DNA of 64,000 nucleotides, taken from the NCBI GenBank assembly GCA_018822105.1, contig JAHJLB010000032.1:1-64000 (forward strand). Direction: 5' to 3'. Positions within the stretch are counted from its first letter, which is position 1. Every line of letters begins with the position of its first letter. The notes beneath the pieces are model-generated. The model had not been told where the DNA came from. It ran no database searches and saw nothing but the letters and a program-made list of their open reading frames with translations. Both the position numbers and the translations under genes were made by a program. Of this stretch, positions 1 through 64,000 are shown piece after piece. This DNA is from Pseudomonadota bacterium (lineage in GTDB: Bacteria > Desulfobacterota > Desulfovibrionia > Desulfovibrionales > Desulfovibrionaceae).

Positions 1-2
1 AG

Positions 3-131
3 GACTACAACACGGCCCGGCCCCACACCTCGCTTGGCGGATTGGCCCCAGAGGAATACGGAAGAGCCATGAATGAGGAAAACCTGAACCACCAGAGCCC
101 AAACTTACGGGTGGTATACTCGGCGGGGTAG
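3..131 (+). CDS. IS3-family transposase (integrase core), C-terminal end only
   Basis: The frame starting at base 3 is open to a TAG at 129-131 and reads DYNTARPHTSLGGLAPEEYG near its start. The YNxxRPHxSLGGxxPxE pattern is the classic C-terminal signature of IS3-family OrfB transposases (rve/DDE integrase core). The 5' part lies outside the window, so I cannot tell whether the IS is intact. No clear terminal inverted repeat was found in the following 200 bp. It would catalyse cut-and-paste transposition of its IS and is not related to the tRNA-targeted integrases further right. Confidence 0.85.
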   Translation, partial: DYNTARPHTSLGGLAPEEYGRAMNEENLNHQSPNLRVVYSAG

Positions 132-330
132 GGTCATCAGCTACCCCCAACGAACATTTAATTACTTGAAGTGCTTATCTGTATTGTCAAATTCCTGCAA
201 GCTAATATTGGTATTCGTGCAAAGTTTCACCCTGCGGGAGGTTGAGGCTGACGGTGAGTTTTGATGCCAACATCCTCGAACGGCACCTTGGGGTGCCAGG
301 GCGCGAGCACTATGGTTTTGCATGCCGAAG

Positions 331-351
331 GTTGGAAATACGGTTGGAAAT
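331..351. repeat. Direct repeat pair GTTGGAAAT (12-bp spacing), element 0 end
   Basis: GTTGGAAAT occurs at 331-339 and 343-351. By position (about 60 bp before the tRNA 3' fragment) and spacing it matches the pairs at the ends of the other elements, so it is probably an integrase arm-type site pair of element 0. Confidence 0.5.
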
Positions 352-370
352 GCTTTTTGATGGCACAGAA

Positions 371-401
371 AAAGGGACCTAGATGTTCATCTAAGTCCCT
401 T
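371..401 (-). terminator. Hairpin terminator beside tRNA-fMet 3' fragment
   Basis: The inverted repeat AAGGGAC/GTCCCTT with further pairing inside (TAGAT/ATCTA) reads on the minus strand as a hairpin followed by a T-run. It lies directly downstream of the tRNA-fMet 3' fragment and is analogous to the terminators at 15231-15260 and 40681-40712, but with a different stem sequence. Confidence 0.6.
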
Positions 402-410
402 AATTCTTTC

Positions 411-455
<45 letters not shown>

Positions 456-578
456 ACCTAATGCTATATTCTACGAAACAATCCGTTCAGCTACTATCTG
501 TACCGATTTTATTCATTAAATTAGAATGATCCTTTACCTTGACCTCCGGCTAAATCCTGATATCTTCGTTTCAACCTA

Positions 579-597
579 GTGGGAATACGGTGGGAAT
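579..597. repeat. Direct repeat pair GTGGGAAT (11-bp spacing), left end of element 1
   Basis: GTGGGAAT occurs at 579-586 and 590-597, just upstream of the integrase gene. The same motif pair recurs at 15193-15213, just inside the right end of element 1. These are probable arm-type binding sites for the integrase at 628-1812; being 30-50 bp before its start they may also autoregulate it. Confidence 0.6.
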
Positions 598-627
598 GAA
601 GTTTGTCAGAAGGCAGGAGCAGAGCCA

Positions 628-1812
628 ATGTCCACGTTTAAACGGAACAACACTGACCGTCCCGGAGTCTTTTTCATCAAGGGCACGAGCCGTCTCAAGC
701 GTAAGAGCGACTCCCCGGAAGAAGTGGCCAAAACCACCGAGAAGATCTTCTACATCATGTACTACCTCGACGGAAAAAAGATCGAGGAAAAGGCTGGCCG
801 AGAGTCTGAAGGAATGACGCTGGCCAAGGCTGCCAAGCTGCGCGATCAACGCATTCACGGTGTCACACTGCCCAACCGCGAACGGCGCAAGCTTCGCAAG
901 GAGCAAGAGGAGTCCGTAGCCAACACATGGACCATTAATAGACTCTGGGCTGCTTACAAGGAGAATAGACCAACCCTCAAAGGCATCGTCACCGACGAGA
1001 ACCGATTCAAGAACTACCTTGAGCCATTTGCGGGGCTAACGCCAAGCGAACTCACCACCGGCGACATAGACCGCCTGCGCCTAAAGCTGCTCCAGGCCGG
1101 AAAGGCCGCCCAAACAGTCAAGAACATCCTTGAGCTATTGCGGCGCATCATCAATTTCGGGGTCAAGAAAGGCTTGTGCCCTTGGCCTGATCCCTCGCGG
1201 CTGCATTTTGAAATGCCCAGGGTCAACAACGTGAAGACGGAGATGCTGACTCAAGAGCAGCGGCAACGCTTGCTGGAGGCCCTTGGAAACGCCAGAAATC
1301 GAAAGGCAGCAAGCCTCATGCTCTTGGCTTACTACACAGGGATGCGCCGTGGCGAACTGTTCCGCCTAAAATGGGAGAACATCGACTGGGAGAATGGTTT
1401 CATCCACCTCGTTGGCGAGGGGCAGCAGGGAGCCAAAAGTGGAAAGGATGAAAGAATTCCCCTCAGCGGACTCGTCCGGGAGCTTCTCGCCAACCAGGAG
1501 CAAGGTGATAGCCCCTACGTCTTTTCGGGAAAGGGAGGAAAGGGCCACCTTACCGACATCACAAAGCAAGCCAACAGAATAAAGGAAGAAGCAGGGCTGG
1601 CAAAAGATTTCCGAGCCCTGCATGGACTGCGACACACCTTCGCCAGTGTGGCTGTTTCCAACGGCGTGCCACTTTCGATTGTGCAAAAGCTCCTCACCCA
1701 CAAAAGCCCCCAGCTCACTCAACGGTATGCGCACCTGGAAGACGATGCCCTCAAACAGGCAGCAAACAGCGTTGGGGCTTGGCTTGAGGCTAACGGGAAA
1801 GCCGAAAAATGA
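628..1812 (+). CDS. int: Tyrosine recombinase / integrase of element 1
   Basis: This 394-aa phage-type integrase would insert and excise element 1 at the 3' end of tRNA-fMet. The catalytic set is visible: Arg around residue 240 (TGMRRGELF), HGLRHTF around 332-338, a further His in LTHKS and the nucleophilic Tyr in RYAHLEDD around 366. An N-terminal arm-binding/SAM-like domain precedes. The ATG at 628 was chosen because AGGCAGGAG lies just upstream. It lies 170 bp from the left att site, transcribed away from it, at the end distal to the tRNA. It is clearly related to the integrase of element 2 (shared N-terminal pattern RPGV...DGKK..EK.G..SEG), consistent with both using the same tRNA. Confidence 0.93.
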   Translation: MSTFKRNNTDRPGVFFIKGTSRLKRKSDSPEEVAKTTEKIFYIMYYLDGKKIEEKAGRESEGMTLAKAAKLRDQRIHGVTLPNRERRKLRKEQEESVANTWTINRLWAAYKENRPTLKGIVTDENRFKNYLEPFAGLTPSELTTGDIDRLRLKLLQAGKAAQTVKNILELLRRIINFGVKKGLCPWPDPSRLHFEMPRVNNVKTEMLTQEQRQRLLEALGNARNRKAASLMLLAYYTGMRRGELFRLKWENIDWENGFIHLVGEGQQGAKSGKDERIPLSGLVRELLANQEQGDSPYVFSGKGGKGHLTDITKQANRIKEEAGLAKDFRALHGLRHTFASVAVSNGVPLSIVQKLLTHKSPQLTQRYAHLEDDALKQAANSVGAWLEANGKAEK

Positions 1813-1862
1813 GCGGCCATGGTCGAGGAAAGCGCGGGACATCCAATCAGGGGGGCTTGGAA

Positions 1863-3329
1863 ATGACGCCGACGAGGTATCAATTACGATTTTTGCATCA
1901 CAAGCGGCTAACGCTAGAAGAGCAAATTGAGCAATATCAGCATATGCACAAAAATTCAGAAACGGACTGGGATTTAGGAGTAATCCCTTGGTACGGCTGG
2001 AGAATGCAGTTAATGAAACACCTTCTCTACGCATCGGAATATTTTAATGGCGAGCCACTTTCGGACGATGTTCTTGATTTGGTTAATGATTCGATGCTCA
2101 ACGCTAAAGTCGACATTCGTAAACTACCAACGCATGCTGACGAAATTCGACTCATGCAGCAAATTAAACGCATCCTCGATGAGGAAGGATGCGAAATAAT
2201 TCAGAGCATATTCGACCGAACGCTGTTAAGGCTTGACGTAAAAGATGACACAGTGGCACGTAGAGACCCTTTAAGAAATCCTGAAAAGTATACGCAGGAG
2301 TGGAAATCTAGAATATACCTGGATACGAATGTATATTTTCATTGCAGAGTACTCTGCGAATCACTAAAGATATTACTTGCAAGAAAGATTTTAAACGAAG
2401 AACTTTTACAATTCATTACACTTCACGCGTGTGAATGCATAGCGACTAATCCCCTATGCGCACAAGACTACTTTTTCATTAGACGTCTAAAAGTTTCCCG
2501 TGATGATCTTCAAATCATAATTTACAATTTTTGGGAATGGCAATACCTGCAAAGGAATCAAGAGTATAGAAAAATGCTCGCCGCATATCCATTTAGAAAT
2601 GACGGCTCGGCCACAATCGTCATCGCAGAGCAACTTGATCTGTTCGAGCATTTTGAACTATCGGAAGTTGATCTCACAGAAAATCTACAGACCGCAGGAC
2701 ATTATAAATGTTTAAACAGATACGTAAGAAGTTGCATCACCCGTTTTGGGGTTAAGCCAACATGGCGGATATTCGGATATACATCAGAAGTAATACTTAG
2801 AAGGATGATACAAGGAAGCTTCAGATATTATGAACGCGAATCTCCTACGCGCATTAACTTCAAAAAGGAGAAAATATTCGCGTGCTCTCACACCCCATCG
2901 GAATGCTGGCGCTTTAAAAACTCACGGCCTTCACCATTTCCAAACACCTTGTCTATTCGGACGTGTGATCCGTCGTGTTGGCAAAAAAAGTCAAAAACAG
3001 AAATTGGCAGGATCCACGAGGTGATCCATCGCTCACGGCCCAAGATTAGAAAAGAAGGATTACGCAGGATGCTTGGGCTGCTGATTTGGGACTACTGCCA
3101 GCAGCACAATGTTAAGTCTGTAGAGTCTGCGATAAAAGCTGTGACTACGGTCATTTTCCCTGAGAAGAATCCTGGATGGGAACCAAGCGACGTTAATGAA
3201 GCCAAAGACGGTGAAACCTGGGATGATTACAGATTACGTCTGCTTGACGAACGCCAACTCTACCATGATTACGAAGAAGCTTGCAGGTGTATCGAGGCTG
3301 TAGAGTTTCTTCCAAAACGGAAGGTTTGA
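1863..3329 (+). CDS. Uncharacterised 488-aa protein
   Basis: I do not recognise a family. The frame is open from 1809, where an ATGA overlaps the integrase stop, but the ATG at 1863 has a purine-rich GGGGGCTTGGAA leader and is my preferred start. The protein is mostly helical in appearance, rich in charged and aromatic residues, with no signal peptide or membrane segment. The stretch SRIYLDTNVYFHCR around residue 155 resembles the first strand of a PIN domain (LDTNV), but the other acidic residues of a PIN fold are not obvious. The gene is AT-richer than the integrase before it, which suggests separate acquisition. Translational coupling to the integrase is possible. Function unknown; it may be cargo. 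Confidence 0.75.
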   Translation: MTPTRYQLRFLHHKRLTLEEQIEQYQHMHKNSETDWDLGVIPWYGWRMQLMKHLLYASEYFNGEPLSDDVLDLVNDSMLNAKVDIRKLPTHADEIRLMQQIKRILDEEGCEIIQSIFDRTLLRLDVKDDTVARRDPLRNPEKYTQEWKSRIYLDTNVYFHCRVLCESLKILLARKILNEELLQFITLHACECIATNPLCAQDYFFIRRLKVSRDDLQIIIYNFWEWQYLQRNQEYRKMLAAYPFRNDGSATIVIAEQLDLFEHFELSEVDLTENLQTAGHYKCLNRYVRSCITRFGVKPTWRIFGYTSEVILRRMIQGSFRYYERESPTRINFKKEKIFACSHTPSECWRFKNSRPSPFPNTLSIRTCDPSCWQKKSKTEIGRIHEVIHRSRPKIRKEGLRRMLGLLIWDYCQQHNVKSVESAIKAVTTVIFPEKNPGWEPSDVNEAKDGETWDDYRLRLLDERQLYHDYEEACRCIEAVEFLPKRKV

Positions 3330-3361
3330 ACGCGGTCGTGCCTACCCATATTTAAACGACT

Positions 3362-3417
3362 GGCATTTTGCCTCACACTCTCCGACTAAGTTGAGCCTTG
3401 CCGTCGCGCCAAAATGC
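3362..3417. repeat. Inverted repeat GCATTTTG/CAAAATGC in intergenic gap
   Basis: An 8-bp perfect inverted repeat (arms about 3363-3370 and 3410-3417) lies between the 488-aa gene and the AlpA-like gene. The loop of about 40 bp is too long for a terminator. It could be an operator or part of an oriT region, because mobilization genes follow; nothing else supports either reading. Confidence 0.3.
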
Positions 3418-3518
3418 TTTTAAGCTATAAAATACAAACAGTTAAAAAGTTGCTCTTTTGTCACTCCAATCTCGGGGAGGATATCGGATGCTGCGGGAAA
3501 CAAAAGGAGTTGTTTCCC

Positions 3519-3779
3519 ATGGACCGCACAAAACGTTACCCTCTTCGAACCGAAAATGATCCCCTGCCCCGGACCTCGAACTTAGACGATCCTCACAACG
3601 TCCTGCTGAACGAGAGGCAGGCAGCAGCCTTCCTTGGGCTCACCGATCGTGCCCTCCAGCAACGGCGATATCAATCCCTCCCGCCAGTCTACATCAAGCT
3701 CCCCCAGAGTTCCGCCATCAGGTATCGTCTCTCGTCGCTCCAGGAATTTATCAAAGACGGCGAAGTGCCCCTTCCTTAG
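3519..3779 (+). CDS. AlpA/MerR-like helix-turn-helix regulator or excisionase
   Basis: An 86-aa protein whose segment LNERQAAAFLGLTDRALQQR is a typical HTH_17/AlpA helix-turn-helix, followed by the basic wing region with RYRLSSLQEFI. Such proteins act as transcriptional activators or excisionases (recombination directionality factors) in integrative elements. The start at 3519 is preferred over upstream ATGs because AAAGGAG sits 8 nt before it. The gene is followed after 10 bp by the winged-helix gene and mobilization genes, so it probably heads that operon. It may control the excision/mobilization switch, which is inference from position. Confidence 0.8.
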   Translation: MDRTKRYPLRTENDPLPRTSNLDDPHNVLLNERQAAAFLGLTDRALQQRRYQSLPPVYIKLPQSSAIRYRLSSLQEFIKDGEVPLP

Positions 3780-3789
3780 GAGTTGGACT

Positions 3790-4911
3790 ATGGAAGGAAC
3801 ACCTCCTCTGGTGCCCCCTGGCACACCTCCCCTCGCCCTGGCAGGCATCCTGGCAACCTCCCTTGCCTGCGGCCTTGCGTGCATACCGGCTGGAAGGCAC
3901 CCTGGCCTGCATCCTGACGCACCTGCTTGCGTCCGAAAGCAGCTTCAAAAGATTTCTTGTGAAAGGGGCCTGAACCCTGTCCAGATCAATGTGCTCGGGA
4001 TAATATTCCGGCGGCACCACAGAGTTCTCTCGCATTCAAGCATCGCCGCTGAACTCTACACCACCTATGGGATGAAGTTCCCCGCTACTTCAGTCAAGGG
4101 GATCATTGCCCGACTCGTAAAACGAAATATTATCAAGGGGTGGCAGGCTCGCGAGGGGATGAACCAGGGGAACCATTACACCTTCACCCAGGAACTTCTA
4201 TGCCCACACATCAAAACGGTTCCTCCTGACACACCCCCTGGAACACCAGCCTCTACGCCCCCTGCAACGCAGGCTGAGCATAAATCTGGCAATACTATTC
4301 TAGAACAGTCAGAAAGAATTAATCTTTCTAACTTCTCTGGAGAGTCAACCTCAAGACGCCTTCTCGAGGCTCTCACCGAGGATGATATCTCCTTCCATTG
4401 GCCCAGTCTTGCAATAGAAGGGTTCGGTACAATCCAAATTCGCCAATTCCTCACCCGTCTGGGGCAAGCCGGTCTTTCAGTTCAGCGTGTATTAGAAAGC
4501 CTTCGACATGCAGAATGGGCGCTAACGCATAGCTGCATGCGTGACGGTGACGGGGGGATTGTGCGCACCCCTCTCAATTGGGTGTTCAAGATCATCGCCA
4601 CAGACGGTTACTATCCACGCCCAGAAGGATACATCTCTCCGCAGGAACAAGCTGAGAGAGATGCTGAAGTTGAGGCCAAGCGCCGCACCACTGCAATCGA
4701 AGCCCGAATTGATGCCGAGTGCCAAACGTGGCTCCTGACGCTCTCGCCTGAGGACGTTCAAAGCATCCTGCCGAACGCCCAAGTTCCGATTGGGAAGTCC
4801 GCCCGTGATGCTCTCCTGCGGGCTCATTTCCGAGAGCACGTCCGGCCGAAAATCCTTGCGGCAAAGTCTTCAGAACCCCGTAAAGACGAAAAACAGGAGC
4901 CAGAGGCATGA
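3790..4911 (+). CDS. Winged-helix protein of mobilization/replication module, possible Rep
   Basis: A 373-aa protein starting at ATG 3790 after TAGGAG. The N-terminal 45 residues are low complexity (Pro, Gly, Thr, Ala; PPGTPP), then comes a MarR-like winged-helix region (about residues 50-130, INVLGIIFRRHHRVL...SVKGIIARLVKR). A second Pro/Thr stretch (PPDTPPGTPASTPP) follows, then a helical charged C-terminus. The first 70 bp of coding DNA contain CCTGGCA direct repeats (3817, 3837, 3849). It overlaps the first MobC gene by 4 nt (ATGA), so it is translationally coupled to mobilization genes. An iteron array lies downstream of the operon, so a replication-initiator role is possible but not shown by any motif; a regulator is equally likely. 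Confidence 0.7.
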   Translation: MEGTPPLVPPGTPPLALAGILATSLACGLACIPAGRHPGLHPDAPACVRKQLQKISCERGLNPVQINVLGIIFRRHHRVLSHSSIAAELYTTYGMKFPATSVKGIIARLVKRNIIKGWQAREGMNQGNHYTFTQELLCPHIKTVPPDTPPGTPASTPPATQAEHKSGNTILEQSERINLSNFSGESTSRRLLEALTEDDISFHWPSLAIEGFGTIQIRQFLTRLGQAGLSVQRVLESLRHAEWALTHSCMRDGDGGIVRTPLNWVFKIIATDGYYPRPEGYISPQEQAERDAEVEAKRRTTAIEARIDAECQTWLLTLSPEDVQSILPNAQVPIGKSARDALLRAHFREHVRPKILAAKSSEPRKDEKQEPEA

Positions 4912-5453
4912 ACCAAAAGCTCTGGATCAAGCTGCGCGTGAGCGAGGCCGAGAAGGCGGAATTCGAGGCCAAGGCCCAGGACGCCGGAATGACCCTGGCG
5001 GACTTGATCCGCCACCGGCGGCTCCAATACCGCCTGCGAAAGACCCCGGAAGAACGCGAGGCCATCCGCCTCATCGCCCGAGCCGGGGCGAACCTGAACC
5101 AGATCGCCCGCTGGGCCAACACCTACACCCGCGAAATCGGGGCCGTGCAAGTCATAAGATGGATTGACGCAGTTCGGCATAACGCCCTGACAGAAATCCA
5201 AAAGCGTGACAGCGCTGGAAGTAATGCGAATCGGCGAGACAGGCAGCGGGACGCCAAGCGGGACATTCTGTCCCACTCTGCCGCCCTCACGAATGGGCCT
5301 GCGGGACAAGCCGTCTACTTCGCTGACGGCTCCCCCTTTGGCCCCTTCCGCTGCCCGTCGCGCCGAGAGAAGGTTGGCAGCAAGCCATGTTTTCGCTTCA
5401 CTCAAACGTCTTGCCCTGCGGGGCTGAAGGCAGGCTCACGGGGTTCGCAATGA
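4908..5453 (+). CDS. MobC-like relaxosome accessory protein 1
   Basis: A 181-aa protein whose first 90 residues match the bacterial mobilization protein MobC pattern: an RHH-like start (KLWIKLRVSEAEKAEFEAKA), then LADLIRHRRL and the signature AGANLNQIARWAN. MobC proteins bind oriT next to the relaxase and help melt or nick it. The C-terminal half (after about residue 100) is Arg/Ser-rich and without recognisable fold; it may be a poorly conserved tail. The start overlaps the previous stop (ATGA), and the next gene starts in the same ATGA way. An oriT would be expected near these genes, but I could not place it. Confidence 0.75.
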   Translation: MNQKLWIKLRVSEAEKAEFEAKAQDAGMTLADLIRHRRLQYRLRKTPEEREAIRLIARAGANLNQIARWANTYTREIGAVQVIRWIDAVRHNALTEIQKRDSAGSNANRRDRQRDAKRDILSHSAALTNGPAGQAVYFADGSPFGPFRCPSRREKVGSKPCFRFTQTSCPAGLKAGSRGSQ

Positions 5454-5851
5454 CAGAGCCGGGAACCAAAAGACGGAGAAAGCGGGGGCGCGGAGGTCGG
5501 CCCAAGTCCGACCCGGCTGCGGTGCGCAGGCAGACAATCGGCGTGCGCGTGAATGCCTCGGAATGGGATCAGCTTCAGGTCAAGGCCAGCAGCATGGGAA
5601 TGAGTCCGGCGCAGTGGCTTCGCCATGCGGCCTTGGCTCGGATGCTCCCCAGACGCCCGGCCCCAGAACTGAACCGCCGGGCTTATGCGGACCTGGCGCG
5701 CGTGGGGAGCAACGTGAACCAACTCGCCAAAGCCAGCAACGAGGGCCGAATCCCGGAGCAGCCCAGAGAACTATTCCGCGAACTGTTGGAGCTTCTGCGA
5801 GACGTGCGCTTGCAACTGCTGGGGGCAGTCGATGATTGCGAAGCTGATTAA
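5450..5851 (+). CDS. MobC-like relaxosome accessory protein 2
   Basis: A 133-aa protein beginning with a very basic segment (KRRRKRGRGGRPKSDP), then an RHH-type VRVNASEWDQLQVKASSMG and the MobC signature LARVGSNVNQLAKASN. It overlaps the first MobC-like gene by 4 nt and the relaxase gene by 20 nt, so all are coupled. Two different MobC-like proteins in tandem is unusual: one may be the relaxosome factor and the other a specificity or regulatory variant. They share the G(A/S)N(L/V)NQ(I/L)A core but little else, so they are not a recent duplication. Confidence 0.8.
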   Translation: MTEPGTKRRRKRGRGGRPKSDPAAVRRQTIGVRVNASEWDQLQVKASSMGMSPAQWLRHAALARMLPRRPAPELNRRAYADLARVGSNVNQLAKASNEGRIPEQPRELFRELLELLRDVRLQLLGAVDDCEAD

Positions 5852-6770
5852 GGGCAGCGGCTTCCGTGGAGCCCTGGATTACGACCTGCGCCAGAGCAAG
5901 GGCTACCTGCTTGAGACAAACATGGCCGGAGACGATCCGCGAACCCTGGCACGTGAGTTCGGACAGGTGCGGTCCTTGCGGCCCAATCTGACCAAGGCGG
6001 TATGCCACGTGAGCATCGGCCTGCCACCAGGGGAGACGCTTACAGACGAACAGTGGTGCAGGGCTGCCCACGCCTACCTAGAGGGCATGGGCTACCACGA
6101 CAGCCAATACGTCGTGAGTCGCCACACAAACGCCGAACACCAGCACATCCATATCCTGGCCAACCGCATCAGCATGACCGGTAAGGTGGTTTCGGACAGC
6201 AGGGACTACCAGCGCCAAGAGGCGGTGATGCGCCATTTGGAGAAAGAGCTTGGCCTGACAGTTGTGAAACCGAGCCGCGAGGCACAGAGGCGAGCACCAA
6301 CCAAGGGCGAGATCGAGCACGCGCTGCGCACGGGCAAGGCGTCGACCAAGCAGCGCTTGCAGCAGATGGTGGACGTGGCCGTGAAGGACAAGCCTACTCT
6401 GGATCAATTTACAACTAGGCTGGATACGGTAGGCGTTGAGGTCATCCCCAATGTCGCCAGCACGGGATTGATATCCGGCATTAGCTTCCGACTTGAGGGC
6501 GTGATGATGAAAGGAAGTGACCTGGGGCGCGGCTACACGTGGGGAAACCTTCAAAAGCGAGGAGTGCAATATGGGCAAGGCAGATGCAGCGAAGGAAATG
6601 GCCTCAGAAGAGAACAAGAAGGACATCGACAGCATCTCGGCATTGATGGAAATCTCCCAAGCCGGGAAGCTCGGCCAGGTGGAATCCCTAGTCTTGCAGT
6701 TATCCTTGATGACAAAAGAAATGACGACCGCACGAGACGAATCGGTAAAAGCCACACAAGGAGTCGCTAG
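5832..6770 (+). CDS. mobA: MOBP-type relaxase (MobA/VirD2-like)
   Basis: A 312-aa relaxase, the enzyme that nicks one strand at oriT and stays covalently bound for conjugative transfer. The metal-binding three-histidine motif is seen as EHQHIHILANRI at about residues 103-113; the tyrosine in ALDYDLRQSKG (about residue 17) is a candidate nucleophile. A GRGYTWGNLQKRG motif around 235-247 is typical of this family. The last 65 residues overlap the next gene in another frame and are compositionally odd (many Arg, Gln, Gly), so they may be a tolerated out-of-family tail. Relaxases of this type are often longer and fused to a primase, which is absent. With no T4SS here, it would rely on a helper conjugative element. 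Confidence 0.88.
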   Translation: MIAKLIKGSGFRGALDYDLRQSKGYLLETNMAGDDPRTLAREFGQVRSLRPNLTKAVCHVSIGLPPGETLTDEQWCRAAHAYLEGMGYHDSQYVVSRHTNAEHQHIHILANRISMTGKVVSDSRDYQRQEAVMRHLEKELGLTVVKPSREAQRRAPTKGEIEHALRTGKASTKQRLQQMVDVAVKDKPTLDQFTTRLDTVGVEVIPNVASTGLISGISFRLEGVMMKGSDLGRGYTWGNLQKRGVQYGQGRCSEGNGLRREQEGHRQHLGIDGNLPSREARPGGIPSLAVILDDKRNDDRTRRIGKSHTRSR

Positions 6771-7071
6771 CCTGGCGCGCAGGATTAGCGAAGAGAGCAC
6801 CGCAGAGCTGAAACGTGCATATACAACGCTCAGTGAGACGATCACCCAAGCAGAGGGCATCACCAGTAGAATGGATGCCCTTTCCAGGCGTCCCAATTGG
6901 GAGCCTTTTGCCCTTGCCCTTGTGAGCGCCTTCGTCATGGCTGCGCTCGTCGCAGGGATCTTGTACGTGACCTTGCCGGACTACGGCCAGATCACGAAGA
7001 ACCAGGTGGCGATCTATCATGCCGTCGAGGCCGTGAAGGGAGGGAAAGGGAAAGCACAGGCAGGGAAATAG
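6571..7071 (+). CDS. MobB-like membrane protein overlapping the relaxase
   Basis: A 166-aa protein starting at ATG 6571 with GAGGAG 6 nt upstream; 200 nt of it lie inside the relaxase gene in another frame. The N-terminal 110 residues are charged and probably coiled-coil, and a single membrane segment (FALALVSAFVMAALVAGILY) is near residue 115-135. In RSF1010-type plasmids mobB likewise lies inside mobA in another frame, has a membrane segment and stabilises the relaxosome at the secretion channel. The arrangement here is the same, so I infer an analogous role. No sequence homology to RSF1010 MobB was tested. Confidence 0.7.
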   Translation: MGKADAAKEMASEENKKDIDSISALMEISQAGKLGQVESLVLQLSLMTKEMTTARDESVKATQGVASLARRISEESTAELKRAYTTLSETITQAEGITSRMDALSRRPNWEPFALALVSAFVMAALVAGILYVTLPDYGQITKNQVAIYHAVEAVKGGKGKAQAGK

Positions 7072-7682
7072 CCAGGGCCAACGGTCATCAAAGACGACGG
7101 GATAACGGCGAATTCACTGGCCCTGTGCGCGAGCTCCAATCAAGGACTATTTCTACCGCAAAGCACTAGGACTACCGTGTTCGGGTAATCTTGAGGAGGC
7201 TCGACAGCTATATGCTAGCGATCATCGGTCGGCTGTAGAAGGTCGGAATGCCGGTGTAGAAATGGGATATTGGGGTGTAGAAGACCAAAATTGCGGTGTA
7301 GAAAAGCCCAAAGGCGGTGTAGAAAACAGATAAGCGGTGTAGAAGAAATTTCAACAAGCTAGAATGTCAACCATTTGTTTATCGAGACAGCTTTTAGCGA
7401 CATCCCCCCATTTCTGCCCAAGCACATCAGCAAGGCGAGTATGAACGCGGATGGTGTCGAGCTTTACGAGGCAATCAATAATCGGACCTACCCACCCCAC
7501 CCACGAAAACAAGTCCAAACGAATGGCTCTTTTCTCAGGTTTCCACTGGCCCGAAAAGAGGAAGGCAGGTCAGCTATACCAAATCACTCAAATCAGCTTC
7601 CCCTCTAGGGCCAACTTGCCTCTTGTCCGAAAAGTAGTTAGTTAAGAAAAAATATGCCACTGACCTACCTGGGGAGGCCCAT
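7072..7682. other. Non-coding region with iterons (putative origin)
   Basis: A 611-bp gap between mobB and the Panacea gene. It contains the iteron array at 7232-7344 and AT-rich sequence around 7340-7380. A few short frames are open (for example about 75 codons from 7375), but none has a good ribosome-binding site or familiar sequence, so I call no gene. It may hold the element's replication origin and the promoter of the toxin-antitoxin pair. Confidence 0.5.
7232..7344 (+). repeat. Iteron array: six GGTGTAGAA repeats at 21-bp spacing
   Basis: GGTGTAGAA (first copy GCTGTAGAA) occurs at 7232, 7253, 7274, 7295, 7316 and 7336: five steps of 21, 21, 21, 21 and 20 bp. That is two helical turns, so all copies face the same side of the DNA. 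This is the typical layout of Rep-binding iterons of theta-replicating plasmids. The sequence between the copies is not conserved, so this is not a CRISPR or a simple tandem repeat. It lies downstream of the mobilization operon. A replication origin or a copy-control/partition site is the best reading. Confidence 0.85.
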
Positions 7683-8228
7683 ATGGGAATCACCTACAGA
7701 CCTAATGCCCGAAAAATCCTTGAAGCCGTCGTCTATGTCGCCAGCAAAGCAGAAGAACGTGACTACCACCATATTCTGAAGGTACTGTTTTACGCAGACA
7801 AGCAGCACCTTGAGCAGCTTGGACGACCAGTCACCGGAGACAGCTACAAGAAAATGGATTGTGGGCCCGTAGGCACAAAGGCCTATGACTTTCTGAAGCA
7901 AAGCGAGTTCCTTACAAACGAGGAAAGAACGCTAGCATCGATGTCGCTTGAAAAAATCCAAGAAGTACCGCCAACAGTGGCCGCGAGGAGAGAGCCAGAC
8001 CTTTCTTTCCTCTCAAAATCGGACCTAAGATGTTTAGATGCAGCGATATCTCACTGCGCGAAAAAGTCCTTTGATGAGCTTTGCAAATTGACTCACGAAG
8101 AGAAATCATGGCGTGAAGCGCAGCTCAATGAGTACATGGATTACAATCTAATCATCGACGAAAAAATCACAAACCGTGAGCAGCTTATAAAATTCATTGA
8201 AGAAACATCGCAAACGCTTGTTTTCTGA
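7683..8228 (+). CDS. Panacea-domain (SocA-like) antitoxin
   Basis: A 181-aa protein with the Panacea/DUF4065 signature in its first 70 residues: ILKVLFYADKQHLEQLGRPV followed by TGDSYKKMDCGPVG. Panacea domains are antitoxin modules paired with many unrelated toxins; they neutralise the partner by direct binding. The ATG at 7683 follows GGGGAGGCCCAT. The next gene starts 8 bp after its stop, so antitoxin and toxin are co-transcribed. The C-terminal half (100-181) is helical and likely contacts the toxin. It probably maintains element 1 (addiction) or acts in phage defence. Confidence 0.88.
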   Translation: MGITYRPNARKILEAVVYVASKAEERDYHHILKVLFYADKQHLEQLGRPVTGDSYKKMDCGPVGTKAYDFLKQSEFLTNEERTLASMSLEKIQEVPPTVAARREPDLSFLSKSDLRCLDAAISHCAKKSFDELCKLTHEEKSWREAQLNEYMDYNLIIDEKITNREQLIKFIEETSQTLVF

Positions 8229-8236
8229 GCGAGTCC

Positions 8237-8596
8237 ATGACCTCGGGTGACGTCGCTCTCATACCTGAAAGGTATCTCCCCTCTGTTCCTCATGACAAAT
8301 ACATTCTTTGTATTTGCCCGGTTGCAGGCGTCTATTTCTACATCAACACCGATAAACGATACTCCGCACCGGAGACGACACAAATACCAATCTTAGGAAG
8401 GCTTGAACTTGAGTATCTCAATCACACCTCTTACATCGATACGTCTAGTCCACAATCTTTTGATGAAAAAGCAATAACGAATGCGACAATTAAAGGGCAA
8501 CTCCCCAACTGTATTCGTAAGCGGATTAAAGACTCATTGCCAGAGAATGAATTGCTGACTCCAAATCAAATACACCTCATTCAACATAATCTATAG
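8237..8596 (+). CDS. Putative toxin partner of the Panacea antitoxin
   Basis: A 119-aa protein 8 bp downstream of the Panacea gene. It is beta-rich at the start (SGDVALIP, KYILCICPVAGVYFYINT) and contains LNHTSYIDTSSPQSF. That pattern (beta strands with a Ser/Thr-rich core segment, GDVxxxP start) resembles the small beta-barrel of PemK/MazF-type RNase toxins, but I cannot assign the family firmly. It has no signal peptide or membrane segment. The toxin role is inferred from position, size and the known two-gene layout of Panacea systems. The ATG at 8237 lies downstream of GAGCGAG. Confidence 0.6.
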   Translation: MTSGDVALIPERYLPSVPHDKYILCICPVAGVYFYINTDKRYSAPETTQIPILGRLELEYLNHTSYIDTSSPQSFDEKAITNATIKGQLPNCIRKRIKDSLPENELLTPNQIHLIQHNL

Positions 8597-8768
8597 CACA
8601 AGAAGAGTTTAGTTGCCCACCAGGTGACGCACAGCGACTCAATCCGTAGTATAACTCCCAGGTAGTGAGCTTGGCAAATACTGAACAAGCATACAATATA
8701 TATCTAAAACATGAACGAGCACCTAACGTTCTGGAGTCACACAGTTACATGATTGAAACTGCTGGTCC

Positions 8769-10592
8769 CTACAAATCGCCAGCGGTCAATAGCCACTGCC
8801 CATTCGGCTGAATATCATATCTCTGACCGTATCCCAAACCGATGCGACAAGCTCCAAACGTAAAACAATGCCTACATAATAGGCCCCAAGCCCCATTTGC
8901 ATGAGGGATTCGAGTATCAAAGAATACGGACACAAAGACACGTCCGCAAATACAGCACGGGGTAACATCGCTCATCCAATATTTTCGCTCGCCAAAAGGA
9001 GAAGACGTCGCTAAAATTTGTCGCTCCAATGGATCAATGCCATGAGTATCCGCAAGCACATGGTCGACAAGATCGCAAATAGAATTCCAATTGTGCGTGA
9101 TAAAACAAATGACATTTTGCAAAGAATCTCTGGGTATCCGAACTTTACGAATACCTAAGCCTTCTAACGTAACGCCAATACATTCGTTGCTGCCGACCTC
9201 TTCTGGAAGCACAACAAATTTATAGCTTAGCCCAAAGACATTCAGAAACGACTCTTCATACATGCAGACTTCGTTTAGCGTTTGGGCAAGTCTCCACGTC
9301 CAAATGTCAGAGCTAACGACAGCTGTAAATATTTCTTGCGGCGACAATTTTAAGTCTGAACCATTCCAAAACAATGTCCCGTGCAATACGGATACTGGTT
9401 CTCCAAGAGTGCTTGACTCTGTAATCATGATGCTAGGTATCGCACGGAGATCACCATACAAAACGCACATAACTATACCCATGACAATATTGCCTGGATT
9501 GTAGATAGAAATACTTGCACTTGATTCTGGCGAAGTGTTACTTAAGTTTGTTAAATAGGCACGAATAAACTCAGAACAATTTGGCATCGCTACAGTCGCT
9601 GCCGGAATTCTTCTTAAAACTATACCCCACCTTTCAATATTCTTTGGGCTAGCGATGCATCTAAAAAAAATGTCATTAATTGTTTCAACTGCTGAGACTT
9701 CAATTATCATGTCTTCATCAGAAAAAATCCCTTCTGGGAATTTGTTCCCATAACGTATGCATCGCTCAACCACCCAGCCCGAGTTCAACATCCCTACGAA
9801 CTTCGCCCCCGTTGAAAAACTCGCATCATCATACCTAACGCTTGCATACACTGGCATGTGGCCAAGCAAGAACTCCTCTACAGCCCATTCGCTATCCTCA
9901 TTGTCTTCGTAGCCACCGACTGGTATTATGTTTTGCCTTATTACAATATCTTTTTCATTTTCAGAAAATTTTGCAACTACGACATAGTCACAATGTCTGT
10001 TGATAATCCGGCAGTCATCCCCACAATACGTTAGCATTATTCTAATAAAATCATTCACGCCAGCCTTCATCATTTTTGTTGATGTCTCAAGAACAAACTT
10101 CTCTCTAGAATCTATATCATTGAAACAAATGGCTCTATGGTATGGCGAAATCCTCTCTCCACAGCAATGAAGTCCATCACTGGAGACTGTCACGGCTGAG
10201 ACAGGGCATCCCTCGGCGTCAATTGTCAACGCAATTCCCATAACATCGTAGCCAACTGATCGCTGATATTCAAAAAACGGGACAGCAAGCTCATGCCAGC
10301 GGGTTGAGACAACAATACACCTCAGCCGGTCTTTGCTGAGCCCGTAATTCTGACCAATCAATGCTACATACTTAAATAGTTCATGAATAGCTTGGCGAGC
10401 TGATGAATCTGATTTTTTCAATTCAACTAGGACCAAAACGCCAAATCTATCGCGCGCCAAAATATCAACAAATCCATTTGCACCACTGCGGTTTGGCAAA
10501 TAGTGCTCGACATCAAGACGCTCGAGGCCACGCTCAATAATCTCAAGTTTTTCAGAGAGCTTATCCCTAACAACACTTTCTGGAACTCTCAT
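8769..10592 (-). CDS. PD-(D/E)XK (NucS-like) nuclease with C-terminal zinc finger
   Basis: A 607-aa protein. Residues 40-60 read GFVDILARDRF then LVLVELKKSD, giving D43 ... E57-x-K59, the nuclease core of DUF91/NucS-like PD-(D/E)XK enzymes; EHYLPNRSGANG just before fits too. The long middle (100-530) is unfamiliar. The C-terminus has CCICGRVF and CRHCFTFG about 25 residues apart, a likely zinc ribbon. The ATG at 10592 with GAGG upstream is preferred over a TTG at 10616. The gene follows gajA-gajB on the same strand after 270 bp, but composition is more AT-rich, so it is probably an independent defence gene. A restriction-like DNase acting on foreign DNA is the natural inference. Confidence 0.75.
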   Translation of the reverse strand: MRVPESVVRDKLSEKLEIIERGLERLDVEHYLPNRSGANGFVDILARDRFGVLVLVELKKSDSSARQAIHELFKYVALIGQNYGLSKDRLRCIVVSTRWHELAVPFFEYQRSVGYDVMGIALTIDAEGCPVSAVTVSSDGLHCCGERISPYHRAICFNDIDSREKFVLETSTKMMKAGVNDFIRIMLTYCGDDCRIINRHCDYVVVAKFSENEKDIVIRQNIIPVGGYEDNEDSEWAVEEFLLGHMPVYASVRYDDASFSTGAKFVGMLNSGWVVERCIRYGNKFPEGIFSDEDMIIEVSAVETINDIFFRCIASPKNIERWGIVLRRIPAATVAMPNCSEFIRAYLTNLSNTSPESSASISIYNPGNIVMGIVMCVLYGDLRAIPSIMITESSTLGEPVSVLHGTLFWNGSDLKLSPQEIFTAVVSSDIWTWRLAQTLNEVCMYEESFLNVFGLSYKFVVLPEEVGSNECIGVTLEGLGIRKVRIPRDSLQNVICFITHNWNSICDLVDHVLADTHGIDPLERQILATSSPFGERKYWMSDVTPCCICGRVFVSVFFDTRIPHANGAWGLLCRHCFTFGACRIGLGYGQRYDIQPNGQWLLTAGDL

Positions 10593-10657
10593 TGATACCT
10601 CGCGGACCCAGCTCAACTCATTGAGTCGTGTGCTCTCCCTTTCAGCATTGCCGTTCT

Positions 10658-10858
10658 CTAGCTAAACAATGTCCCCTTCGCCTGGGCAGGTCTATCCGTC
10701 TGATTCGCTACAACCGTCAGTTTCGTCACATATTTGCCATTCCCATGCCCTGAATGTGACACGCATTGCCTTGCATTATCCGGCATGTAGCAGTTCACAA
10801 TATATCCAGCTTGGGGACGGCGACCTCCAAGAATATGATCAACGTCAACGGCAGGACC
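10658..10858 (-). pseudogene. Open shred with HNH-like motif, no start
   Basis: In the 270-bp gap between gajB and the nuclease gene, one minus-strand frame is open from a TGA to a TAG at 10658-10660 for about 65 codons without a start. It contains VDVDHILGGRRPQAGY and CYMPDNARQCVSHSG. VDVDHI-GG looks like the core of an HNH nuclease or polymorphic-toxin tip. It may be the tail of a deleted gene; it may also be chance. Confidence 0.3.
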
Positions 10859-10886
10859 GGACGATCAACCGGGCCCCAATAGAACC

Positions 10887-12626
10887 TCATAGGGTTAGTG
10901 AATGAACGTTTTCAGGTCCGAAAAGCGCCTCAAGTGTTTTCAGTGCATTGCTGGACAAGCGCTGTGTCAAAAGCACTGCTAGCCGTTTCTTCGGTCGTGA
11001 GAGAACGACATAAAAGAGGTTACGCGACCGGTAAAAACCCTTCTCATTTTTTGGGGTGATTTCTCTCGTGTGCATGGCATCTAGCATTCTCGGCCAATTA
11101 TAATGATTCCATCCGCCCGCAAGAACTACTAGTACATTCTCAAATTCCGCCCCTTTCACGCTATGCTGTGTGGCAAAAGGGGTTGATCCTTCGATAAATT
11201 CCGTTAGCTTAACGATCTCTGGATAAGGGATAGCCCTGAGGCCACGGTGCCTCTTAAGGCTTGATGATTCTTCTTCCCCCGTGCTGTCCCGATCGAAAGC
11301 TAGAAGCTCATCTTCACGCCGGGAGACGCGGGCAGGCAACCTTGGGCGTCGAGTTGTCTTCAGGTGATCAAGGACGTTTCCGACAGTCCCACTTAAACGA
11401 AGCCGCCCCAATGCAAACATATCAGTCCTCCATGCCTCCTTCTCCGCATGGCTTCTGATAGGCTGAAATTTTCCTAAGATGTGAAACATCTCTCCGTAAC
11501 GGCCACTTTCATAAGCCCGGTACATGGGTTCGAGAGTGTCCACTAAAAAGGCAATTGTACTATCTTCCTTCTTGGCAAACGCTTCTTTCCGTTTCTTAAA
11601 GACTTCGACTATGCCGGGGTAGCCCTGCTCCTCCGCCAAGGCCACATGGGTCAGCATCAAGATCTTAGTAGTTGTCGGCGAGAAGTCCCAACCGTCTGCC
11701 GTTAATCGTGCTCTAAGCGCAGCAAGGTGCTCCTGGGCGACAGGTGCGAAAAGATCCTCTTTCGAGTGCGTGTCATCCGTGCGATCGCCGACGTACGCAT
11801 TAGTATGAAACACTCGCGCCTCACCAATTGCTTCCGGATCTTTTACAACCTGGAACAATTCTGGCCTGAGCCTATTAAGTACGTTGACCACTGCCGGCAC
11901 GGAGCGAAAGTTTGCTCCCTTATTTATGCCTTTGACGTTCGCGTACTCTGCAAATCCGAAATCATCCCGATAGATGGTTTGCCAATGATCACCGAACAGA
12001 CCGACAAGCGGCCCCTCTCCACCTTCAAAGAAGTGTTTGGCCACTGCTCCTGCGAAATCCTTGTCTGTATCTTGATACTCATCAATGAGCAAAACGGGGT
12101 ACGAACTTGTGAACTGCTGCCTAAACTTTCTTAGATCCATCAACTTTGCCATGAGCTGTGGAACATCGTCATGGCTTATTGTAACTTTGTCTTCATCTAT
12201 TCCGAAAAATCCAAGGTTATACTCGACAGCGCGGGAACCTAACCCACCGACCTCTTCCACCTTCTCCGTGTTACGTTGTATTTTCGGTATCAATGCACGA
12301 AGTTGGCTTTGAAAACGGGACATAAATCCCCAGCAAAAAGAATGTATCGTTTCTACAACGATAGCAGGATGGCCGTCGATTTCCTTTATTATTTCATCCC
12401 GCGCGACTTGTGTGTATGTAATGCATGCTACTTTCTGCCCATTCTTAATATATATATTGCCATGATCAGTTATAAGTCGTTTCAAAGCCTTTACCAGTGA
12501 ATATGTCTTCCCAGCACCGGCACCGGCCTCTAACCGAAAATTTTGTCTGGCGTCGATACACGCATTTACATGCAGCTGCGCAGTATTAGCAGCAACCTCG
12601 GCGGGGTTTAAGAGCGTACTAGGCAT
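10887..12626 (-). CDS. gajB: GajB, UvrD-like helicase of Gabija
   Basis: A 579-aa UvrD/Rep-family helicase. Walker A is AGAGAGKTYSLV (about 34-45), Walker B is LLIDEYQDTD (about 195), and later helicase motifs include FATQHSVKGAEFENVLV near 505 and RNLFYVVLSRPKKRLAVL near 545. In Gabija, GajB senses DNA ends or ssDNA made during phage replication and stimulates the GajA nuclease. It overlaps gajA by 8 nt and is transcribed with it. Length is in line with other GajB proteins (about 500 aa). The identification rests on the UvrD-like domain next to an OLD nuclease, the defining pair. Confidence 0.9.
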   Translation of the reverse strand: MPSTLLNPAEVAANTAQLHVNACIDARQNFRLEAGAGAGKTYSLVKALKRLITDHGNIYIKNGQKVACITYTQVARDEIIKEIDGHPAIVVETIHSFCWGFMSRFQSQLRALIPKIQRNTEKVEEVGGLGSRAVEYNLGFFGIDEDKVTISHDDVPQLMAKLMDLRKFRQQFTSSYPVLLIDEYQDTDKDFAGAVAKHFFEGGEGPLVGLFGDHWQTIYRDDFGFAEYANVKGINKGANFRSVPAVVNVLNRLRPELFQVVKDPEAIGEARVFHTNAYVGDRTDDTHSKEDLFAPVAQEHLAALRARLTADGWDFSPTTTKILMLTHVALAEEQGYPGIVEVFKKRKEAFAKKEDSTIAFLVDTLEPMYRAYESGRYGEMFHILGKFQPIRSHAEKEAWRTDMFALGRLRLSGTVGNVLDHLKTTRRPRLPARVSRREDELLAFDRDSTGEEESSSLKRHRGLRAIPYPEIVKLTEFIEGSTPFATQHSVKGAEFENVLVVLAGGWNHYNWPRMLDAMHTREITPKNEKGFYRSRNLFYVVLSRPKKRLAVLLTQRLSSNALKTLEALFGPENVHSLTL

Positions 12627-14658
12627 TTGTTCCAGCGCCCCCAGTTTCTTTTGGAAGCGGTGTTGGTGAACATGGTGGCGCTGAAAGCCAGACGAGCCCT
12701 TCTTTAATATATAATGGCACCTTCCAGGCTGGCACTTTTATTCCATAATGGAGAGCGGTCTCTGTTTTCGGCATGTCCTGCGCTTGCAGCCAAGACTCAT
12801 CCCCCCAATGCGTCCCTGCAATTGGTTTGAAAAGTTCAGGATTAGCTAGAATCATCGCATCCTCATAACTTCTAGCGCAATAGCTCGAGTTCTCTTCAGG
12901 GATTTGGTAGGCGATTCTTCGATACCCCACAACCTTGTCTGAGGGAGTCTTCGCTGCGAGTTTTTCGAGAGTGATCTGCTCCCCCTCGGGCACATCAAAC
13001 CATTTTTTGATTGCTGGATTACAGGTCCGGACACCTTGTGAATATGGACACTTTACCCATCTCCTAGATTCTTCGCTAAATACGACGGCATCAAGATCGG
13101 TAATGACAAGGGTCTTCAACTCGAGGAAATCTAGAAGTTTGTAGAAAGTGTTCGCGTTTGCCCCCCCTACCTCGACCACTGTAAGGTATTGCTCTGTCAA
13201 CTTGGAACCAGCAGGTAGAGTTTCATCCATAATCTGGCAAATACGTGGCATCAAAATCCGCTCCGTCGTTCCTTCAATCAGGATTACTTTGTCTGCAAAG
13301 TAGAGATCACATTTTGTTAAGGTCATGTACTGATGGAGGAAATCAACATCCTCAGGGGGGATTGAGCTCATCCCACGCCTAAAATCCTTTACCTGAGTAT
13401 GTCGCGCCATTTTATCGTGAGACGGATTGGTCAAGAAGTACCGAATTGATTCAAAACTCGCTGCGTTTGCCAGGTGAGACGAATGGGTCGACACAACAAA
13501 CTGAACCTGCCAGACTGGTCCCTCGGAATAATCCTTCGAGAAGGTCGCGACAGCGTCTGCCAACTGATTGATGAATACCTCCTGCATTTGTGGATGCAGA
13601 TGCGCCTCGGGCTCCTCAATAAAAATCAAATGCACTCCCGGGAGCGTGGGGCACGCCCGGTAGGCTTTATGAAATGTCATAAGCTGTAGGAGAATATAGA
13701 TTAGGTTCCTCGCACCTAGCCCGTTATAGCCTTCCGGTAAATGAACGCCATGGGAGCCGGTGTAAAAGACCTTTGTATGCTCCGACAGCAAACCCTCTAC
13801 ATTAAGAGCTGTCTCAGTCCTCAGTTCCGGATCGCTCAGGCCTGGGTAACCAAACTTACTAAATGTCGGAAGCAGCTCTTTGAGCTTCTCGTTGAACCCT
13901 GCCTGAATCTCCTTTTCCACCATTCCCACTGCAGCTTTGAGATCCGCCGCGATATTCTGGTCGCCCAGTGCCGCCGTTGACGTTGACGCTGTTTGGAAAA
14001 GAATTTCAAGCAGTTTCCCGAGAACGTAAGGGTCACCCTTCTTTGATTGGTCCAAGGCGCGCTGCGCTCCTACAAAGCCGTATTGAAACAGAGCTGAGAC
14101 ATGCTTCTGTTCCAGCTCACGTTCGTTTGATGGGTCTGTTGGGTCAACCGCAATAGAGTGCAGCGAATAGGCCTTCGGAAGTGAATCCCTGAGACCCCGG
14201 AATATCTGAGCATCACCTCCCCCCCCAGATGTTGAGGGAAGGAATAAATCGTCAAGCGTGGCGATACTCGCGCGATAGTCAAACCTGATCATAACCTCGG
14301 TGCACTCAGGATCAAGGTCGATAATGAAAGCCGAAAGCGGTCCAAGGTCAAGTGCGGCAGGATCATAGTCAAGCGTCAGGGTGACAGATATTACCGGGAG
14401 CGCCTCGATCACCTCTTCAGGGGACACGTCGTCGTCTTTGAGCCTTTTGGCGTTGAGAAATTTGGGCCGCGCACTGGCTGAAAAGTCCTCAAGCTTAAAC
14501 TGTCCGATCTTGGTGCCTATCAGCCGGTCGAACACCTCTGTGAGAGACGTCTTTCCGCTGTTATTGCGCCCAACGATGACAGTTGAGAGCGACTCGAAAG
14601 ATATCTCTACGTTTTCGAGAAGGCGGAAGTTTATAATCTTGGCTTTAGATATTCTCAT
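12619..14658 (-). CDS. gajA: GajA, OLD-family ATPase/TOPRIM nuclease of Gabija
   Basis: A 679-aa OLD-family endonuclease. The ABC-type ATPase part shows Walker A GRNNSGKTSL at about 30-39, Walker B/signature FIEEPEAHLHPQMQ and the H-loop VVSTHSSHLAN. The TOPRIM nuclease part follows with VILIEGTTERILMP (catalytic Glu) and LVITDLDAV (DxD). GajA nicks or cuts DNA when nucleotide levels fall during infection. ATG 14658 is preferred over 14685 because GGGAG lies about 9 nt upstream and MRISKAKIINFR is a standard OLD start. Together with gajB it forms a complete two-gene Gabija system. The promoter must lie in 14659-14850. Confidence 0.93.
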   Translation of the reverse strand: MRISKAKIINFRLLENVEISFESLSTVIVGRNNSGKTSLTEVFDRLIGTKIGQFKLEDFSASARPKFLNAKRLKDDDVSPEEVIEALPVISVTLTLDYDPAALDLGPLSAFIIDLDPECTEVMIRFDYRASIATLDDLFLPSTSGGGGDAQIFRGLRDSLPKAYSLHSIAVDPTDPSNERELEQKHVSALFQYGFVGAQRALDQSKKGDPYVLGKLLEILFQTASTSTAALGDQNIAADLKAAVGMVEKEIQAGFNEKLKELLPTFSKFGYPGLSDPELRTETALNVEGLLSEHTKVFYTGSHGVHLPEGYNGLGARNLIYILLQLMTFHKAYRACPTLPGVHLIFIEEPEAHLHPQMQEVFINQLADAVATFSKDYSEGPVWQVQFVVSTHSSHLANAASFESIRYFLTNPSHDKMARHTQVKDFRRGMSSIPPEDVDFLHQYMTLTKCDLYFADKVILIEGTTERILMPRICQIMDETLPAGSKLTEQYLTVVEVGGANANTFYKLLDFLELKTLVITDLDAVVFSEESRRWVKCPYSQGVRTCNPAIKKWFDVPEGEQITLEKLAAKTPSDKVVGYRRIAYQIPEENSSYCARSYEDAMILANPELFKPIAGTHWGDESWLQAQDMPKTETALHYGIKVPAWKVPLYIKEGLVWLSAPPCSPTPLPKETGGAGTNA

Positions 14659-14856
14659 TCGCTCTTTCTCCCAGCGTTGAACCATTCACAACTTGAACTT
14701 TGCAGCAAATCCGAGTCCTATCTAGCGCGAGCACAGACAAATTGCTAGCCGTTAGCGAAAGATCTTTCAAAAGTATTAGCGCTCTTGACCTTACAAGCAA
14801 ACAAGCGCCACATTTGCTCCGAGATACCAGCCGCAACTGTGCCGCCATCTTAGATT

Positions 14857-14972
14857 CCGGCACAAATCCGGCACAATCTTACAAGGCGAAGGGAAATGGG
14901 TTACAGATTCTACCTGTAACCATTGGATTTTTTTGTCGAGACGAGATGAGTTGAACCTCCGGCCCCCTGCCC
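14857..14972. other. Decayed element-end module A (repeat pair, hairpin, tRNA-like 3' fragment)
   Basis: CCGGCACAA occurs at 14857-14865 and 14868-14876 (11-bp spacing). A hairpin (14895-14924, GGTTACAG/CTGTAACC) with a run of T follows, then a fragment (14934-14972) resembling the tRNA-like 3' end at 15088 (GAGACGA...TTGAAC...GGC). The order matches the intact element ends. I read it as a fossil right end of an older element upstream of gajA. Confidence 0.5.
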
Positions 14973-15020
14973 CCCCATTCCGTATATCTGGCGCACTCAA
15001 GGGGAACCACAAACGCAGCC

Positions 15021-15160
15021 GGTAGCAATAGGGTAGCAAAAAGAAAAACGGGCTCCAGCGCTCTTGCTGTAACCCGTTGTTTTCTTTGGTGGAGACGAGG
15101 GGGATTGAACCCCTGGCCTATGCGTTGCGAACACGCGCACCATGATCACGAGGTCTCCAA
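15021..15160 (-). other. Element-end module B with tRNA-Ala(CGC)-like 3' half
   Basis: GGTAGCAA occurs at 15021-15028 and 15032-15039 (11-bp spacing), followed by a hairpin (15047-15078, AACGGG/CCCGTT; T-rich on the minus strand). Then 15088-15137 reads, on the minus strand, as a tRNA 3' half with anticodon loop TTCGCAA (CGC, Ala), T arm AGGGGTTCAATCCCCCT, CGTCTCC and ACCA. The 5' half (GGAGACC start) lacks a proper D arm and the anticodon stem is broken, so I do not call a functional tRNA. It looks like an attachment-site remnant of an element that targeted a different tRNA. Confidence 0.55.
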
Positions 15161-15192
15161 GGTTCGCACTCTTATGATGGATTTGACGCTCT

Positions 15193-15213
15193 GGTGGGAA
15201 TAATGGTGGGAAT
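15193..15213. repeat. Direct repeat pair GGTGGGAAT (12-bp spacing), right end of element 1
   Basis: GGTGGGAAT occurs at 15193-15201 and 15205-15213. It matches the pair at 579-597 beside the integrase gene, so both ends of element 1 carry the same motif. Probable arm-type sites. Confidence 0.65.
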
Positions 15214-15230
15214 GATTTTGCCCATAGAAA

Positions 15231-15260
15231 AAGGGCTTACGATTTACACCGTAAGCCCTT
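15231..15260 (-). terminator. Hairpin terminator at right end of element 1
   Basis: A perfect 11-bp stem, AAGGGCTTACG/CGTAAGCCCTT, read on the minus strand is followed by a T-run. It sits immediately downstream of the tRNA-fMet 3' fragment at 15269 and would terminate tRNA-fMet transcription if element 1 were the tRNA-proximal element. Confidence 0.75.
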
Positions 15261-15268
15261 GATCTTCT

Positions 15269-15318
<50 letters not shown>

Positions 15319-15454
15319 ATACCTTACTTTGCTACCCTTTTTCTACCCAGCTTAACTGAGCATAAAATCCTTTTATTACGCTTGACTAATTGCACACACA
15401 TCGGGTAGCCAACCCGTACTGTGTTTAACGATTTTTAGCCATTTTTAAGCGTTA

Positions 15455-15474
15455 GGGTAGCAATAGGGTAGCAA
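15455..15474. repeat. Direct repeat pair GGGTAGCAA (11-bp spacing), left end of element 2
   Basis: GGGTAGCAA occurs at 15455-15463 and 15466-15474, upstream of the element 2 integrase. The same pair recurs at 40654-40673 beside the intact tRNA. Probable arm-type sites. Confidence 0.65.
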
Positions 15475-15538
15475 GGATTTGCCCCAAAAATGGCGCTCAC
15501 CAAGGATTTCTGAAAAACGACGCATCAAGGAGCGGCTT

Positions 15539-16723
15539 GTGGCAGCAAATACCGGCCAGCGCAAACGTGTTGACTCCAAGAGATGGCCCGGAGTTTATGA
15601 CTACGAAAGCGCGGACCAAAAATTCCAGGGCAAGCCGGACACCTGCCTCTACATCACTTTCAAGGTTGATGGGAAAAAGCTTTGGGAGAAGGTCGGCTGG
15701 AAGTCCGAGGGCTACACCCCGCAGGTTGCGGCGGAGCTGCGCGCCAATCGCATGAAACAGATTCGCCACGGCGAAGAGGTTAAAACATCCAAGGAAATTC
15801 AGTGCGAAAACCGGGCGAAGAACCGGGCTGTCGCTGAAATCGCCGAGGCGTACTTTCATTCGAAAGGGGACAGTCTCAAGGGTCTGACCACGGACCGCAA
15901 CCGTTGGGAGAAACACCTCCTGCCCCTGGTGGGCGAGCTCCCGGCAGGCAGGCTGTCAGAGCTTGATATCACCAGGGTCAAGCGCGCCATGCAAGGCCAC
16001 GCTGCTGCCACGGTCTGGAACGCCCTGGAACTCCTGCGCCGTATCGTAAATTTTGGTGCCCGCACGGGTTACTGCCCTCCCCTCGCATTCGTCATCAAGA
16101 TGCCCCGCAAGGACAACGAGGTGGTGGAGTACCTGGCCCGTGAGGAGGCCGCACGTCTCCTCCAGGTGCTTGAGCAGTGGCCCACGCAAGAGGTGCCGCG
16201 CATGCTCAAGCTGGCCATGTTTACCGGAATGCGCCGGGGAGAGATATTCAAGCTCCAGGACCGCGACCTGGACTTCCACGCCGGGTTCATCACCCTCCGC
16301 TCCCCCAAGGGCGGCAAGACCGTCTCCGTGCCCATGAATCCTGTCGCCTGTGACATATTGAAGGCCCAGACAGCATGGCGCGACGAGCGCTTTCCCGGCA
16401 GTCCCTATGTCTTCCCCGGCAAGGGCGGGGGGCTGCGCACGGACTCCAACGCCGTGGACCGCATCAAGCTGGCGGCAGACCTGCCCAAGGAATTCCGCAT
16501 CTTCCACGGCCTGCGCCACCACTACGCCGTCACCCTGGCCAACTCCGGCAAGGTGACGCTGGACATGATAGGCGAGCTGCTGACCCACAAGAGCGCGGCC
16601 ATGACCAAGCGCTACGGGCAGTTCCTGCCGGACACGATCAAGGAAGCAGGAAATCTCGCGGCGGAGCTCATTCAGGCAGCGGCCCAGCCGGTTGCCAAGC
16701 ACAAGCTGGAGCGCATCAGATAG
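15539..16723 (+). CDS. int: Tyrosine recombinase / integrase of element 2
   Basis: A 394-aa integrase. Catalytic residues are seen in TGMRRGEIF (about 229-237), HGLRHHYAV (about 322-330), LTHKS and KRYGQF (about 356). I choose GTG 15539 because AAGGAG lies 6 nt upstream; the frame is open further back to a TTG at 15479 but without a ribosome-binding site. N-terminal features (RWPGVYDYES, CLYITFKVDGKK, KSEGYTP) match the element 1 integrase, so they are paralogues that share the tRNA-fMet target yet have different arm repeats. The gene points away from its att site and lies at the tRNA-distal end of its element. Confidence 0.92.
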   Translation: MAANTGQRKRVDSKRWPGVYDYESADQKFQGKPDTCLYITFKVDGKKLWEKVGWKSEGYTPQVAAELRANRMKQIRHGEEVKTSKEIQCENRAKNRAVAEIAEAYFHSKGDSLKGLTTDRNRWEKHLLPLVGELPAGRLSELDITRVKRAMQGHAAATVWNALELLRRIVNFGARTGYCPPLAFVIKMPRKDNEVVEYLAREEAARLLQVLEQWPTQEVPRMLKLAMFTGMRRGEIFKLQDRDLDFHAGFITLRSPKGGKTVSVPMNPVACDILKAQTAWRDERFPGSPYVFPGKGGGLRTDSNAVDRIKLAADLPKEFRIFHGLRHHYAVTLANSGKVTLDMIGELLTHKSAAMTKRYGQFLPDTIKEAGNLAAELIQAAAQPVAKHKLERIR

Positions 16724-16905
16724 GTTTAAATCCGAACCCATTAGCATGTTTGACATAACATGGGGCTCGTTCTACAGACTCACCATGACAGGCTTTCCGC
16801 GTGCCGCATCGCCACAGAGGTACGCCCCCGGCCAGCCATGCGCCCGTGAGGCGTGCAACCTGTCACACGACAATCAACAAACTCGATAAGGACTTGCGCC
16901 CCCCA

Positions 16906-19371
16906 ATGGCACTCAAAAAATCAGAACTCTACTCCTCCCTCTGGCAATCCTGCGACGAGCTGCGCGGCGGCATGGATGCCAGCCAGTACAAGGACTATGT
17001 GCTGGTGCTGCTCTTCATCAAATACGTCTCCGACAAGTACGCCAATCACCCAGACCCCTTGATCATCGTGCCCCAGGACGGCAGCTTTGCCGACATGGTG
17101 GCGCTGAAAAACGACAAGGAGATCGGGGACAAGATCAACAAGCTCATCGGCAGGCTGGCTGATGCCAACACGAGCCTCAAGGGCGCCATCGACAAGGCCG
17201 CCGACTTCGACTCCGACGAGAAGCTCGGCAAGGGGCCGGATAAGGTGGACCGGCTGACCAAGCTCGTGGGCATTTTCCAGGGGCTGGACTTTGGCCGCAA
17301 CCGAGCCGATGGCGACGACCTGCTGGGCGACGCCTACGAATTTTTGATGCGCAAATTCGCCACAGAGTCCGGCAAGAGCAAGGGGCAGTTTTACACCCCT
17401 GCGGAAGTCTCCCGCGTCATCTCCATGGTCATCGAGCTGGGCGCGGCCCGCGACAACACGCTGACCATCTATGACCCCACCTGCGGCTCCGGCTCGCTAT
17501 TACTCAAGGCCCACGACGAGGCGTTGAGCCGCACCGGCTGGAACCTCGCCATCTACGGCCAGGAGAATGACAACGCCACCTCGGCCCTGGCGCGCATGAA
17601 CATGGTGCTGCACGACTGCGCCACAGCGGACATCCAGCAAGGCAACACCCTGGCCGCGCCGTATTTCAAGAACCCGGACGGCGGCCTCAAGACCTTCGAC
17701 TTCGTGGTGGCCAATCCGCCATTCTCCAACAAGAACTGGACCAATGGCCTCATTGCCGCCCACGACCACTATGGCCGCTTCGAGTATGGCATCCCGCCCG
17801 ACAAAAATGGTGACTTCGCCTTCCTGCTGCACATGCTCAAGAGCATGAAGAGCACCGGCAAGGCGGCGGTGATTCTGCCCCACGGCGTGCTGTTCCGGGG
17901 CGGCGCAGAAGCTGGCATCCGTACCCGCATCGTCCGGCAGGGCTTCATCAAGGGCATCATCGGCCTGCCCGCCAACCTGTTCTACGGCACGGGCATCCCG
18001 GCCTGTATTCTGGTGCTGGACAAGGAAAAGGCTTCGGGCCGCCGGGGCATCTTCATGATCGACGCCAGCAAGGGCTTCATCAAGGACGGCAACAAGAACC
18101 GCCTGCGCGCCCAGGACATCCACAAGATCGTGGACACCTTCACCCGGCAGGTGGAGCTTTCCAAATACTCGCGCATGGTGCCGCTGGCGGAAATCGAGGC
18201 CAATGACTTCAACCTCAACCTGCCGCGCTACATCGACAGCACCGAACCCGAGGACTTGCAGGACATTGAGGCGCACCTGAAGGGCGGCATCCCCAACCGG
18301 GACATCGACGGCCTGGCCGCGTACTGGCAGGTGTTCCCCACCCTGCGCCGCGAGCTGTTCGAAGACGCCGACCGCCCCGGCTACAGCCAGCTCAAGGTCG
18401 AGGCCAGCCAGATCAAGGCCAGGATCTTCGGCCATGCGGAATTCACCGCCTTCAATGAACAGGTGACGCGCCAGTTCGCGGCCTGGCAGCAGGTCCACAG
18501 GCCGCTGCTCATGGACATCACGCAGGGCGACCGGCCCAAGGCGCTCATCGGCCCCCTGTCCGAGGCCCTGCTTGAATCCTTCCTCCCCACCCCGCTCATC
18601 GACGCCTATGACGTGTACCAGCACCTCATGGACTACTGGGCCGAGCCCATGCAGGACGATGTGTACCTGCTCGCGTCTGATGGCTGGTCTGCGGCAACCG
18701 TGGTGCGGCAGCTCATCCCCGCGCTGAGCAAGGAGGGGAAGGCGACCTACCATGAGCCGCATGACTTCGTGTTCAGCAAGAAGCGTTACAAGGCGGACAT
18801 CGTCCCGCCTGCTTTGATGATCGCCCGGTATTTCCCCAGTGAGCAGGCTGCCGTGGAAAAGCTGGAAGCCCAGGCCGCCGCCCTTGAGCAGCAGATGGAC
18901 GAGATGCAGGAAGAGCACAGCGGAGAAGACGGCTTGCTTGATCCCGTCATTGAGGACGGCAAAATCGCCAAGGCCAACGTGACTGCCCGGCTCAAGGAGA
19001 TCAGGCACGACAAGAGCCTGGCCGACGAGTGCGCGGTTCTGGAGGCGTACCAGGCTCTGCTGGAGAAAGAAGCCGCCGCCAGCAAGAAGGGGAAGGAAGC
19101 GCAGAAGGCGCTGGAGGCCAAGGTGGCGGCCAAGTATGGGCAGCTCAGCGAGGCCGAGGTGAAGGCGCTGGTGGTGGATGACAAGTGGCTGGCCACCCTG
19201 GCCGCCGCAGTGCAGGGCGAGCTGGACCGCGTGAGCCAGGCGCTCACCGGGCGCATTCGCCAGTTGGCCGAACGCTATGCCACCCCGCTGCCCAGGCTGG
19301 CCGAAGAAGTAGAAACCCTGGCCGCTCGTGTGGACGCACATCTGAAAAAGATGGGGTTCGCGTGGAACTGA
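16906..19371 (+). CDS. hsdM: Type I RM methyltransferase subunit HsdM
   Basis: An 821-aa N6-adenine methyltransferase subunit. An HsdM N-terminal helical domain (SELYSSLWQSCDELRGGMDA) is followed by the SAM-binding motif YDPTCGSGSLLL (about 188-199) and catalytic motif VANPPFSNKNW (about 268-278). The last 300 residues extend past the usual HsdM length (about 500) and are mostly coiled coil (LEAQAAALEQQMDEMQEEH and similar), probably for assembly with HsdS. The start ATG follows AAGGAC. It overlaps hsdS by 10 nt. Together with HsdS it methylates the host site; with HsdR it forms the restriction complex. The operon is complete. Confidence 0.95.
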   Translation: MALKKSELYSSLWQSCDELRGGMDASQYKDYVLVLLFIKYVSDKYANHPDPLIIVPQDGSFADMVALKNDKEIGDKINKLIGRLADANTSLKGAIDKAADFDSDEKLGKGPDKVDRLTKLVGIFQGLDFGRNRADGDDLLGDAYEFLMRKFATESGKSKGQFYTPAEVSRVISMVIELGAARDNTLTIYDPTCGSGSLLLKAHDEALSRTGWNLAIYGQENDNATSALARMNMVLHDCATADIQQGNTLAAPYFKNPDGGLKTFDFVVANPPFSNKNWTNGLIAAHDHYGRFEYGIPPDKNGDFAFLLHMLKSMKSTGKAAVILPHGVLFRGGAEAGIRTRIVRQGFIKGIIGLPANLFYGTGIPACILVLDKEKASGRRGIFMIDASKGFIKDGNKNRLRAQDIHKIVDTFTRQVELSKYSRMVPLAEIEANDFNLNLPRYIDSTEPEDLQDIEAHLKGGIPNRDIDGLAAYWQVFPTLRRELFEDADRPGYSQLKVEASQIKARIFGHAEFTAFNEQVTRQFAAWQQVHRPLLMDITQGDRPKALIGPLSEALLESFLPTPLIDAYDVYQHLMDYWAEPMQDDVYLLASDGWSAATVVRQLIPALSKEGKATYHEPHDFVFSKKRYKADIVPPALMIARYFPSEQAAVEKLEAQAAALEQQMDEMQEEHSGEDGLLDPVIEDGKIAKANVTARLKEIRHDKSLADECAVLEAYQALLEKEAAASKKGKEAQKALEAKVAAKYGQLSEAEVKALVVDDKWLATLAAAVQGELDRVSQALTGRIRQLAERYATPLPRLAEEVETLAARVDAHLKKMGFAWN

Positions 19372-20471
19372 AACCGGGCTACAAGCGCACCGAGGTGGGG
19401 GTGATTCCGGAGGATTGGGACGTTGACACCATCGTCAACCTTGCTTCGATTACAACAGGCAAAAAGAACACCCAAGACCGAGTTGCGGACGGCGCATATC
19501 CTTTCTTTGTAAGATCATCCACAGTTGAGCACATTAACAGCTACACATTTGATGGCGAAGCTGTGCTGACTGCTGGCGATGGTGTCGGCACCGGGAAGAT
19601 TTTCCACTACATCAACGGTAAGTTTGATTTTCATCAGCGCGTATACAAGATCAGCGATTTCAGTGACAGGTTAGACGGCTTCTATTTCTACCTATATTTT
19701 AGCAACAACTTTTATTCGCGGATCATGCAGATGACCGCCAAGTCCTCTGTTGACTCGGTCCGTCGAGAGATGATTGCCAAAATGCTGGTTCCACTTCCCT
19801 TGCCGAAAGAACAGCGCGCCATCGCCGCCGCGCTCTCGGATGTGGACGCCCTGCTCGCCAAGCTCGACCAGCTCCTCGCCAAGAAGCGCGACCTCAAACA
19901 GGCCGCCATGCAGCAGCTTCTCACAGGCAAGAGGCGGCTGCCGGGGTTTAGCGGAGAGTGGGAGGAGAAGAAGTTGGGGGATGTCCTGAAAGTGCGTCAT
20001 GGCAAAAGCCAGCATCAAGTAGTTGCCCGTGATGGGATGTACCCCATTCTTGCTACAGGAGGCGAAATTGGCCGCACAAACCAAGCTCTCTACGGCAAGC
20101 CCTCCGTTCTAATCGGAAGGAAGGGAACCATTGATGCCCCACAATTTGTGGAGGCCCCATTTTGGACCATCGACACGCTGTTCTTCACAGAAATTTGTGA
20201 CACAGCATCACCAAAATTCATCTTCTACAAGTTTAATACCATCAACTGGAAGAGCTACAACGAGGCTTCTGGCGTGCCGAGCCTAAACGCCTCTACAATT
20301 GAAGGGATAGAGACAAGTTTCCCAAAACACGATGAGCAAACCGCCATCGCCGCCGTCCTGACCGACATGGACGCCGAGATTGAGGCGCTGGAAGCCCGGC
20401 GCGACAAGACCCGCGCCCTCAAGCAGGGCATGATGCAGGAGCTTTTGACCGGGCGCATACGCCTCGTCTGA
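19362..20471 (+). CDS. hsdS: Type I RM specificity subunit HsdS
   Basis: A 369-aa protein with two target-recognition domains, each starting with a phrase like GVIPEDWDVDTI or GFSGEWEEKKLGDVL. Each ends in a conserved coiled-coil spacer (KEQRAIAAALSDVDALLAKL and DEQTAIAAVLTDMDAEIEAL), closing with QQLLTGKRRLPGF and QELLTGRIRLV. The two domains recognise the two halves of a split DNA target. GTG 19362 is chosen because it overlaps the hsdM end and gives the standard start (VELKPGYKRTEVGVIPEDW). The central parts of the TRDs are AT-richer than the spacer segments, as is common where TRDs are exchanged. Confidence 0.93.
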   Translation: MELKPGYKRTEVGVIPEDWDVDTIVNLASITTGKKNTQDRVADGAYPFFVRSSTVEHINSYTFDGEAVLTAGDGVGTGKIFHYINGKFDFHQRVYKISDFSDRLDGFYFYLYFSNNFYSRIMQMTAKSSVDSVRREMIAKMLVPLPLPKEQRAIAAALSDVDALLAKLDQLLAKKRDLKQAAMQQLLTGKRRLPGFSGEWEEKKLGDVLKVRHGKSQHQVVARDGMYPILATGGEIGRTNQALYGKPSVLIGRKGTIDAPQFVEAPFWTIDTLFFTEICDTASPKFIFYKFNTINWKSYNEASGVPSLNASTIEGIETSFPKHDEQTAIAAVLTDMDAEIEALEARRDKTRALKQGMMQELLTGRIRLV

Positions 20472-20528
20472 GCGGGGCTTGCCTGACGCACGCAAGGAGC
20501 TTATAGCAAATTATTCGTATTTATACGG

Positions 20529-20553
20529 TCGCTAGCGAATAGTTTTGTATACT
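20529..20553 (+). promoter_or_regulatory. Possible promoter/operator before the ATPase gene
   Basis: A 10-bp perfect palindrome TCGCTAGCGA (20529-20538) is followed by TATACT (20548-20553), about 20 bp before the ATPase start. The only sizeable gap in the hsd operon is here (about 100 bp, AT-rich), so an internal, regulated promoter for ATPase-hsdR-peptidase is plausible. No clear -35 box was found. Confidence 0.35.
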
Positions 20554-20573
20554 TCAGACAAGTGAGCAGCAAC

Positions 20574-21758
20574 ATGGATAAAATCAGAAATCCTTTTTCG
20601 CCTGGAGCTGGTTCCCCACCGCCGGAACTGGCGGGTCGCGAAGTCATTTTGGAACAGGCCATGGTGCTGTTCGGCCGGATGCTGGCAAAGCGGCCGGAAA
20701 AAAGCCTCCTCATAACCGGCCTGCGCGGCGTAGGCAAAACGGTGCTGCTGAATGAGATGGAGCGCATGGCTCAAAGCCAAGGGTATCGAACCATCCTGGT
20801 CGAAGCCCATGAGAACAAGTCCCTGGCCGTGCTCCTCGTGCCACATCTGCGCCGCCTGCTGTTCGACCTGGACAGGATCGCAGGGGTGGGCAACAAGGTC
20901 CGCCGAGGCATTGCAGTCCTCAAGAGCTTCATCGGCGGAATCAAGGTGACTGTTGGTGAAGTCGAGTTTGGCCTGGACATCGATCCGGAACAGGGCGCTG
21001 CCGACAGCGGCGACCTGGAGATCGATCTTCCCAACCTCTTTTGCGCGGTTGCCGAGGCTGCCGAAGAGCGCAAAACCGCCGTCGCCATCCTCATCGACGA
21101 GATCCAGTATTTCAGCTCGTCGGAACTCAGCGCCTTGATCATGGCCATGCACAAGATGCAGCAGCGCCAGCTTCCCTTGGTGTTGCTTGGCGCGGGCCTG
21201 CCCATCCTCCCAGGACTGGCGGGAGAGTCAAAATCATATGCCGAAAGGCTGTTCAGCTTTCCTGATGTTGGACCGCTCAGCCCGCCTGATGCAGCCAAGG
21301 CGCTTCGAGAACCGATCGAGGGTGCGGGCGAATCTATCGATTCCGCCGCCTTGGACGAGGTCTTTCGGTTAACCAAGGGGTACCCATATTTTCTTCAGGA
21401 ATGGGGCTACCAATCGTGGAACCATGCGCAGTCATCGCCGATCAGCCTCCATGATGTCCGCGAAACAACGGACGTGGTGATCAAGCGCCTGGATGAAAAT
21501 TTCTTTCGGGTGCGTTTTGATCGCCTCACACCCCGTGAAAAACGGTATCTGCGCGCCATGGCGGAGCTTGGCGCAGGCCCATACCGAACTGCGGATATCG
21601 CCGATATCCTCGGCGTAAAGATAACAACCCTCGGCCCGGTTCGGGCCAACCTCATAAAGAAAGGAATGGTCTATAGCCCTGCACACGGGGATATGACGTT
21701 CACAGTTCCCTTGTTCGATGAATTCATGAGACGCGCCATTCCGCAACTTGAGGGGTAG
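20574..21758 (+). CDS. AAA ATPase inserted between hsdS and hsdR
   Basis: A 394-aa ATPase. It starts MDKIRNPFSPGAGSPPPELAG, a common start in the Orc1/Cdc6- or STAND-like 'ATP-binding protein' family. Walker A is ITGLRGVGKTVLL (about 44-56) and Walker B is AILIDEIQYF (about 171-180). A C-terminal winged helix follows (TAdIADILGVKITTLGPVRANLIKKG). An upstream GTG (20562) would add 4 residues. It sits between hsdS and hsdR on the same strand and ends 2 bp before hsdR. It is not a standard RM subunit; it may regulate the complex or be a separate defence sensor carried in the operon. Confidence 0.85.
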   Translation: MDKIRNPFSPGAGSPPPELAGREVILEQAMVLFGRMLAKRPEKSLLITGLRGVGKTVLLNEMERMAQSQGYRTILVEAHENKSLAVLLVPHLRRLLFDLDRIAGVGNKVRRGIAVLKSFIGGIKVTVGEVEFGLDIDPEQGAADSGDLEIDLPNLFCAVAEAAEERKTAVAILIDEIQYFSSSELSALIMAMHKMQQRQLPLVLLGAGLPILPGLAGESKSYAERLFSFPDVGPLSPPDAAKALREPIEGAGESIDSAALDEVFRLTKGYPYFLQEWGYQSWNHAQSSPISLHDVRETTDVVIKRLDENFFRVRFDRLTPREKRYLRAMAELGAGPYRTADIADILGVKITTLGPVRANLIKKGMVYSPAHGDMTFTVPLFDEFMRRAIPQLEG

Positions 21759-21760
21759 CC

Positions 21761-24700
21761 ATGGGCACCGTCGGCCAGATCGAGCAGAAGACCCAGCAGC
21801 GCGTCATCGCCCTGTTCCGCGACCGGCTGGAGTACGACTTCCTCGGCAACTGGAAGGATCGGCCCGACAACCGGAACATTGAGGAGCACCTGCTGCGGCC
21901 CTGGCTCACCCGGCAGGGCGTGGACGCGGGGCTCATCAACCGGGCGCTCACCGCGCTGACCAGGACCGCCGGGGACACCAGCAAGCCCCTCTACGACCGC
22001 AACCGCGCGGTGTACGAACTCCTGCGCTATGGAGTGAAGGTGCTGCCCGGCGCGGGGCAGAACACGCAAACAGTCTGGCTCATCGACTGGAAGCACCCCG
22101 AGGCGAACCACTTCGCCATCGCCGAAGAGGTGACGGTGAAGGGCGTGGACGCCAAGGCCAACACCAAGCGCCCGGACATCGTGCTGTACGTGAACGGCAT
22201 CGCCCTGGCCGTGCTGGAGCTCAAGCGCTCCACGGTGTCCATGTCCGAAGGCATCCGCCAGAACCTGGACAACCAGAAGCCGATGTTCATCCAGCCCTTT
22301 TTCTCCACCATGCAGTGGGTGATGGCGGGCAACGACTCCGAGGGCCTGCGCTACGCCACCATCGAGACGCCGGAGAAGTATTCCCTGAAGTGGGTGGAGG
22401 ACGAGGGCGACTACGCCAGCGAGCCGAACCTGCTGGACCGCCACCTGCTCCAGGTCTGCACCAAGGCCCGCCTGCTGGAGCTCATCCACGACTTTGTGGT
22501 GTTCGACGCGGGCACGAAGAAGATCTGCCGCCAAAACCAATATTTCGGCGTCAAAGCGGCGCAGGAGTCCGTCCGCCGTCGCGAGGGCGGCATCATCTGG
22601 CACACCCAGGGCAGCGGCAAGTCGCTCACCATGGTCTGGCTGGCCAAGTGGATACTGGGAAACAGAACGGACGCGCGGGTGCTCATCATCACCGACCGCA
22701 CCGAACTCGACGTGCAGATCGAGCAGGTGTTCACAGGCGTTGCGGAGAAGATCTATAGGACCAGAAGCGGCGCGGACCTGGTGCAGAAGCTGAACACGGC
22801 CACAGATACCCTGCTCTGCTCCCTGGTGCACAAGTTCGGCGGCACCGGCACCGAAAGGGCTGAAGGCGACGGGGGGGCCAAGGATTTCATCGAGGCCATC
22901 CGGAGACTGCCGCAGGACTTCAGTGCCAAGGGCGACATCCATGTCTTCGTGGACGAATGCCACCGCACCCAAAGCGGCGACCTGCACAAGGCCATGAAGA
23001 AGCTGCTGCCCAACGCTCTGTTCATCGGCTTCACCGGCACGCCGCTGCTCAAGGCGGACAAGCAGAAGAGCATCGAGATCTTTGGCCGGTACATCCACAC
23101 CTTCAAGTTCGACCAAGCCGTGCGCGAGGGCGTTGTGCTGGACCTGCGCTACGAGGCGCGGGACATCGACCAGTCCCTCACCTCGCAGACAAAGGTAAAT
23201 GACTGGTTCGACGCCAAGACCAGGGGCTTAAGCGACCTGGCCAAGGCGCAGCTCAAGCAGAAATGGGGCACCATGCAGCGGGTGCTCTCCAGCCAGTCGC
23301 GGCTGGAAAAGATCATGGCGGACATCCTGCTGGACATGAGCATCAGGCCGCGCCTGATGGATGGGCACGGCAACGCCATGCTGGTGGCGGGCAGCATCTA
23401 TGAGGCGTGCAAGTTTTATGAGCTCTTCGCCAAGACGGAGCTGAAGGGCAAGTGCGCTGTCGTCACCAGCTACGCGCCGTCGGTGGCAGACACCAAAGGG
23501 GAAACCACTGGCGAGGGCGAGACAGACAACATCCTGAAGTATGACGTGTACGCCCAGATGCTGGCGGACTGGTTCAATGAGCCTGTTGAGACCGCCATCA
23601 ACAAGGTGGAGCGGTTCGAGCAAGAGGCCAAGAAACGGTTTGTCGAAGAACCGGGACAGTTGAAGCTGCTCATCGTGGTGGACAAGCTGCTGACCGGCTT
23701 CGACGCGCCCTCCGCAACCTACCTCTACATCGACAAGCAGATGCGCGACCATGGCCTGTTCCAGGCCATCTGCCGCGTCAACCGGCTGGACGGCGAAGAC
23801 AAAGAGTACGGCTACATCATCGACTACAAAGACCTGTTCAAGCCCCTGGAAGGTGCTGTGCAGGACTACACCAGCGGGGCTTTGGACGGCTTTGACCAGG
23901 ATGACGTGAAGGGCCTGCTGGAAAACCGTCTGGTCAAAGCGCGGGAGGATCTTGAAGCCGCGCGGGAGACCATCAAGGCGTTGTGCGAACCCGTGGAGCC
24001 CCCGAGGGATTCCGCCGCCTACAGGCACTATTTCTGCGCCAAGGAGTCGGGCAACGCCGAGCAGCTCAAGGACAACGAGCCCAAGCGCCTCAAGCTCTAC
24101 AAGCTCACCGCCGCGCTTTTGCGCGCCTACGCCAACCTAGCCAACGAGCTGGCCGAGGCGAGATATACCCCACAAGAGATCAAAACAATCACGGCTGAGG
24201 TGGACCATTACGCCAAGATTCGCGACGAGCTGAAGCTGGCCAGCGGGGACTATGTTGACCTCAAGGCCTACGAACCGGCCATGCGCCACCTCATCGACAC
24301 GTACATCCGTGCAGAAGAAAGCGAGAAGGTATCCGCCTTCGACGACATGAGCCTGATCCAGCTCATCGTCGAGCGTGGCCCCGAAGCGGTAGACGCGTTG
24401 CCCAAGGGCATCAGGAAAGACGAGGAAGCGGTGGCTGAGACCATCGAGAACAACGTCCGCAAGCTCATCATCAATGAAACGCCCGTGGACCCGGCGTACT
24501 ACGAGGAAATGTCCAAGCTGTTGGATGCGCTGATTGAGCAGCGGCGGCAGGGTGCCTGGAGTTACAAGGAGTACCTCAAAAAGATCGCCGCCCTGACCAA
24601 GACCGCAGTGAATCGGGGTGAGAATACCGCAGGCACCCCGGCACGCCTTAAGACGGCAGCCCAACGGGCGCTCTACAACAACCTGGGCAAAGACGAGACG

Positions 24701-24865
24701 CTTGCCCTCGCCGTAGACGAGGCTGTGCTGAAAAGTCGCATGGATGGTTGGCGGGACAATCCCACGAAGACGCGGCAGGTGCTGCTCGCTATTAGGACCG
24801 TGCTTCGCGATGACGCCAAGACCGAACAAATCCTTGAGTTGGTGAAGCATCAGAATGGCTACTGA
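21761..24865 (+). CDS. hsdR: Type I RM restriction/translocase subunit HsdR
   Basis: A 1034-aa protein. The N-terminal PD-(D/E)XK nuclease is visible as RPDIVLYVNGIALAVLELKR (about 135-154). The SF2 motor follows, with Walker A HTQGSGKSLTM around 280-290, DECH box VDECHRTQ near 397 and motif III GFTGTPLL near 425; the later motif around 650 reads LLTGFDAP and motif VI is QAICRVNRLDG. HsdR translocates DNA and cuts at random sites far from unmethylated targets. The C-terminal 250 residues are helical. It overlaps the metallopeptidase gene by 11 nt. Full length for the family. Confidence 0.95.
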   Translation: MGTVGQIEQKTQQRVIALFRDRLEYDFLGNWKDRPDNRNIEEHLLRPWLTRQGVDAGLINRALTALTRTAGDTSKPLYDRNRAVYELLRYGVKVLPGAGQNTQTVWLIDWKHPEANHFAIAEEVTVKGVDAKANTKRPDIVLYVNGIALAVLELKRSTVSMSEGIRQNLDNQKPMFIQPFFSTMQWVMAGNDSEGLRYATIETPEKYSLKWVEDEGDYASEPNLLDRHLLQVCTKARLLELIHDFVVFDAGTKKICRQNQYFGVKAAQESVRRREGGIIWHTQGSGKSLTMVWLAKWILGNRTDARVLIITDRTELDVQIEQVFTGVAEKIYRTRSGADLVQKLNTATDTLLCSLVHKFGGTGTERAEGDGGAKDFIEAIRRLPQDFSAKGDIHVFVDECHRTQSGDLHKAMKKLLPNALFIGFTGTPLLKADKQKSIEIFGRYIHTFKFDQAVREGVVLDLRYEARDIDQSLTSQTKVNDWFDAKTRGLSDLAKAQLKQKWGTMQRVLSSQSRLEKIMADILLDMSIRPRLMDGHGNAMLVAGSIYEACKFYELFAKTELKGKCAVVTSYAPSVADTKGETTGEGETDNILKYDVYAQMLADWFNEPVETAINKVERFEQEAKKRFVEEPGQLKLLIVVDKLLTGFDAPSATYLYIDKQMRDHGLFQAICRVNRLDGEDKEYGYIIDYKDLFKPLEGAVQDYTSGALDGFDQDDVKGLLENRLVKAREDLEAARETIKALCEPVEPPRDSAAYRHYFCAKESGNAEQLKDNEPKRLKLYKLTAALLRAYANLANELAEARYTPQEIKTITAEVDHYAKIRDELKLASGDYVDLKAYEPAMRHLIDTYIRAEESEKVSAFDDMSLIQLIVERGPEAVDALPKGIRKDEEAVAETIENNVRKLIINETPVDPAYYEEMSKLLDALIEQRRQGAWSYKEYLKKIAALTKTAVNRGENTAGTPARLKTAAQRALYNNLGKDETLALAVDEAVLKSRMDGWRDNPTKTRQVLLAIRTVLRDDAKTEQILELVKHQNGY

Positions 24866-25592
24866 GTCCCTGAAAATCCTCGTCAGTGGCATCACCGTGG
24901 AGGTGGTGCGCAAGGACATCAAGAACCTGCATCTGGGGGTCTATCCGCCCAATGGCAGGGTGCGGGTGGCTGCGCCCCTCATGGTGAGCAATGAAGCTGT
25001 TCGCCTGGCCGTGGTCGACAAGCTCGGCTGGATCAAGCGCCACAAAGCCAGGTTTGCTGGCCAACCCCGCCAGTCACAGCGTGAAATGGTGAACGGCGAG
25101 AGCCATTATTTCCTCGGGCAGCGGTATCGCCTCCAGGTGCATGTGCATCACGGCCCAGCCAAAGTCGACCTTCGAGGCCTCGACGCCCTTGATCTCTTTG
25201 TGCGCCCGGAGACCAACGCCGAGCAACGGAGGGAGATCTTAGACCAATGGTACAGGGCACAACTCAAGGACCTGATCCCACAGCTTCTGGAAAAATGGCA
25301 GCCCATCATAGGTGTGCAGGTGTCCGACTGGGGCGTCAAGAAGATGAAGACGAAATGGGGAAGCTGTAGCACCAAAGCGTGCCGCATCTGGCTCAACCTG
25401 GAGCTGGCCAAAAGATCGACAGAGTGCCTGGAGTTTATCCTTGTCCATGAGCTTGTCCATATCCTTGAGCGGCACCACAACGACCGCTTCTCCACGCTGA
25501 TGGACCAGTTCATGCCACATTGGCGACAGTACCGAGAGCAGCTAAGAGAAATACCCCTGAGGCATGAGGAATGGAGCCACTCTATCTACTGA
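24855..25592 (+). CDS. YgjP/WLM-like zinc metallopeptidase in RM operon
   Basis: A 245-aa protein of the YgjP-like metallopeptidase (DUF45) family. The zinc motif is HELVHILERHH near residue 197-207, preceded by the family hallmark TKWGSCSTK near 160 and WLNLELAKRS. It starts inside the end of hsdR (11-nt overlap), so it is translationally coupled. Proteins of this family recur at the end of type I RM operons; a role in processing HsdR or controlling restriction (as ClpXP does in E. coli) is an attractive inference, but the substrate is unknown. It is cytoplasmic: no signal peptide. Confidence 0.9.
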   Translation: MATESLKILVSGITVEVVRKDIKNLHLGVYPPNGRVRVAAPLMVSNEAVRLAVVDKLGWIKRHKARFAGQPRQSQREMVNGESHYFLGQRYRLQVHVHHGPAKVDLRGLDALDLFVRPETNAEQRREILDQWYRAQLKDLIPQLLEKWQPIIGVQVSDWGVKKMKTKWGSCSTKACRIWLNLELAKRSTECLEFILVHELVHILERHHNDRFSTLMDQFMPHWRQYREQLREIPLRHEEWSHSIY

Positions 25593-25632
25593 CAAAGCAG
25601 TTGTAGCAAGAAAAAAGTCAAAGAGGTGAGGT

Positions 25633-26661
25633 ATGGGCTTCGGTTTGTTTCCAATGTCAGATGAGGCTAAGCTCACAGAAACGACATGTGTATCTGAGGA
25701 TATAACTGAACTCACAGAAATTATCTACGTTGAAGATATCTTTCGACATTGGCCTGGGATCACAGAACACGAACTGATACAGATTATTCATGAGAAAAAA
25801 CTACCTGCGTATATTTCGGTTAAGTATCTCATCAAGCCTGACGGAAGTAGGATTCATCAAGTAGAGCGACTCAAATGCGTAGCGAACTTACAAACAAAAT
25901 CCGAAAGTAATAATTACCTTATTCGCAATGCGCTAATTTCATCTAATATTATCTTTAACTTACATGATATCATCATGGTTGAAGAGGATCATGATGATTA
26001 CTGCTGGAAGAGTGGAGAACCTCCTGTCGATCAAGTCCAGAAAACTGGCTACAATTCAAAGCAATCAGAAAGATATGCTTGCGATCGACTTTCAAGACGC
26101 TGGAGGTGCAACGTACGTCATGTCCTAGCTGCATTAGACAATCGGAAGTCCGGATTTTTAAAATACTTCCCTGACAAGCCAATACCAGGAGTGGAAAAAC
26201 TCGCGTACTTCCACGTAATCCACGACGACCTTATGCGATGGGAAAGAGATAACGAAGACAATAACTTCAGAATTGATCCGAATCCTACGGCAAAGGAATC
26301 CCACGAGAACAATCTCAAAGCCTTAACAGAAGAAAATGCCTCTCTCAAAGCGGAAAACTCAGCTTTGCGACAAGAACTCGCTGCCCTCATGGCACCAGAG
26401 GCCAGCCCGGTTTTTAAAACCACAAAAGCTTCTGAAGCGAAACGGGACAAAACCGCCAAGGGTTGGGCTGAGGATCTCGAGAAAGCTGTTGCCCTTGCGG
26501 TGGAATGCGCCAGAAACGGCGTTCCAAAATCCATAAAACAGCACCAAACGATGTGGGCAAAACTTTGGGGAGACACAGAAAGCAACGAGCCACACAAAGC
26601 AGCTTTTCGAGCTTTCCGGAAGGGGCTCCCATCCGAACTAAAATCTAGAAAAAAAGAGTAA
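25633..26661 (+). CDS. Uncharacterised 342-aa protein with coiled coil
   Basis: No family recognised. The N-terminal 220 residues are mixed alpha/beta, with VEDIFRHWPGITEHELIQII reminiscent of a helix-turn-helix. Residues about 225-255 form a clear coiled coil (EENASLKAENSALRQELAAL). The tail is basic (KAAFRAFRKGLPSELKSRKKE) and includes AVECARNGVPKSIKQHQTM. It begins 40 bp after the metallopeptidase on the same strand, with GAGGTGAGGT upstream. Lower GC than the hsd genes. DNA-binding or adaptor roles are possible but not shown. Confidence 0.7.
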   Translation: MGFGLFPMSDEAKLTETTCVSEDITELTEIIYVEDIFRHWPGITEHELIQIIHEKKLPAYISVKYLIKPDGSRIHQVERLKCVANLQTKSESNNYLIRNALISSNIIFNLHDIIMVEEDHDDYCWKSGEPPVDQVQKTGYNSKQSERYACDRLSRRWRCNVRHVLAALDNRKSGFLKYFPDKPIPGVEKLAYFHVIHDDLMRWERDNEDNNFRIDPNPTAKESHENNLKALTEENASLKAENSALRQELAALMAPEASPVFKTTKASEAKRDKTAKGWAEDLEKAVALAVECARNGVPKSIKQHQTMWAKLWGDTESNEPHKAAFRAFRKGLPSELKSRKKE

Positions 26662-26775
26662 CTTTCCAAAGCTGATTTAGAATAAATCTTCGGAAGTAGC
26701 TCACACCTAACATTTGCGTTTGCTCACAACAGCGGAGAGCAAATCACTGCCTATTCATCCCATGCCCGCATCGTC

Positions 26776-26828
26776 ACGATTCGGCCTATTTTTCTTCACG
26801 ATTCGGCCCACCTTTACGATTCGGCCCA
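26776..26828 (+). repeat. Three ACGATTCGGCC direct repeats upstream of AlpA-like gene
   Basis: ACGATTCGGCC occurs at 26776, 26798 and 26816 (22- and 18-bp steps); the last two copies extend to ACGATTCGGCCCA. They lie 75-130 bp before the AlpA-like gene, in a gap otherwise without genes. Likely binding sites of that regulator or short iterons for the replication module that follows. Confidence 0.65.
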
Positions 26829-26902
26829 CATGGACAAACTTTTCTCCGGGTGTATTCCACGAAGACTTCACCAGCCATACCAGGCACAAAGGAGTCTTCG
26901 CC

Positions 26903-27103
26903 ATGACCAAGAAACTCAACACCCACGAAGCAGCGACCTTCCTCAACCTTTCCGCAGGCACCCTTGAAGTTTGGCGTTGCACAGGCCGTGGGCCGAAGTA
27001 CGCCAAGCTGGGCAAGCGCGTCGTGTATGACGTGGCCGATCTGGAGTCGTACGTCTCGGCCCGAAAAGTGCTCACCGTCGACACCATGCACGAACGCCAA
27101 TGA
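26903..27103 (+). CDS. AlpA-like helix-turn-helix regulator/excisionase
   Basis: A 66-aa protein, essentially one HTH_17 domain: LNTHEAATFLNLSAGTLEVW followed by GPKYAKLGKRVVYDVADLES. Start at 26903 with AAAGGAG 8 nt upstream. Such small proteins act as excisionases or as activators of integrase and replication genes. It stands upstream of the Prim-Pol gene and downstream of the three direct repeats, which are probable targets. Not closely similar to the AlpA-like protein of element 1. Confidence 0.82.
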   Translation: MTKKLNTHEAATFLNLSAGTLEVWRCTGRGPKYAKLGKRVVYDVADLESYVSARKVLTVDTMHERQ

Positions 27104-27235
27104 ATACGCTTGAGTGTCTTTGAGCGTTGAGGCACCGAGGCATGCTGACTCCCCGCCAAAACCGGCACAGGGCGATCCAGTCAATCAGCAATGCTGTCCG
27201 TTCGCAACCCTCGCCATGAAACGGGAGGCCGAAGC

Positions 27236-27406
27236 ATGCATTCCCCCACATCAAACACCACACGAACAGGTGTTGCTGCCCATATCCGCAGATGGACTCT
27301 GCGCTGGTTCCTGACCTGGATTTCTGAAATCGGCATGTTCATGTCCCGGCTGACCGATCAGTTGCAGGTCAAGCTCGATGCCGAACAGGAAAGGCACCAT
27401 GATTAG
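27236..27406 (+). CDS. Small 56-aa protein coupled to the Prim-Pol gene
   Basis: Starts with ATG 27236, 7 nt after GGGAGG, and ends 8 nt inside the next gene, a layout typical of real translationally coupled genes. Sequence is basic and amphipathic (HIRRWTLRWFLTWISEIGMF), which could be a membrane-associating helix or a small DNA-binding protein. No family recognised. Confidence 0.55.
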   Translation: MHSPTSNTTRTGVAAHIRRWTLRWFLTWISEIGMFMSRLTDQLQVKLDAEQERHHD

Positions 27407-29186
27407 CTCCCTGGAAGATATTCTTGAGCTGGCCTCAACAGGGTTTCACATCTTCCCCTGTAGAGAGAAACGGCCAATCACCAAGAACGGATTCAAAGAT
27501 GCGAGCGCCGACCCTGAGCAGATCACAACCTGGTGGACTCAGTACCCCGACGCTCAAGTGGGCCTTCCGACCGGGCAAAACATCAACGCCTTCGTGCTGG
27601 ATATCGACCAGCCGGATGGCCCGGCCTCTCTGGCAGCGCTGGAGGCCAAGCACAGCCCTCTGCCACCCTCTTGGCAGACTCGCACAGCTTCAGGTGGCGA
27701 ACATCGCTTCTACGCCCTGCCAGCGGACCGAGAAATCAGAAACAGCGCCAGCAAGCTCGCACCTGGGTTGGACGTTCGAGGTGAGGGCGGCTACGTCATC
27801 GCGCCACCCTCACCAGGCTATGTCTGGACCTCAGACAGCGTAGGCCTTGCTCAGGCCCCCGGATGGCTCTTGGATCTCATCGCCCCCTTCCCGCCAGCAG
27901 CAAGCTGCCCGGTTGAGCCAAGCGCAGGCACAACCCCATATGGGCGAAAAGCTCTTGAGGCTGAGGCTGCGCGCGTTGCACTGGCCCCGATAGGCACGCG
28001 CAATCAGACGCTCAACAACGCGGCCTATTCCATCGGGCAGCTCGTTGCTGGCGGTCAGATTGACCGCTCAGAAGCCGAGGGCACCCTGCTCCATGCTGCG
28101 GATCGAGCCGGACTCAATCCGGCTGAAGCGGCAAAGACCTTTTCCTCTGGGCTCGCTGCCGGAGAGCAGCACCCAAGGAAGCCTGAAAACGTCAACGGCA
28201 TCAACAACAGGGCCAAAACGTCAACACCGTCAACAGCATCAACAGCGTCATCAACATCAACTCCCGTCATCAGCTCGTCAACAACGGCCTCGGGATCGTC
28301 AACAGCGTCAACGACTGATGTGAGCTATCTCGTTGACCAGTTTATGGAACAAGCCACCGGGATATTTACGTCAACCGAGCTTTGCCAATGGGCTGGCCTG
28401 ACGACACGCGGGCAGCGTGCAGCCGTCTCCCAGGCCCTCTTAAGAAGAATACATAAATCCAAGATAGAACGCGTGGGCACCCGCCATGGGCATTTCCGAA
28501 AAATTGAAAGCGAGTGCGCCGCCATCGACTTTCTGGCCACCGACGAACCAGCAGTGGACATCACCCTGCCCTTTGGTCTGGACAAAATGGTGGAACTCAT
28601 GCCTGGCAACATCTGCGTGGTTGCCGGAGAGCCCAACGCGGGCAAGACGGCCTTACTGCTCAACGTGGTCCAGATGAACATGCATAAGACACAGGTGCAC
28701 TACTTCAACTCCGAGATGGGGGCTCAAGAAATGAAGAAGCGCTTGAGCAAGTTTGGGCTGCCACTGAACGCCTGGACCTTCCACCCATGGGAACGCACCG
28801 ACAACTTCCAAGACGCGATACGACCAGGCCATGGAGTTATTAACATCATCGATTTTCTGGAGATTTCAGAAGACTTCTATCGCGTTGGTGGCCAGCTCAA
28901 GGCCATCCACGACAAGCTGCACGGGGCTGTGGCCATTGTTGCCTTGCAGAAGAACAAGGGAACCGACCTCGGCCTGGGCGGTGGCAGGAGTCTTGAGAAA
29001 CCACGCCTCTACCTGGCGCTTGAGCCTGGATTGATCAAGATCGTCAAAGCCAAGAACTGGCAAACCAAGGACAACCCGAACGGGATGCAGCTCAAGTTCA
29101 AGATCGTCGATGGGTGCAGGTTCCTGCCGCAAGGCGAATGGCACAAGAGCACGGAGCAGGAACAACGCGTTCGTGCAACGGCCTGA
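27399..29186 (+). CDS. Bifunctional primase-polymerase (Prim-Pol) fused to RecA-like ATPase
   Basis: A 595-aa replication protein. The N-terminal AEP/Prim-Pol domain (1-170) has FVLDIDQPDG (acidic motif, about 65-74), then SGGEHRFYAL (His motif, about 100) and VRGEGGYVIAPPS. A linker around 265-310 is almost all Ser, Thr and Ala, encoded by TCAACA-type DNA repeats (28215-28310). The C-terminal part is a RecA/DnaB-like ATPase, Walker A AGEPNAGKTALL near 408-419. Prim-Pol/helicase fusions initiate replication of plasmids and integrative elements. ATG 27399 with AGGAAAGG upstream. It implies that element 2 can replicate after excision. Confidence 0.88.
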   Translation: MISSLEDILELASTGFHIFPCREKRPITKNGFKDASADPEQITTWWTQYPDAQVGLPTGQNINAFVLDIDQPDGPASLAALEAKHSPLPPSWQTRTASGGEHRFYALPADREIRNSASKLAPGLDVRGEGGYVIAPPSPGYVWTSDSVGLAQAPGWLLDLIAPFPPAASCPVEPSAGTTPYGRKALEAEAARVALAPIGTRNQTLNNAAYSIGQLVAGGQIDRSEAEGTLLHAADRAGLNPAEAAKTFSSGLAAGEQHPRKPENVNGINNRAKTSTPSTASTASSTSTPVISSSTTASGSSTASTTDVSYLVDQFMEQATGIFTSTELCQWAGLTTRGQRAAVSQALLRRIHKSKIERVGTRHGHFRKIESECAAIDFLATDEPAVDITLPFGLDKMVELMPGNICVVAGEPNAGKTALLLNVVQMNMHKTQVHYFNSEMGAQEMKKRLSKFGLPLNAWTFHPWERTDNFQDAIRPGHGVINIIDFLEISEDFYRVGGQLKAIHDKLHGAVAIVALQKNKGTDLGLGGGRSLEKPRLYLALEPGLIKIVKAKNWQTKDNPNGMQLKFKIVDGCRFLPQGEWHKSTEQEQRVRATA

Positions 29187-29460
29187 TTAACATGTTGACT
29201 CCATGGGTTAAGCCGAGGTTAAGAATACGGTTACATGGTGCAAGTTGAGGCAAACAAGAGTTAAGTCGGGAGGTTAACTTGGCGAAGGTGGAAAGAGAGG
29301 GGTCTGAATGAGCTAGTGGCAAGGAGGCCGCTGTTCAACCGTCGCTTGTACTGTCATGAGCCCCGCTCCAGCTTTCCGAGGTTGATGCCAACCTGAAGAT
29401 CATGCCGGACCACATCCTGATCATGATCGAGGGGGCAGATGGCAAATTGGGCAACGAAAA

Positions 29461-29706
29461 GCATCCCTGCCCGCGCCGCTGGCCACAGACGACGCATCTT
29501 TCCTGCTCTGCACAGCAGAGGATGGCCGTAGCGTCATCCAGGTCCGGCTGGAGGGTGGCACCCTCTGGCTCTCACAAAAGCAAATTGCAGAGCTGTTCCA
29601 AATCCGCGTGCCCACAGTCTACGCTCATTTGAAAGGCATCTTTGCGGAAGGCGAACTGCCAAAGGATTCAGTTGTTAGGAAACATCTAATAGCTGCAACC
29701 GACTGA
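29461..29706 (+). pseudogene. RhuM-family N-terminal fragment
   Basis: The frame reads ASFLLCTAEDGRSVIQVRLE, then GGTLWLSQKQIAELFQI, VPTVYAHLKGIFAEGELPK and VVRKHL before a TGA at 29704. These are the successive N-terminal motifs of RhuM/virulence-type proteins, which normally run to over 300 residues and commonly lie inside type I RM operons. The gene is truncated at both ends, so it is a remnant. It is directly followed by another piece of an RM operon. Confidence 0.75.
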
Positions 29707-29732
29707 AAAAATACAGAACAAAGCTTTTCAGC

Positions 29733-29896
29733 CTGGCAGCGCTGGATCAGGCAGCCATGGCCGTTGAAGCGGTTGCCCCCAAAGGCCGGGGTGCAAAGAC
29801 GCCCACGGGTGGCAAAGGGGGCGCGGCATGAGCTTTCCGCGCTACGAGAGGCAGAGGGGCTCCGGAGTGGCATGGCTGGACGAGGTGACGGCGTGA
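29733..29896 (+). pseudogene. Scar of a second type I RM locus (hsdM 3' end / hsdS 5' end)
   Basis: From 29733 to the TGA at 29829-29831 the frame gives LAALDQAAMAVEAV then PKGRGAKTPTGGKGGAA, which resembles HsdM C-termini. The stop overlaps an ATG (29828) that begins MSFPRYERQRGSGVAWLDEV, the standard opening of many HsdS proteins, ending at a TGA at 29894-29896 after 22 residues. So the intergenic junction of an old hsdM-hsdS operon survives with both genes deleted around it. Confidence 0.65.
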
Positions 29897-30048
29897 GTAC
29901 CATCGCCATCTACCACCGGCGAATTGGCCGAGGTGGCAACAGCCGAGGAATTCTCGGAAGTTCAGCCAAGGGCAAGCGCAGCATGCGCGAGATGACGGCG
30001 TGGTCGCGGCAGACATCAGTACAGCCCGCGCGGCCATACAAGGGCACC

Positions 30049-30615
30049 CTAATTTCGATTCTTCGGTTCTCGGCTCAGAATCCGGTACAGGGTCTGCCGA
30101 CTGACTCCAAACTCTGAGGCCAGGGCCTTCTTCTCCTCGCCAGCATCCGCCCGCGTCTTAATCGTGCGCTCCAGCTCCGGGGTGAGCTTCCGCTCCCTGC
30201 CCAGGTGCTTGCCCATGGACTTAGCCTTGGCGATGCCCTCACGCTGGCGTTCTTTGATTAAGGCCCGCTCGAACTCTGCCACGGCTCCAATGATCTGGAG
30301 CTGGAGCCGCTGGAAGGGATCATCCTGCCCGGAGAAGGTCAGGTGTTCCTTGTGGAACTGAACCGTCACGCCCTTGTCCATGAGCTGCTCCAGGAGGCGC
30401 AGGAGGTCTTGAAGGTTCCTGGCTAGGCGATCTATCGAGTGGACGTGTAGCGTATCTCCCTGCCTCACGTAGGCCATGCAGAGGAGGAGCTGTGGCCGAG
30501 CTGTGTCGGCTGCGCTGGCTTTCTCCTCGAACTTCTCATCCAGAGCCACGCCCTCAAGCTGCCTGTCCGTCTTTTGGTCCGTGCTGCTGACTCGCACGTA
30601 TCCTACGTTCGCCAT
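30049..30615 (-). CDS. Serine recombinase (resolvase/invertase family)
   Basis: A 188-aa small serine recombinase. The N-terminal catalytic domain begins ANVGYVRVSSTDQKTDRQLE with the nucleophilic Ser in YVRVSS (about residue 9-10), then IDRLARNLQDLL (catalytic Arg region) and ERALIKERQREGIAKAK. The HTH tail has KKALASEFGVSRQTLYRIL. Complete for the Tn3-resolvase/invertase group. AGGAGG lies upstream of ATG. It resolves or inverts DNA between res-type sites; AT-rich DNA just upstream (30660-30720) could hold such a site. It lies beside the RM debris and may have caused deletions there. Confidence 0.92.
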   Translation of the reverse strand: MANVGYVRVSSTDQKTDRQLEGVALDEKFEEKASAADTARPQLLLCMAYVRQGDTLHVHSIDRLARNLQDLLRLLEQLMDKGVTVQFHKEHLTFSGQDDPFQRLQLQIIGAVAEFERALIKERQREGIAKAKSMGKHLGRERKLTPELERTIKTRADAGEEKKALASEFGVSRQTLYRILSREPKNRN

Positions 30616-31237
30616 GACCTTGTCCTCCTGGGTGGTGTTGCGCCTGCCGCGTCACGAAATGTCTTAGACAATCTGGGAACGCGCGTCAACATTATTTTGG
30701 ATAAGGTTATGGTACACGGTGAACAGGGCCTTCCTGGGCTAGCTCGCCAAGTAGCGAAAGGTACACCTTATGGGCAGCACGATAGGGAGTGCCTTGAAGC
30801 GCTCGCCTGATAAGCGGGTGTGTGGTAGGATCAGCAGAAAGCACATAGAGTGCCGCGTCCTGAACGCGGAGGCCTCGCGCCCTAAGTAGCCCACCGGCAG
30901 GCTGTCCTGACGCGTTCGCCTGCCCCCACACTGGGCGCTTCACGCACCAGACTACGCCCCGTAGGACACGCAACAGAGGACGCACCAGCACATCGAGGGG
31001 TACGGGGGGAAGCCGAGAGGCCAAGACATATGCAAGGGCGCTCGCAATTTTGCTTTAAAATATCCGCAGTACCCGCACGCGCCTCAGCAAGACTTGAAGC
31101 CTATGCGCCAGGGGCTGACGTTTTGTAATCTTGCTCTCCCACACAACCACACCCGCCACCCCTGCCCCCCCAGTCTGCCATTCCATGATGTTGCGGCATC
31201 TCCTGGGATTGTCTCCGCCTAAGCGCTGCACAACTTC
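30616..31237. other. Gap between resolvase and helicase gene
   Basis: About 620 bp. The 100 bp next to the resolvase are AT-rich and may hold its promoter and a recombination site. A minus-strand frame 30707-31024 (TTG start, 105 codons, many Arg/Leu/Pro/Val) is open, but it has no good ribosome-binding site or known family, and I do not call it a gene. Nothing else recognised. Confidence 0.4.
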
Positions 31238-34200
31238 TCAAGCGCTAGCGATCACTTTCAAACGCATCGCACGTGTCTCGAGAAGGTAAGTCTCTACACT
31301 AGCCAGAAGATGCTGTCCTTCTTCTGTTATTGCCGCTCTCGAAAGCCCTGGCTGTATAATGCGGACATCGAACTCATAGCGGTAATCTTGCCAGCTTGCT
31401 TTTAGACGCTTGAGAGAGGATGCCGTGCCATGCTCAAAGCGAGAGCTTTGGCCTCTATCAAGGCGACGTTTCTCTCGCTGCAACATATGAATAAACATAC
31501 GCTTAGGACGATCACGCCACCGAGCAGACTTCTGGGCTTGGCCGCAGACTTCATAGAGATCCTTGATTCTGGATCCTGGCGTATCACTGCTGGAGTATTT
31601 GCAGTGATGGAGTGTCACCTGAACTAGGCCATCTGTAATGCGAAGTGTGACAACATCCGCAATCTCACCGCTACCGTCATCATCGAATATGATATCGTAG
31701 GTGTTACCGTCTCGGAGCAGCATTTCGATCACGTGTCTCTGGACAGAGTTAGCAAGCTTTTCTGGGCCTTGTGCCTCAACGCGAATATTGGTTTGAGACC
31801 AGTCCCAGGCATCGATTCGATCAGCAGGATATGGCTCGACTGTGACTCCATCTGGTAACGCAAAGAGGTGACTGTAAATCAGAAGTGACCCATCCCCAAA
31901 ATCAATTTGCGGGGAATCATCATCAAAGGAATCTGACAAACTTTTTGAACGGCCACTGACTTTGATGCTTGTAGGTACCCCTGATATTTGTGGATATCTC
32001 GCGCCGCCTTCAATAAACACAATTTCGAATTCAGCGACATCCCTTTCACTACGTACGGCAAATCTTAGCGGTCCGGTGCTTTCGTTGTCCAGCAGTTCTA
32101 TGTCGCATTCGGCGAACGGTGCGCCCCGATCGCCAAAGTTGATCTCGATCCGTTCTTCGAACTGGGTCATTAGCGACTCAGGCCAATGGATAGCGACCGG
32201 GGGAACGGACGGCCGTTCACTGATCTGGCGAGGCCGCATCGCGCATCTAAAGACACTGTCAGTGGTGATCCCCGAATCATTCACTGCTTGACCAATGTCC
32301 GCACACCACTCAACCCAGTCCGTGAGATCGCGAACGGGAGAAATCGACCAGAATTTGCCCTTAGTCGAGCACCCACGTGTAGCAGGGAGGCCACCGAGGA
32401 AACCGGTCGCAAAAACATTATTCTTGATCCTAGATTGTGCTTGTGCCGTGGCGAGTCCATCGGCCACATCGACGCCCATATACATTGAATATCGAACGCC
32501 GCGACCTTGATGGTGAGTGAGGCCAAGGTTGCGCAAGATGAGGCGATTAAATCCGTGCAGGCTCCTAAACACATCTTCGCCCTGGACCCGGTACGCAGTG
32601 TCGGTGCAGACGGCCTTCGCCAACTGGTCGTGAGGACCACTGCCAGAGCTATTGATGTAGAGGAGTTGTTTGTCAGGGTCCCAGTGTAGCATGTGCAAGT
32701 CCCAGGTTACGTTGATCGCATGCTGCGCTGTCGTCCACCCTGCCAGTTCCTCGGAACGGGTGACGAAGATGGCGACTCGCTGGAACTGATTGACTTTCAT
32801 GCCGAGATAGTCGCCTGGATTGTATAGGTCTTCAGCTTTATACGGATCCCATGCTTCGCAATTAGTGCGATAGACCACGGCGTTCATTTTCGGCTCAAGT
32901 GTCTGCAAAGGGATGTCACTGAGATTGCCTACGAAGCCTCTGAACATAGCGGAGCGCCGGACCTGTCGATCGATCTGCCCTGTGCTCATAGCCTCGACCA
33001 AGTCGTTCCAGTCGGCGTCTTCGGCGTAGAGCTTGGCAAGGGACCGGTCCATGTCGTCCAAGCCAGTATTAGCGATGATCGTAGCGTCTCCAAGCCGCGG
33101 ATCCTGCCGAGTGAAGCGGCCAACGAATTGAATGGTAACGGCAACGCTTTTGTGCGGGTCGTGGAGGCCAGCAATCTTCAGTTCAGGGAGATCGAACCCC
33201 TCACCCAGCATGTCGACGCAGACGATGATCCGACTCTCGAATCGCCGAAGCGCCGCGAGAGCGGCACGGCGGTCTCGGACCGACTGCTGACTATGGACGA
33301 TAACTGGATTGAATTCTGGAAATTTACTCGCATAGAGTCGATGCAAAGATTTGGCGCGATCAATTGTCTGACATCGTGCCATGGCGAGGTGATTGAAGTT
33401 GACAGCCAGATCAGCCGTCAGGACCTCACCGAGTGTGTTTGCAATCTCTTGATCGGCGTCAGCTTGGTCGAGTCCAAATACCGCCTTAAAACGGATGGGC
33501 TTGAAATATCCTTCTGCCTGGGCTTTCTTGAGCGGGTAGGTGTAGATAAACTCACCATCGACTCGTCGCCCGTCCTCGCGGAAAGGCGTTGCCGTAAACT
33601 GAATAATAGGCAGCGGCGGGGTCCGTTCTACAAAGTGGCCACGGAAGCGGTTCCAGGTAGGCGCGCCGATGTGATGCGCCTCATCGATGAACAGCGCCGA
33701 TGCGCGCGCAGCCATCCGCTCCTGAACCAAATCCACTGCGCGACCTGCGATCGGCATGGTTGTGACAATCACATTAGCGCTGTCGAAGATCTCATCAACT
33801 TCCGACGGGGTAGCCGGGATATGGGAAAGGCGCATGACCAGAGGGAATAGCGCCGATTCATCTAAGCATTGCTGTTGCTTGAGCACGCCGAATGTCTCAA
33901 ATTTGCTTGCTATCTGCTCGCGCAACGCATCGGTCGGGACCACTACCAGTAGACGTTCGAAGCGCTGCAAAGCGTTGAGAGCGAGCATGGTCTCTGTTTT
34001 GCCTGTCCCAGTCGGCATGACGATGGTGGCGGGGTCGATCGAACGGGTTGCATGAGCAAGGGCAGCATGGAGTGCGCCAACTTGAGGACGCCTAAATCCG
34101 AGTCTCGCGGGCTGGCCGTTTCCGGCAAGACAGCCCTCTCGCAAGCGTACTGCCTCCTGCCAGGAGTTGGAGACAGCGGCCAATCGTTGGGCGCGCTCAT

Positions 34201-34579
34201 CGGCGTCCAACTCATGGATGTCGCGGGGCACGGCGTTAACCCAACGGCCCTTGCCTAATTCAAGCGCTTCAACAATTTGAGAAGGGGTTGCCGCACCGGG
34301 AACTATGAGGACTAGATCTGAATCAAACTCTGTAGTTGTCTTGACGCTAATGATTTTCAGCGATTTTCCAGTACTCAAGGTCGTTTCGTAGCCATTCACT
34401 CGACGGTTTGAGAAGGGACGCAACAAGCAACTGGATTGCTGCGCAGGAACAGCAAGCTGACGCACAGAACTGCCGAGAATCTTGCCGCCGATGGCAAACA
34501 GCGGGGGCAATAATAAGTGGCTCTCGGAGTCGAAGAGACCGTACTGAATAGGTGAGCCAGAGCGGTTACGAGAAGACAT
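31238..34579 (-). CDS. Large SF2 helicase with possible C-terminal nuclease domain
   Basis: A 1113-aa protein. SF2 motor: Walker A MPTGTGKTETML (about 186), then DEAHHIG near 298, FTATPFREDG, and motif VI QFVGRFTRQD. The N-terminal 170 residues are unlike HsdR (no visible nuclease). Near residue 980-1005 EIADVVTLRITDGLV and VTLHHCKYSSSD suggest a PD-(D/E)XK-like fold in which D and K are present but the Glu is replaced by His/Cys. ATG 34579 follows GGGGAGG. It is the last gene of a minus-strand run (cyclase-like, BrnT-like, helicase). Probably an antiphage restriction-type enzyme; I cannot match it to a named system. Confidence 0.8.
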   Translation of the reverse strand: MSSRNRSGSPIQYGLFDSESHLLLPPLFAIGGKILGSSVRQLAVPAQQSSCLLRPFSNRRVNGYETTLSTGKSLKIISVKTTTEFDSDLVLIVPGAATPSQIVEALELGKGRWVNAVPRDIHELDADERAQRLAAVSNSWQEAVRLREGCLAGNGQPARLGFRRPQVGALHAALAHATRSIDPATIVMPTGTGKTETMLALNALQRFERLLVVVPTDALREQIASKFETFGVLKQQQCLDESALFPLVMRLSHIPATPSEVDEIFDSANVIVTTMPIAGRAVDLVQERMAARASALFIDEAHHIGAPTWNRFRGHFVERTPPLPIIQFTATPFREDGRRVDGEFIYTYPLKKAQAEGYFKPIRFKAVFGLDQADADQEIANTLGEVLTADLAVNFNHLAMARCQTIDRAKSLHRLYASKFPEFNPVIVHSQQSVRDRRAALAALRRFESRIIVCVDMLGEGFDLPELKIAGLHDPHKSVAVTIQFVGRFTRQDPRLGDATIIANTGLDDMDRSLAKLYAEDADWNDLVEAMSTGQIDRQVRRSAMFRGFVGNLSDIPLQTLEPKMNAVVYRTNCEAWDPYKAEDLYNPGDYLGMKVNQFQRVAIFVTRSEELAGWTTAQHAINVTWDLHMLHWDPDKQLLYINSSGSGPHDQLAKAVCTDTAYRVQGEDVFRSLHGFNRLILRNLGLTHHQGRGVRYSMYMGVDVADGLATAQAQSRIKNNVFATGFLGGLPATRGCSTKGKFWSISPVRDLTDWVEWCADIGQAVNDSGITTDSVFRCAMRPRQISERPSVPPVAIHWPESLMTQFEERIEINFGDRGAPFAECDIELLDNESTGPLRFAVRSERDVAEFEIVFIEGGARYPQISGVPTSIKVSGRSKSLSDSFDDDSPQIDFGDGSLLIYSHLFALPDGVTVEPYPADRIDAWDWSQTNIRVEAQGPEKLANSVQRHVIEMLLRDGNTYDIIFDDDGSGEIADVVTLRITDGLVQVTLHHCKYSSSDTPGSRIKDLYEVCGQAQKSARWRDRPKRMFIHMLQREKRRLDRGQSSRFEHGTASSLKRLKASWQDYRYEFDVRIIQPGLSRAAITEEGQHLLASVETYLLETRAMRLKVIASA

Positions 34580-34629
34580 CTTGACCTCCCCATTCACATC
34601 GGTATCGCTTGAGACGCAGGAGTGAGATC

Positions 34630-34971
34630 CTAATATTTTATGGAGTCTAGAAAAGCTGCTGCCTCAACGTAATAGGCTTCTTCTTCAGCTTCGCTTGCAG
34701 ATCTGAATGAAATTACGCGGACAGTATTGCCATCATCGCGCCAAGTACAGGCAGCAAGGATTACATCACCTTGATATTCTGCCATCACCATGAATCTAGG
34801 CTCACCCTTCTCTTCATACTCGTCACTAAAGATAGCGAATATTCGTCCGTAGAGCATGCTCTCAAGAATGTCCGCAATACATCCTAGATCAAACTTTTTC
34901 TCGCGGAGATTAATTTCCCACTTGGCAGAGCCATACTCTATCGCTGTGCTAGAAGTAATCATATATTTCAT
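34630..34971 (-). CDS. BrnT-like small protein
   Basis: A 113-aa protein. The second half follows the BrnT toxin plan: KWEINLREKKFDLGCIADIL, RIFAIFSDEYEEKGEPRF, then DGNTVRVISFRSASEAEEEA, the last like the BrnT ending RIISARxAxxxER. BrnT is a RelE-fold RNase normally paired with the BrnA antitoxin encoded just downstream. No BrnA-like gene is next to it; the helicase gene follows after 50 bp. ATG 34971 is fixed by AAAGGAGG 5 nt upstream; 36 upstream codons in the frame are not used. It may be an orphan or have a new partner. Confidence 0.65.
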   Translation of the reverse strand: MKYMITSSTAIEYGSAKWEINLREKKFDLGCIADILESMLYGRIFAIFSDEYEEKGEPRFMVMAEYQGDVILAACTWRDDGNTVRVISFRSASEAEEEAYYVEAAAFLDSIKY

Positions 34972-35075
34972 CTCGTCCTCCTTTTGTCGAGATTGGGCCG
35001 AGTCAACCTCTAAGAAGGCCTGTCCAGGCCCCAGGCAGAACGAGCACATGAGCAAAGCATCGTGAGCCAAACCAA

Positions 35076-35876
35076 TCAAATGACCAGAGGCAGGTTCAGA
35101 TACATTTGCTTTATTTCAGCATCAGAAGGGTTGTATAATCCTTTCTTAATGCGTAAGTGGATGTTTTTAATCAGCGGATTGTATTTTTCCATCATCCACA
35201 TGTACTTCATGCGAACAGATATATCTTTATATTTAATTCCTTTTGAGATAATATGATACAGCGACGATAGATATTCAGGAAAATCAAGTTCAGGATCATT
35301 TAATTCGCTTTGAGCAGATGCGAAGTAGTCAACATAATACATCCCGTCAGTATCCTTGGCGAGGATACCGCGCACATAAGCAACCTCTTCACTATGAGAA
35401 TGCCCATCACGGCAGTAGTCACCTGCCAAATTTACTATATCTCTGGAGACAATTATCCTTGGATAAATCGCTGCTTTTGATTCAAGAAGATATGCATTCA
35501 CAAGTGCAGGACCAAAAATGGCAGCATGTGTATGAAAAACCTTTCCAATAGCGATACCACCACGACATAAAATACCTTTAAAAATTAAATTTATAAGCAA
35601 CCACTGCAAAGCAATAACTCTATAGAATATCTGACTCTGACTAGTATGATCAAAACTAATTACGATACAGTCTGAAAACTTCGAAATCTGGATATCTGCT
35701 TCAACCTTCTCGTCTTCGTCAGGCTCTAAAAAATAATCAATGATCTTATGAATACTCTCAACCAACTTTAGCCCATCAGCATTATCTGAACCATCTGGGT
35801 TCACAGTATTCCCAACGATCTTCTTGTACCCCAATATGTCAATAAATATAACAATTCTCTCTTTGTACGCGTACAT
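35076..35876 (-). CDS. Class III nucleotide cyclase-like protein (Pycsar-cyclase-like)
   Basis: A 266-aa protein without membrane segments. IVIFIDILGYKKIV at the start gives the first metal Asp, QISKFSDCIVISF the second, then CRGGIAIGKVFHTHAAIFGP and ALVNAYLLESKAAIYPRIIV. This FIDILG...FSD...RGGIAxG...FGPALxxAYxLE layout is that of standalone class III cyclase-fold proteins, the group to which Pycsar cCMP/cUMP synthases belong. A Pycsar effector (TIR or membrane protein with cyclic-nucleotide domain) is not next to it. ATG 35876 follows GGAGG. It reads toward the BrnT-like gene (104 bp) and the helicase, possibly one operon. Confidence 0.7.
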   Translation of the reverse strand: MYAYKERIVIFIDILGYKKIVGNTVNPDGSDNADGLKLVESIHKIIDYFLEPDEDEKVEADIQISKFSDCIVISFDHTSQSQIFYRVIALQWLLINLIFKGILCRGGIAIGKVFHTHAAIFGPALVNAYLLESKAAIYPRIIVSRDIVNLAGDYCRDGHSHSEEVAYVRGILAKDTDGMYYVDYFASAQSELNDPELDFPEYLSSLYHIISKGIKYKDISVRMKYMWMMEKYNPLIKNIHLRIKKGLYNPSDAEIKQMYLNLPLVI

Positions 35877-36016
35877 CTCCCCCTCCTCCATGTCGTCCCG
35901 CAAAGCCCCTACCATTCTTACCAGCACCACGCTCACTCATAACCATCTATGCCACGTCAACACAATGCTCAATAGGCCATACGAGCAGACTAAACGAACT
36001 CGTTTACCTGGAATTG

Positions 36017-36039
36017 TCCGTACCTGGGTTCGAATCCCA
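36017..36039 (+). other. tRNA-Ser T-arm fragment
   Basis: 23 bp differ at only one position from the variable-arm/T-arm part of tRNA-Ser at 44489-44582 (TCCGTAC-TGGGTTCGAATCCCA). The rest of the tRNA is absent. Likely an attachment-site remnant. Confidence 0.6.
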
Positions 36040-36229
36040 TCGTGGGATTCACATCGAAGATCAAGGCAGGCCGGAATGTCCATAATCGTTGACAGGGCAT
36101 TGGCTTTCAGCCAAAAAGCAGGAACACGGGGACAGCCTTTGCTGGTCCGCCCAACTGGTACACCTTGGCACAACACCTGAGGCGTTAAGCAATAAAATAT
36201 CAGCATGTTACGTCGAAAGGGCTACAACC

Positions 36230-36245
36230 CCCACCCTCTCCGCCA
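36230..36245 (+). other. tRNA-Ser 3' end fragment CCCACCCTCTCCGCCA
   Basis: Exact 16-bp match to the last 16 bases of tRNA-Ser (44567-44582), followed by ATT as at the true attR (63562). Likely an old attR-type site inside element 2. Confidence 0.6.
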
Positions 36246-36473
36246 TTCGTTCATTGAGCCATGCCCCAAAAGGTCAATACTTCTTGATGGCTGGTCATGC
36301 TGACCCGCCCCCCCTAAATCACTATTAGTGAAGCAAGAGATGTCTTCTCAAAGACTGTTCAGCTGACTTTGCGAGAGCCATTTTGCCCGCTGGGGCCCGA
36401 AATAATTTGCTCTGCGTAAGTTAGCACATGCCACGGCACCATCGCCTCACGCGCTCGTTCCGGCACCTGGCCG

Positions 36474-36776
36474 GGTAAGATTTTCCAGCGCACCGGCCAG
36501 CTGGCGGCCAGCATCGAGAGCCGCGCGGACGCCACCAGCGCCACCGTGGGCACCAATCTGGCCTATGCCGCCATCCAGCAGCTGGGCGGCACCACCCGCG
36601 CCCACACCATCACCGCGCGCAAGGGCAAGGCCCTGGCCTTTGGCGGTATCTGCCGCCGCTCGGTCCACCACCCCGGCTCCAAGATCCCGGCCCGGCCCTA
36701 CCTGGCGCTGGACGTGAGCGATGAGCGGCAGATTATGGAGTCGGTGATTGCCTTCCTGACTGGGCGGCTGGGGTAG
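36474..36776 (+). pseudogene. Mu-like phage virion morphogenesis protein (gpG), 5'-truncated
   Basis: The frame reads GKIFQRTGQLAASIESRAD, VGTNLAYAAIQQLGGTTRAH and KIPARPYLALDVSDERQIME to a TAG, the typical C-terminal two-thirds of Mu gpG/phage tail completion proteins (IxxxGxLxxSI..., GTxxxYAAIHQxGG, RPFLG). The N-terminus is missing and no start is present. In Mu-like phages this gene directly precedes protease gene I, of which a piece is at 39915. The sequence is GC-rich like the core, unlike the pentapeptide genes in between. Confidence 0.75.
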
Positions 36777-36884
36777 GCACAGGCTTCTCTGGCCCTTGCC
36801 TTCCCTGCGAATTTCCCGCAAGGATACCTATAGTTGCGTGGCGGTATTGGCTGCGCGCAAAACCCTGACGCCTTGAGGTGAGAC

Positions 36885-38321
36885 GTGCCCTGTTGCAAAT
36901 GTGAAGAGCACAAATGGGAAGACCCGCAGCCCACCGTATATCAAGATGATGCAGGGAAGGCGTACTGCCTGTTCCATGCTCCACTTGAAAACAAAGGGAT
37001 TTCTGTCGAAGATTTTAACTTTCGCGTAAAATCGCGCATCCATATAAATCTTCAGAACTTTCTTGCTGGAGCGGATCAAGCTTGTCTTTTATCGGGAACA
37101 CTTTTCCCCGGCGACATTTCCTTCCGTGGCTTTGATCAAGAGGACCGACTTCCAGAATTGAACTTAGATCATGCCCAGTTTGCTGGTGAGGCTGACTTCA
37201 GATCTTGCCAATTTATTGGTGAAGTTACTTTTATTGGGGCAATATTTTCAAAATATTCAATATTTTTCGCTGCAAAATTTCACTCCCAGGCTGATTTTTC
37301 AAATTGTAATTTCAATGGTGTTGTCGAATTTGGAAATGCAGCATTCGAATCATATACAATTTTTTCACATTCACATTTTACTGCAAGGGCGCATTTTTTT
37401 CACGTAACGTTTAACAAATCCGTTTACTTTTCAGGATCACAATTTCTTGGTGATACTACATTCAGGCTATCAACTTTTAACGACGATTTAACATTCAGCA
37501 AAGCTCATATTTTGGGAAAAGCAAATTTTGAAAAAACAATATTTTTAGGTGATGTGGACTTCTCAACTCTACAACTTGATTCACTCACATACTTTACTGG
37601 ATGTACATTTTCAAAGCGCTCATATTTCGTCGAAGCAGATTTCAAATGTATGGTAGATTTTTTACAAATTAAGTCTGAAAAGAACTCGGTCTGGTTGCAC
37701 AGACTTTCGGCTTCTACACTTCGGAATATATGCATTAGCAGCATGGAGACAGACTCCATTTCGTTCAAGATTTGCGAAGAACCATACATCCTCTACCCAG
37801 AGACTGTTGAACAACCAGATCACAAGGCATGCGAGGAACTCTACCGTAGCCTGAAAGTAAAAGCAGCGTCTGAGCATGATCAGCCAATGACCTCTTGGTG
37901 GCACTACCGCGAAAAGTTGATGAAGCTGGAAGGCGTGAAGCTCAGGTACCCGAAACTCTGGCACATCCATTGGCTGGGCCTGTACTGGCTGCTCTGCGGA
38001 TTTGGCGAGCGTTGGGTGCCACCGCTGAAGGCGCTGGGCGGGATGCTCCTGTTCTGTCTGCTGCTGCTGGGCCTGGGTGGGGTGCATAGTGGCGGCTTCG
38101 CCATCCAAGGGCCAGCCCTGCCCACTTGGGAGAACATCAAGAACCTCGGCTCGGTCTGCCTGTCCCTGCTCAAGTACCTTCTGCTCGTCAAAGATGAAGC
38201 AAGTTCGTTCAAGCCGATCTACGGGGCGGCGGAGTTCTTCATCCTCCTCTTCACACGCCTACTCATCCCCATCCAGGCCGCGTTCTTCGCCATCGCGCTG
38301 AGGAATGCGTACCGGAGGTAG
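36885..38321 (+). CDS. Membrane-anchored pentapeptide-repeat protein 1
   Basis: A 478-aa protein. N-terminus CCKCEEHKW...YCLFHAP is a probable small zinc-binding motif. Residues about 95-265 are pentapeptide-type repeats, alternating F and A/N (ADFRSCQFIGEVTF, ADFSNCNFNGVVEF), forming a right-handed beta-helix. Then comes a conserved EHDQPMTSWWHYREKLMKLE segment and two to three hydrophobic C-terminal segments (LGGMLLFCLLLLGLGG; EFFILLFTRLLIPIQAAFFA). The GTG start has GAGGTGAG close upstream, as in its paralogue. This architecture recurs in a widespread uncharacterised membrane family; a membrane-effector role in defence is a guess. The repeat half is much AT-richer than the C-terminal half. 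Confidence 0.85.
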   Translation: MPCCKCEEHKWEDPQPTVYQDDAGKAYCLFHAPLENKGISVEDFNFRVKSRIHINLQNFLAGADQACLLSGTLFPGDISFRGFDQEDRLPELNLDHAQFAGEADFRSCQFIGEVTFIGAIFSKYSIFFAAKFHSQADFSNCNFNGVVEFGNAAFESYTIFSHSHFTARAHFFHVTFNKSVYFSGSQFLGDTTFRLSTFNDDLTFSKAHILGKANFEKTIFLGDVDFSTLQLDSLTYFTGCTFSKRSYFVEADFKCMVDFLQIKSEKNSVWLHRLSASTLRNICISSMETDSISFKICEEPYILYPETVEQPDHKACEELYRSLKVKAASEHDQPMTSWWHYREKLMKLEGVKLRYPKLWHIHWLGLYWLLCGFGERWVPPLKALGGMLLFCLLLLGLGGVHSGGFAIQGPALPTWENIKNLGSVCLSLLKYLLLVKDEASSFKPIYGAAEFFILLFTRLLIPIQAAFFAIALRNAYRR

Positions 38322-38405
38322 GCAATGGACAGCACAGCGGTCCGGCACTTTCTGGCTCTTACGGTATTGGCTACGTGTAGAAACACGATGATTTCGAGGT
38401 GAGAC

Positions 38406-39674
38406 ATGACCTGCTGCAAATGTGATAAGTATGGGTGGGACGAACCACAACAAACAGTTTTCCGTGCACCAAGAGGAATGCAGAGGGAGTATTGCGTTTT
38501 CCATGCACCATCAATTTGCAAAGAAATCTCAGCGCTGAAATTCAACGAATTAGTTGAAGGCATAATAATTAAATGTTCCATGAAAGAAAATGGATATATG
38601 CAATCTTGCAATTTGTCTGGTGTTGTATTCCCGAATAACATCTCACTTTTTTCACAGTACGATATGCCAATGTACTTTGATGGTGCAAAATTCAGGATGG
38701 ATGCGATTTTCCCAAATGTTCAATTCAAATTTGTGGCATCATTCAACAATGCTGTATTTTTTGAAAGTGCATATTTTGAATGTTCAAGATTTGATGACTT
38801 TGCTGACTTCTCTAGGGCAAAATTTAGAAAAGGTGCCTTTTTTTCTAAAATACTAGCGAGTTCACTTGCTGTTTTTGACGAAGCAATTTTTCATGGCGGA
38901 GCAAATTTTGGTGAATCAAGCTTCCATGGAAATGTATATTTTTGTAATGCCATATTTAGACAAGCTGGACAGTTCAACAGTACCACGTTCACAGGTCCCG
39001 TAAATTTTGACAACGCATCAATAGATAATACGCTATTGTTTTCTAGTTCAAAGTTTTTTGCTGGAGCATCATTTGACTCTCTCACGTGTCAAAGCAAAGC
39101 ACTTGACATGAGTCATGTATCAACGCGGACTATTACAAACATCGCGCTCTCGAAAGATAATTTTGACAAATTCCTATTTCAAAATACAGATTTCGAAAGT
39201 AAAATCAAACCGGGTTTCAAGAACTGTACTTTCTTGGAAAACATCACCGAACTTTTCAGGCTCGCCAAACGAGATGCTGCTTCCGAACACGACCAACCAG
39301 GAGTCTCACTTTGGCATTATCAGGAAAAGTCAGCTATGCTGGAACTAATAAGGGAGCGGTCCCCCTGGCTGTGGCACTTCCACTGGCTTAATCTCTACCG
39401 CCTTTCGAGTGGCTACGGAGAACGAGAAAACCGCGCTTTCATTTGCCTTATCATTCTGGTTCTTATCCCTCTGGGATTGAATGCTCTACCGCGTCCAGAT
39501 TTAAATTTTCCTTACAGCGAGATAGTGAACAGCACTTTGTCTTACATTCCCTTCACTAAAGATCTTCCCGCTCAAAGCGGTTGGTTGCGTCTGGGACAAG
39601 GGGTGACCCAGTTCCTCATTACCATCCAGGCCACCATCTTCGCCTTCGCCCTGCGCAACCGCTTCCGGCGCTAG
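38406..39674 (+). CDS. Membrane-anchored pentapeptide-repeat protein 2 (tandem paralogue)
   Basis: A 422-aa protein with the same plan as the gene before it: TCCKCDKYGW...YCVFHAP, pentapeptide repeats around 95-255 (GGANFGESSFHGNVYF), SEHDQPGVSLWHYQEKSAML, SGYGERENRAF and C-terminal membrane segments (FICLIILVLIPLGL; LITIQATIFAFALRNRF). The 30 bp before both starts are alike (GAGGTGAGAC then the start), so gene and leader were duplicated together and have since diverged. The two may form a hetero-oligomer. Low GC in the repeat part again. Confidence 0.85.
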   Translation: MTCCKCDKYGWDEPQQTVFRAPRGMQREYCVFHAPSICKEISALKFNELVEGIIIKCSMKENGYMQSCNLSGVVFPNNISLFSQYDMPMYFDGAKFRMDAIFPNVQFKFVASFNNAVFFESAYFECSRFDDFADFSRAKFRKGAFFSKILASSLAVFDEAIFHGGANFGESSFHGNVYFCNAIFRQAGQFNSTTFTGPVNFDNASIDNTLLFSSSKFFAGASFDSLTCQSKALDMSHVSTRTITNIALSKDNFDKFLFQNTDFESKIKPGFKNCTFLENITELFRLAKRDAASEHDQPGVSLWHYQEKSAMLELIRERSPWLWHFHWLNLYRLSSGYGERENRAFICLIILVLIPLGLNALPRPDLNFPYSEIVNSTLSYIPFTKDLPAQSGWLRLGQGVTQFLITIQATIFAFALRNRFRR

Positions 39675-39914
39675 CGGGAGGCTTCCGGGCATGAGGGCTG
39701 GCGAAATCCATTAAACGCAGAATTAAACGCATCCTGGCGCGCGTGGGGGGCAAGTCCACCTTGCGACCCCACCCAGCCGGGAGGGGGATTGCCAACGCCG
39801 CCTGTTTCGGCATAGAGGCGAAGCACCACCTGACCACCACTTCCCCCCGCAGAACCTAGCCCCCGGACACCTGTCCGCGTTATGTCGCGCCCTCGCTTCG
39901 GCGAGGATGCGGGC

Positions 39915-40466
39915 ATGAAGACACCTGCACCCATCCACATCTTCCGGCCCGGCACCCAGACGGACGTGAGCGGGACCACGCTGGCGTTCACCGAGGCCAT
40001 GCTGGAAGCATCGGCAAAGGCCTACGACCCGGCCCTGCACGAAGCGCCCCTCGTGGTGGGCCCCCCCCAAACCGACGCCCCGGCCTATGGCTGGGTGCAA
40101 GCCCTCGCCTTTTCCCAATCCGGCCTGGCCGCAAGCCCCCACCAGGTGGACCCCGAGTTCGCCGAGTTGGTGCGCGCGGGCCGCTTCAAGAAGATCTCCG
40201 CCTCGTTCTACACCCCCGACTCTCCGCAGAACCCCGTTCCCGGCGTGTTCTACCTGCGCCACGTGGGATTTCTCGGCGCGGCCGCCCCGGCTGTGAAGGG
40301 CCTCAAGCCCGTGGCCTTTGCCGCTGGCGAGGAGGGCGTGGTGGAGTTCACAGATGACGCCTAGCAGAACGCCAGCCTATGGAGGAACCTGCGCGAGTGC
40401 ATACTCGCCAAGTTTGGCCAGGAGAGGCCGACCGGGCCGTGCCCGGCGACTAGGTGGAGGCCATGA
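39915..40466 (+). pseudogene. Mu-like phage protease/scaffold (gene I) fragment with amber stop
   Basis: From ATG 39915 the frame gives IHIFRPGTQTDVSGTTLAF, YDPALHEAPLVVGPPQTDAP and VDPEFAELVRAGRFKKISAS, the N-terminal half of Mu gpI-type prohead protease. An in-frame TAG at 40362-40364 interrupts it, yet the same frame continues with QNASLWRNLRECILAKFGQE, also matching this family, until TGA 40464-40466. So a point nonsense mutation, then a deletion, inactivated it. The gene should directly follow gpG, but the two pentapeptide genes lie between them. Confidence 0.75.
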
Positions 40467-40500
40467 GGAATATGGGCGTAGCGGGGGGGACATAAAAAGG

Positions 40501-40560
40501 CTCCCCGAAGCTTGGCCACATGTCCCGGCTCCGATTGCCGGGGGTTACCAAGGCGGGGAG
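40501..40560 (+). other. Three-tier nested hairpin, unknown role
   Basis: CTCCCCG/CGGGGAG (40501-40507 with 40554-40560), CTTGG/CCAAG (40511-40515 with 40548-40552) and CCCGGC/GCCGGG (40524-40529 with 40537-40542) nest inside one another. It is a folded element without a T-tract. Could be a structured RNA, a protein-binding cruciform or a repeat-type element. Confidence 0.45.
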
Positions 40561-40653
40561 CAGTGAGGTGAGTTCCTGATCACGCAAAAACATATCTGGA
40601 GTCAAGCGCTGATCAGGCTGATTTGGTCCTCAACCAGAAGGCGTTTGGTTGCC

Positions 40654-40673
40654 GGGTAGCAATAGGGTAGCAA
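40654..40673. repeat. Direct repeat pair GGGTAGCAA (11-bp spacing), right end of element 2
   Basis: GGGTAGCAA occurs at 40654-40662 and 40665-40673, identical in sequence and spacing to 15455-15474 next to the element 2 integrase. Probable arm-type sites. Confidence 0.65.
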
Positions 40674-40680
40674 ACAGAAA

Positions 40681-40712
40681 AAGGGCTCGCGGCATTTCTG
40701 CTGCAAGCCCTT
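40681..40712 (-). terminator. Terminator of tRNA-fMet (supplied by element 2)
   Basis: Stem AAGGGCT/AGCCCTT with inner GCGGCA/TGCTGC-type pairing; on the minus strand a T-run follows. It lies 9 bp after the CCA end of tRNA-fMet. As it is inside the element end, the tRNA now depends on a mobile-element terminator. Confidence 0.8.
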
Positions 40713-40720
40713 GATCTTCT

Positions 40721-40797
<77 letters not shown>

Positions 40798-40903
40798 ACA
40801 CTTCGACTGGACTGATGTCGCGTCGAGAAAGGGTATGTATAGTCCCCCTCTCCCCCTGTCAACGCTTATTTACAGCGCCCCGGAAATTTCCTATACCCAG
40901 GCC

Positions 40904-41629
40904 ATGCCAAACACCCTGCCTGCCTCCATCGTCATCCCCGTATACAACGAGGAAGAAAACCTGCCCCGCCTGTTCAACGAGATCGCGCAGGCCATGCGCG
41001 CAGGCACCCGCATCTGGGAGGTCGTCTTTGTGGACGACGGGAGCAGCGACTCCAGCCTCCAGGTCCTCAAAGGCCTGGCCCAGGCCAACTCCGAGGTCCG
41101 CTACCTGGCCTTTGTCCAAAACCGGGGGCAATCCGCAGCCTTCTGCGCCGGGTTCGACAATGCCGCGCACCCGGTCATCGTCACCCTTGACGCCGATCTC
41201 CAGAACGATCCGGCGGACATCCCGGCCATGCTGGAACTCTTTGAGCAGGGCTATGACATGGCCATCGGCTGGCGCAAAAAACGCCAGGACACCTGGAGCA
41301 AGCGCATGGGCTCAAAGATCGGCAACGCCATCCGAAACCGCCTGACGCGGGAATCCGTGCGCGATACCGGCTGCTCCCTCAAGGCCATGCGCCGCGACAT
41401 GCTGCTGCGGATCCCGCGCTTCAAGGGCATGCACCGCTATCTGCCCACCCTCATGAAGCTTGAGGGCGCCCGGGTGGCCGAAATGCCCGTGAACCACCGC
41501 GAACGGTTCAGCGGCGTATCGAAATACAGCAACTGGCAGCGCGCCCTGGTGGGCGTACGCGACCTCCTGGGCGTCCGCTGGCTTCAGGACCGCCACTTCT
41601 GCTACGAGATCCGCGAGAAGAACAGCTAA
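40904..41629 (+). CDS. Family 2 glycosyltransferase (DPM1/undecaprenyl-P-sugar type)
   Basis: A 241-aa GT-A glycosyltransferase. SIVIPVYNEEENLP opens the domain, FVDDGSSDSS (about 40-49) and TLDADLQNDP (DxD, about 92-101) bind UDP- or GDP-sugar, and ERFSGVSKYSNWQ is the usual C-terminal signature of this subfamily. There is no C-terminal membrane region, as in soluble dolichol-phosphate-mannose-synthase-like enzymes. It probably transfers a sugar to a polyprenyl phosphate for envelope glycans or lipid modification. Its stop overlaps that of the convergent receiver-domain gene by 4 bp. ATG 40904 gives the family-standard start. Confidence 0.9.
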   Translation: MPNTLPASIVIPVYNEEENLPRLFNEIAQAMRAGTRIWEVVFVDDGSSDSSLQVLKGLAQANSEVRYLAFVQNRGQSAAFCAGFDNAAHPVIVTLDADLQNDPADIPAMLELFEQGYDMAIGWRKKRQDTWSKRMGSKIGNAIRNRLTRESVRDTGCSLKAMRRDMLLRIPRFKGMHRYLPTLMKLEGARVAEMPVNHRERFSGVSKYSNWQRALVGVRDLLGVRWLQDRHFCYEIREKNS

Positions 41630-42000
41630 CGGCCGCGCTCCACGGCCTGGCGCACCTTGTCCAGGAGCTCGGAGAGGTCCACGGACTTGACCACGTAGAA
41701 GTCCGCGGCGATGGACTTCAGGTCGTGCTGGAAGCTGTCGTAGGCGGTGCACAGGATCACCGGGAGCCTGCCGTCCCTGCTGCGGATGGTCTGCAGGAGG
41801 TCCAGGCCGGAACGGCCAGGGCCAAGGCGAATATCCAGGATGACCACCGCCGGGTTTTCCCGCGCCAGCACGCTCTCGATGGGCTCCTCCCCATCCGTGG
41901 TCGCCACCGAATAGCCCACGCTCTCCAATTCCTCCTGGTAGAGCATGCGGATGTGCTTTTCGTCATCCACCACAAGGATCTTGGGCTTTTGGTCACTCAT
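41626..42000 (-). CDS. Stand-alone response-regulator receiver domain (CheY-like)
   Basis: A 124-aa receiver domain with no output domain: ILVVDDEKHIRMLY (acidic pocket), VVILDIRLGPGRSGLDLL (phosphorylated Asp near residue 55), VILCTAYDSF (conserved Thr position) and FYVVKSVDLSELL (conserved Lys). It would relay phosphate from a histidine kinase encoded elsewhere. ATG 42000 has CAGGAG about 8 nt upstream; an earlier ATG at 42021 is less likely. No kinase gene is adjacent. Confidence 0.92.
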   Translation of the reverse strand: MSDQKPKILVVDDEKHIRMLYQEELESVGYSVATTDGEEPIESVLARENPAVVILDIRLGPGRSGLDLLQTIRSRDGRLPVILCTAYDSFQHDLKSIAADFYVVKSVDLSELLDKVRQAVERGR

Positions 42001-42178
42001 GCTGACGCTCCTGGCATACATTGGATAACCTTACTCTGAACTGTACATCCTGTTTTCCTCAGCGGTCAACAGAATTGTTTGGAACTGCGGTCTTCGCCTC
42101 CTCTCGCCTCCCCGGCCTTGACAACAGGGCCTGAATCGGGCTCCTTTGCCCCACGCGAACGCCAAGGAGGCCTGGACC

Positions 42179-42376
42179 ATGATCACCGTTTTCATCGAGC
42201 CCGACAACGAAACCATGACCTTCGTGCGCCTGAACACGGTACTCATGCTGCAAAGGCGCCTGGGCCTGCGCGTCAACGATGCCCTCGTCATCCGCGGCGA
42301 GGAGCTGCTGACCCCCGACTGCCAGCTGAAGGACGGGGATCAGATCCGCGTCCGCAAAGTCATGAGCACCGGATAG
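42179..42376 (+). CDS. ThiS/MoaD-like sulfur-carrier protein lacking the GG tail
   Basis: A 65-aa ubiquitin-fold protein: MITVFIEPDNETMTFVRLN, MLQRRLGLRVNDALVIRG and KDGDQIRVRKVMSTG. The plan (short beta-grasp, LKDGDxIxV near the end) is that of ThiS, MoaD and TtuB. Those carriers end in Gly-Gly, which is adenylated and thiocarboxylated; this one ends in Ser-Thr-Gly. It starts after AAGGAGG and is 8 bp upstream of a TtuA-type thiolase gene, so it is a natural sulfur donor, but how the C-terminus would be activated is unclear. Confidence 0.82.
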   Translation: MITVFIEPDNETMTFVRLNTVLMLQRRLGLRVNDALVIRGEELLTPDCQLKDGDQIRVRKVMSTG

Positions 42377-42384
42377 GAGCACAC

Positions 42385-43329
42385 ATGAAATGCCGCAAAT
42401 GCAAGGCCCCGGCGGAAGTCTCCCTGCCGAGCCACAACACCGCCTTCTGCCGCGAATGCTTCTCCATATATTTCACCCGGCAGGTGGAGAAGGCCATCCG
42501 CCACCACTCGCTCATCAAGTATGGCGAGCGCGTGCTGGTGGCCCTGTCCGGCGGCAAGGACTCCCTCGGGCTCATGCTCGAGCTCTCGCGCCTGGAGTAC
42601 GACGTAACCGGCCTGCACGTGGACCTGGGCATCCCGGTGTCATCCCCGGCGGCCCGGGCCAAGGTGGAGGGCTTCTGCGAGCGCCACGGCCTGAAGCTGC
42701 ATGTGGTGGAATTGGCCAAGCACGGCCTGCCCATCCCGGACGTGAAGCAGTACATCAACCGCCCGGTGTGCTCGGCCTGCGGCAAGATCAAGCGACACTG
42801 GTTCAACCGCGTGGCCCTGGAGGGCGGCTTCCAGGTGCTGGCCACGGGCCACAACCTGGACGACGAGGTGGCGCGCCTCTTCGCCAACACCCTGCGCTGG
42901 GACGCGGGCTACCTGTCCGACCAGGGCCCCTGCCTGGAGGCCGAGAGCGGCTTCGCGCGCAAGATCAAGCCTTTGTACCGCCTGACGGAGTTCGAGACCG
43001 CCTGCTACGCCTTCATAAACGGCATCGAGATCCACACCGCGCCCTGCCCCTACAGCAGCGGGGCCAGCTTCACCGGGCACAAGCAGCTCTGGGCCAACCT
43101 GGAATACACCAGCCCGGGCACCAAGATCGCCTTCTACGACGGCTTCCTCAAGCGCGGCCGCCCAGCCTTCGCACTGGTGGACCAGGAGACGGGCGCGCCG
43201 CTGGCCCCCTGCGAGACCTGCGCCTCGCCCACCAGCACGGGCGTCTGCGGGGTGTGCCGCCTAGGCATCACCGTGGCCGAGCGCCGGGCCGCCGACCCAG
43301 GCCGCCAGCCGGGCCCCGGCAAGGACTAG
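42385..43329 (+). CDS. TtuA/Ncs6 (CTU1)-type tRNA 2-thiolation enzyme
   Basis: A 314-aa PP-loop ATPase. N-terminal zinc ribbon CRKCK...FCRECF, PP-loop VALSGGKDSL (about 52-61), CSAC near 129-132 and PCPYSSG near 220 giving the three Cys that hold the [4Fe-4S] cluster in TtuA; C-terminal zinc finger CETCASP...CGVCRLG. It activates a tRNA uridine (position 34 or 54) by adenylation and replaces oxygen with sulfur. Paired with the ThiS-like gene upstream, as TtuA is with TtuB. ATG 42385 has AGGAG 6 nt upstream. Confidence 0.88.
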   Translation: MKCRKCKAPAEVSLPSHNTAFCRECFSIYFTRQVEKAIRHHSLIKYGERVLVALSGGKDSLGLMLELSRLEYDVTGLHVDLGIPVSSPAARAKVEGFCERHGLKLHVVELAKHGLPIPDVKQYINRPVCSACGKIKRHWFNRVALEGGFQVLATGHNLDDEVARLFANTLRWDAGYLSDQGPCLEAESGFARKIKPLYRLTEFETACYAFINGIEIHTAPCPYSSGASFTGHKQLWANLEYTSPGTKIAFYDGFLKRGRPAFALVDQETGAPLAPCETCASPTSTGVCGVCRLGITVAERRAADPGRQPGPGKD

Positions 43330-43331
43330 CC

Positions 43332-44384
43332 ATGGCCGCGGCCCGGCCCAGAGTCAGCGTCTGCCTGCCCTGCCGCAACGCCGCCGCAACCCTGCCCGCG
43401 GCCCTGGACAGCCTGCTGGGCCAGACCCTCCAAGACTTCGAGATCCTCGCCGTGGACGACGGCAGCATTGACCGCACCTGGGAGGTGCTCTGCGCCTATG
43501 CCCGGCGCGATGCCCGCATCCGGCCCCTGCGCCAGCCGCATCTGGGCGTGGCCCTGGCGGCAAACGCCGCGGTGGAGGCCGGGGCAGCCCCGTACATCGC
43601 ACGCATGGACGCCGACGATCTCTGCCTGCCCAGACGCCTGGAGGTGCAGGCCGCGCTTCTCGACGCCGAGCCCAGGCTTGATCTTGTCTCCGGCCTGGTG
43701 CGCTTCGGCGGCGACCGGAAGAGGCGCCAGGGCTATGCCGCGCACGTGGACTGGCTGAACACCCTCGCCACGCCCGAGGACATCGCGGTGAACCGCTTTG
43801 TGGAGTCGCCCGTGGCCAACCCCTCGGTGATGTTCCGGCGCGAGGCCTATAACCGCCTGGGCGGCGCGCGGCAAAGCACCGGGGCCAGCCCCTTCCCGGA
43901 GGACTACGAGATGTGGCTGCGCTGGCTGGAGCGCGGGGTGCGCATGGGCAAGGCGCCGGAGGAGGTCCTCGTCTGGAACGACCCGCCCACTCGACTCTCG
44001 CGCACCCATGCGGACTACAGCCTGGAGGCCTTTGCGCGCATCAAGGCCCAGTACCTTTGGCGCTGGCTTATTCGGCACAATCCGCAGCACCCGCGCGTCT
44101 GGGTCTGGGGCGCGGGACGGGTGAGCCGTCAGCGGCTGGCGCACCTCTGCGGCATGGGGCTTGCGATCGAGGCCTACCTAGACATCGACGCGAAAAAGAT
44201 CGGGCAGAGGGTGCATGGGGTGCCGGTACTGCCGCGCGAGGCCATCCCGCCCTGCGCCGCTTCCGAGCAGGGCACCCCGTTCATTCTGGCCAACGTGGCC
44301 TCACGCGGCGCACGCGGGGAGATCAAGGCCTGGCTTCAAGGGCTGGGGTATGAACTGGGCGTGGGGGCGGTGGCAGTGGGGTGA
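43332..44384 (+). CDS. Family 2 glycosyltransferase with extra C-terminal domain
   Basis: A 350-aa GT-A enzyme: VSVCLPCRNAAATLPAALDS, AVDDGSIDRTWEV and IARMDADDLCLPRRL (DxD), then FPEDYEMWLRWLERG. After about residue 240 a small domain VWVWGAGRVSRQRLAHLC and IEAYLDIDAKKIGQRVHGVP looks like the nucleotide-binding, PglD/RfbX-like appendix seen in some glycosyltransferases. It begins 2 bp after the thiolase stop, so it is co-transcribed though functionally unrelated. Probably an envelope-polysaccharide enzyme. Confidence 0.87.
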   Translation: MAAARPRVSVCLPCRNAAATLPAALDSLLGQTLQDFEILAVDDGSIDRTWEVLCAYARRDARIRPLRQPHLGVALAANAAVEAGAAPYIARMDADDLCLPRRLEVQAALLDAEPRLDLVSGLVRFGGDRKRRQGYAAHVDWLNTLATPEDIAVNRFVESPVANPSVMFRREAYNRLGGARQSTGASPFPEDYEMWLRWLERGVRMGKAPEEVLVWNDPPTRLSRTHADYSLEAFARIKAQYLWRWLIRHNPQHPRVWVWGAGRVSRQRLAHLCGMGLAIEAYLDIDAKKIGQRVHGVPVLPREAIPPCAASEQGTPFILANVASRGARGEIKAWLQGLGYELGVGAVAVG

Positions 44385-44488
44385 CATTGCCCCACCCCGC
44401 CTCGGCCCAAGCTGAGCGGACTTGCCAGCGCCCCTCCCACAATGTATACACGCTTTCCCAAACGGCATCAGCCCGCCTCATCAAGTGC

Positions 44489-44584
<96 letters not shown>

Positions 44585-44647
44585 GCATTGAAATCGTTGG
44601 AGATTTCCAGACGATACCTGATATTACTGCACCTTTGCGGTTGAAAA

Positions 44648-44665
44648 TGGGACACAACTGGGACA
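44648..44665. repeat. Direct repeat pair TGGGACA (11-bp spacing), left end of element 3
   Basis: TGGGACA occurs at 44648-44654 and 44659-44665; inverted copies (TGTCCCA) follow around 44684 and 44706. The pair is repeated at the right end of the element, so these are probable integrase arm sites. They lie upstream of the integrase start and could also repress it. Confidence 0.65.
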
Positions 44666-44737
44666 TATTCGCCCTGTTGTGTCCCATTTTGGGTTACACG
44701 GATATGTCCCATTTCTGGGGCCAGCCGAGGCAACCGC

Positions 44738-46429
44738 ATGTGCAAGATCAAGTATGTTCACCGCCGCAAGAACAGCGGCAAATACCAGTTCCGGCAAAAT
44801 GTCCCTGCCGACCTGCAAGAGGTTCTCGGCAAGAAGGTGATCAAGCGGTCGCTGGACACGATGGACAAGCGCACAGCCGGGAAGATTGCCGCCGCTTACG
44901 CAGCCGAGAACAAACGGCTTTTCAAGAAGCTCAGAGAGGATAAGGACAAGCCGATTGATCCGGCTCTCCTCAGCTATGAGCTATACCGCTTCCTCGACCA
45001 GCTTCAAGCAGAGGACCAGATCAAAAGGGCCAACAAGCCTCCTCTGCACCCCGCCTTTGCCCACTTGCCAGACAGCGCCTTGCCAAAGGAACCAACATCA
45101 CGACAACTGATGTTGGATGAAATGCAACTGGCGCTTTACCAAGCTGATTACAGTTTCATCCAAGGGCATATTGACGCCTTCATCCGTGCAAGCGGCTTCT
45201 CCGTTGAACAAGGCTCAGTGGCTTACAACCAGATCGCCCGTGGGGTCTTTGAATCCCTCATCAAGTACAACGCAATCGCCCTGAAACGAGCCGAAGGTGA
45301 CGTTCTGGGTGCAACCCTCATGCAGACCAACTTGCTCCAGCCCGTTCAGAAGCCGGAGGTCGCCAGAACTTCGCCTAAGCTGTCAGAGATGTTTGAGTCA
45401 TGGGCGAAAGAACACGAGAAGGCTGGAGGGGCGAAGCGCACCATCAGTGATTTCCACACCCATTTGATCCGGTTCATCGATCTCCATGGCGATCTGGCAG
45501 TGCACAAGATCACCACAGCCCACGTGGTCACATTCAAAGACGCTGCGCTGTTCTTGCCGAAGTGCATGAGCAATGCCGAACGAGACCTTCCCTTCACACA
45601 GCAGGTTGAACTTGGGAAGGCTGATCCCAGCCGAGAGAAAGTTGCGCCTCGCACAGTGAACGACAAGGTTCTGGGAGCGCTTTCGGCTGTGCTCGGGCAT
45701 GCACGAAACCAAAATGCCATCCAGATCAATCCGGCCTCCGGGGTCAAAGTCAAACACAGCAAACGGGCCTCGCCGCGAAGACTCCCCTATTCGACCGAAG
45801 ACTTGAACCTGATCTTTCGCTTCCCCATCTACACCGAGGGTGAACGGCCCCGAGCGGGAGCGGGCGAAGCGTCTGTGTGGCTGCCGTTGCTGGCCATGTA
45901 CACGGGGGCGCGACTTGAAGAGCTTGGCCAAATCCTCACCAATGACGTGAAGCAAGAAAGCGGAATCTGGTTCATCGACATGCTCAACATCGAAGAGGGC
46001 GGGGGCCACACTTTCAAGAATGATGGTTCCCGGCGGCAAGTCCCAATCCACAAGACGCTGATTGCCCTCGGCATCCTCGGTTATGTGAAACACATGCGCA
46101 ACAAGGGACACGAGCGGCTCTTCCCTTACCTGCAAAGTGCACAAGAGGAAGTCACGGCAAACTATTCAAAGTGGTGGGGCCGCTATGCCCGTGATCATGG
46201 CGGATTCGGAAAACAGAAGGTTTTTCACAGCCTTCGCCACACGGCCAAGGACGCCTTCCGAAACTCCGGTATTGCCGCTGATCTCCGTGATGCGATTCAA
46301 GGCCATGCTCGGGCAACCGAAGGTGACAAGTACGGCGTAGGGTTCTCCCTCAAAGTCCTGAAAGAGGCGATGGATCGGCTGGAATATGATGTGGATTTGA
46401 GCCATCTGGACATGACGCCACGCAGTTGA
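44738..46429 (+). CDS. int: Tyrosine recombinase of element 3 (DUF6538-type N-terminus)
   Basis: A 563-aa integrase, larger than those of elements 1 and 2. The N-terminus (KYVHRRKNSGKYQFRQNVPA) is the DUF6538 domain common in tRNA-targeting integrases. Catalytic positions: TGARLEELGQIL near 388, HSLRHTAKDAFR near 496, GHAR near 522 and DKYGVG near 531. It integrates element 3 at tRNA-Ser. The region between residues 70 and 210 is a helical insert typical of this class. ATG 44738 starts right at the domain. Unrelated in sequence to the tRNA-fMet integrases apart from the catalytic core. Confidence 0.92.
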   Translation: MCKIKYVHRRKNSGKYQFRQNVPADLQEVLGKKVIKRSLDTMDKRTAGKIAAAYAAENKRLFKKLREDKDKPIDPALLSYELYRFLDQLQAEDQIKRANKPPLHPAFAHLPDSALPKEPTSRQLMLDEMQLALYQADYSFIQGHIDAFIRASGFSVEQGSVAYNQIARGVFESLIKYNAIALKRAEGDVLGATLMQTNLLQPVQKPEVARTSPKLSEMFESWAKEHEKAGGAKRTISDFHTHLIRFIDLHGDLAVHKITTAHVVTFKDAALFLPKCMSNAERDLPFTQQVELGKADPSREKVAPRTVNDKVLGALSAVLGHARNQNAIQINPASGVKVKHSKRASPRRLPYSTEDLNLIFRFPIYTEGERPRAGAGEASVWLPLLAMYTGARLEELGQILTNDVKQESGIWFIDMLNIEEGGGHTFKNDGSRRQVPIHKTLIALGILGYVKHMRNKGHERLFPYLQSAQEEVTANYSKWWGRYARDHGGFGKQKVFHSLRHTAKDAFRNSGIAADLRDAIQGHARATEGDKYGVGFSLKVLKEAMDRLEYDVDLSHLDMTPRS

Positions 46430-46556
46430 TTTCAGTCACGTTGCAACTGCGCAGCCCTTGTCCCAAGCGCAAATCACGAAAAATCGCCCTTCCGAAATTT
46501 TGGCGTACAATGCTGGCCTGCTCATCTCGGGATTTCTTCCAGAGGGGGGAGTCTGG

Positions 46557-47921
46557 CTACTTGATCACCGGCACGACACCACACTGCCACTGGAAGGCTT
46601 GTTCCATTGCCTCGACCAAGGCAGCTTCATGCCGAGCCTGAACCACGAAGCTGTCGTGAATGGGCAGGGCGACGACCCCCTGTTTGGCGAGGGTCAACAT
46701 CACCCGCTCCGCGATCTGGGCGTCTTCATACTGGAGCTTGACGCCAACGTTTGAGGAGAAGTGCTTGGCGATGGGCTTGTGCCGCATTTTCAGCTTGGCG
46801 GTGATCTCGTCCAGATCAAGGGCCGCGACTCTGGATCGCTCCTCATCCGTGAAGTTCTCGTGTCTGTCGCGATGCCAGACGAAGGCCTTCTTCACGCTCT
46901 CGCCACGCTTTGCGTTGATCATGACCAACAGGAGCTTCTTGGCGACTCTGCGGACCAGTTCATCACCTTCGTGTCCTTCGACCTCATAGGGCTTGTCCGG
47001 TGGGAGCTGGCCCGTCTCGCGGGCATAGAGCAAGGTTGGGTGGATTGCGCTGTAATCTTTCTCCACCGTGGCCTCGCCGTCGATCAGAATCCGTTTGCGC
47101 AACCCCTCGCCGATATCCATCCACCAGCAGCGATAGAAGCGTCCGCCTTGCTTGAAGCTCCCGTTGGCGAAGATACGGTGCATGGCCTTACGCCAATACC
47201 GGATCGGCATGCTTCTATGACGCTTCCTCTGTTCATTCAGGTCGGCCAGCTCATCTGAGGTCATGTCCAGCCTGATGTCCACCTTGGACAGCACCTCGTT
47301 GAGCTGGGTCAGGTGCTTCCGCATCCGGGCCACTTCCACTGTGTCCCGCTCGTAGTCCACCGCCTTCCCGTCGTCATCCCGCAGGATGATCGTCTCTGCA
47401 TGGGGCGACAGAGTGACCATGTTCTCGGTCCATGCCTCGAAGACCTCCCGGAGCTTCCGGGTCGAGCGCATCTTGGACGTCTTCCCCTTCTTGGCCGGGT
47501 CGCGGCGGTCATAGAAGCCCATGGCGTGTTCGATGAAGCCGAACTCCGCCAATCTGTCCACAACGCTGGTCAGGAAGCGATGGGAGATGCGCAGGGGGTT
47601 GTCGCGCGATTTCGAGGCGTAGTTGTTCTTGTCGCGGCTGTAGGCTACCCACGTCACGTTTCCGATAACGTGAGCGACGAAGAGATTCATCACGACGATT
47701 GTCAGATGCTTCCGGTACTTGTCATCATCCTTGAGGGTGTGATCACTAATCTGATCCATGAGCGATGCAATGTCGGCTAGAACCGTCCCGGCATGGCTCC
47801 AGAGGCTCAGATCAAGCAAGATGTTCTTGTCGTATGTGAGTTGCTCTCCTCCGTGGGTGAAAATCCCTGTGGTGAAGAGTTCCTGTAGTGTTTCTGTCTT
47901 TGCCTGATTCAGTTCCTGCAT
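46557..47921 (-). CDS. Polymerase-like protein of unknown type
   Basis: A 454-aa protein. VEKDYSAIHPTLLYA (286-300) resembles polymerase motif A (metal Asp in DYSxxxPxLLY), KKLLLVMINAKRGESVKKAF (328-347) resembles motif B with its Lys, and GVVALPIHDSFVVQA (415-429) resembles family A motif C (HDE/HDS). The order A-B-C is right for a palm domain. The remaining sequence is unfamiliar; no exonuclease or primase is visible. Start ATG follows TGTGGAG. Similar uncharacterised proteins are known from proteobacterial islands, as I recall. It may replicate or repair the excised element; activity is unproven. Confidence 0.65.
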   Translation of the reverse strand: MQELNQAKTETLQELFTTGIFTHGGEQLTYDKNILLDLSLWSHAGTVLADIASLMDQISDHTLKDDDKYRKHLTIVVMNLFVAHVIGNVTWVAYSRDKNNYASKSRDNPLRISHRFLTSVVDRLAEFGFIEHAMGFYDRRDPAKKGKTSKMRSTRKLREVFEAWTENMVTLSPHAETIILRDDDGKAVDYERDTVEVARMRKHLTQLNEVLSKVDIRLDMTSDELADLNEQRKRHRSMPIRYWRKAMHRIFANGSFKQGGRFYRCWWMDIGEGLRKRILIDGEATVEKDYSAIHPTLLYARETGQLPPDKPYEVEGHEGDELVRRVAKKLLLVMINAKRGESVKKAFVWHRDRHENFTDEERSRVAALDLDEITAKLKMRHKPIAKHFSSNVGVKLQYEDAQIAERVMLTLAKQGVVALPIHDSFVVQARHEAALVEAMEQAFQWQCGVVPVIK

Positions 47922-47931
47922 GTAATCTCCA

Positions 47932-47964
47932 CAAAAAAGGAACGTGCGCTACATAAACGCACGT
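47932..47964 (-). terminator. Hairpin terminator between RM operon and polymerase-like gene
   Basis: ACGTGCG/CGCACGT (47942-47948 with 47958-47964) followed on the minus strand by a six-T run. It would terminate transcription of the hsd operon just 10-20 bp before the next start codon, so the polymerase-like gene either has attenuation-type control or depends on read-through. Confidence 0.7.
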
Positions 47965-48173
47965 CCAACTAACTAAGTAAAAAAGTCGTACAACAGTTGG
48001 TGCTAAACGAAATGTGCGTTCCTTGACCGAGAGCGGTCTTGAGCTTGCAACAGGACGAGGACGGTGTCAGGGCATTTTCGCGCAGGCCGAAATCGTGGGT
48101 CCAAACGCGGAGCCTTGCGGTGAGTGAGCATATGCGTCGCCCCCTGAAGAAGGCATGGCCCATTGCTGGCCTG

Positions 48174-48896
48174 TCACTTCTTTTGGGGCAACTCCTTCGC
48201 TCGTGCCGGGATCGTGTACACACCCTGAAGAAGGTGGTCGATAACATCAAAGGCCGCATTCAGCTCGCCCAACGAGTGCGGTTCTACATCATGGGCAGCA
48301 GCATTCCCAAGGATTCTGAGACTGTGAAGGATGCCTGCACCGTCCTTGGTGATGAGCCCTTTCTCAACCATGGCATCAATCCGCTTCTCAAGGTCTCGTC
48401 CCTTGGCATCACATTCCTTGCAGACCGTTTCGAGCACCGCTCGAATTCCAACACCAGCAAGAACTGGCAGTTGGCTGTCCAACGCCTTCACGGCTTCGTT
48501 ATAGATGCGCGCGACTTTGGGAGGGAGCACTCCTTCGGAATCAAAGAGTTGACGGGATGGAGTCGGCTCTATCGGGAACAGCTTCGTCCCCATCCATCCA
48601 TCATCTTCGCTGAACACCTGAGTCAAGTACACGCTCACTTTGCGACAGCCACCGCATTGTATCGTGTAAAAGTCTTCACAGAAATCAACGGAGTTCACAG
48701 AATCGCCGCCACCGGGTTCCAGCCCCTCATATGGCTCATCATAGTAATTTTGCCGTTCAATGCATCGAACATGTGCCATGATCTTGTGGTACGTGTCATT
48801 CTCGCAATGCGGACAATGGATTCTGATCTCATCACCCAGCTTCTTCGTGACCACCTGTGCATAGGTCTCATGATCGGACACATGCATGTGCTTCAT
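48174..48896 (-). CDS. DUF4145-domain protein at the end of type I RM operon
   Basis: A 240-aa protein. The N-terminal zinc ribbon has CPHCENDTYHK and CGGCRK. The C-terminal DUF4145 is seen as LPPKVARIYNEAVKALDSQL, GVGIRAVLETVCKE and LHSLRILGNAAAHDVEP. DUF4145 domains occur at the N-terminus of HsdR (as in this very operon) and as free proteins in restriction operons. Its role is probably in complex assembly or control. It overlaps hsdS by 4 nt. Confidence 0.88.
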   Translation of the reverse strand: MKHMHVSDHETYAQVVTKKLGDEIRIHCPHCENDTYHKIMAHVRCIERQNYYDEPYEGLEPGGGDSVNSVDFCEDFYTIQCGGCRKVSVYLTQVFSEDDGWMGTKLFPIEPTPSRQLFDSEGVLPPKVARIYNEAVKALDSQLPVLAGVGIRAVLETVCKECDAKGRDLEKRIDAMVEKGLITKDGAGILHSLRILGNAAAHDVEPHSLGELNAAFDVIDHLLQGVYTIPARAKELPQKK

Positions 48897-50416
48897 GTCT
48901 TTGTCCTCGTCTTCTTCTTGCCTGTCCCCGCTTCCCGCTCCGCCTTGATCCGCTCCAGCAGCACCGATGCAGGCTCGTCGTTCGGGTCTTGGGGCACGAG
49001 TTCGCCTCGGAAGGCCTTGGCGAGGATGGACTGCTCGAGCTTGGCGACTTGTCCCATCAGGCCGATGCTGTTCTCTCTCTGCCCTTTGATGACCGACAGA
49101 GCCTGTTTCACCTTCTTCGCAAGCTCCACCTGCTCTTCATGTGGTGGTATTGGCACGGCAAGAGCTTTCAGCTTCGAGCCGTTGATGTTCGCCTGTCCGA
49201 CCTGCTGGCTCACGTTTTGTGAAACCCATTGGCGACCAAAAGGAGAGTTGATGTACCACACAAGGACTTCAGGGGCGCTCAGCAACACTCTGACTCGAAT
49301 CAGGTAGGACGCGAAGGAGAACTCCTCATCGCGATCGAACATGGCCGTCTTACCGACAAGTTCTGCACTGTTCGTCCTGTTGAAAAGGATGTCACCATGT
49401 TGCAGGCGCAGTTCGGTGAGGTCATCGTGACTGCGATCCAGATATTTCAGGTCATCATAGACAAGAGCGCCATCAACGATATTCCCCATCCGTAAGACAG
49501 GCATCTGCGTCTCATCGTCTGAGGTCTTCGCGGATGTTCCGTACCTAACATCGCAGGCCAGCTCTTCAACCTTCGCCCAGCACCACCCCTCCGGCAGTTC
49601 CGGCAACCCGGTCGCATCAACCGGCTCCGGCTCCGTGTACTTGGCCTTCCACTGGTCGTCCTTGGGCTTGATGCCCTTGGCCCGCATCTTGGCGAGTTCG
49701 GCTTCTTCCCAGCGGGCGCGGCGTTCGGTGCGGATGCGCTCCAAAAGCTTCTCGGCTGGCTCCACATCGGGATGCTGCTTGCGCCACTCTGCGGTCAGGT
49801 CACCACGAAAGGCGGCGGCAAGCACGGACTGCCGGAACTTCTCCAGCAGCGGCCCCACCGCCTTCAACGCCTCACGGGCGCGGCGGCTCTTGGCTTGGAG
49901 CGCATCGATCTTGTCTGCGATGCAGCGTTGTTCGGTGAGGGGGGGGAGCGGAATCTGAAAGTTTCCGATCTTGGCCTTCGTGAGAGCCTGTCGCGTCGCT
50001 CCAGATTGCATGTCCATGATCTCCCTCTGCATCTCTGGCGACGCCAGGAAATGAGAGAGAAATCGTGGTTGAAAACCACCATTGGAGCGAATGATGCTCA
50101 CATGCTGGTTGACACGCGCTCCCTCCATTTCTGGGGGAGCGGTGGTCACGCGACCAATCGACGCACCCGTGATGTTCAAGAGAACGTCATCAGCTTCCAC
50201 GACGACTGACTTGAGTTTTTCAGCTTGTTTGTCATCAAGGAGCACTAGGCCATCTTCGACGAAGCCATGAAAATGGATGTTCATCGAACGGATTAACGGT
50301 GTCCCTGTTGTCTTGTAGGTGAACTTTCCGCCTCTTGGAGTCGCCCCGCTCCCAATTTTCGTCGTCAGATCTTCCAGTAAGGCGGTTTCCCAATGGGCGG
50401 GCATCAGACGCGTCAT
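48893..50416 (-). CDS. hsdS: Type I RM specificity subunit HsdS (second system)
   Basis: A 507-aa HsdS with two target-recognition domains and long coiled-coil spacers. First TRD: AHWETALLEDLTTKIGSGAT to IPLPPLTEQRCIADKIDALQ. Second TRD: LPEGWCWAKVEELACDVRYG to VPIPPHEEQVELAKKVKQAL. The phrases SVLAAAFRGDLTAEW and SILAKAFRGELVPQDP close each spacer. Overlaps hsdM and the DUF4145 gene by 4 nt each. Clearly different from the HsdS of element 2, so the two systems recognise different targets. Confidence 0.95.
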   Translation of the reverse strand: MTRLMPAHWETALLEDLTTKIGSGATPRGGKFTYKTTGTPLIRSMNIHFHGFVEDGLVLLDDKQAEKLKSVVVEADDVLLNITGASIGRVTTAPPEMEGARVNQHVSIIRSNGGFQPRFLSHFLASPEMQREIMDMQSGATRQALTKAKIGNFQIPLPPLTEQRCIADKIDALQAKSRRAREALKAVGPLLEKFRQSVLAAAFRGDLTAEWRKQHPDVEPAEKLLERIRTERRARWEEAELAKMRAKGIKPKDDQWKAKYTEPEPVDATGLPELPEGWCWAKVEELACDVRYGTSAKTSDDETQMPVLRMGNIVDGALVYDDLKYLDRSHDDLTELRLQHGDILFNRTNSAELVGKTAMFDRDEEFSFASYLIRVRVLLSAPEVLVWYINSPFGRQWVSQNVSQQVGQANINGSKLKALAVPIPPHEEQVELAKKVKQALSVIKGQRENSIGLMGQVAKLEQSILAKAFRGELVPQDPNDEPASVLLERIKAEREAGTGKKKTRTKT

Positions 50417-51843
50417 TGATCTTCTCCACCCTCTAGCATGGCCGTCAGCTCTTCCATCTCCAGCATGGCGATCCGCAGATTCTCCATGATCTGGCCTGCC
50501 AGCTCTTCCGGCTCCGGCAGGTCGTCGGCATGGTCGGCGTTCTCGTCACGGAGCCAGGTGATGTCGAGGTTGTCGGCCCGGAGAGATAAGTCATCACGTG
50601 AGAAGCAGCGGAAGCGGCCTTCGTCGCCCTGATCCTTCCGCTCCGTCCCGCCGTTGGGGTCGTCGCCGTAGGCCTTCTCAAACTCCTCGAAGTGAGCGCG
50701 GGTGAGTGGGGTGCGCTTGCCGTAGTTCGGCATGTTGGTCCGCAGGTCGTAGACCCAGACCGCCTTGGTGTTGCCCTTGTCGGTCTCGCCGCGCCGGAAG
50801 AAGAGGACGTTGGTTTTGACCCCCTGCGCGTAGAAGATGCCAGTGGGCAGGCGCAGGATCGTGTGCAGGTCGCACTTGTCCATGAGGTCGGTGCGAATCC
50901 TGCGGCCCGTGTTGTCCTCGAAGAGGACGTTGTCGGGCAGGACCACGGCGGCGCGGCCACCCGGCTTCAAGCCCCTGTAAATGTGCTGGAGGAAGGCAAG
51001 CTGGCGGTTGTTGGTCGGGAAGGTGAAGTCGTCCCGGCGCGTGTGTCCTCCGCCCGTGGACGTGCCGAAGGGCGGGTTGGTCAGGATCAAGTCCGCCTTC
51101 TGCATGGACGCGCCCTGCGGCCCGAGGGTGTCGCCAAGGGCAATGGGGGTCTCGATGCCATGAAGCATGAGATTCATGAGGCAGAGGCGATGCACGTCCT
51201 GCACCAGCTCCATGCCGTGATAGGCCTGCCGCCGCTGGAAGTTCTGCTTCGACTCGGGCAACTTGTAGAGGTTGCCGGTGCGCGCCCGGATGTAGGCATC
51301 CGCGTTGATCAGAAAGCCGCCCGTGCCTGCCGCCGGGTCTTGGATGATCTCCCCGGCCTGCGGCTGCATGAGGTCCACCATGGATTCGATGAGCCGACGC
51401 GGGGTGAAGTACTGCCCAGCCCCGCGCTTGGTCTCCGTGGCGTTCTTCTCCAGCAGACCTTCATAGAGGTCGCCCAACCCCTCTTCCCGTGCGCTGAACC
51501 AGTCCAGCTCGTCGATGGAGTCCACGAGCTTGCGCAGGTTCCTCGGCTGCTGGATGACGCTGGCGGCGTTAGCATAGATGTCCTGCACCAGCTTGGAGCC
51601 CTCGGAACCGAGGTCGATGAGCATTTTTTTGTAGAAGGTGAGCTGCTCAACTCCATCGATCCCGACGAGCTTCTTCCAGCGGTATGCTTCCGGGAGCTGG
51701 CTTTCCTTCTCTGTCTCTTCCGCCATCTTGAGGAAGAGCAGGTAGGTCAGCTCATTCACGTACTGGTGGTAGGTGACGCCGTCACCACGGAGGATGTCGC
51801 AGAACTTCCAGAGCTTCTGGACGATGTCTTGTGTTGTGGTCAT
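50413..51843 (-). CDS. hsdM: Type I RM methyltransferase subunit HsdM (second system)
   Basis: A 476-aa N6-adenine methyltransferase of standard length. HsdM N-terminal domain (QKLWKFCDILRGDGVTYHQY), SAM motif QDPAAGTGGFLINAD near 166-180, catalytic ILTNPPFGTSTGG near 250-262. Forms the methylase with HsdS. Overlaps the membrane-protein gene and hsdS by 4 nt (ATGA) on either side. No coiled-coil extension, unlike the HsdM of element 2. Confidence 0.96.
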   Translation of the reverse strand: MTTTQDIVQKLWKFCDILRGDGVTYHQYVNELTYLLFLKMAEETEKESQLPEAYRWKKLVGIDGVEQLTFYKKMLIDLGSEGSKLVQDIYANAASVIQQPRNLRKLVDSIDELDWFSAREEGLGDLYEGLLEKNATETKRGAGQYFTPRRLIESMVDLMQPQAGEIIQDPAAGTGGFLINADAYIRARTGNLYKLPESKQNFQRRQAYHGMELVQDVHRLCLMNLMLHGIETPIALGDTLGPQGASMQKADLILTNPPFGTSTGGGHTRRDDFTFPTNNRQLAFLQHIYRGLKPGGRAAVVLPDNVLFEDNTGRRIRTDLMDKCDLHTILRLPTGIFYAQGVKTNVLFFRRGETDKGNTKAVWVYDLRTNMPNYGKRTPLTRAHFEEFEKAYGDDPNGGTERKDQGDEGRFRCFSRDDLSLRADNLDITWLRDENADHADDLPEPEELAGQIMENLRIAMLEMEELTAMLEGGEDQ

Positions 51844-52355
51844 GATTTCCTTATCTTCAAGCTTCTGCCTCGTTCAAAATCCAATCCGACTTCCATTTTC
51901 GATTTGTCATAGTCGAAAATGAAAACGCGACGAAAACCAAACCACGTCTCAGACGCTACAACTTGCAACCGAATATAGTCGCCATCACGAACATCTTTCG
52001 TGAATGGGTCTAGCCCTGGAATGACCCAAGCTCCCTGTTCTTTATCGTGGCACAGGCCACGTTGCTTCATGGCGAGTATCTTATTGCGCTTAATGCGAAT
52101 TACCTCAAAGTCAGCGATGTTGTCCCCGTTCTCTCTGTTAGGGTGGCTTACGAAGGACAATGCCAAGTCGATGTCAACGATGGGTCGAAAAACCGTTTTG
52201 TTGACAATCTTCAATGACAGCTTTCCATTGTGAACAAGGACCTTTGGCGCAGCTCTGACAACTGGACGCAGCAGCAGTTGCCATACCCACACGAGGATTG
52301 AGGCCACAAAGCCTGACACGATCCCTACGATCAGGTCGCTGTTACTCATGGTCAC
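51840..52355 (-). CDS. Small membrane protein within the hsd operon
   Basis: A 171-aa protein with one N-terminal membrane segment (LIVGIVSGFVASILVWVWQLLL) followed by a beta-rich soluble domain of about 130 residues (KVLVHNGKLSLKIVNKTVFR; WVIPGLDPFTKDVRDGDYIR). It sits between hsdR and hsdM with overlaps of 4 nt on both sides, so it is an integral member of the operon. No type I RM subunit of this kind is standard. It may be a passenger defence gene or tether the complex to the membrane. Start could be the GTG at 52355 or ATG at 52349. Confidence 0.8.
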   Translation of the reverse strand: MTMSNSDLIVGIVSGFVASILVWVWQLLLRPVVRAAPKVLVHNGKLSLKIVNKTVFRPIVDIDLALSFVSHPNRENGDNIADFEVIRIKRNKILAMKQRGLCHDKEQGAWVIPGLDPFTKDVRDGDYIRLQVVASETWFGFRRVFIFDYDKSKMEVGLDFERGRSLKIRKS

Positions 52356-55300
52356 ACCACATCCTGCCAGAGCGCGTCATTGATCTCCCCGAGCACCTCT
52401 TCCATCTTCCCCTCGAAGACCTTGTCCAGCCTCTTGAAGCCGCCGTCCGCTTGGAACTGGCCGCTGTTGAGCGACTCCCGGTCCACGATGGTTTCCGTCC
52501 GCATCTGCGCCCCGATGCGCTCCAGCCACTGTCTCTGCGGTGCGGTCCAAGCCCTGCTGGCGAGGATGCGCTTCATGGCCCTGTCCACGCGCTCTTGGTA
52601 GGGCATGAGCGGAGAGCCCAAGGCGAGCTGGCGGATGAATCCGATGATAGATGCGGCGATGTCCTGATTGGTGGCCTCGCGCCACGCGGTGCGTAGGTTG
52701 ACCTCGGAATAGCCGTGTTCGTCAAGCAGAAGCTTGAGTTCCCGGAGCTGCTGGCGGGTGAGTTCACGTGGGCGCGTAAGCACCACGGTAAGCGCGGCCA
52801 CATCGTTCTCGTGGGCCTTGATGTACTGGCGGAAGGAGTCGAGGTAGTCTTGCGGCTTGGCTGCATCGCCGTAGCCCCGCTCCTCCCGGCGCAGCTTGTC
52901 ATCGTGGTAGGAGATGAGCTGCACGGGTGAGATGCCCGAGCCCAACTCGTCCAAGAAGTGCCCAAGCCCCTTAGTGCCGAGAAGCATCCCGGAGGATACC
53001 GCCAAGTCCTTGTCGCCGAGCTTTTTGCCGAAAGCATCCGGTTCCTCGCCCGTGATGGTCTGGAACTTCTCCAACGCGGCATCCGTGATGAGCCGCTTCT
53101 TGCGCTGGAACTTGGCTCGAAACTGCTCGACCACGACCTTGCGCACGTCGTCCGTGTCGGCCTCCTCCAGCTCCTTCATGAGCTGGACGAAGGTCACGGA
53201 CGTGTTCTGGACCACCGGCTTCATGGACGAGTAGTCCTGAATGGCCGAGTACAGGTCCACGGCATCGAAGATGCGGAACCACTCCTTGCCGATCTCGTCG
53301 CAAAGCCTGGTCGCTCTGCCCAGCATCTGCTCGTAGAGGATGCGGCTGCGCACCCGGCGCAGGAAAACGAGGTTGACGATCTCGGGCACGTCGATGCCGG
53401 TGGTGAGCAAGTCCACGGTGACCACCACGTTCGGCATCTTCTCGTTCTTGAAGTGGCGGATCAAATCCAAGGGCTTGTCCGCCTTGCCCGTGATCTTGAT
53501 GACGGCGTCATCCTCCACCGAGCCGTACTGGTCGACAAAGGCCTGCTTGAGCAGGTCCACCACCATATCGGCATGGTTGTCCGTGGCGCAGAAGATCAGG
53601 GTCTTTCCGAGCAGGGTCGGGTCGATGTGCTTGGTGAGCTGCTGGCAGACCACGCGGTTGAATGACTCGGTGATGACCCGCTTGTTGAACTCGTCGATGT
53701 CCACGGAGACTTCGTCTTCGAGCTTCCACGTGTCGACCTCACCGCTCTTCACGTCGAGCACGTCCATGGCCTCTCCGGCCTTCCACGTGATGCCGTCTTC
53801 GGCCAGCTCGGTCACGATGCGGATGGGCGGCTCGTGGTCCCTGAGATAGCCGTCGATGACCGCCTGCCGGTACGAGTAGGTGTAGACCGGCTTTCCGAAG
53901 AGGTCAGTGGTGTGCAGGGCGGGCGTTGCCGTGAGACCGATCCTGACGGCGTCAAAATGGTCCAGCACTCGGCTGTACTTGGAGATGTAGTCACGCTCGC
54001 TGCGGAAGGTCAGCTCAGTTTCACTCATCTCCAAGTCGAGGTTGTAGCCCCGGTGGCACTCGTCCACGATGACGCAGTCGTACTGGTCGACCGGCAACTG
54101 CGGGTCGCCATCTGCGGGGAACAGTAGCCGCTTGATCATGCCTTGGATGGTGGCGATCTGGAGCCGGGTGTCCTTGTCGGGCTTGATGTCTCCCAGCTCC
54201 TTCACGTCGTAGATGTCATTGAAGGTCTGGTGGTTCTCCAGTCGGAAGTCCTTGAAGGCATCGGCTGTCTGAACGCCAAGGGAGGTGCGGTCCACAAGGA
54301 AAAGCACCCGGCGGAAGCGTTTGGCCTTGCAGAGCCGGTACACCAGCCCGATGCAGGTTCGTGTCTTGCCCGTTCCGGTCGCCATGGCAGTGAGGATGTT
54401 GCGTTCCCCCTTGGCGATGGCGTCTTCGATGGCACGGATGGCCTCGTGCTGGTAATAGCGCAGGTCGAGGTAGTCCGAAGCATCCTTGGCAAGGCTCGCG
54501 TCGGCATCGGGAATGTCCTGCCCAAGAAGCTCACTCAGACCTTGCGGCGTGGGCCATGCGGTCAGCGGACGGGAAATGTTGGTCGAGACGCGGGCGTCCC
54601 GGAACCAGATGCCGCTCTTGGTGCGGACCTGCTTGAGGAAAGGCCTGCCGTTGGACGAGAGCAGGAAAGGAATGACGTGCTCATCCCATGGCCCGCCGTC
54701 GGGCAGCCGCTCTTCACCCTTGACCTCATAGCCCTTGCTGTACCGCTGCGCTTGCTTGAGGGCGGCGGAGACATCGGTTCGCTTGCGTTTGGCTTCCACA
54801 GTGGCCACAGGCGTCATGCCGACGAAGAGCACGTAGTCGGCTGGCCCGGTCTTGGTCGGCCATTCGGCTATGGCGAGGTTCATCCCACGTTGCGGACGTG
54901 AACCGGACTTGTAGGTGATGCGCGTGGAATCCGCTTCCCATCCGGCATCCCGAAGCTGGTCGTCGATGAGCTTGCGGGTGTCGGCCTCGTCGAGGTCCGC
55001 AGCGGCATCCGCCACGGTCTTGAGGGTCGCCTTGGTGGCGTTGATCTCGTCTTGGGACTTCTCCGCCGTAAGCCGTTGCAGGTCTCCCAAACGTTGCGCG
55101 AAGCTCGCCTGCTCCTGCGCCTGTTGTTGCTCGGTCTCCCGAAGCTGGGCTTCGGTGCTCGAAAGACGCTGGTAGGCTTCCTCCGCTTTCCGCTGGGCTT
55201 CCTGTTGCGCCTGCTCGGTCTCGGCAAGCTGCTTGCGGAGTCGGTCCAACTCCTCGGTCAGGGCTTCGTCCGCCTGCTTCGGCTTTGCAGGAGGGAGGAA

Positions 55301-55720
55301 CGGCCCCGGATCGAATGCCTCATCTCCGCCGAAAGATTTGTGGAACCAGATGGCGAGTACTCGGGCGAAGCGAAGGGCGTCGAGGGCGTGTTGCGACTCA
55401 CCCTCCAGACCATGGACGGCCACGTTCCCGGCCTTACGGAGCATGTGGAAGAGCTGGTTGATCTTGGACGAGAGGATGCCTTCCTCGTCGAGGCGGCGAA
55501 GGAGGCGAATCGAGGTGTCACCCTCAAGGATGGGGATGGCGGAGCGGACAGCCACTTGCTTGGCGAGGAGTTCGCTGAACAGCCGCACCTTGAACAGGGC
55601 GGCGTTGGGGTCGGCAAAGACCAGAAGCTCGGCCTGCGCCGCGCACTTCAGCAGCAGTTCGTCGTGTTCAGCCAGAAACCAGAAGTTCGGTGACTGGATG
55701 TGCTCCGCTTGCTCGTCCAT
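52352..55720 (-). CDS. hsdR: Type I RM restriction subunit HsdR with DUF4145 N-terminus
   Basis: A 1122-aa protein. DUF4145 domain at 1-130 (FWFLAEHDELLLKCAAQAEL; RKAGNVAVHGLEGE), then a coiled coil about 155-220, the PD-(D/E)XK nuclease around 265-315 (ADYVLFVGMTPVATVEAKRK), SF2 motor with Walker A MATGTGKTRT near 446, DECH box IVDECHRG near 553, GLTATPALHT, and motif VI EQMLGRATRL near 800. First gene of the minus-strand operon; promoter must lie in 55721-55918. Full length for this subclass. Confidence 0.95.
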   Translation of the reverse strand: MDEQAEHIQSPNFWFLAEHDELLLKCAAQAELLVFADPNAALFKVRLFSELLAKQVAVRSAIPILEGDTSIRLLRRLDEEGILSSKINQLFHMLRKAGNVAVHGLEGESQHALDALRFARVLAIWFHKSFGGDEAFDPGPFLPPAKPKQADEALTEELDRLRKQLAETEQAQQEAQRKAEEAYQRLSSTEAQLRETEQQQAQEQASFAQRLGDLQRLTAEKSQDEINATKATLKTVADAAADLDEADTRKLIDDQLRDAGWEADSTRITYKSGSRPQRGMNLAIAEWPTKTGPADYVLFVGMTPVATVEAKRKRTDVSAALKQAQRYSKGYEVKGEERLPDGGPWDEHVIPFLLSSNGRPFLKQVRTKSGIWFRDARVSTNISRPLTAWPTPQGLSELLGQDIPDADASLAKDASDYLDLRYYQHEAIRAIEDAIAKGERNILTAMATGTGKTRTCIGLVYRLCKAKRFRRVLFLVDRTSLGVQTADAFKDFRLENHQTFNDIYDVKELGDIKPDKDTRLQIATIQGMIKRLLFPADGDPQLPVDQYDCVIVDECHRGYNLDLEMSETELTFRSERDYISKYSRVLDHFDAVRIGLTATPALHTTDLFGKPVYTYSYRQAVIDGYLRDHEPPIRIVTELAEDGITWKAGEAMDVLDVKSGEVDTWKLEDEVSVDIDEFNKRVITESFNRVVCQQLTKHIDPTLLGKTLIFCATDNHADMVVDLLKQAFVDQYGSVEDDAVIKITGKADKPLDLIRHFKNEKMPNVVVTVDLLTTGIDVPEIVNLVFLRRVRSRILYEQMLGRATRLCDEIGKEWFRIFDAVDLYSAIQDYSSMKPVVQNTSVTFVQLMKELEEADTDDVRKVVVEQFRAKFQRKKRLITDAALEKFQTITGEEPDAFGKKLGDKDLAVSSGMLLGTKGLGHFLDELGSGISPVQLISYHDDKLRREERGYGDAAKPQDYLDSFRQYIKAHENDVAALTVVLTRPRELTRQQLRELKLLLDEHGYSEVNLRTAWREATNQDIAASIIGFIRQLALGSPLMPYQERVDRAMKRILASRAWTAPQRQWLERIGAQMRTETIVDRESLNSGQFQADGGFKRLDKVFEGKMEEVLGEINDALWQDVV

Positions 55721-55918
55721 CGGCAGACTCCTTCAAAGACAACGAAGAACATCAGCAAGCTACAACACAATGCCCGATATGTTAAGCCGTGAAGCACGAC
55801 AATCCCGACAGCGTACGGCTTGAAACCATACCCCACTGCCTTTTCCAAAGTGGGCCGACCAAAATTTTCATGCACGTCGAGTCAAAACGGAGGAACGAAC
55901 GAATGCCAAGGGGGGGAG

Positions 55919-56164
55919 TCAGGCCTTCGGCTTCGACAAGCTCTCCAACCAAACGGGGTCTTTCTCCGCTTTCTTCGTCACCTCGAACGCAACCGCAATC
56001 AGAAGCTCCATGACTTGGCTTTTCGTTTTGCCCGGCAACTTCGACATCATGTACTCGAATTGCTCCGTTGTTGACTTGCTCAAGGTCACTTTGAATTGGC
56101 TTCGCCCATCGTCCTTCAGCTTTCGCTGGTAGCCTTTCTGTCGCTCAGCATCGGATTTTCTCAT
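55919..56164 (-). CDS. Small RHH-type repressor candidate
   Basis: An 81-aa protein, basic at the start (RKSDAERQKGYQRKLKDDGR), then FKVTLSKSTTEQFEYMMSKL (possible ribbon-helix-helix strand and helix) and KTKSQVMELLIAVAFEV. The size and KxTL...K(S)xVMELLI layout suggest a ribbon-helix-helix dimer. ATG 56164 lies 12 nt from a perfect palindrome (56176-56189), one of four similar sites between it and the divergent recombinase gene. I infer a repressor that controls itself and the recombinase. Confidence 0.7.
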   Translation of the reverse strand: MRKSDAERQKGYQRKLKDDGRSQFKVTLSKSTTEQFEYMMSKLPGKTKSQVMELLIAVAFEVTKKAEKDPVWLESLSKPKA

Positions 56165-56175
56165 TGCCACTCTCC

Positions 56176-56311
56176 TGTGAGGCCTCACAGATATCATCAT
56201 TCATACCATCCATCAATAACGACGATTATTCGTGAGGCCACACATCCAGCCACAGCGTGACACCTCACAATCCAAGCACCTTCCCATGCAAGAAGATCGT
56301 GAGAACTCACA
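56176..56311. promoter_or_regulatory. Four TGTGAG-CTCACA palindromes (operators) in divergent promoter region
   Basis: TGTGAGGCCTCACA (56176-56189, perfect), CGTGAGGCCACACA (56231-56244), GCGTGACACCTCACAA (56255-56270) and CGTGAGAACTCACA (56298-56311) share half-sites GTGAG/CTCAC. They fill the gap between the small repressor gene (minus) and the serine recombinase (plus). Likely targets of the 81-aa repressor. Confidence 0.75.
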
Positions 56312-56393
56312 CTTGACACAGGGCCACATCAGTCATATCAAATCTGCTAACGGTCGTAAGCGGATTTGGCAAGACAAAGAAAGGACGATCCTC

Positions 56394-57080
56394 ATGCACG
56401 GCAACTTCATCTCCTACCTCCGAGTCAGCACCCAGCAGCAAGGCCGCTCCGGTCTCGGTATCGAAGCCCAGCGCGAAACGGTCACAAAATTCCTCAATGG
56501 GGGCGACTGGAAACTTCTTGGCGAGTATGTGGAAGTGGAATCCGGCAAGAAGGCAGACCGCCCAAAGCTGCAAGCGGCTCTGGACCGCTGCAAGCTTACG
56601 GGGGCCACTCTGGTTATTGCCAAGCTCGACCGCCTGAGCCGTGACGCTCACTTCCTGCTTGGCATGCAGAAGAGCGGTGCAAATTTCGTCTGTGCGGATA
56701 TGCCGGATGCAAACAGCTTCACGGTGGGCATCATGGCCTTGGTCGCACAGCAAGAGCGGGAGATGATCTCTCAGCGCACGAAGGCGGCTCTAGCCGCTGC
56801 GAAGGCGCGGGGGGTCACTTTGGGATGTCCAAACGGCGCAAGGCATCTCAGGAAGTTCGGCAATGAGCTTGGGGTTAAGGCCATCAAGTCGAATGCCGAT
56901 GCCCGCGCCGAAAGCTTGCGGACCACGGTGCATGACATTCTGCGAGGTGGCATCACTTCCTTCGCCGGAATCGCTCAGGAGCTAAACTCCCAGCAGATCA
57001 GGACCGCCCGTGGGGGTAAGTGGCATCCCTCCAGCGTGAAGAGGCTAGTTGAGCGGCTGGCACAATGTCGTATATCGTGA
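56394..57080 (+). CDS. Serine recombinase (resolvase/invertase-like)
   Basis: A 228-aa recombinase. FISYLRVSTQQQGRSGLGIE holds the nucleophilic Ser (about residue 10), then VIAKLDRLSRDAHFLLGM (catalytic Arg region) and LVAQQEREMISQRTKAALAA. The C-terminal part (130-228) has a recombinase/HTH region ITSFAGIAQELNSQQIRTAR. ATG 56394 follows AAAGGA; an upstream GTG (56232) in the frame lies inside the operator region and is not used. It may invert or resolve DNA in element 3. Divergent from its probable repressor. Confidence 0.9.
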   Translation: MHGNFISYLRVSTQQQGRSGLGIEAQRETVTKFLNGGDWKLLGEYVEVESGKKADRPKLQAALDRCKLTGATLVIAKLDRLSRDAHFLLGMQKSGANFVCADMPDANSFTVGIMALVAQQEREMISQRTKAALAAAKARGVTLGCPNGARHLRKFGNELGVKAIKSNADARAESLRTTVHDILRGGITSFAGIAQELNSQQIRTARGGKWHPSSVKRLVERLAQCRIS

Positions 57081-57120
57081 CTGTTTGGCTGGTCTTTCCT
57101 GAGAGCAAAGGTTCATGAAC

Positions 57121-57345
57121 GAAATTCTGAAAACCGGGGCCAAGTTGCGGGAAGTGAGGTGCCTCAAATAGGAGGATGTCAACTTCGAGCGCGGCTTCAT
57201 CACTCTCTGGCCCAGAAAGCGAAAGGGCGAGCAAATGGAGCCGAGGTCCGCCCCCATGTTCCCCGCCACCAAGCTGCCTGAGATCATCAGAAGGCGCTTG
57301 AAATGGCTGAACACGCAGACAGCGCTAGACCTGCCATGCGCCCGG
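57121..57345 (+). pseudogene. Tyrosine-integrase fragment with amber stop
   Basis: The frame reads TGAKLREVRCLK, TAG (57169-57171), then EDVNFERGFITLWPRKRKGE and MFPATKLPEIIRRRLKWLN. It aligns with the tyrosine-recombinase core TGxRRxEVLxLxWEDVDFxxG; the TAG stands where Trp is expected (TGG to TAG). N-terminus and the HxxR...Y part are missing. A decayed integrase. The following bases to 57607 contain no gene I can support. Confidence 0.7.
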
Positions 57346-57607
57346 CTGCTCACGCTCCACGTTATACGTGCTGCTCACCCGTGGCGAGTTCCTCGACCCC
57401 TATTTTGTCGGCGCGTCTTTGCGCTACCACATGGCGATGTTGACTCCTTTTGTGAAATGAATCTATATACAAACAGACAATCGAGCGATTCGGGCACGGA
57501 TGAGCCCCCCCACACAATTCACCCACGCGTTAACAACAGCAGGGTGGCCGGATCAGCAGGGGCCAGCTCCTCCAAGAAGATGTGTTGTGTGGTCGCTGGG
57601 GGGAACT

Positions 57608-60600
57608 GTGGGATCTAACTACGAGGCAATTTGCGAGGAAAATCGAGGAAGATACGGAACCGAGGGCGCACAGAAGTCTGGGAGTCTAGCCGCAGGCCTG
57701 TACGACGACCGCACACACTTCATCTTCGAGCTGCTGCAAAACGCCGAGGACGCCCTCGGCAGACGCGGCGAGTGGCATGGACCACGCAAAGTTGCATTTG
57801 CCCTGACCCCGACTCGCCTGACCCTTTCGCATTTCGGCAAGCCGTTTGACGAGGCCGACGTACGAAGCGTCTGCGACATTGCCGAGACTACCAAGAACGA
57901 GTCCTCCATTGGCCGCTTCGGTCTCGGCTTCAAATCCGTATACACCGTTACCGATCTCCCGGAAATACACTCTGGCGACGAGGATTTCGCCATTGAGAAT
58001 TATATCTTTCCCAAGCGATTAGAGCGCTCGGCGCGTAAGGCGGACGAGACGCAGATCATCCTGCCCTTGAAGCCGGGGGACGTAAGCGCAGAGCAGGACA
58101 TCACGGCGGGGTTCCGGTGTCTCGGGACAGGCGCATTGCTGTTCTTGCGCAACATCGAGGAAATCAGCTGGAGTGTCGAAGGCGGTGCATCCGGCTTCTA
58201 CATGCGCAACATGTCGGAGACGCTCGGACCTCACGTTCAGCGCATCACAATGATCGGTCAGGAAACAGGTCAAGATGAGGTCGACCAGAACTGGCTCGTG
58301 TTCTCTCGAGACGTATTCTCGGACGAGAAGAAGGTCGGTCGAGTGGAGATAGCCTTTTCTCTGGCCCCCACCAAGAGAACCCACGCTTATTGGTCGGTGG
58401 AGCCGCTCGCAACCTCTGCGCTGGTCGTGTTCTTCCCGACCGTGGTTGAGACCCATCTTGGCTTTCTCGTGCATGGGCCATATCGCACCACGCCCAGCCG
58501 GAATACCGTTCCCCCGGACGACCCGTGGAACCAGCATCTGGTCAAAGAGACGTCCGACCTGCTGGTGGAGGCGATGCGCTGGATGCGGGACAATACAATA
58601 CTGGATGTCGCTGCTCTGCGCTGCTTACCGCTTGTCCGCGAGAAGTTCCCAAAGGATTCGAGGTTCGCGCCGATGTTTGATGCAGTCCGGAAGGCGTTTC
58701 AGAGCGAGGCGCTGCTTCCAGCATTCGGCGACGGGCATGTTACCGCCCATCAGGCCAAGCTGGCCCGAACGCAAGAGTTGCGCGAACTGTTCAGTCCGGA
58801 ACAGGTTGCTGTGCTGTTCGGTTCGGAGATCGCCGCTTGGCTGTCTGGCGACATCACTCGGGACACGGCACCTGAGATTCGCCGATACCTGATGCGCGAG
58901 CTCGACATCGACGAGATCACGCCGACAAAGCTGATACCGAATCTGACCAAGGAGTTCCTTGAGGCGCAATCTGACGAGTGGGTGTCGCGGCTGTACGAAT
59001 TCTTAAATGGCCAGGGAAAAGCACTACATAGCAACCTAGACACTGTTCCACTCATCCGCCTCGACGACGGTACGCACATCGTCGCTCGCGAGAACGGAAA
59101 AGCGAAGGCCTTTCTGCCGAGCGCCTTTGCCACCAGCTTCCCGACGATGCGCCGCGCGGTGTGTGCAACACCCGATGTGCGCTCATTCCTGATCTCGCTG
59201 GGCATCACCGAACCCGACCCGGTGGATGACGTCATATGGAACCTCCTACCAAAGTACCAACAGCAAGTGGTGGATGTGGACGACGAGGCATACGCTGCCG
59301 ATATTGAGCGCATCCGTGCTGCCTTCAGCACAGACTCAACAGCGCAGAAGAAAAAGCTTCAGACAGCCCTGCGCGATACCAAGTTTGTGATGGTGGTCGA
59401 CACCGGTGATGGCAAAGCCAACATCGCAATGCCCGGCGAGAGCTACATCGCCACCGACCGTCTACAGCAACTCTTCGCCGGTGTGCCAGGCATCTTGATC
59501 GTCGACAACAAATACGACTGCCTGCGCGGAGAAGACATACGTGACCTGCTGGTGTCTTGTGGCGCAAGCCGCTACCTCATACCGCAAGCAACACCGTCGG
59601 GACTGGGTGAGTCCGAGAAAATTCAGATTCGCAAAAATGAAGGCCTTGAGCGTGCAACCTGGGAAAGCCAACCAGAGGACTTCACCCTTCGCGGATTGAC
59701 GCAGCTGCTTGAGTTGTTACCCGCACTGAAGCCTGCGGAGGCCGCAGCCAGAGTGAAGGTGCTGTGGGAGGCATTGGCAGATCTGGAGTCGCGCGGCACT
59801 GCCGCCTTCTATGGCTCATACAAGTGGAGCTATTCCCACGAGACAAAAACCGCCCGCTTCGACGCAACTTTCATCCGGACGCTCAATCAGTGCGCTTGGG
59901 TGCCTAATGCCGACGGCGAGCTTGTGCCTCCAGGGCTCATCGTGTTCGACACCCTTGGCTGGAAGCCCAACCCATTCTTGCAGACCAAGATCACCTTCAA
60001 ACCGCCGATCATCGATCAGCTTGCCAAAGAGGCAGGCATAGACCCGGCTGTACTCAATCTGTTGCGCAGTCACGGCCTCACCAACGAGGCTGACCTGAGA
60101 TTCCGGTTGGGCCTCACGCAGCCAAAGCCAGACCCCGAACGAGAGACCGGTAAACCGCCCGAAATCCCGCCCGGTCCCCCTGACCCGGACGGCGGTGATG
60201 ACGAGGGCACAGGTGCTGAGCGGCGTGATGGCCAAGAGCGTTCCGGCAACGGGACTTCGCGCGGCGGTGGTCAGGGCAATGAAGGTGCGCGCGGCGGCAC
60301 AACTGACCACGGCACCTCCGGTGACAAAGGTAGCGGGAAAGGCGGCGGTCAGGGAAAGAGGACACCCGGTCACGCAGGTGGGCGACCATTCATTTCCTAC
60401 GTCGGCACACATCCCGATGATGACGATTCCGACCCCGATGGCCTCGATCAGGAGGCACGGATGCAAATCGAAGGGAATGCACTCGACCTGATCATTGATC
60501 TTGAGCCAACGCTGCGCCGCACTCCAGAAGGCAACCCAGGCTTTGACCTCTTCGAGACCGATAGCGATGGCAAGCAGATTCGATGGGTCGAAGTGAAGTC

Positions 60601-60838
60601 GATGACAGGCACCTTGGAAGATCGCCCTGTGGGACTTTCACACACGCAGTTCGACTGCGCCCGCGAAAAGGGCGCTGCGTTCTGGTTGTACGTGGTCGAA
60701 CACGCGACCGATCCGGCGAAAGCACGGGTGCTCAGAATTCAGAACCCAGTCGGCCTTGCCCGTACATTCACATTTGACCGTGGTTGGAGCGAGATGGCTC
60801 GCACAGAAATCCCAGTAGCACTCAATCTGAAGGACTGA
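57608..60838 (+). CDS. GHKL (Hsp90/sacsin-like) ATPase with C-terminal DUF3883
   Basis: A 1076-aa protein. GHKL ATPase: FIFELLQNAEDAL (39-50, N-box), FGKPFDEADVRSVC (76-89) and SIGRFGLGFKSVY (100-112), as in sacsin-type ATPases. A long helical middle follows, then a Gly/Arg/Asp-rich linker (about 850-930), then DUF3883 at the end (NPGFDLFETDSDGK, RWVEVKSMTG), a PD-(D/E)XK-like nuclease fold with D...E-x-K. GTG 57608 is chosen for the GGGGGGAA just upstream; the frame is open to 57500. ATPase-sensor plus nuclease-like tail suggests defence. It is 3 bp from the 37-aa ORF, starting a four-gene operon. Confidence 0.85.
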   Translation: MGSNYEAICEENRGRYGTEGAQKSGSLAAGLYDDRTHFIFELLQNAEDALGRRGEWHGPRKVAFALTPTRLTLSHFGKPFDEADVRSVCDIAETTKNESSIGRFGLGFKSVYTVTDLPEIHSGDEDFAIENYIFPKRLERSARKADETQIILPLKPGDVSAEQDITAGFRCLGTGALLFLRNIEEISWSVEGGASGFYMRNMSETLGPHVQRITMIGQETGQDEVDQNWLVFSRDVFSDEKKVGRVEIAFSLAPTKRTHAYWSVEPLATSALVVFFPTVVETHLGFLVHGPYRTTPSRNTVPPDDPWNQHLVKETSDLLVEAMRWMRDNTILDVAALRCLPLVREKFPKDSRFAPMFDAVRKAFQSEALLPAFGDGHVTAHQAKLARTQELRELFSPEQVAVLFGSEIAAWLSGDITRDTAPEIRRYLMRELDIDEITPTKLIPNLTKEFLEAQSDEWVSRLYEFLNGQGKALHSNLDTVPLIRLDDGTHIVARENGKAKAFLPSAFATSFPTMRRAVCATPDVRSFLISLGITEPDPVDDVIWNLLPKYQQQVVDVDDEAYAADIERIRAAFSTDSTAQKKKLQTALRDTKFVMVVDTGDGKANIAMPGESYIATDRLQQLFAGVPGILIVDNKYDCLRGEDIRDLLVSCGASRYLIPQATPSGLGESEKIQIRKNEGLERATWESQPEDFTLRGLTQLLELLPALKPAEAAARVKVLWEALADLESRGTAAFYGSYKWSYSHETKTARFDATFIRTLNQCAWVPNADGELVPPGLIVFDTLGWKPNPFLQTKITFKPPIIDQLAKEAGIDPAVLNLLRSHGLTNEADLRFRLGLTQPKPDPERETGKPPEIPPGPPDPDGGDDEGTGAERRDGQERSGNGTSRGGGQGNEGARGGTTDHGTSGDKGSGKGGGQGKRTPGHAGGRPFISYVGTHPDDDDSDPDGLDQEARMQIEGNALDLIIDLEPTLRRTPEGNPGFDLFETDSDGKQIRWVEVKSMTGTLEDRPVGLSHTQFDCAREKGAAFWLYVVEHATDPAKARVLRIQNPVGLARTFTFDRGWSEMARTEIPVALNLKD

Positions 60839-60841
60839 GCC

Positions 60842-60955
60842 ATGTCCACTCTAAAACTACCTGTTTCTCGAAAACTAGGCATAATCCACGACCTATCACC
60901 AGCCATCAAAACGAAAATCGATGCGATGTCGCACAGACAAAATGCACAATCATGA
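60842..60955 (+). CDS. 37-aa linking ORF between GHKL and GNAT-PIN genes
   Basis: ATG 60842 lies 3 bp after the previous stop with GAAGGA upstream; it ends in TGA overlapping the next ATG (ATGA at 60952-60955). Sequence starts MSTLKLPVSRKLGIIHDLSP and is basic. The next gene has no ribosome-binding site of its own, so this ORF most likely couples its translation; it may also be a real small protein. Confidence 0.6.
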   Translation: MSTLKLPVSRKLGIIHDLSPAIKTKIDAMSHRQNAQS

Positions 60956-62955
60956 AGTATTCCATACACAATATTCTGGAGAAGGTTGACCTTCTTGCTG
61001 ATGTCATCCTTCTCGGTGACAGTCAAAAGAAAACCATCGGCTTTCTACCGGAGAGAGCATTTCGCGACTACGCGGCAAGAGGGAATATTATAGTTGCTGT
61101 CTCCGACACCAATGAAGTCCTTGGGTATGTTCTCTTTGCTCAGAAGCAAAATCTGATTTGCAGGCTTGCTCAAGTTTGTGTTCGGCCAGACTCACGAAGA
61201 GAAGGTATTGCCGAAGCATTGATCTCCTTCCTAAAACGACACACGTCCCAGATGAACCGAATAACGGTAAGATGCCGCAGAGATTATGGTATTGATAGAT
61301 TTTGGGAGAAAAATGGGTTTATCGCTCGTGGCGAGATTTTAGGACGTAGCACCAAAGAAACAACACTTACAATCTGGGAACATCCCCTACAGCCAACCTT
61401 ACTATCGCTAGTCCCAGACTCAGCAAAATATGTTGTTGTCTTAGACCTGAACGTTCTTATTGCTGCAAAATTTGAGGATGACATTGTTTCTGAATCTCTT
61501 TTTACTTTCACATACTCAGACGAAATCGACTATCGCGTCTCGAAATATTCGTTTTCTGAAGCGAATAGAAGCCAAGATAAATCAAAACGTCAACAAACGA
61601 GAGCACTGCTTAACTCTTTCAGCATGGTTGAAGAATGCCTAGAGCCTGAGTTAGTTGAAAAAGTCGTTGCCATCGTTGGCGAAGCAAACAGACATGATGC
61701 GAATCAAATTGCATCAGCGATATACAATCAAGCGTTATGCTTTGTCACGAATGACGCAAGACTAGTCTGTCACGCAGATGAAATTGTAAAATTGTTTGGA
61801 ATGCATTTATATAGCCCAACAGAGTTCATAATCAACTACTGCAACGACAACAACAAAGATCTCTACTACCCAGCATATCTGCAAAAATCTGAAATTCAGT
61901 TTGAACCAATAGGCAAGTTCAGTCAATCACAGTTGTTTGCCAGATACAAAGCGACTGATGAAAAGAAGTGTGACTTCAAAGCCAAAACAGCTATCGATTC
62001 ATCGAAAAACTCAGAGTACGCTCTACTTCGAATTTGCATTGATACTAGCGAAGTCGGAGTCATCATATATTCTGTAAATGAACGCAAGATGGTTATCCAA
62101 CTCATCCGGCTTAAGCAGTTTGCGAATCACCTTCACACAATCAGTGTTCACATAATCGAAAAAATACTACTAAATGCCGTTGATGTTGGAGCAACAGAGA
62201 TTTCCGTAACAGACAACGCATGTGGCGAACTTGTTGTGTCAGCACTTCTCAAGGCAGCGTTCCGCCAGACGAGTAGTGGGCTAGTAAAATTCGTCGAAAA
62301 GGGCGTCATCTCACACAAACAAGCTTTTGAACGACTTGGAGTAGAGACTGCACAGGATGAAATGCTTTCTGTCGAGTCGCTTTTTGAGATAGAGCGTATC
62401 CTTTGGCCTGCCAAAATCAAGGGACTCGACTTACCAACATATATTGTCCCAATACAGCCACAATGGGCAAAACAGCTTATCTCCGCACGGAACTTCCAAG
62501 GGTTACTGCTTGGGACGCCAGAGATTACGCTTCAGACAAGGCGCATATACTACAGAAATAGTAATGGAATACGGATCGACAGCCCGGCACGGATCGTTTG
62601 GTATGTCAGCCAGAATAATCGACCTGGCCCAAGCAAAAGTGCCGTAGGGATATCGCTGATTGACGAAGTTGACATCGCTCCGGTAAAGAACCTTTTCTCA
62701 AAATACGAGCGACTTGGCGTCTACTCATGGGAGAACATCCTTGAAACAGCAGGCAATGATCCAAACAAGGAGATGATGGCGATATCCTTTTCAAAAACAG
62801 AGGTGTTCAGTGCCCCTGTGCCACTAAACACCCTCTCTTCTATCGTCAACATGAACGAACAAAGGAATCTCTTGACCATTTCACCGTTTCTCATTCAGCC
62901 GAAAACCTTCGAAATGATATATGAGCTTGGGTTCAAGAATGCCACACACTCGTAG
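60952..62955 (+). CDS. GNAT acetyltransferase - PIN RNase - PUA/ASCH-like fusion protein
   Basis: A 667-aa multidomain protein. GNAT domain at 1-150: QVCVRPDSRREGIAEALISF carries the acetyl-CoA P-loop (R-x-x-G-x-A). PIN domain at 155-290 with the four acidic residues: VVVLDLNVLI (D165), FSEANRS (E203), RHDANQIASAI (D249), FVTNDARLV (D268). A middle part (about 345-470) again looks GNAT-like (YALLRICIDTSEVGVIIY). Residues 500-667 appear PUA/ASCH-like (IVPIQPQWAKQLI; ARIVWYVS; AVGISLIDEVDIA). Acetylation and RNA cleavage plus RNA-binding domain suggests an effector acting on tRNA or RNA. AT-rich. Coupled to the 37-aa ORF and overlapping the ASCH gene. Confidence 0.78.
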   Translation: MKYSIHNILEKVDLLADVILLGDSQKKTIGFLPERAFRDYAARGNIIVAVSDTNEVLGYVLFAQKQNLICRLAQVCVRPDSRREGIAEALISFLKRHTSQMNRITVRCRRDYGIDRFWEKNGFIARGEILGRSTKETTLTIWEHPLQPTLLSLVPDSAKYVVVLDLNVLIAAKFEDDIVSESLFTFTYSDEIDYRVSKYSFSEANRSQDKSKRQQTRALLNSFSMVEECLEPELVEKVVAIVGEANRHDANQIASAIYNQALCFVTNDARLVCHADEIVKLFGMHLYSPTEFIINYCNDNNKDLYYPAYLQKSEIQFEPIGKFSQSQLFARYKATDEKKCDFKAKTAIDSSKNSEYALLRICIDTSEVGVIIYSVNERKMVIQLIRLKQFANHLHTISVHIIEKILLNAVDVGATEISVTDNACGELVVSALLKAAFRQTSSGLVKFVEKGVISHKQAFERLGVETAQDEMLSVESLFEIERILWPAKIKGLDLPTYIVPIQPQWAKQLISARNFQGLLLGTPEITLQTRRIYYRNSNGIRIDSPARIVWYVSQNNRPGPSKSAVGISLIDEVDIAPVKNLFSKYERLGVYSWENILETAGNDPNKEMMAISFSKTEVFSAPVPLNTLSSIVNMNEQRNLLTISPFLIQPKTFEMIYELGFKNATHS

Positions 62956-63382
62956 CATACTGATTTCGATCAGGCCAAAGTATGTGGCAAGCATCATAAG
63001 CGGTGTGAAGACAGCCGAAATTCGACGCTTATTCCCATCGAACCCCGACGTTAGCAAGGTGTACGTCTATGTACCAACACCAAAACAGCATATCGTTGGC
63101 TATTTTGACATCTCAGAGGTCGTCAGACTTCCAGTTCCCGAGCTTTGGTCATTTGCAGGGCAACAGTCGGCACTACATGCCAATGAGTTTTTCAACTACC
63201 TTTCAGGTAAAGATGTTGGCGTATCTATTCATTTTAACAAGTTCATCCCCTTCCTCAAACAGGTTACACTTTCGGAGATAAGAGCGCACTTCCCAAGCTT
63301 CCACCCACCACAGTCTTTTATATACGTTTCCGCTGGCATGGAGAAATTGTTTGGGGGTGCTGACAGTTTCACTAGAGCGTGA
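62939..63382 (+). CDS. ASCH-domain protein
   Basis: A 147-aa protein. ILISIRPKYVASIISGVKTA then EIRRLFP is the typical ASCH start (SIxPxYxxxIxxGxKxxExRR), and KVYVYVPTPKQHIVGYFDIS the second strand pair. ASCH domains are PUA-related and bind RNA; some hydrolyse N4-acetylcytidine nucleosides. The ATG lies 17 nt inside the GNAT-PIN gene, so both are made together. A role as antitoxin, substrate recogniser or deacetylating partner of the acetyltransferase is conceivable; none is shown. Confidence 0.85.
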   Translation: MPHTRSILISIRPKYVASIISGVKTAEIRRLFPSNPDVSKVYVYVPTPKQHIVGYFDISEVVRLPVPELWSFAGQQSALHANEFFNYLSGKDVGVSIHFNKFIPFLKQVTLSEIRAHFPSFHPPQSFIYVSAGMEKLFGGADSFTRA

Positions 63383-63415
63383 CCTACTCACCCCACTTTC
63401 CATCTTTTTGCATAA

Positions 63416-63433
63416 TGGGACATATCTGGGACA
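63416..63433. repeat. Direct repeat pair TGGGACA (11-bp spacing), right end of element 3
   Basis: TGGGACA occurs at 63416-63422 and 63427-63433, matching 44648-44665 in sequence and spacing. About 110 bp from attR. Probable arm-type sites. Confidence 0.65.
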
Positions 63434-63541
63434 TTACCCCTAGGGTAACGAGGCTTGTGCCCGACAAGTGCACGTGCATTATGCTTGTCATTCTGAGCTG
63501 TTATTGAAATCTCTGCACGGCGTCACCCCGTACGGCACCAG

Positions 63542-63561
63542 AATCCCACCCTCTCCGCCAT
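63542..63561 (+). other. attR of element 3 (tRNA-Ser 3' end duplication)
   Basis: An exact copy of the last 20 bp of tRNA-Ser (44563-44582). The preceding 15 bases (CCGTACGGCACCA) still resemble the tRNA variable arm with mismatches, so the recombination core is within the T arm/acceptor part. Marks the right limit of element 3. Confidence 0.9.
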
Positions 63562-63661
63562 TTACTCTCCATGCTGCTAATTAACATAACAAATCATTCT
63601 GAAGACTGCTCCTTATGGGAGTTAGCACATAGTGCTGGTCCAAACCCGCAAGGAGATGACC

Positions 63662-63850
63662 ATGCCCATCAATGCGCCTGCCCACCTTTGCCGACAGGGT
63701 ACCGTCTACCATTTCAGGATGTCAGCACCTCACCGATTCCGCCCGCTGCTCGACCTGACCGAGGAGAAGCGTTCACCTGCCACTCCCTACTTGCGGCAAG
63801 CCATAGTCAAGACAGAACAAATACTATCAGGCCGACAAAGACATAGCTTG
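63662..63850 (+). pseudogene. N-terminal remnant of a DUF6538-type integrase
   Basis: ATG 63662 with AAGGAGATG close upstream; PAHLCRQGTVYHFRMSAPHR matches the DUF6538 integrase start (HLxRRGxVYxFRxxxP). After about 60 codons homology fades and the frame runs into a terminator hairpin. The rest of the integrase is gone. It is probably the remnant of another element integrated at the same tRNA-Ser site. Confidence 0.65.
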
Positions 63851-63888
63851 CGGCACTATGTACTCAACGAATCTGCAATGACCAAAAA

Positions 63889-63920
63889 ACCGCCCGGCCT
63901 CCTTTCGGAAACCGGGCGGT
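63889..63920. terminator. Strong bidirectional hairpin terminator
   Basis: ACCGCCCGG/CCGGGCGGT (63889-63897 with 63912-63920), A-run before and T-rich after. Downstream of the minus-strand gene entering from the right, and in convergent position to the integrase remnant. Confidence 0.85.
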
Positions 63921-63946
63921 TCGTTTCGTGGTCCAGCCTGTGAGCG

Positions 63947-64000
63947 TCAGCAAATCCTCGGCAACTGCTCGCCCTCCAGCATGCCCAAGAGCCTCTTGCC
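63947..64000 (-). CDS. 3' end of an unidentified minus-strand gene
   Basis: The minus-strand frame entering from the right edge reads GKRLLGMLEGEQLPRIC and stops at TGA (63947-63949), 27 bp before the terminator. The coding style is GC-rich and core-like. Too short to name; probably the first chromosomal gene beyond the tRNA-Ser islands. Confidence 0.6.
   Translation of the reverse strand, partial: GKRLLGMLEGEQLPRIC

Follow-up and report, generated by a model that had tools for sequence, protein, structure and literature searches.

What does a short, evenly phased repeat array do between the mobility genes and the cargo of an integrative element in a member of the Desulfovibrionaceae? The question was raised by a 64,000-nucleotide stretch of contig JAHJLB010000032.1 (the window). 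In it, an original prediction placed a six-copy iteron array that would be bound by a winged-helix protein encoded in the same element, P0001, and would allow the element to replicate after excision. To our knowledge, replication of integrative mobilizable elements (IMEs) after excision is unsettled outside a few models such as SGI1.

The host element

The array carrier is an IME of 14.9 kb, bounded by perfect 45-bp attachment repeats at a tRNA gene and equipped with an integrase and a relaxase (Table 1). Its gene order is tyrosine integrase, a 506-residue protein without assignment, a small HTH protein (its HTH_17 match is below cut-off, E=0.0071), the Rep-like winged-helix protein P0001, two NikA/MobC-type proteins, a MOBP-type relaxase, the array and the cargo. 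The array lies inside a ~600-bp non-coding stretch, with mobility genes on one side and cargo on the other. Within 5832–7071 the 312-residue relaxase ORF is overlapped in a different frame by an ORF that may be a separate overlapping mob gene or the frameshift-split tail of the relaxase. The cargo includes a Gabija system; related elements with the array carry different defence-like cargo, such as a WD40 repeat protein (G153) and PDC-M21A/B candidates (G156). A transposon end (IS21/Tn7-like) was rejected, as neither a second array nor a transposase was seen beside the array or in related elements.

Table 1. Features of the array-bearing element in the window
Feature	Position	Strand	Evidence or remark
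Left attachment repeat, 45 bp	411–455		identical to 15269–15313
Tyrosine integrase	628–1812	+	Pfam PF00589, E=5e-30
Small HTH protein, weak HTH_17/excisionase-like	3414–3779	+	related to HTH genes of other g1 array elements
Rep-like protein P0001, predicted winged-helix domain	3790–4911	+	relatives after parA on Desulfovibrionales plasmids
NikA/MobC-type mobilization protein	4908–5453	+	Pfam PF21983, E=1.3e-14
Second NikA/MobC-type protein	5387–5851	+	Pfam PF21983, E=4.1e-14
MobA/VirD2-like (MOBP-type) relaxase	5832–6770	+	Pfam PF03432, E=5e-34; NCBIfam TraI_MobP_relax, 8e-24
ORF overlapping relaxase in another frame	6517–7071	+	membrane-like segment by eye
Conserved block TACCGCAAAGCACTAGGACTACCG, 54 bp upstream of array	7154–7177		minus strand TAGTGCT/TTG
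Array of six units with core CGGTGTAGAA, period 21 bp (20 bp at the last step)	7232–7344	+	recurs as 6 x 21 bp in seven other elements
SocA/Panacea-domain protein, first cargo gene after array	7683–8228	+	Pfam PF13274, E=1.3e-19
GajB (Gabija defence), cargo	10887–12626	-	PADLOC, E=2.4e-246
GajA (Gabija defence), cargo	12619–14685	-	PADLOC, E=5.6e-266
Right attachment repeat, 45 bp	15269–15313		within tRNA-Met gene 15269–15341 (-)

Array geometry

All six copies lie on the plus strand, with GCTGTAGAA at 7232 and GGTGTAGAA at 7253, 7274, 7295, 7316 and 7336; the successive spacings of 21, 21, 21, 21 and 20 bp are exactly those first described. The core consensus of the six copies is (G/C)G(G/C)TGTAGAA. 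Column conservation over five 21-bp units reaches 0.978, compared with 0.778 at the second-best place in the window and a best score of 0.756 among 100 order-1 Markov sequences of 64 kb each, evaluated at periods of 20–22. This regularity is far above chance expectation. A genome-wide search found no second such array, Tandem Repeats Finder picks up part of it, Rfam has no match for the region, and the array DNA was absent from the plasmid records searched.

An iteron origin is recognized by at least three direct repeats of 17–22 bp in helical phase, near-whole-unit conservation, a DnaA box with an AT-rich unwinding region, and a cognate Rep_3/RepA-type initiator. The array has the first of these, with six units at 21 bp. 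Conservation is confined to ~10 of the 21 positions in each unit, the other 11 bp being variable; no DnaA box was found near the array, no strongly AT-rich segment adjoins it in the window, and P0001 has no match in Pfam, PHROG or NCBIfam. Rep_3-type plasmid origins likewise comprise several direct repeats in helical phase at ~21 bp, but their iterons are conserved beyond ~10 bp per unit, unlike this array, in which about half of each unit is conserved, and the Rep-like protein here lacks a Rep_3 match. The description of the repeat as a 21-bp iteron is corrected in this respect. A role in an origin region is plausible, although the lack of a DnaA box and of a strongly AT-rich segment speaks against a textbook oriV.

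Related arrays in two genera

The layout of exactly six units at 21 bp recurs in seven further elements from two genera of the family. Three of them (G153, G156 and G158) belong to the genus of the window, g1, and were located by a DNA search of the family; the other four (G199, G201, G205 and G210) belong to a second genus, g33, and were located by inspecting the surroundings of relatives of the HTH and Rep-like genes. Every spacing in the eight elements is 21 bp, the sole exception being the last one in the window. About 40 other loci scanned in the same way, with fixed patterns and 20-kb neighbourhoods that diverged arrays may escape, held no intergenic 6 x 21 array. A match in G289 was rejected because it appears to fall in a coding repeat, and one in G224, short and in an unrelated sequence context, was set aside.

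The core differs between lineages: GTGTAGAA in the window and G153, GTGTAGGA in G156 and G158, TGTAGGGA in G199, TGTGGGGA/TGTAGNGA in G205 and G210, and AGGGGAACA in G201. Between the window and G153 the cores are 93% identical and the spacers 68%; for G156 the values are 88% and 45%. The ~10-bp core thus diverges between lineages, and the spacers are mostly without match. Since conservation is higher in the cores than in the spacers, we take the units to be evenly spaced putative binding sites under purifying selection. The recurrence of six sites at 21 bp in eight elements gives good support to the predicted multi-site protein-binding array, as far as sequence comparison can.

Similar words occur elsewhere. 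Among the motif matches seen in public genomes and viral contigs, all were coding repeats, microsatellites or unrelated intergenic arrays of Bacillales. The chromosomes of Neobacillus, Bacillus and Jeotgalibacillus contain numerous 21-bp arrays, most of them intergenic, built on a TGTAGAA core with up to ~26 units and located between housekeeping genes without a transposase (L024 5052–5553, L042 467–990, L030, L087, L033, L074 and others). On a 3.9-kb contig of Jeotgalibacillus, a Rep_3 initiator gene is directly preceded by four TGTAGAAACCCCTGAATATAAA repeats of 22 bp (L015 393–465), likely an iteron origin with a similar core word. In the integrase-bearing element of G007 (L277 8990–9110), about five 22-bp repeats with the core TTGCCGCTT lie at the 3′ end of a helix-turn-helix gene that adjoins an HTH gene.

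Linkage to the putative transfer origin

Each oriT-type motif found in the two genera (8/8) has an array 45–155 bp away, the copy in the window being degenerate. Genus-wide searches returned the conserved block in four of 15 g1 genomes and the g33 oriT in four of 17, in each case exactly the array carriers. The putative transfer origin is the best correlate of the array, which by these comparisons appears to track the oriT motif and not the rep gene.

The type of origin differs between the genera. On its minus strand the block in G153, G156 and G158, which lies ~43–60 bp upstream of the array, has the sequence TAGTGCG/TTG, where the proven MobV nick site of IMESag-rpsI reads TAGTGCG/TTA (PMC5090054). 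These three elements have the nic sequence TAGTG(T/C)G/TT beside a MobV relaxase gene, as in the MobV (pMV158/IMESag-rpsI) oriT. The latter, as described in PMC5090054, differs in having no six-site array. The window block is MobV-nic-like with one base changed, its relaxase is MOBP-type, and no MobV relaxase match was found in its genome. Arrays of g33 lie ~143–155 bp from an oriT in which an inverted repeat, GCATTTTGT/ACAAAATGC, adjoins GTATCCTGCC. From the RP4/R64 nick consensus we take this oriT to be MOBP-like; in G199 and G201 a NikA/MobC-type gene then follows it. A MOBP nic site of the window's own near the array was rejected, as ATCCTG-type sites occur only inside genes, far from the array.

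Such linkage raises the possibility that the array serves transfer only. The six sites would then belong to oriT and load an accessory protein of the relaxosome or coupling step, the element's own or that of a helper conjugative element, as a recognition signal for mobilization. We consider this a credible reading, held at rather less than even confidence. The oriT-type motif accompanies the array in all eight elements, whereas the array directly follows the rep operon in just three of them (G199, G205 and G210). In g33 the oriT core is constant while MobC proteins and arrays both diverge: G205 and G210 share both, and MobC identity between G199, G201 and the G205/G210 pair is 38–44%. Element-specific sites around a shared oriT layout also have a precedent in the pWBG749 family, whose diverging specificity sites (SmpO) lie beside oriT, but as two sites per oriT and not six phased ones (PMC8136818). 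Against a pure transfer role, there is no RHH MobC among the detected genes of G153, G156 and G158, and the array of the window is intact although its nick-like site is altered and no MobV relaxase was found in its genome. Moreover, elements differ in where the array lies with respect to the nick, both in strand and in side, which also counts against the composite origin considered below.

Replication-type proteins of the array elements

Every array element encodes a replication-type protein, either Rep-like or a Cch-like helicase. An HTH gene lies just before the Rep-like gene in the window, G199, G201 and G205, and just before a DUF927 helicase related to SCCmec Cch1 in G153, G156 and G158, which also encode a MobV relaxase with a Toprim domain. 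These three resemble SCCmec Cch elements in the helicase and are set apart by a tyrosine integrase, the MobV relaxase and the 21-bp array. Among proteins encoded by the elements, the small HTH protein is the only candidate for DNA binding that recurs in all or almost all array carriers, and the evidence pointing to it is indirect.

It had been thought that the element of the window has no obvious Rep. P0001 is probably a replication protein, because members of its family directly follow parA on Desulfovibrionales plasmids (pDMC1, pDMC2, pDRET01, pDsulf-L2-1 and a Desulfobaculum plasmid). Its single-sequence structure prediction is of low confidence (pLDDT 50) and gives only a hint of a winged helix; no relatives were found in viral contigs or phages. 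A plasmid-type oriV bound specifically by P0001, as initially proposed, would suit this family history and the predicted winged-helix domain. We nonetheless judge it improbable. Homologous arrays occur in the same-genus genomes of G153, G156 and G158, in which no P0001 relative was detected (G153 is only 87% complete), and closer relatives, 34–43% identical, occur in G062, G065, G169, G285 and G192 without an array, some of them with related HTH or 506-residue genes. Judged by this distribution, P0001 is not the general binder of the array. Tandem repeats also lie in or near the 5′ part of several rep-like genes of the P0001 family; on Desulfovibrionales plasmids and elements they are 20–24 bp long and inside the coding sequence (L225 1064–1140, L226 10565–10644, L227 10697–10800 and L213 10282–10399), which suggests that origins of this family may lie within the gene.

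A centromere-like partition site, or an array that controls transcription of the neighbouring cargo or mobility genes, is the least probable reading. Some plasmids do use arrays of ~20-bp direct repeats as centromeres, and in g1 the array lies between mobility genes and cargo, but the array elements examined showed no ParA/ParM-type gene, neither a promoter nor a terminator match lies next to the array, and the cargo varies between elements while the array is constant.

A proposed composite origin region

Our tentative first choice, to which we give a little less than an even chance, is that, in a family of integrative elements that are mobilizable or conjugative, the array supplies the iteron-type portion of a composite origin that works on the circle once it is excised. 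After the element has left the chromosome, a DNA-binding protein would fill the six sites, equally phased along one face of the helix, next to oriT. The resulting nucleoprotein complex would help to set off processing of the circular DNA, most probably by initiating replication in spatial coupling to oriT. We infer protein binding, complex assembly and the role in replication or transfer.

Two points tip the balance slightly from transfer towards replication: a replication-type protein is encoded in each array element, and HTH_17, rep, iterons is also the order in SGI1. In the experimentally proven SGI1 replicon, S004, an HTH_17 gene, is followed by S003, rep, and the iteron oriV, and the excised island no longer replicated when the iterons were deleted (PMC7433901, PMC7826253). 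Both are IMEs in which a gene of HTH_17 type, in the window a match below cut-off, directly precedes rep, with GC-rich-cored iteron-type repeats beyond it; the resemblance is one of gene order. The two also differ: SGI1 has four 16–17-bp iterons with DnaA box(es) and AT-rich flanks, adjoining rep, whereas here six ~10-bp cores recur every 21 bp next to oriT, and no DnaA box was found.

Apart from the short conserved core, the absent DnaA boxes and, in the window, the lack of a strongly AT-rich neighbouring segment, other observations weigh against a composite origin. In five of the eight elements more than 2 kb separate the array from the rep gene. The window and G153 have similar arrays, yet their replication proteins are unrelated; conversely, the Reps of G199 and G201 are 77% identical, yet their array cores differ. 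When the array was compared with HTH, Rep and integrase for co-evolution, no single gene accounted for all array similarities. Transfer, for its part, is favoured because the oriT linkage is perfect and because MobC and array diverge together in g33.

The array elements combine unrelated relaxases (MobV, MOBP) with unrelated replication proteins. A broader formulation, which we think rather unlikely, is that six 21-bp-phased sites form a relaxase-independent module and constant partner of oriT, as a compound oriV/oriT or as a signal for a shared helper or host factor.

Biological significance

Proteins that initiate copying or transfer of the excised element probably dock at the array. It is small and transferable, its copy number is constant, and in the Desulfovibrionaceae it accompanies oriT in otherwise unrelated mobility modules. 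It offers a well-defined target for deletion and binding experiments, and its motif and spacing provide a signature for finding origin regions in elements with phage-defence cargo.
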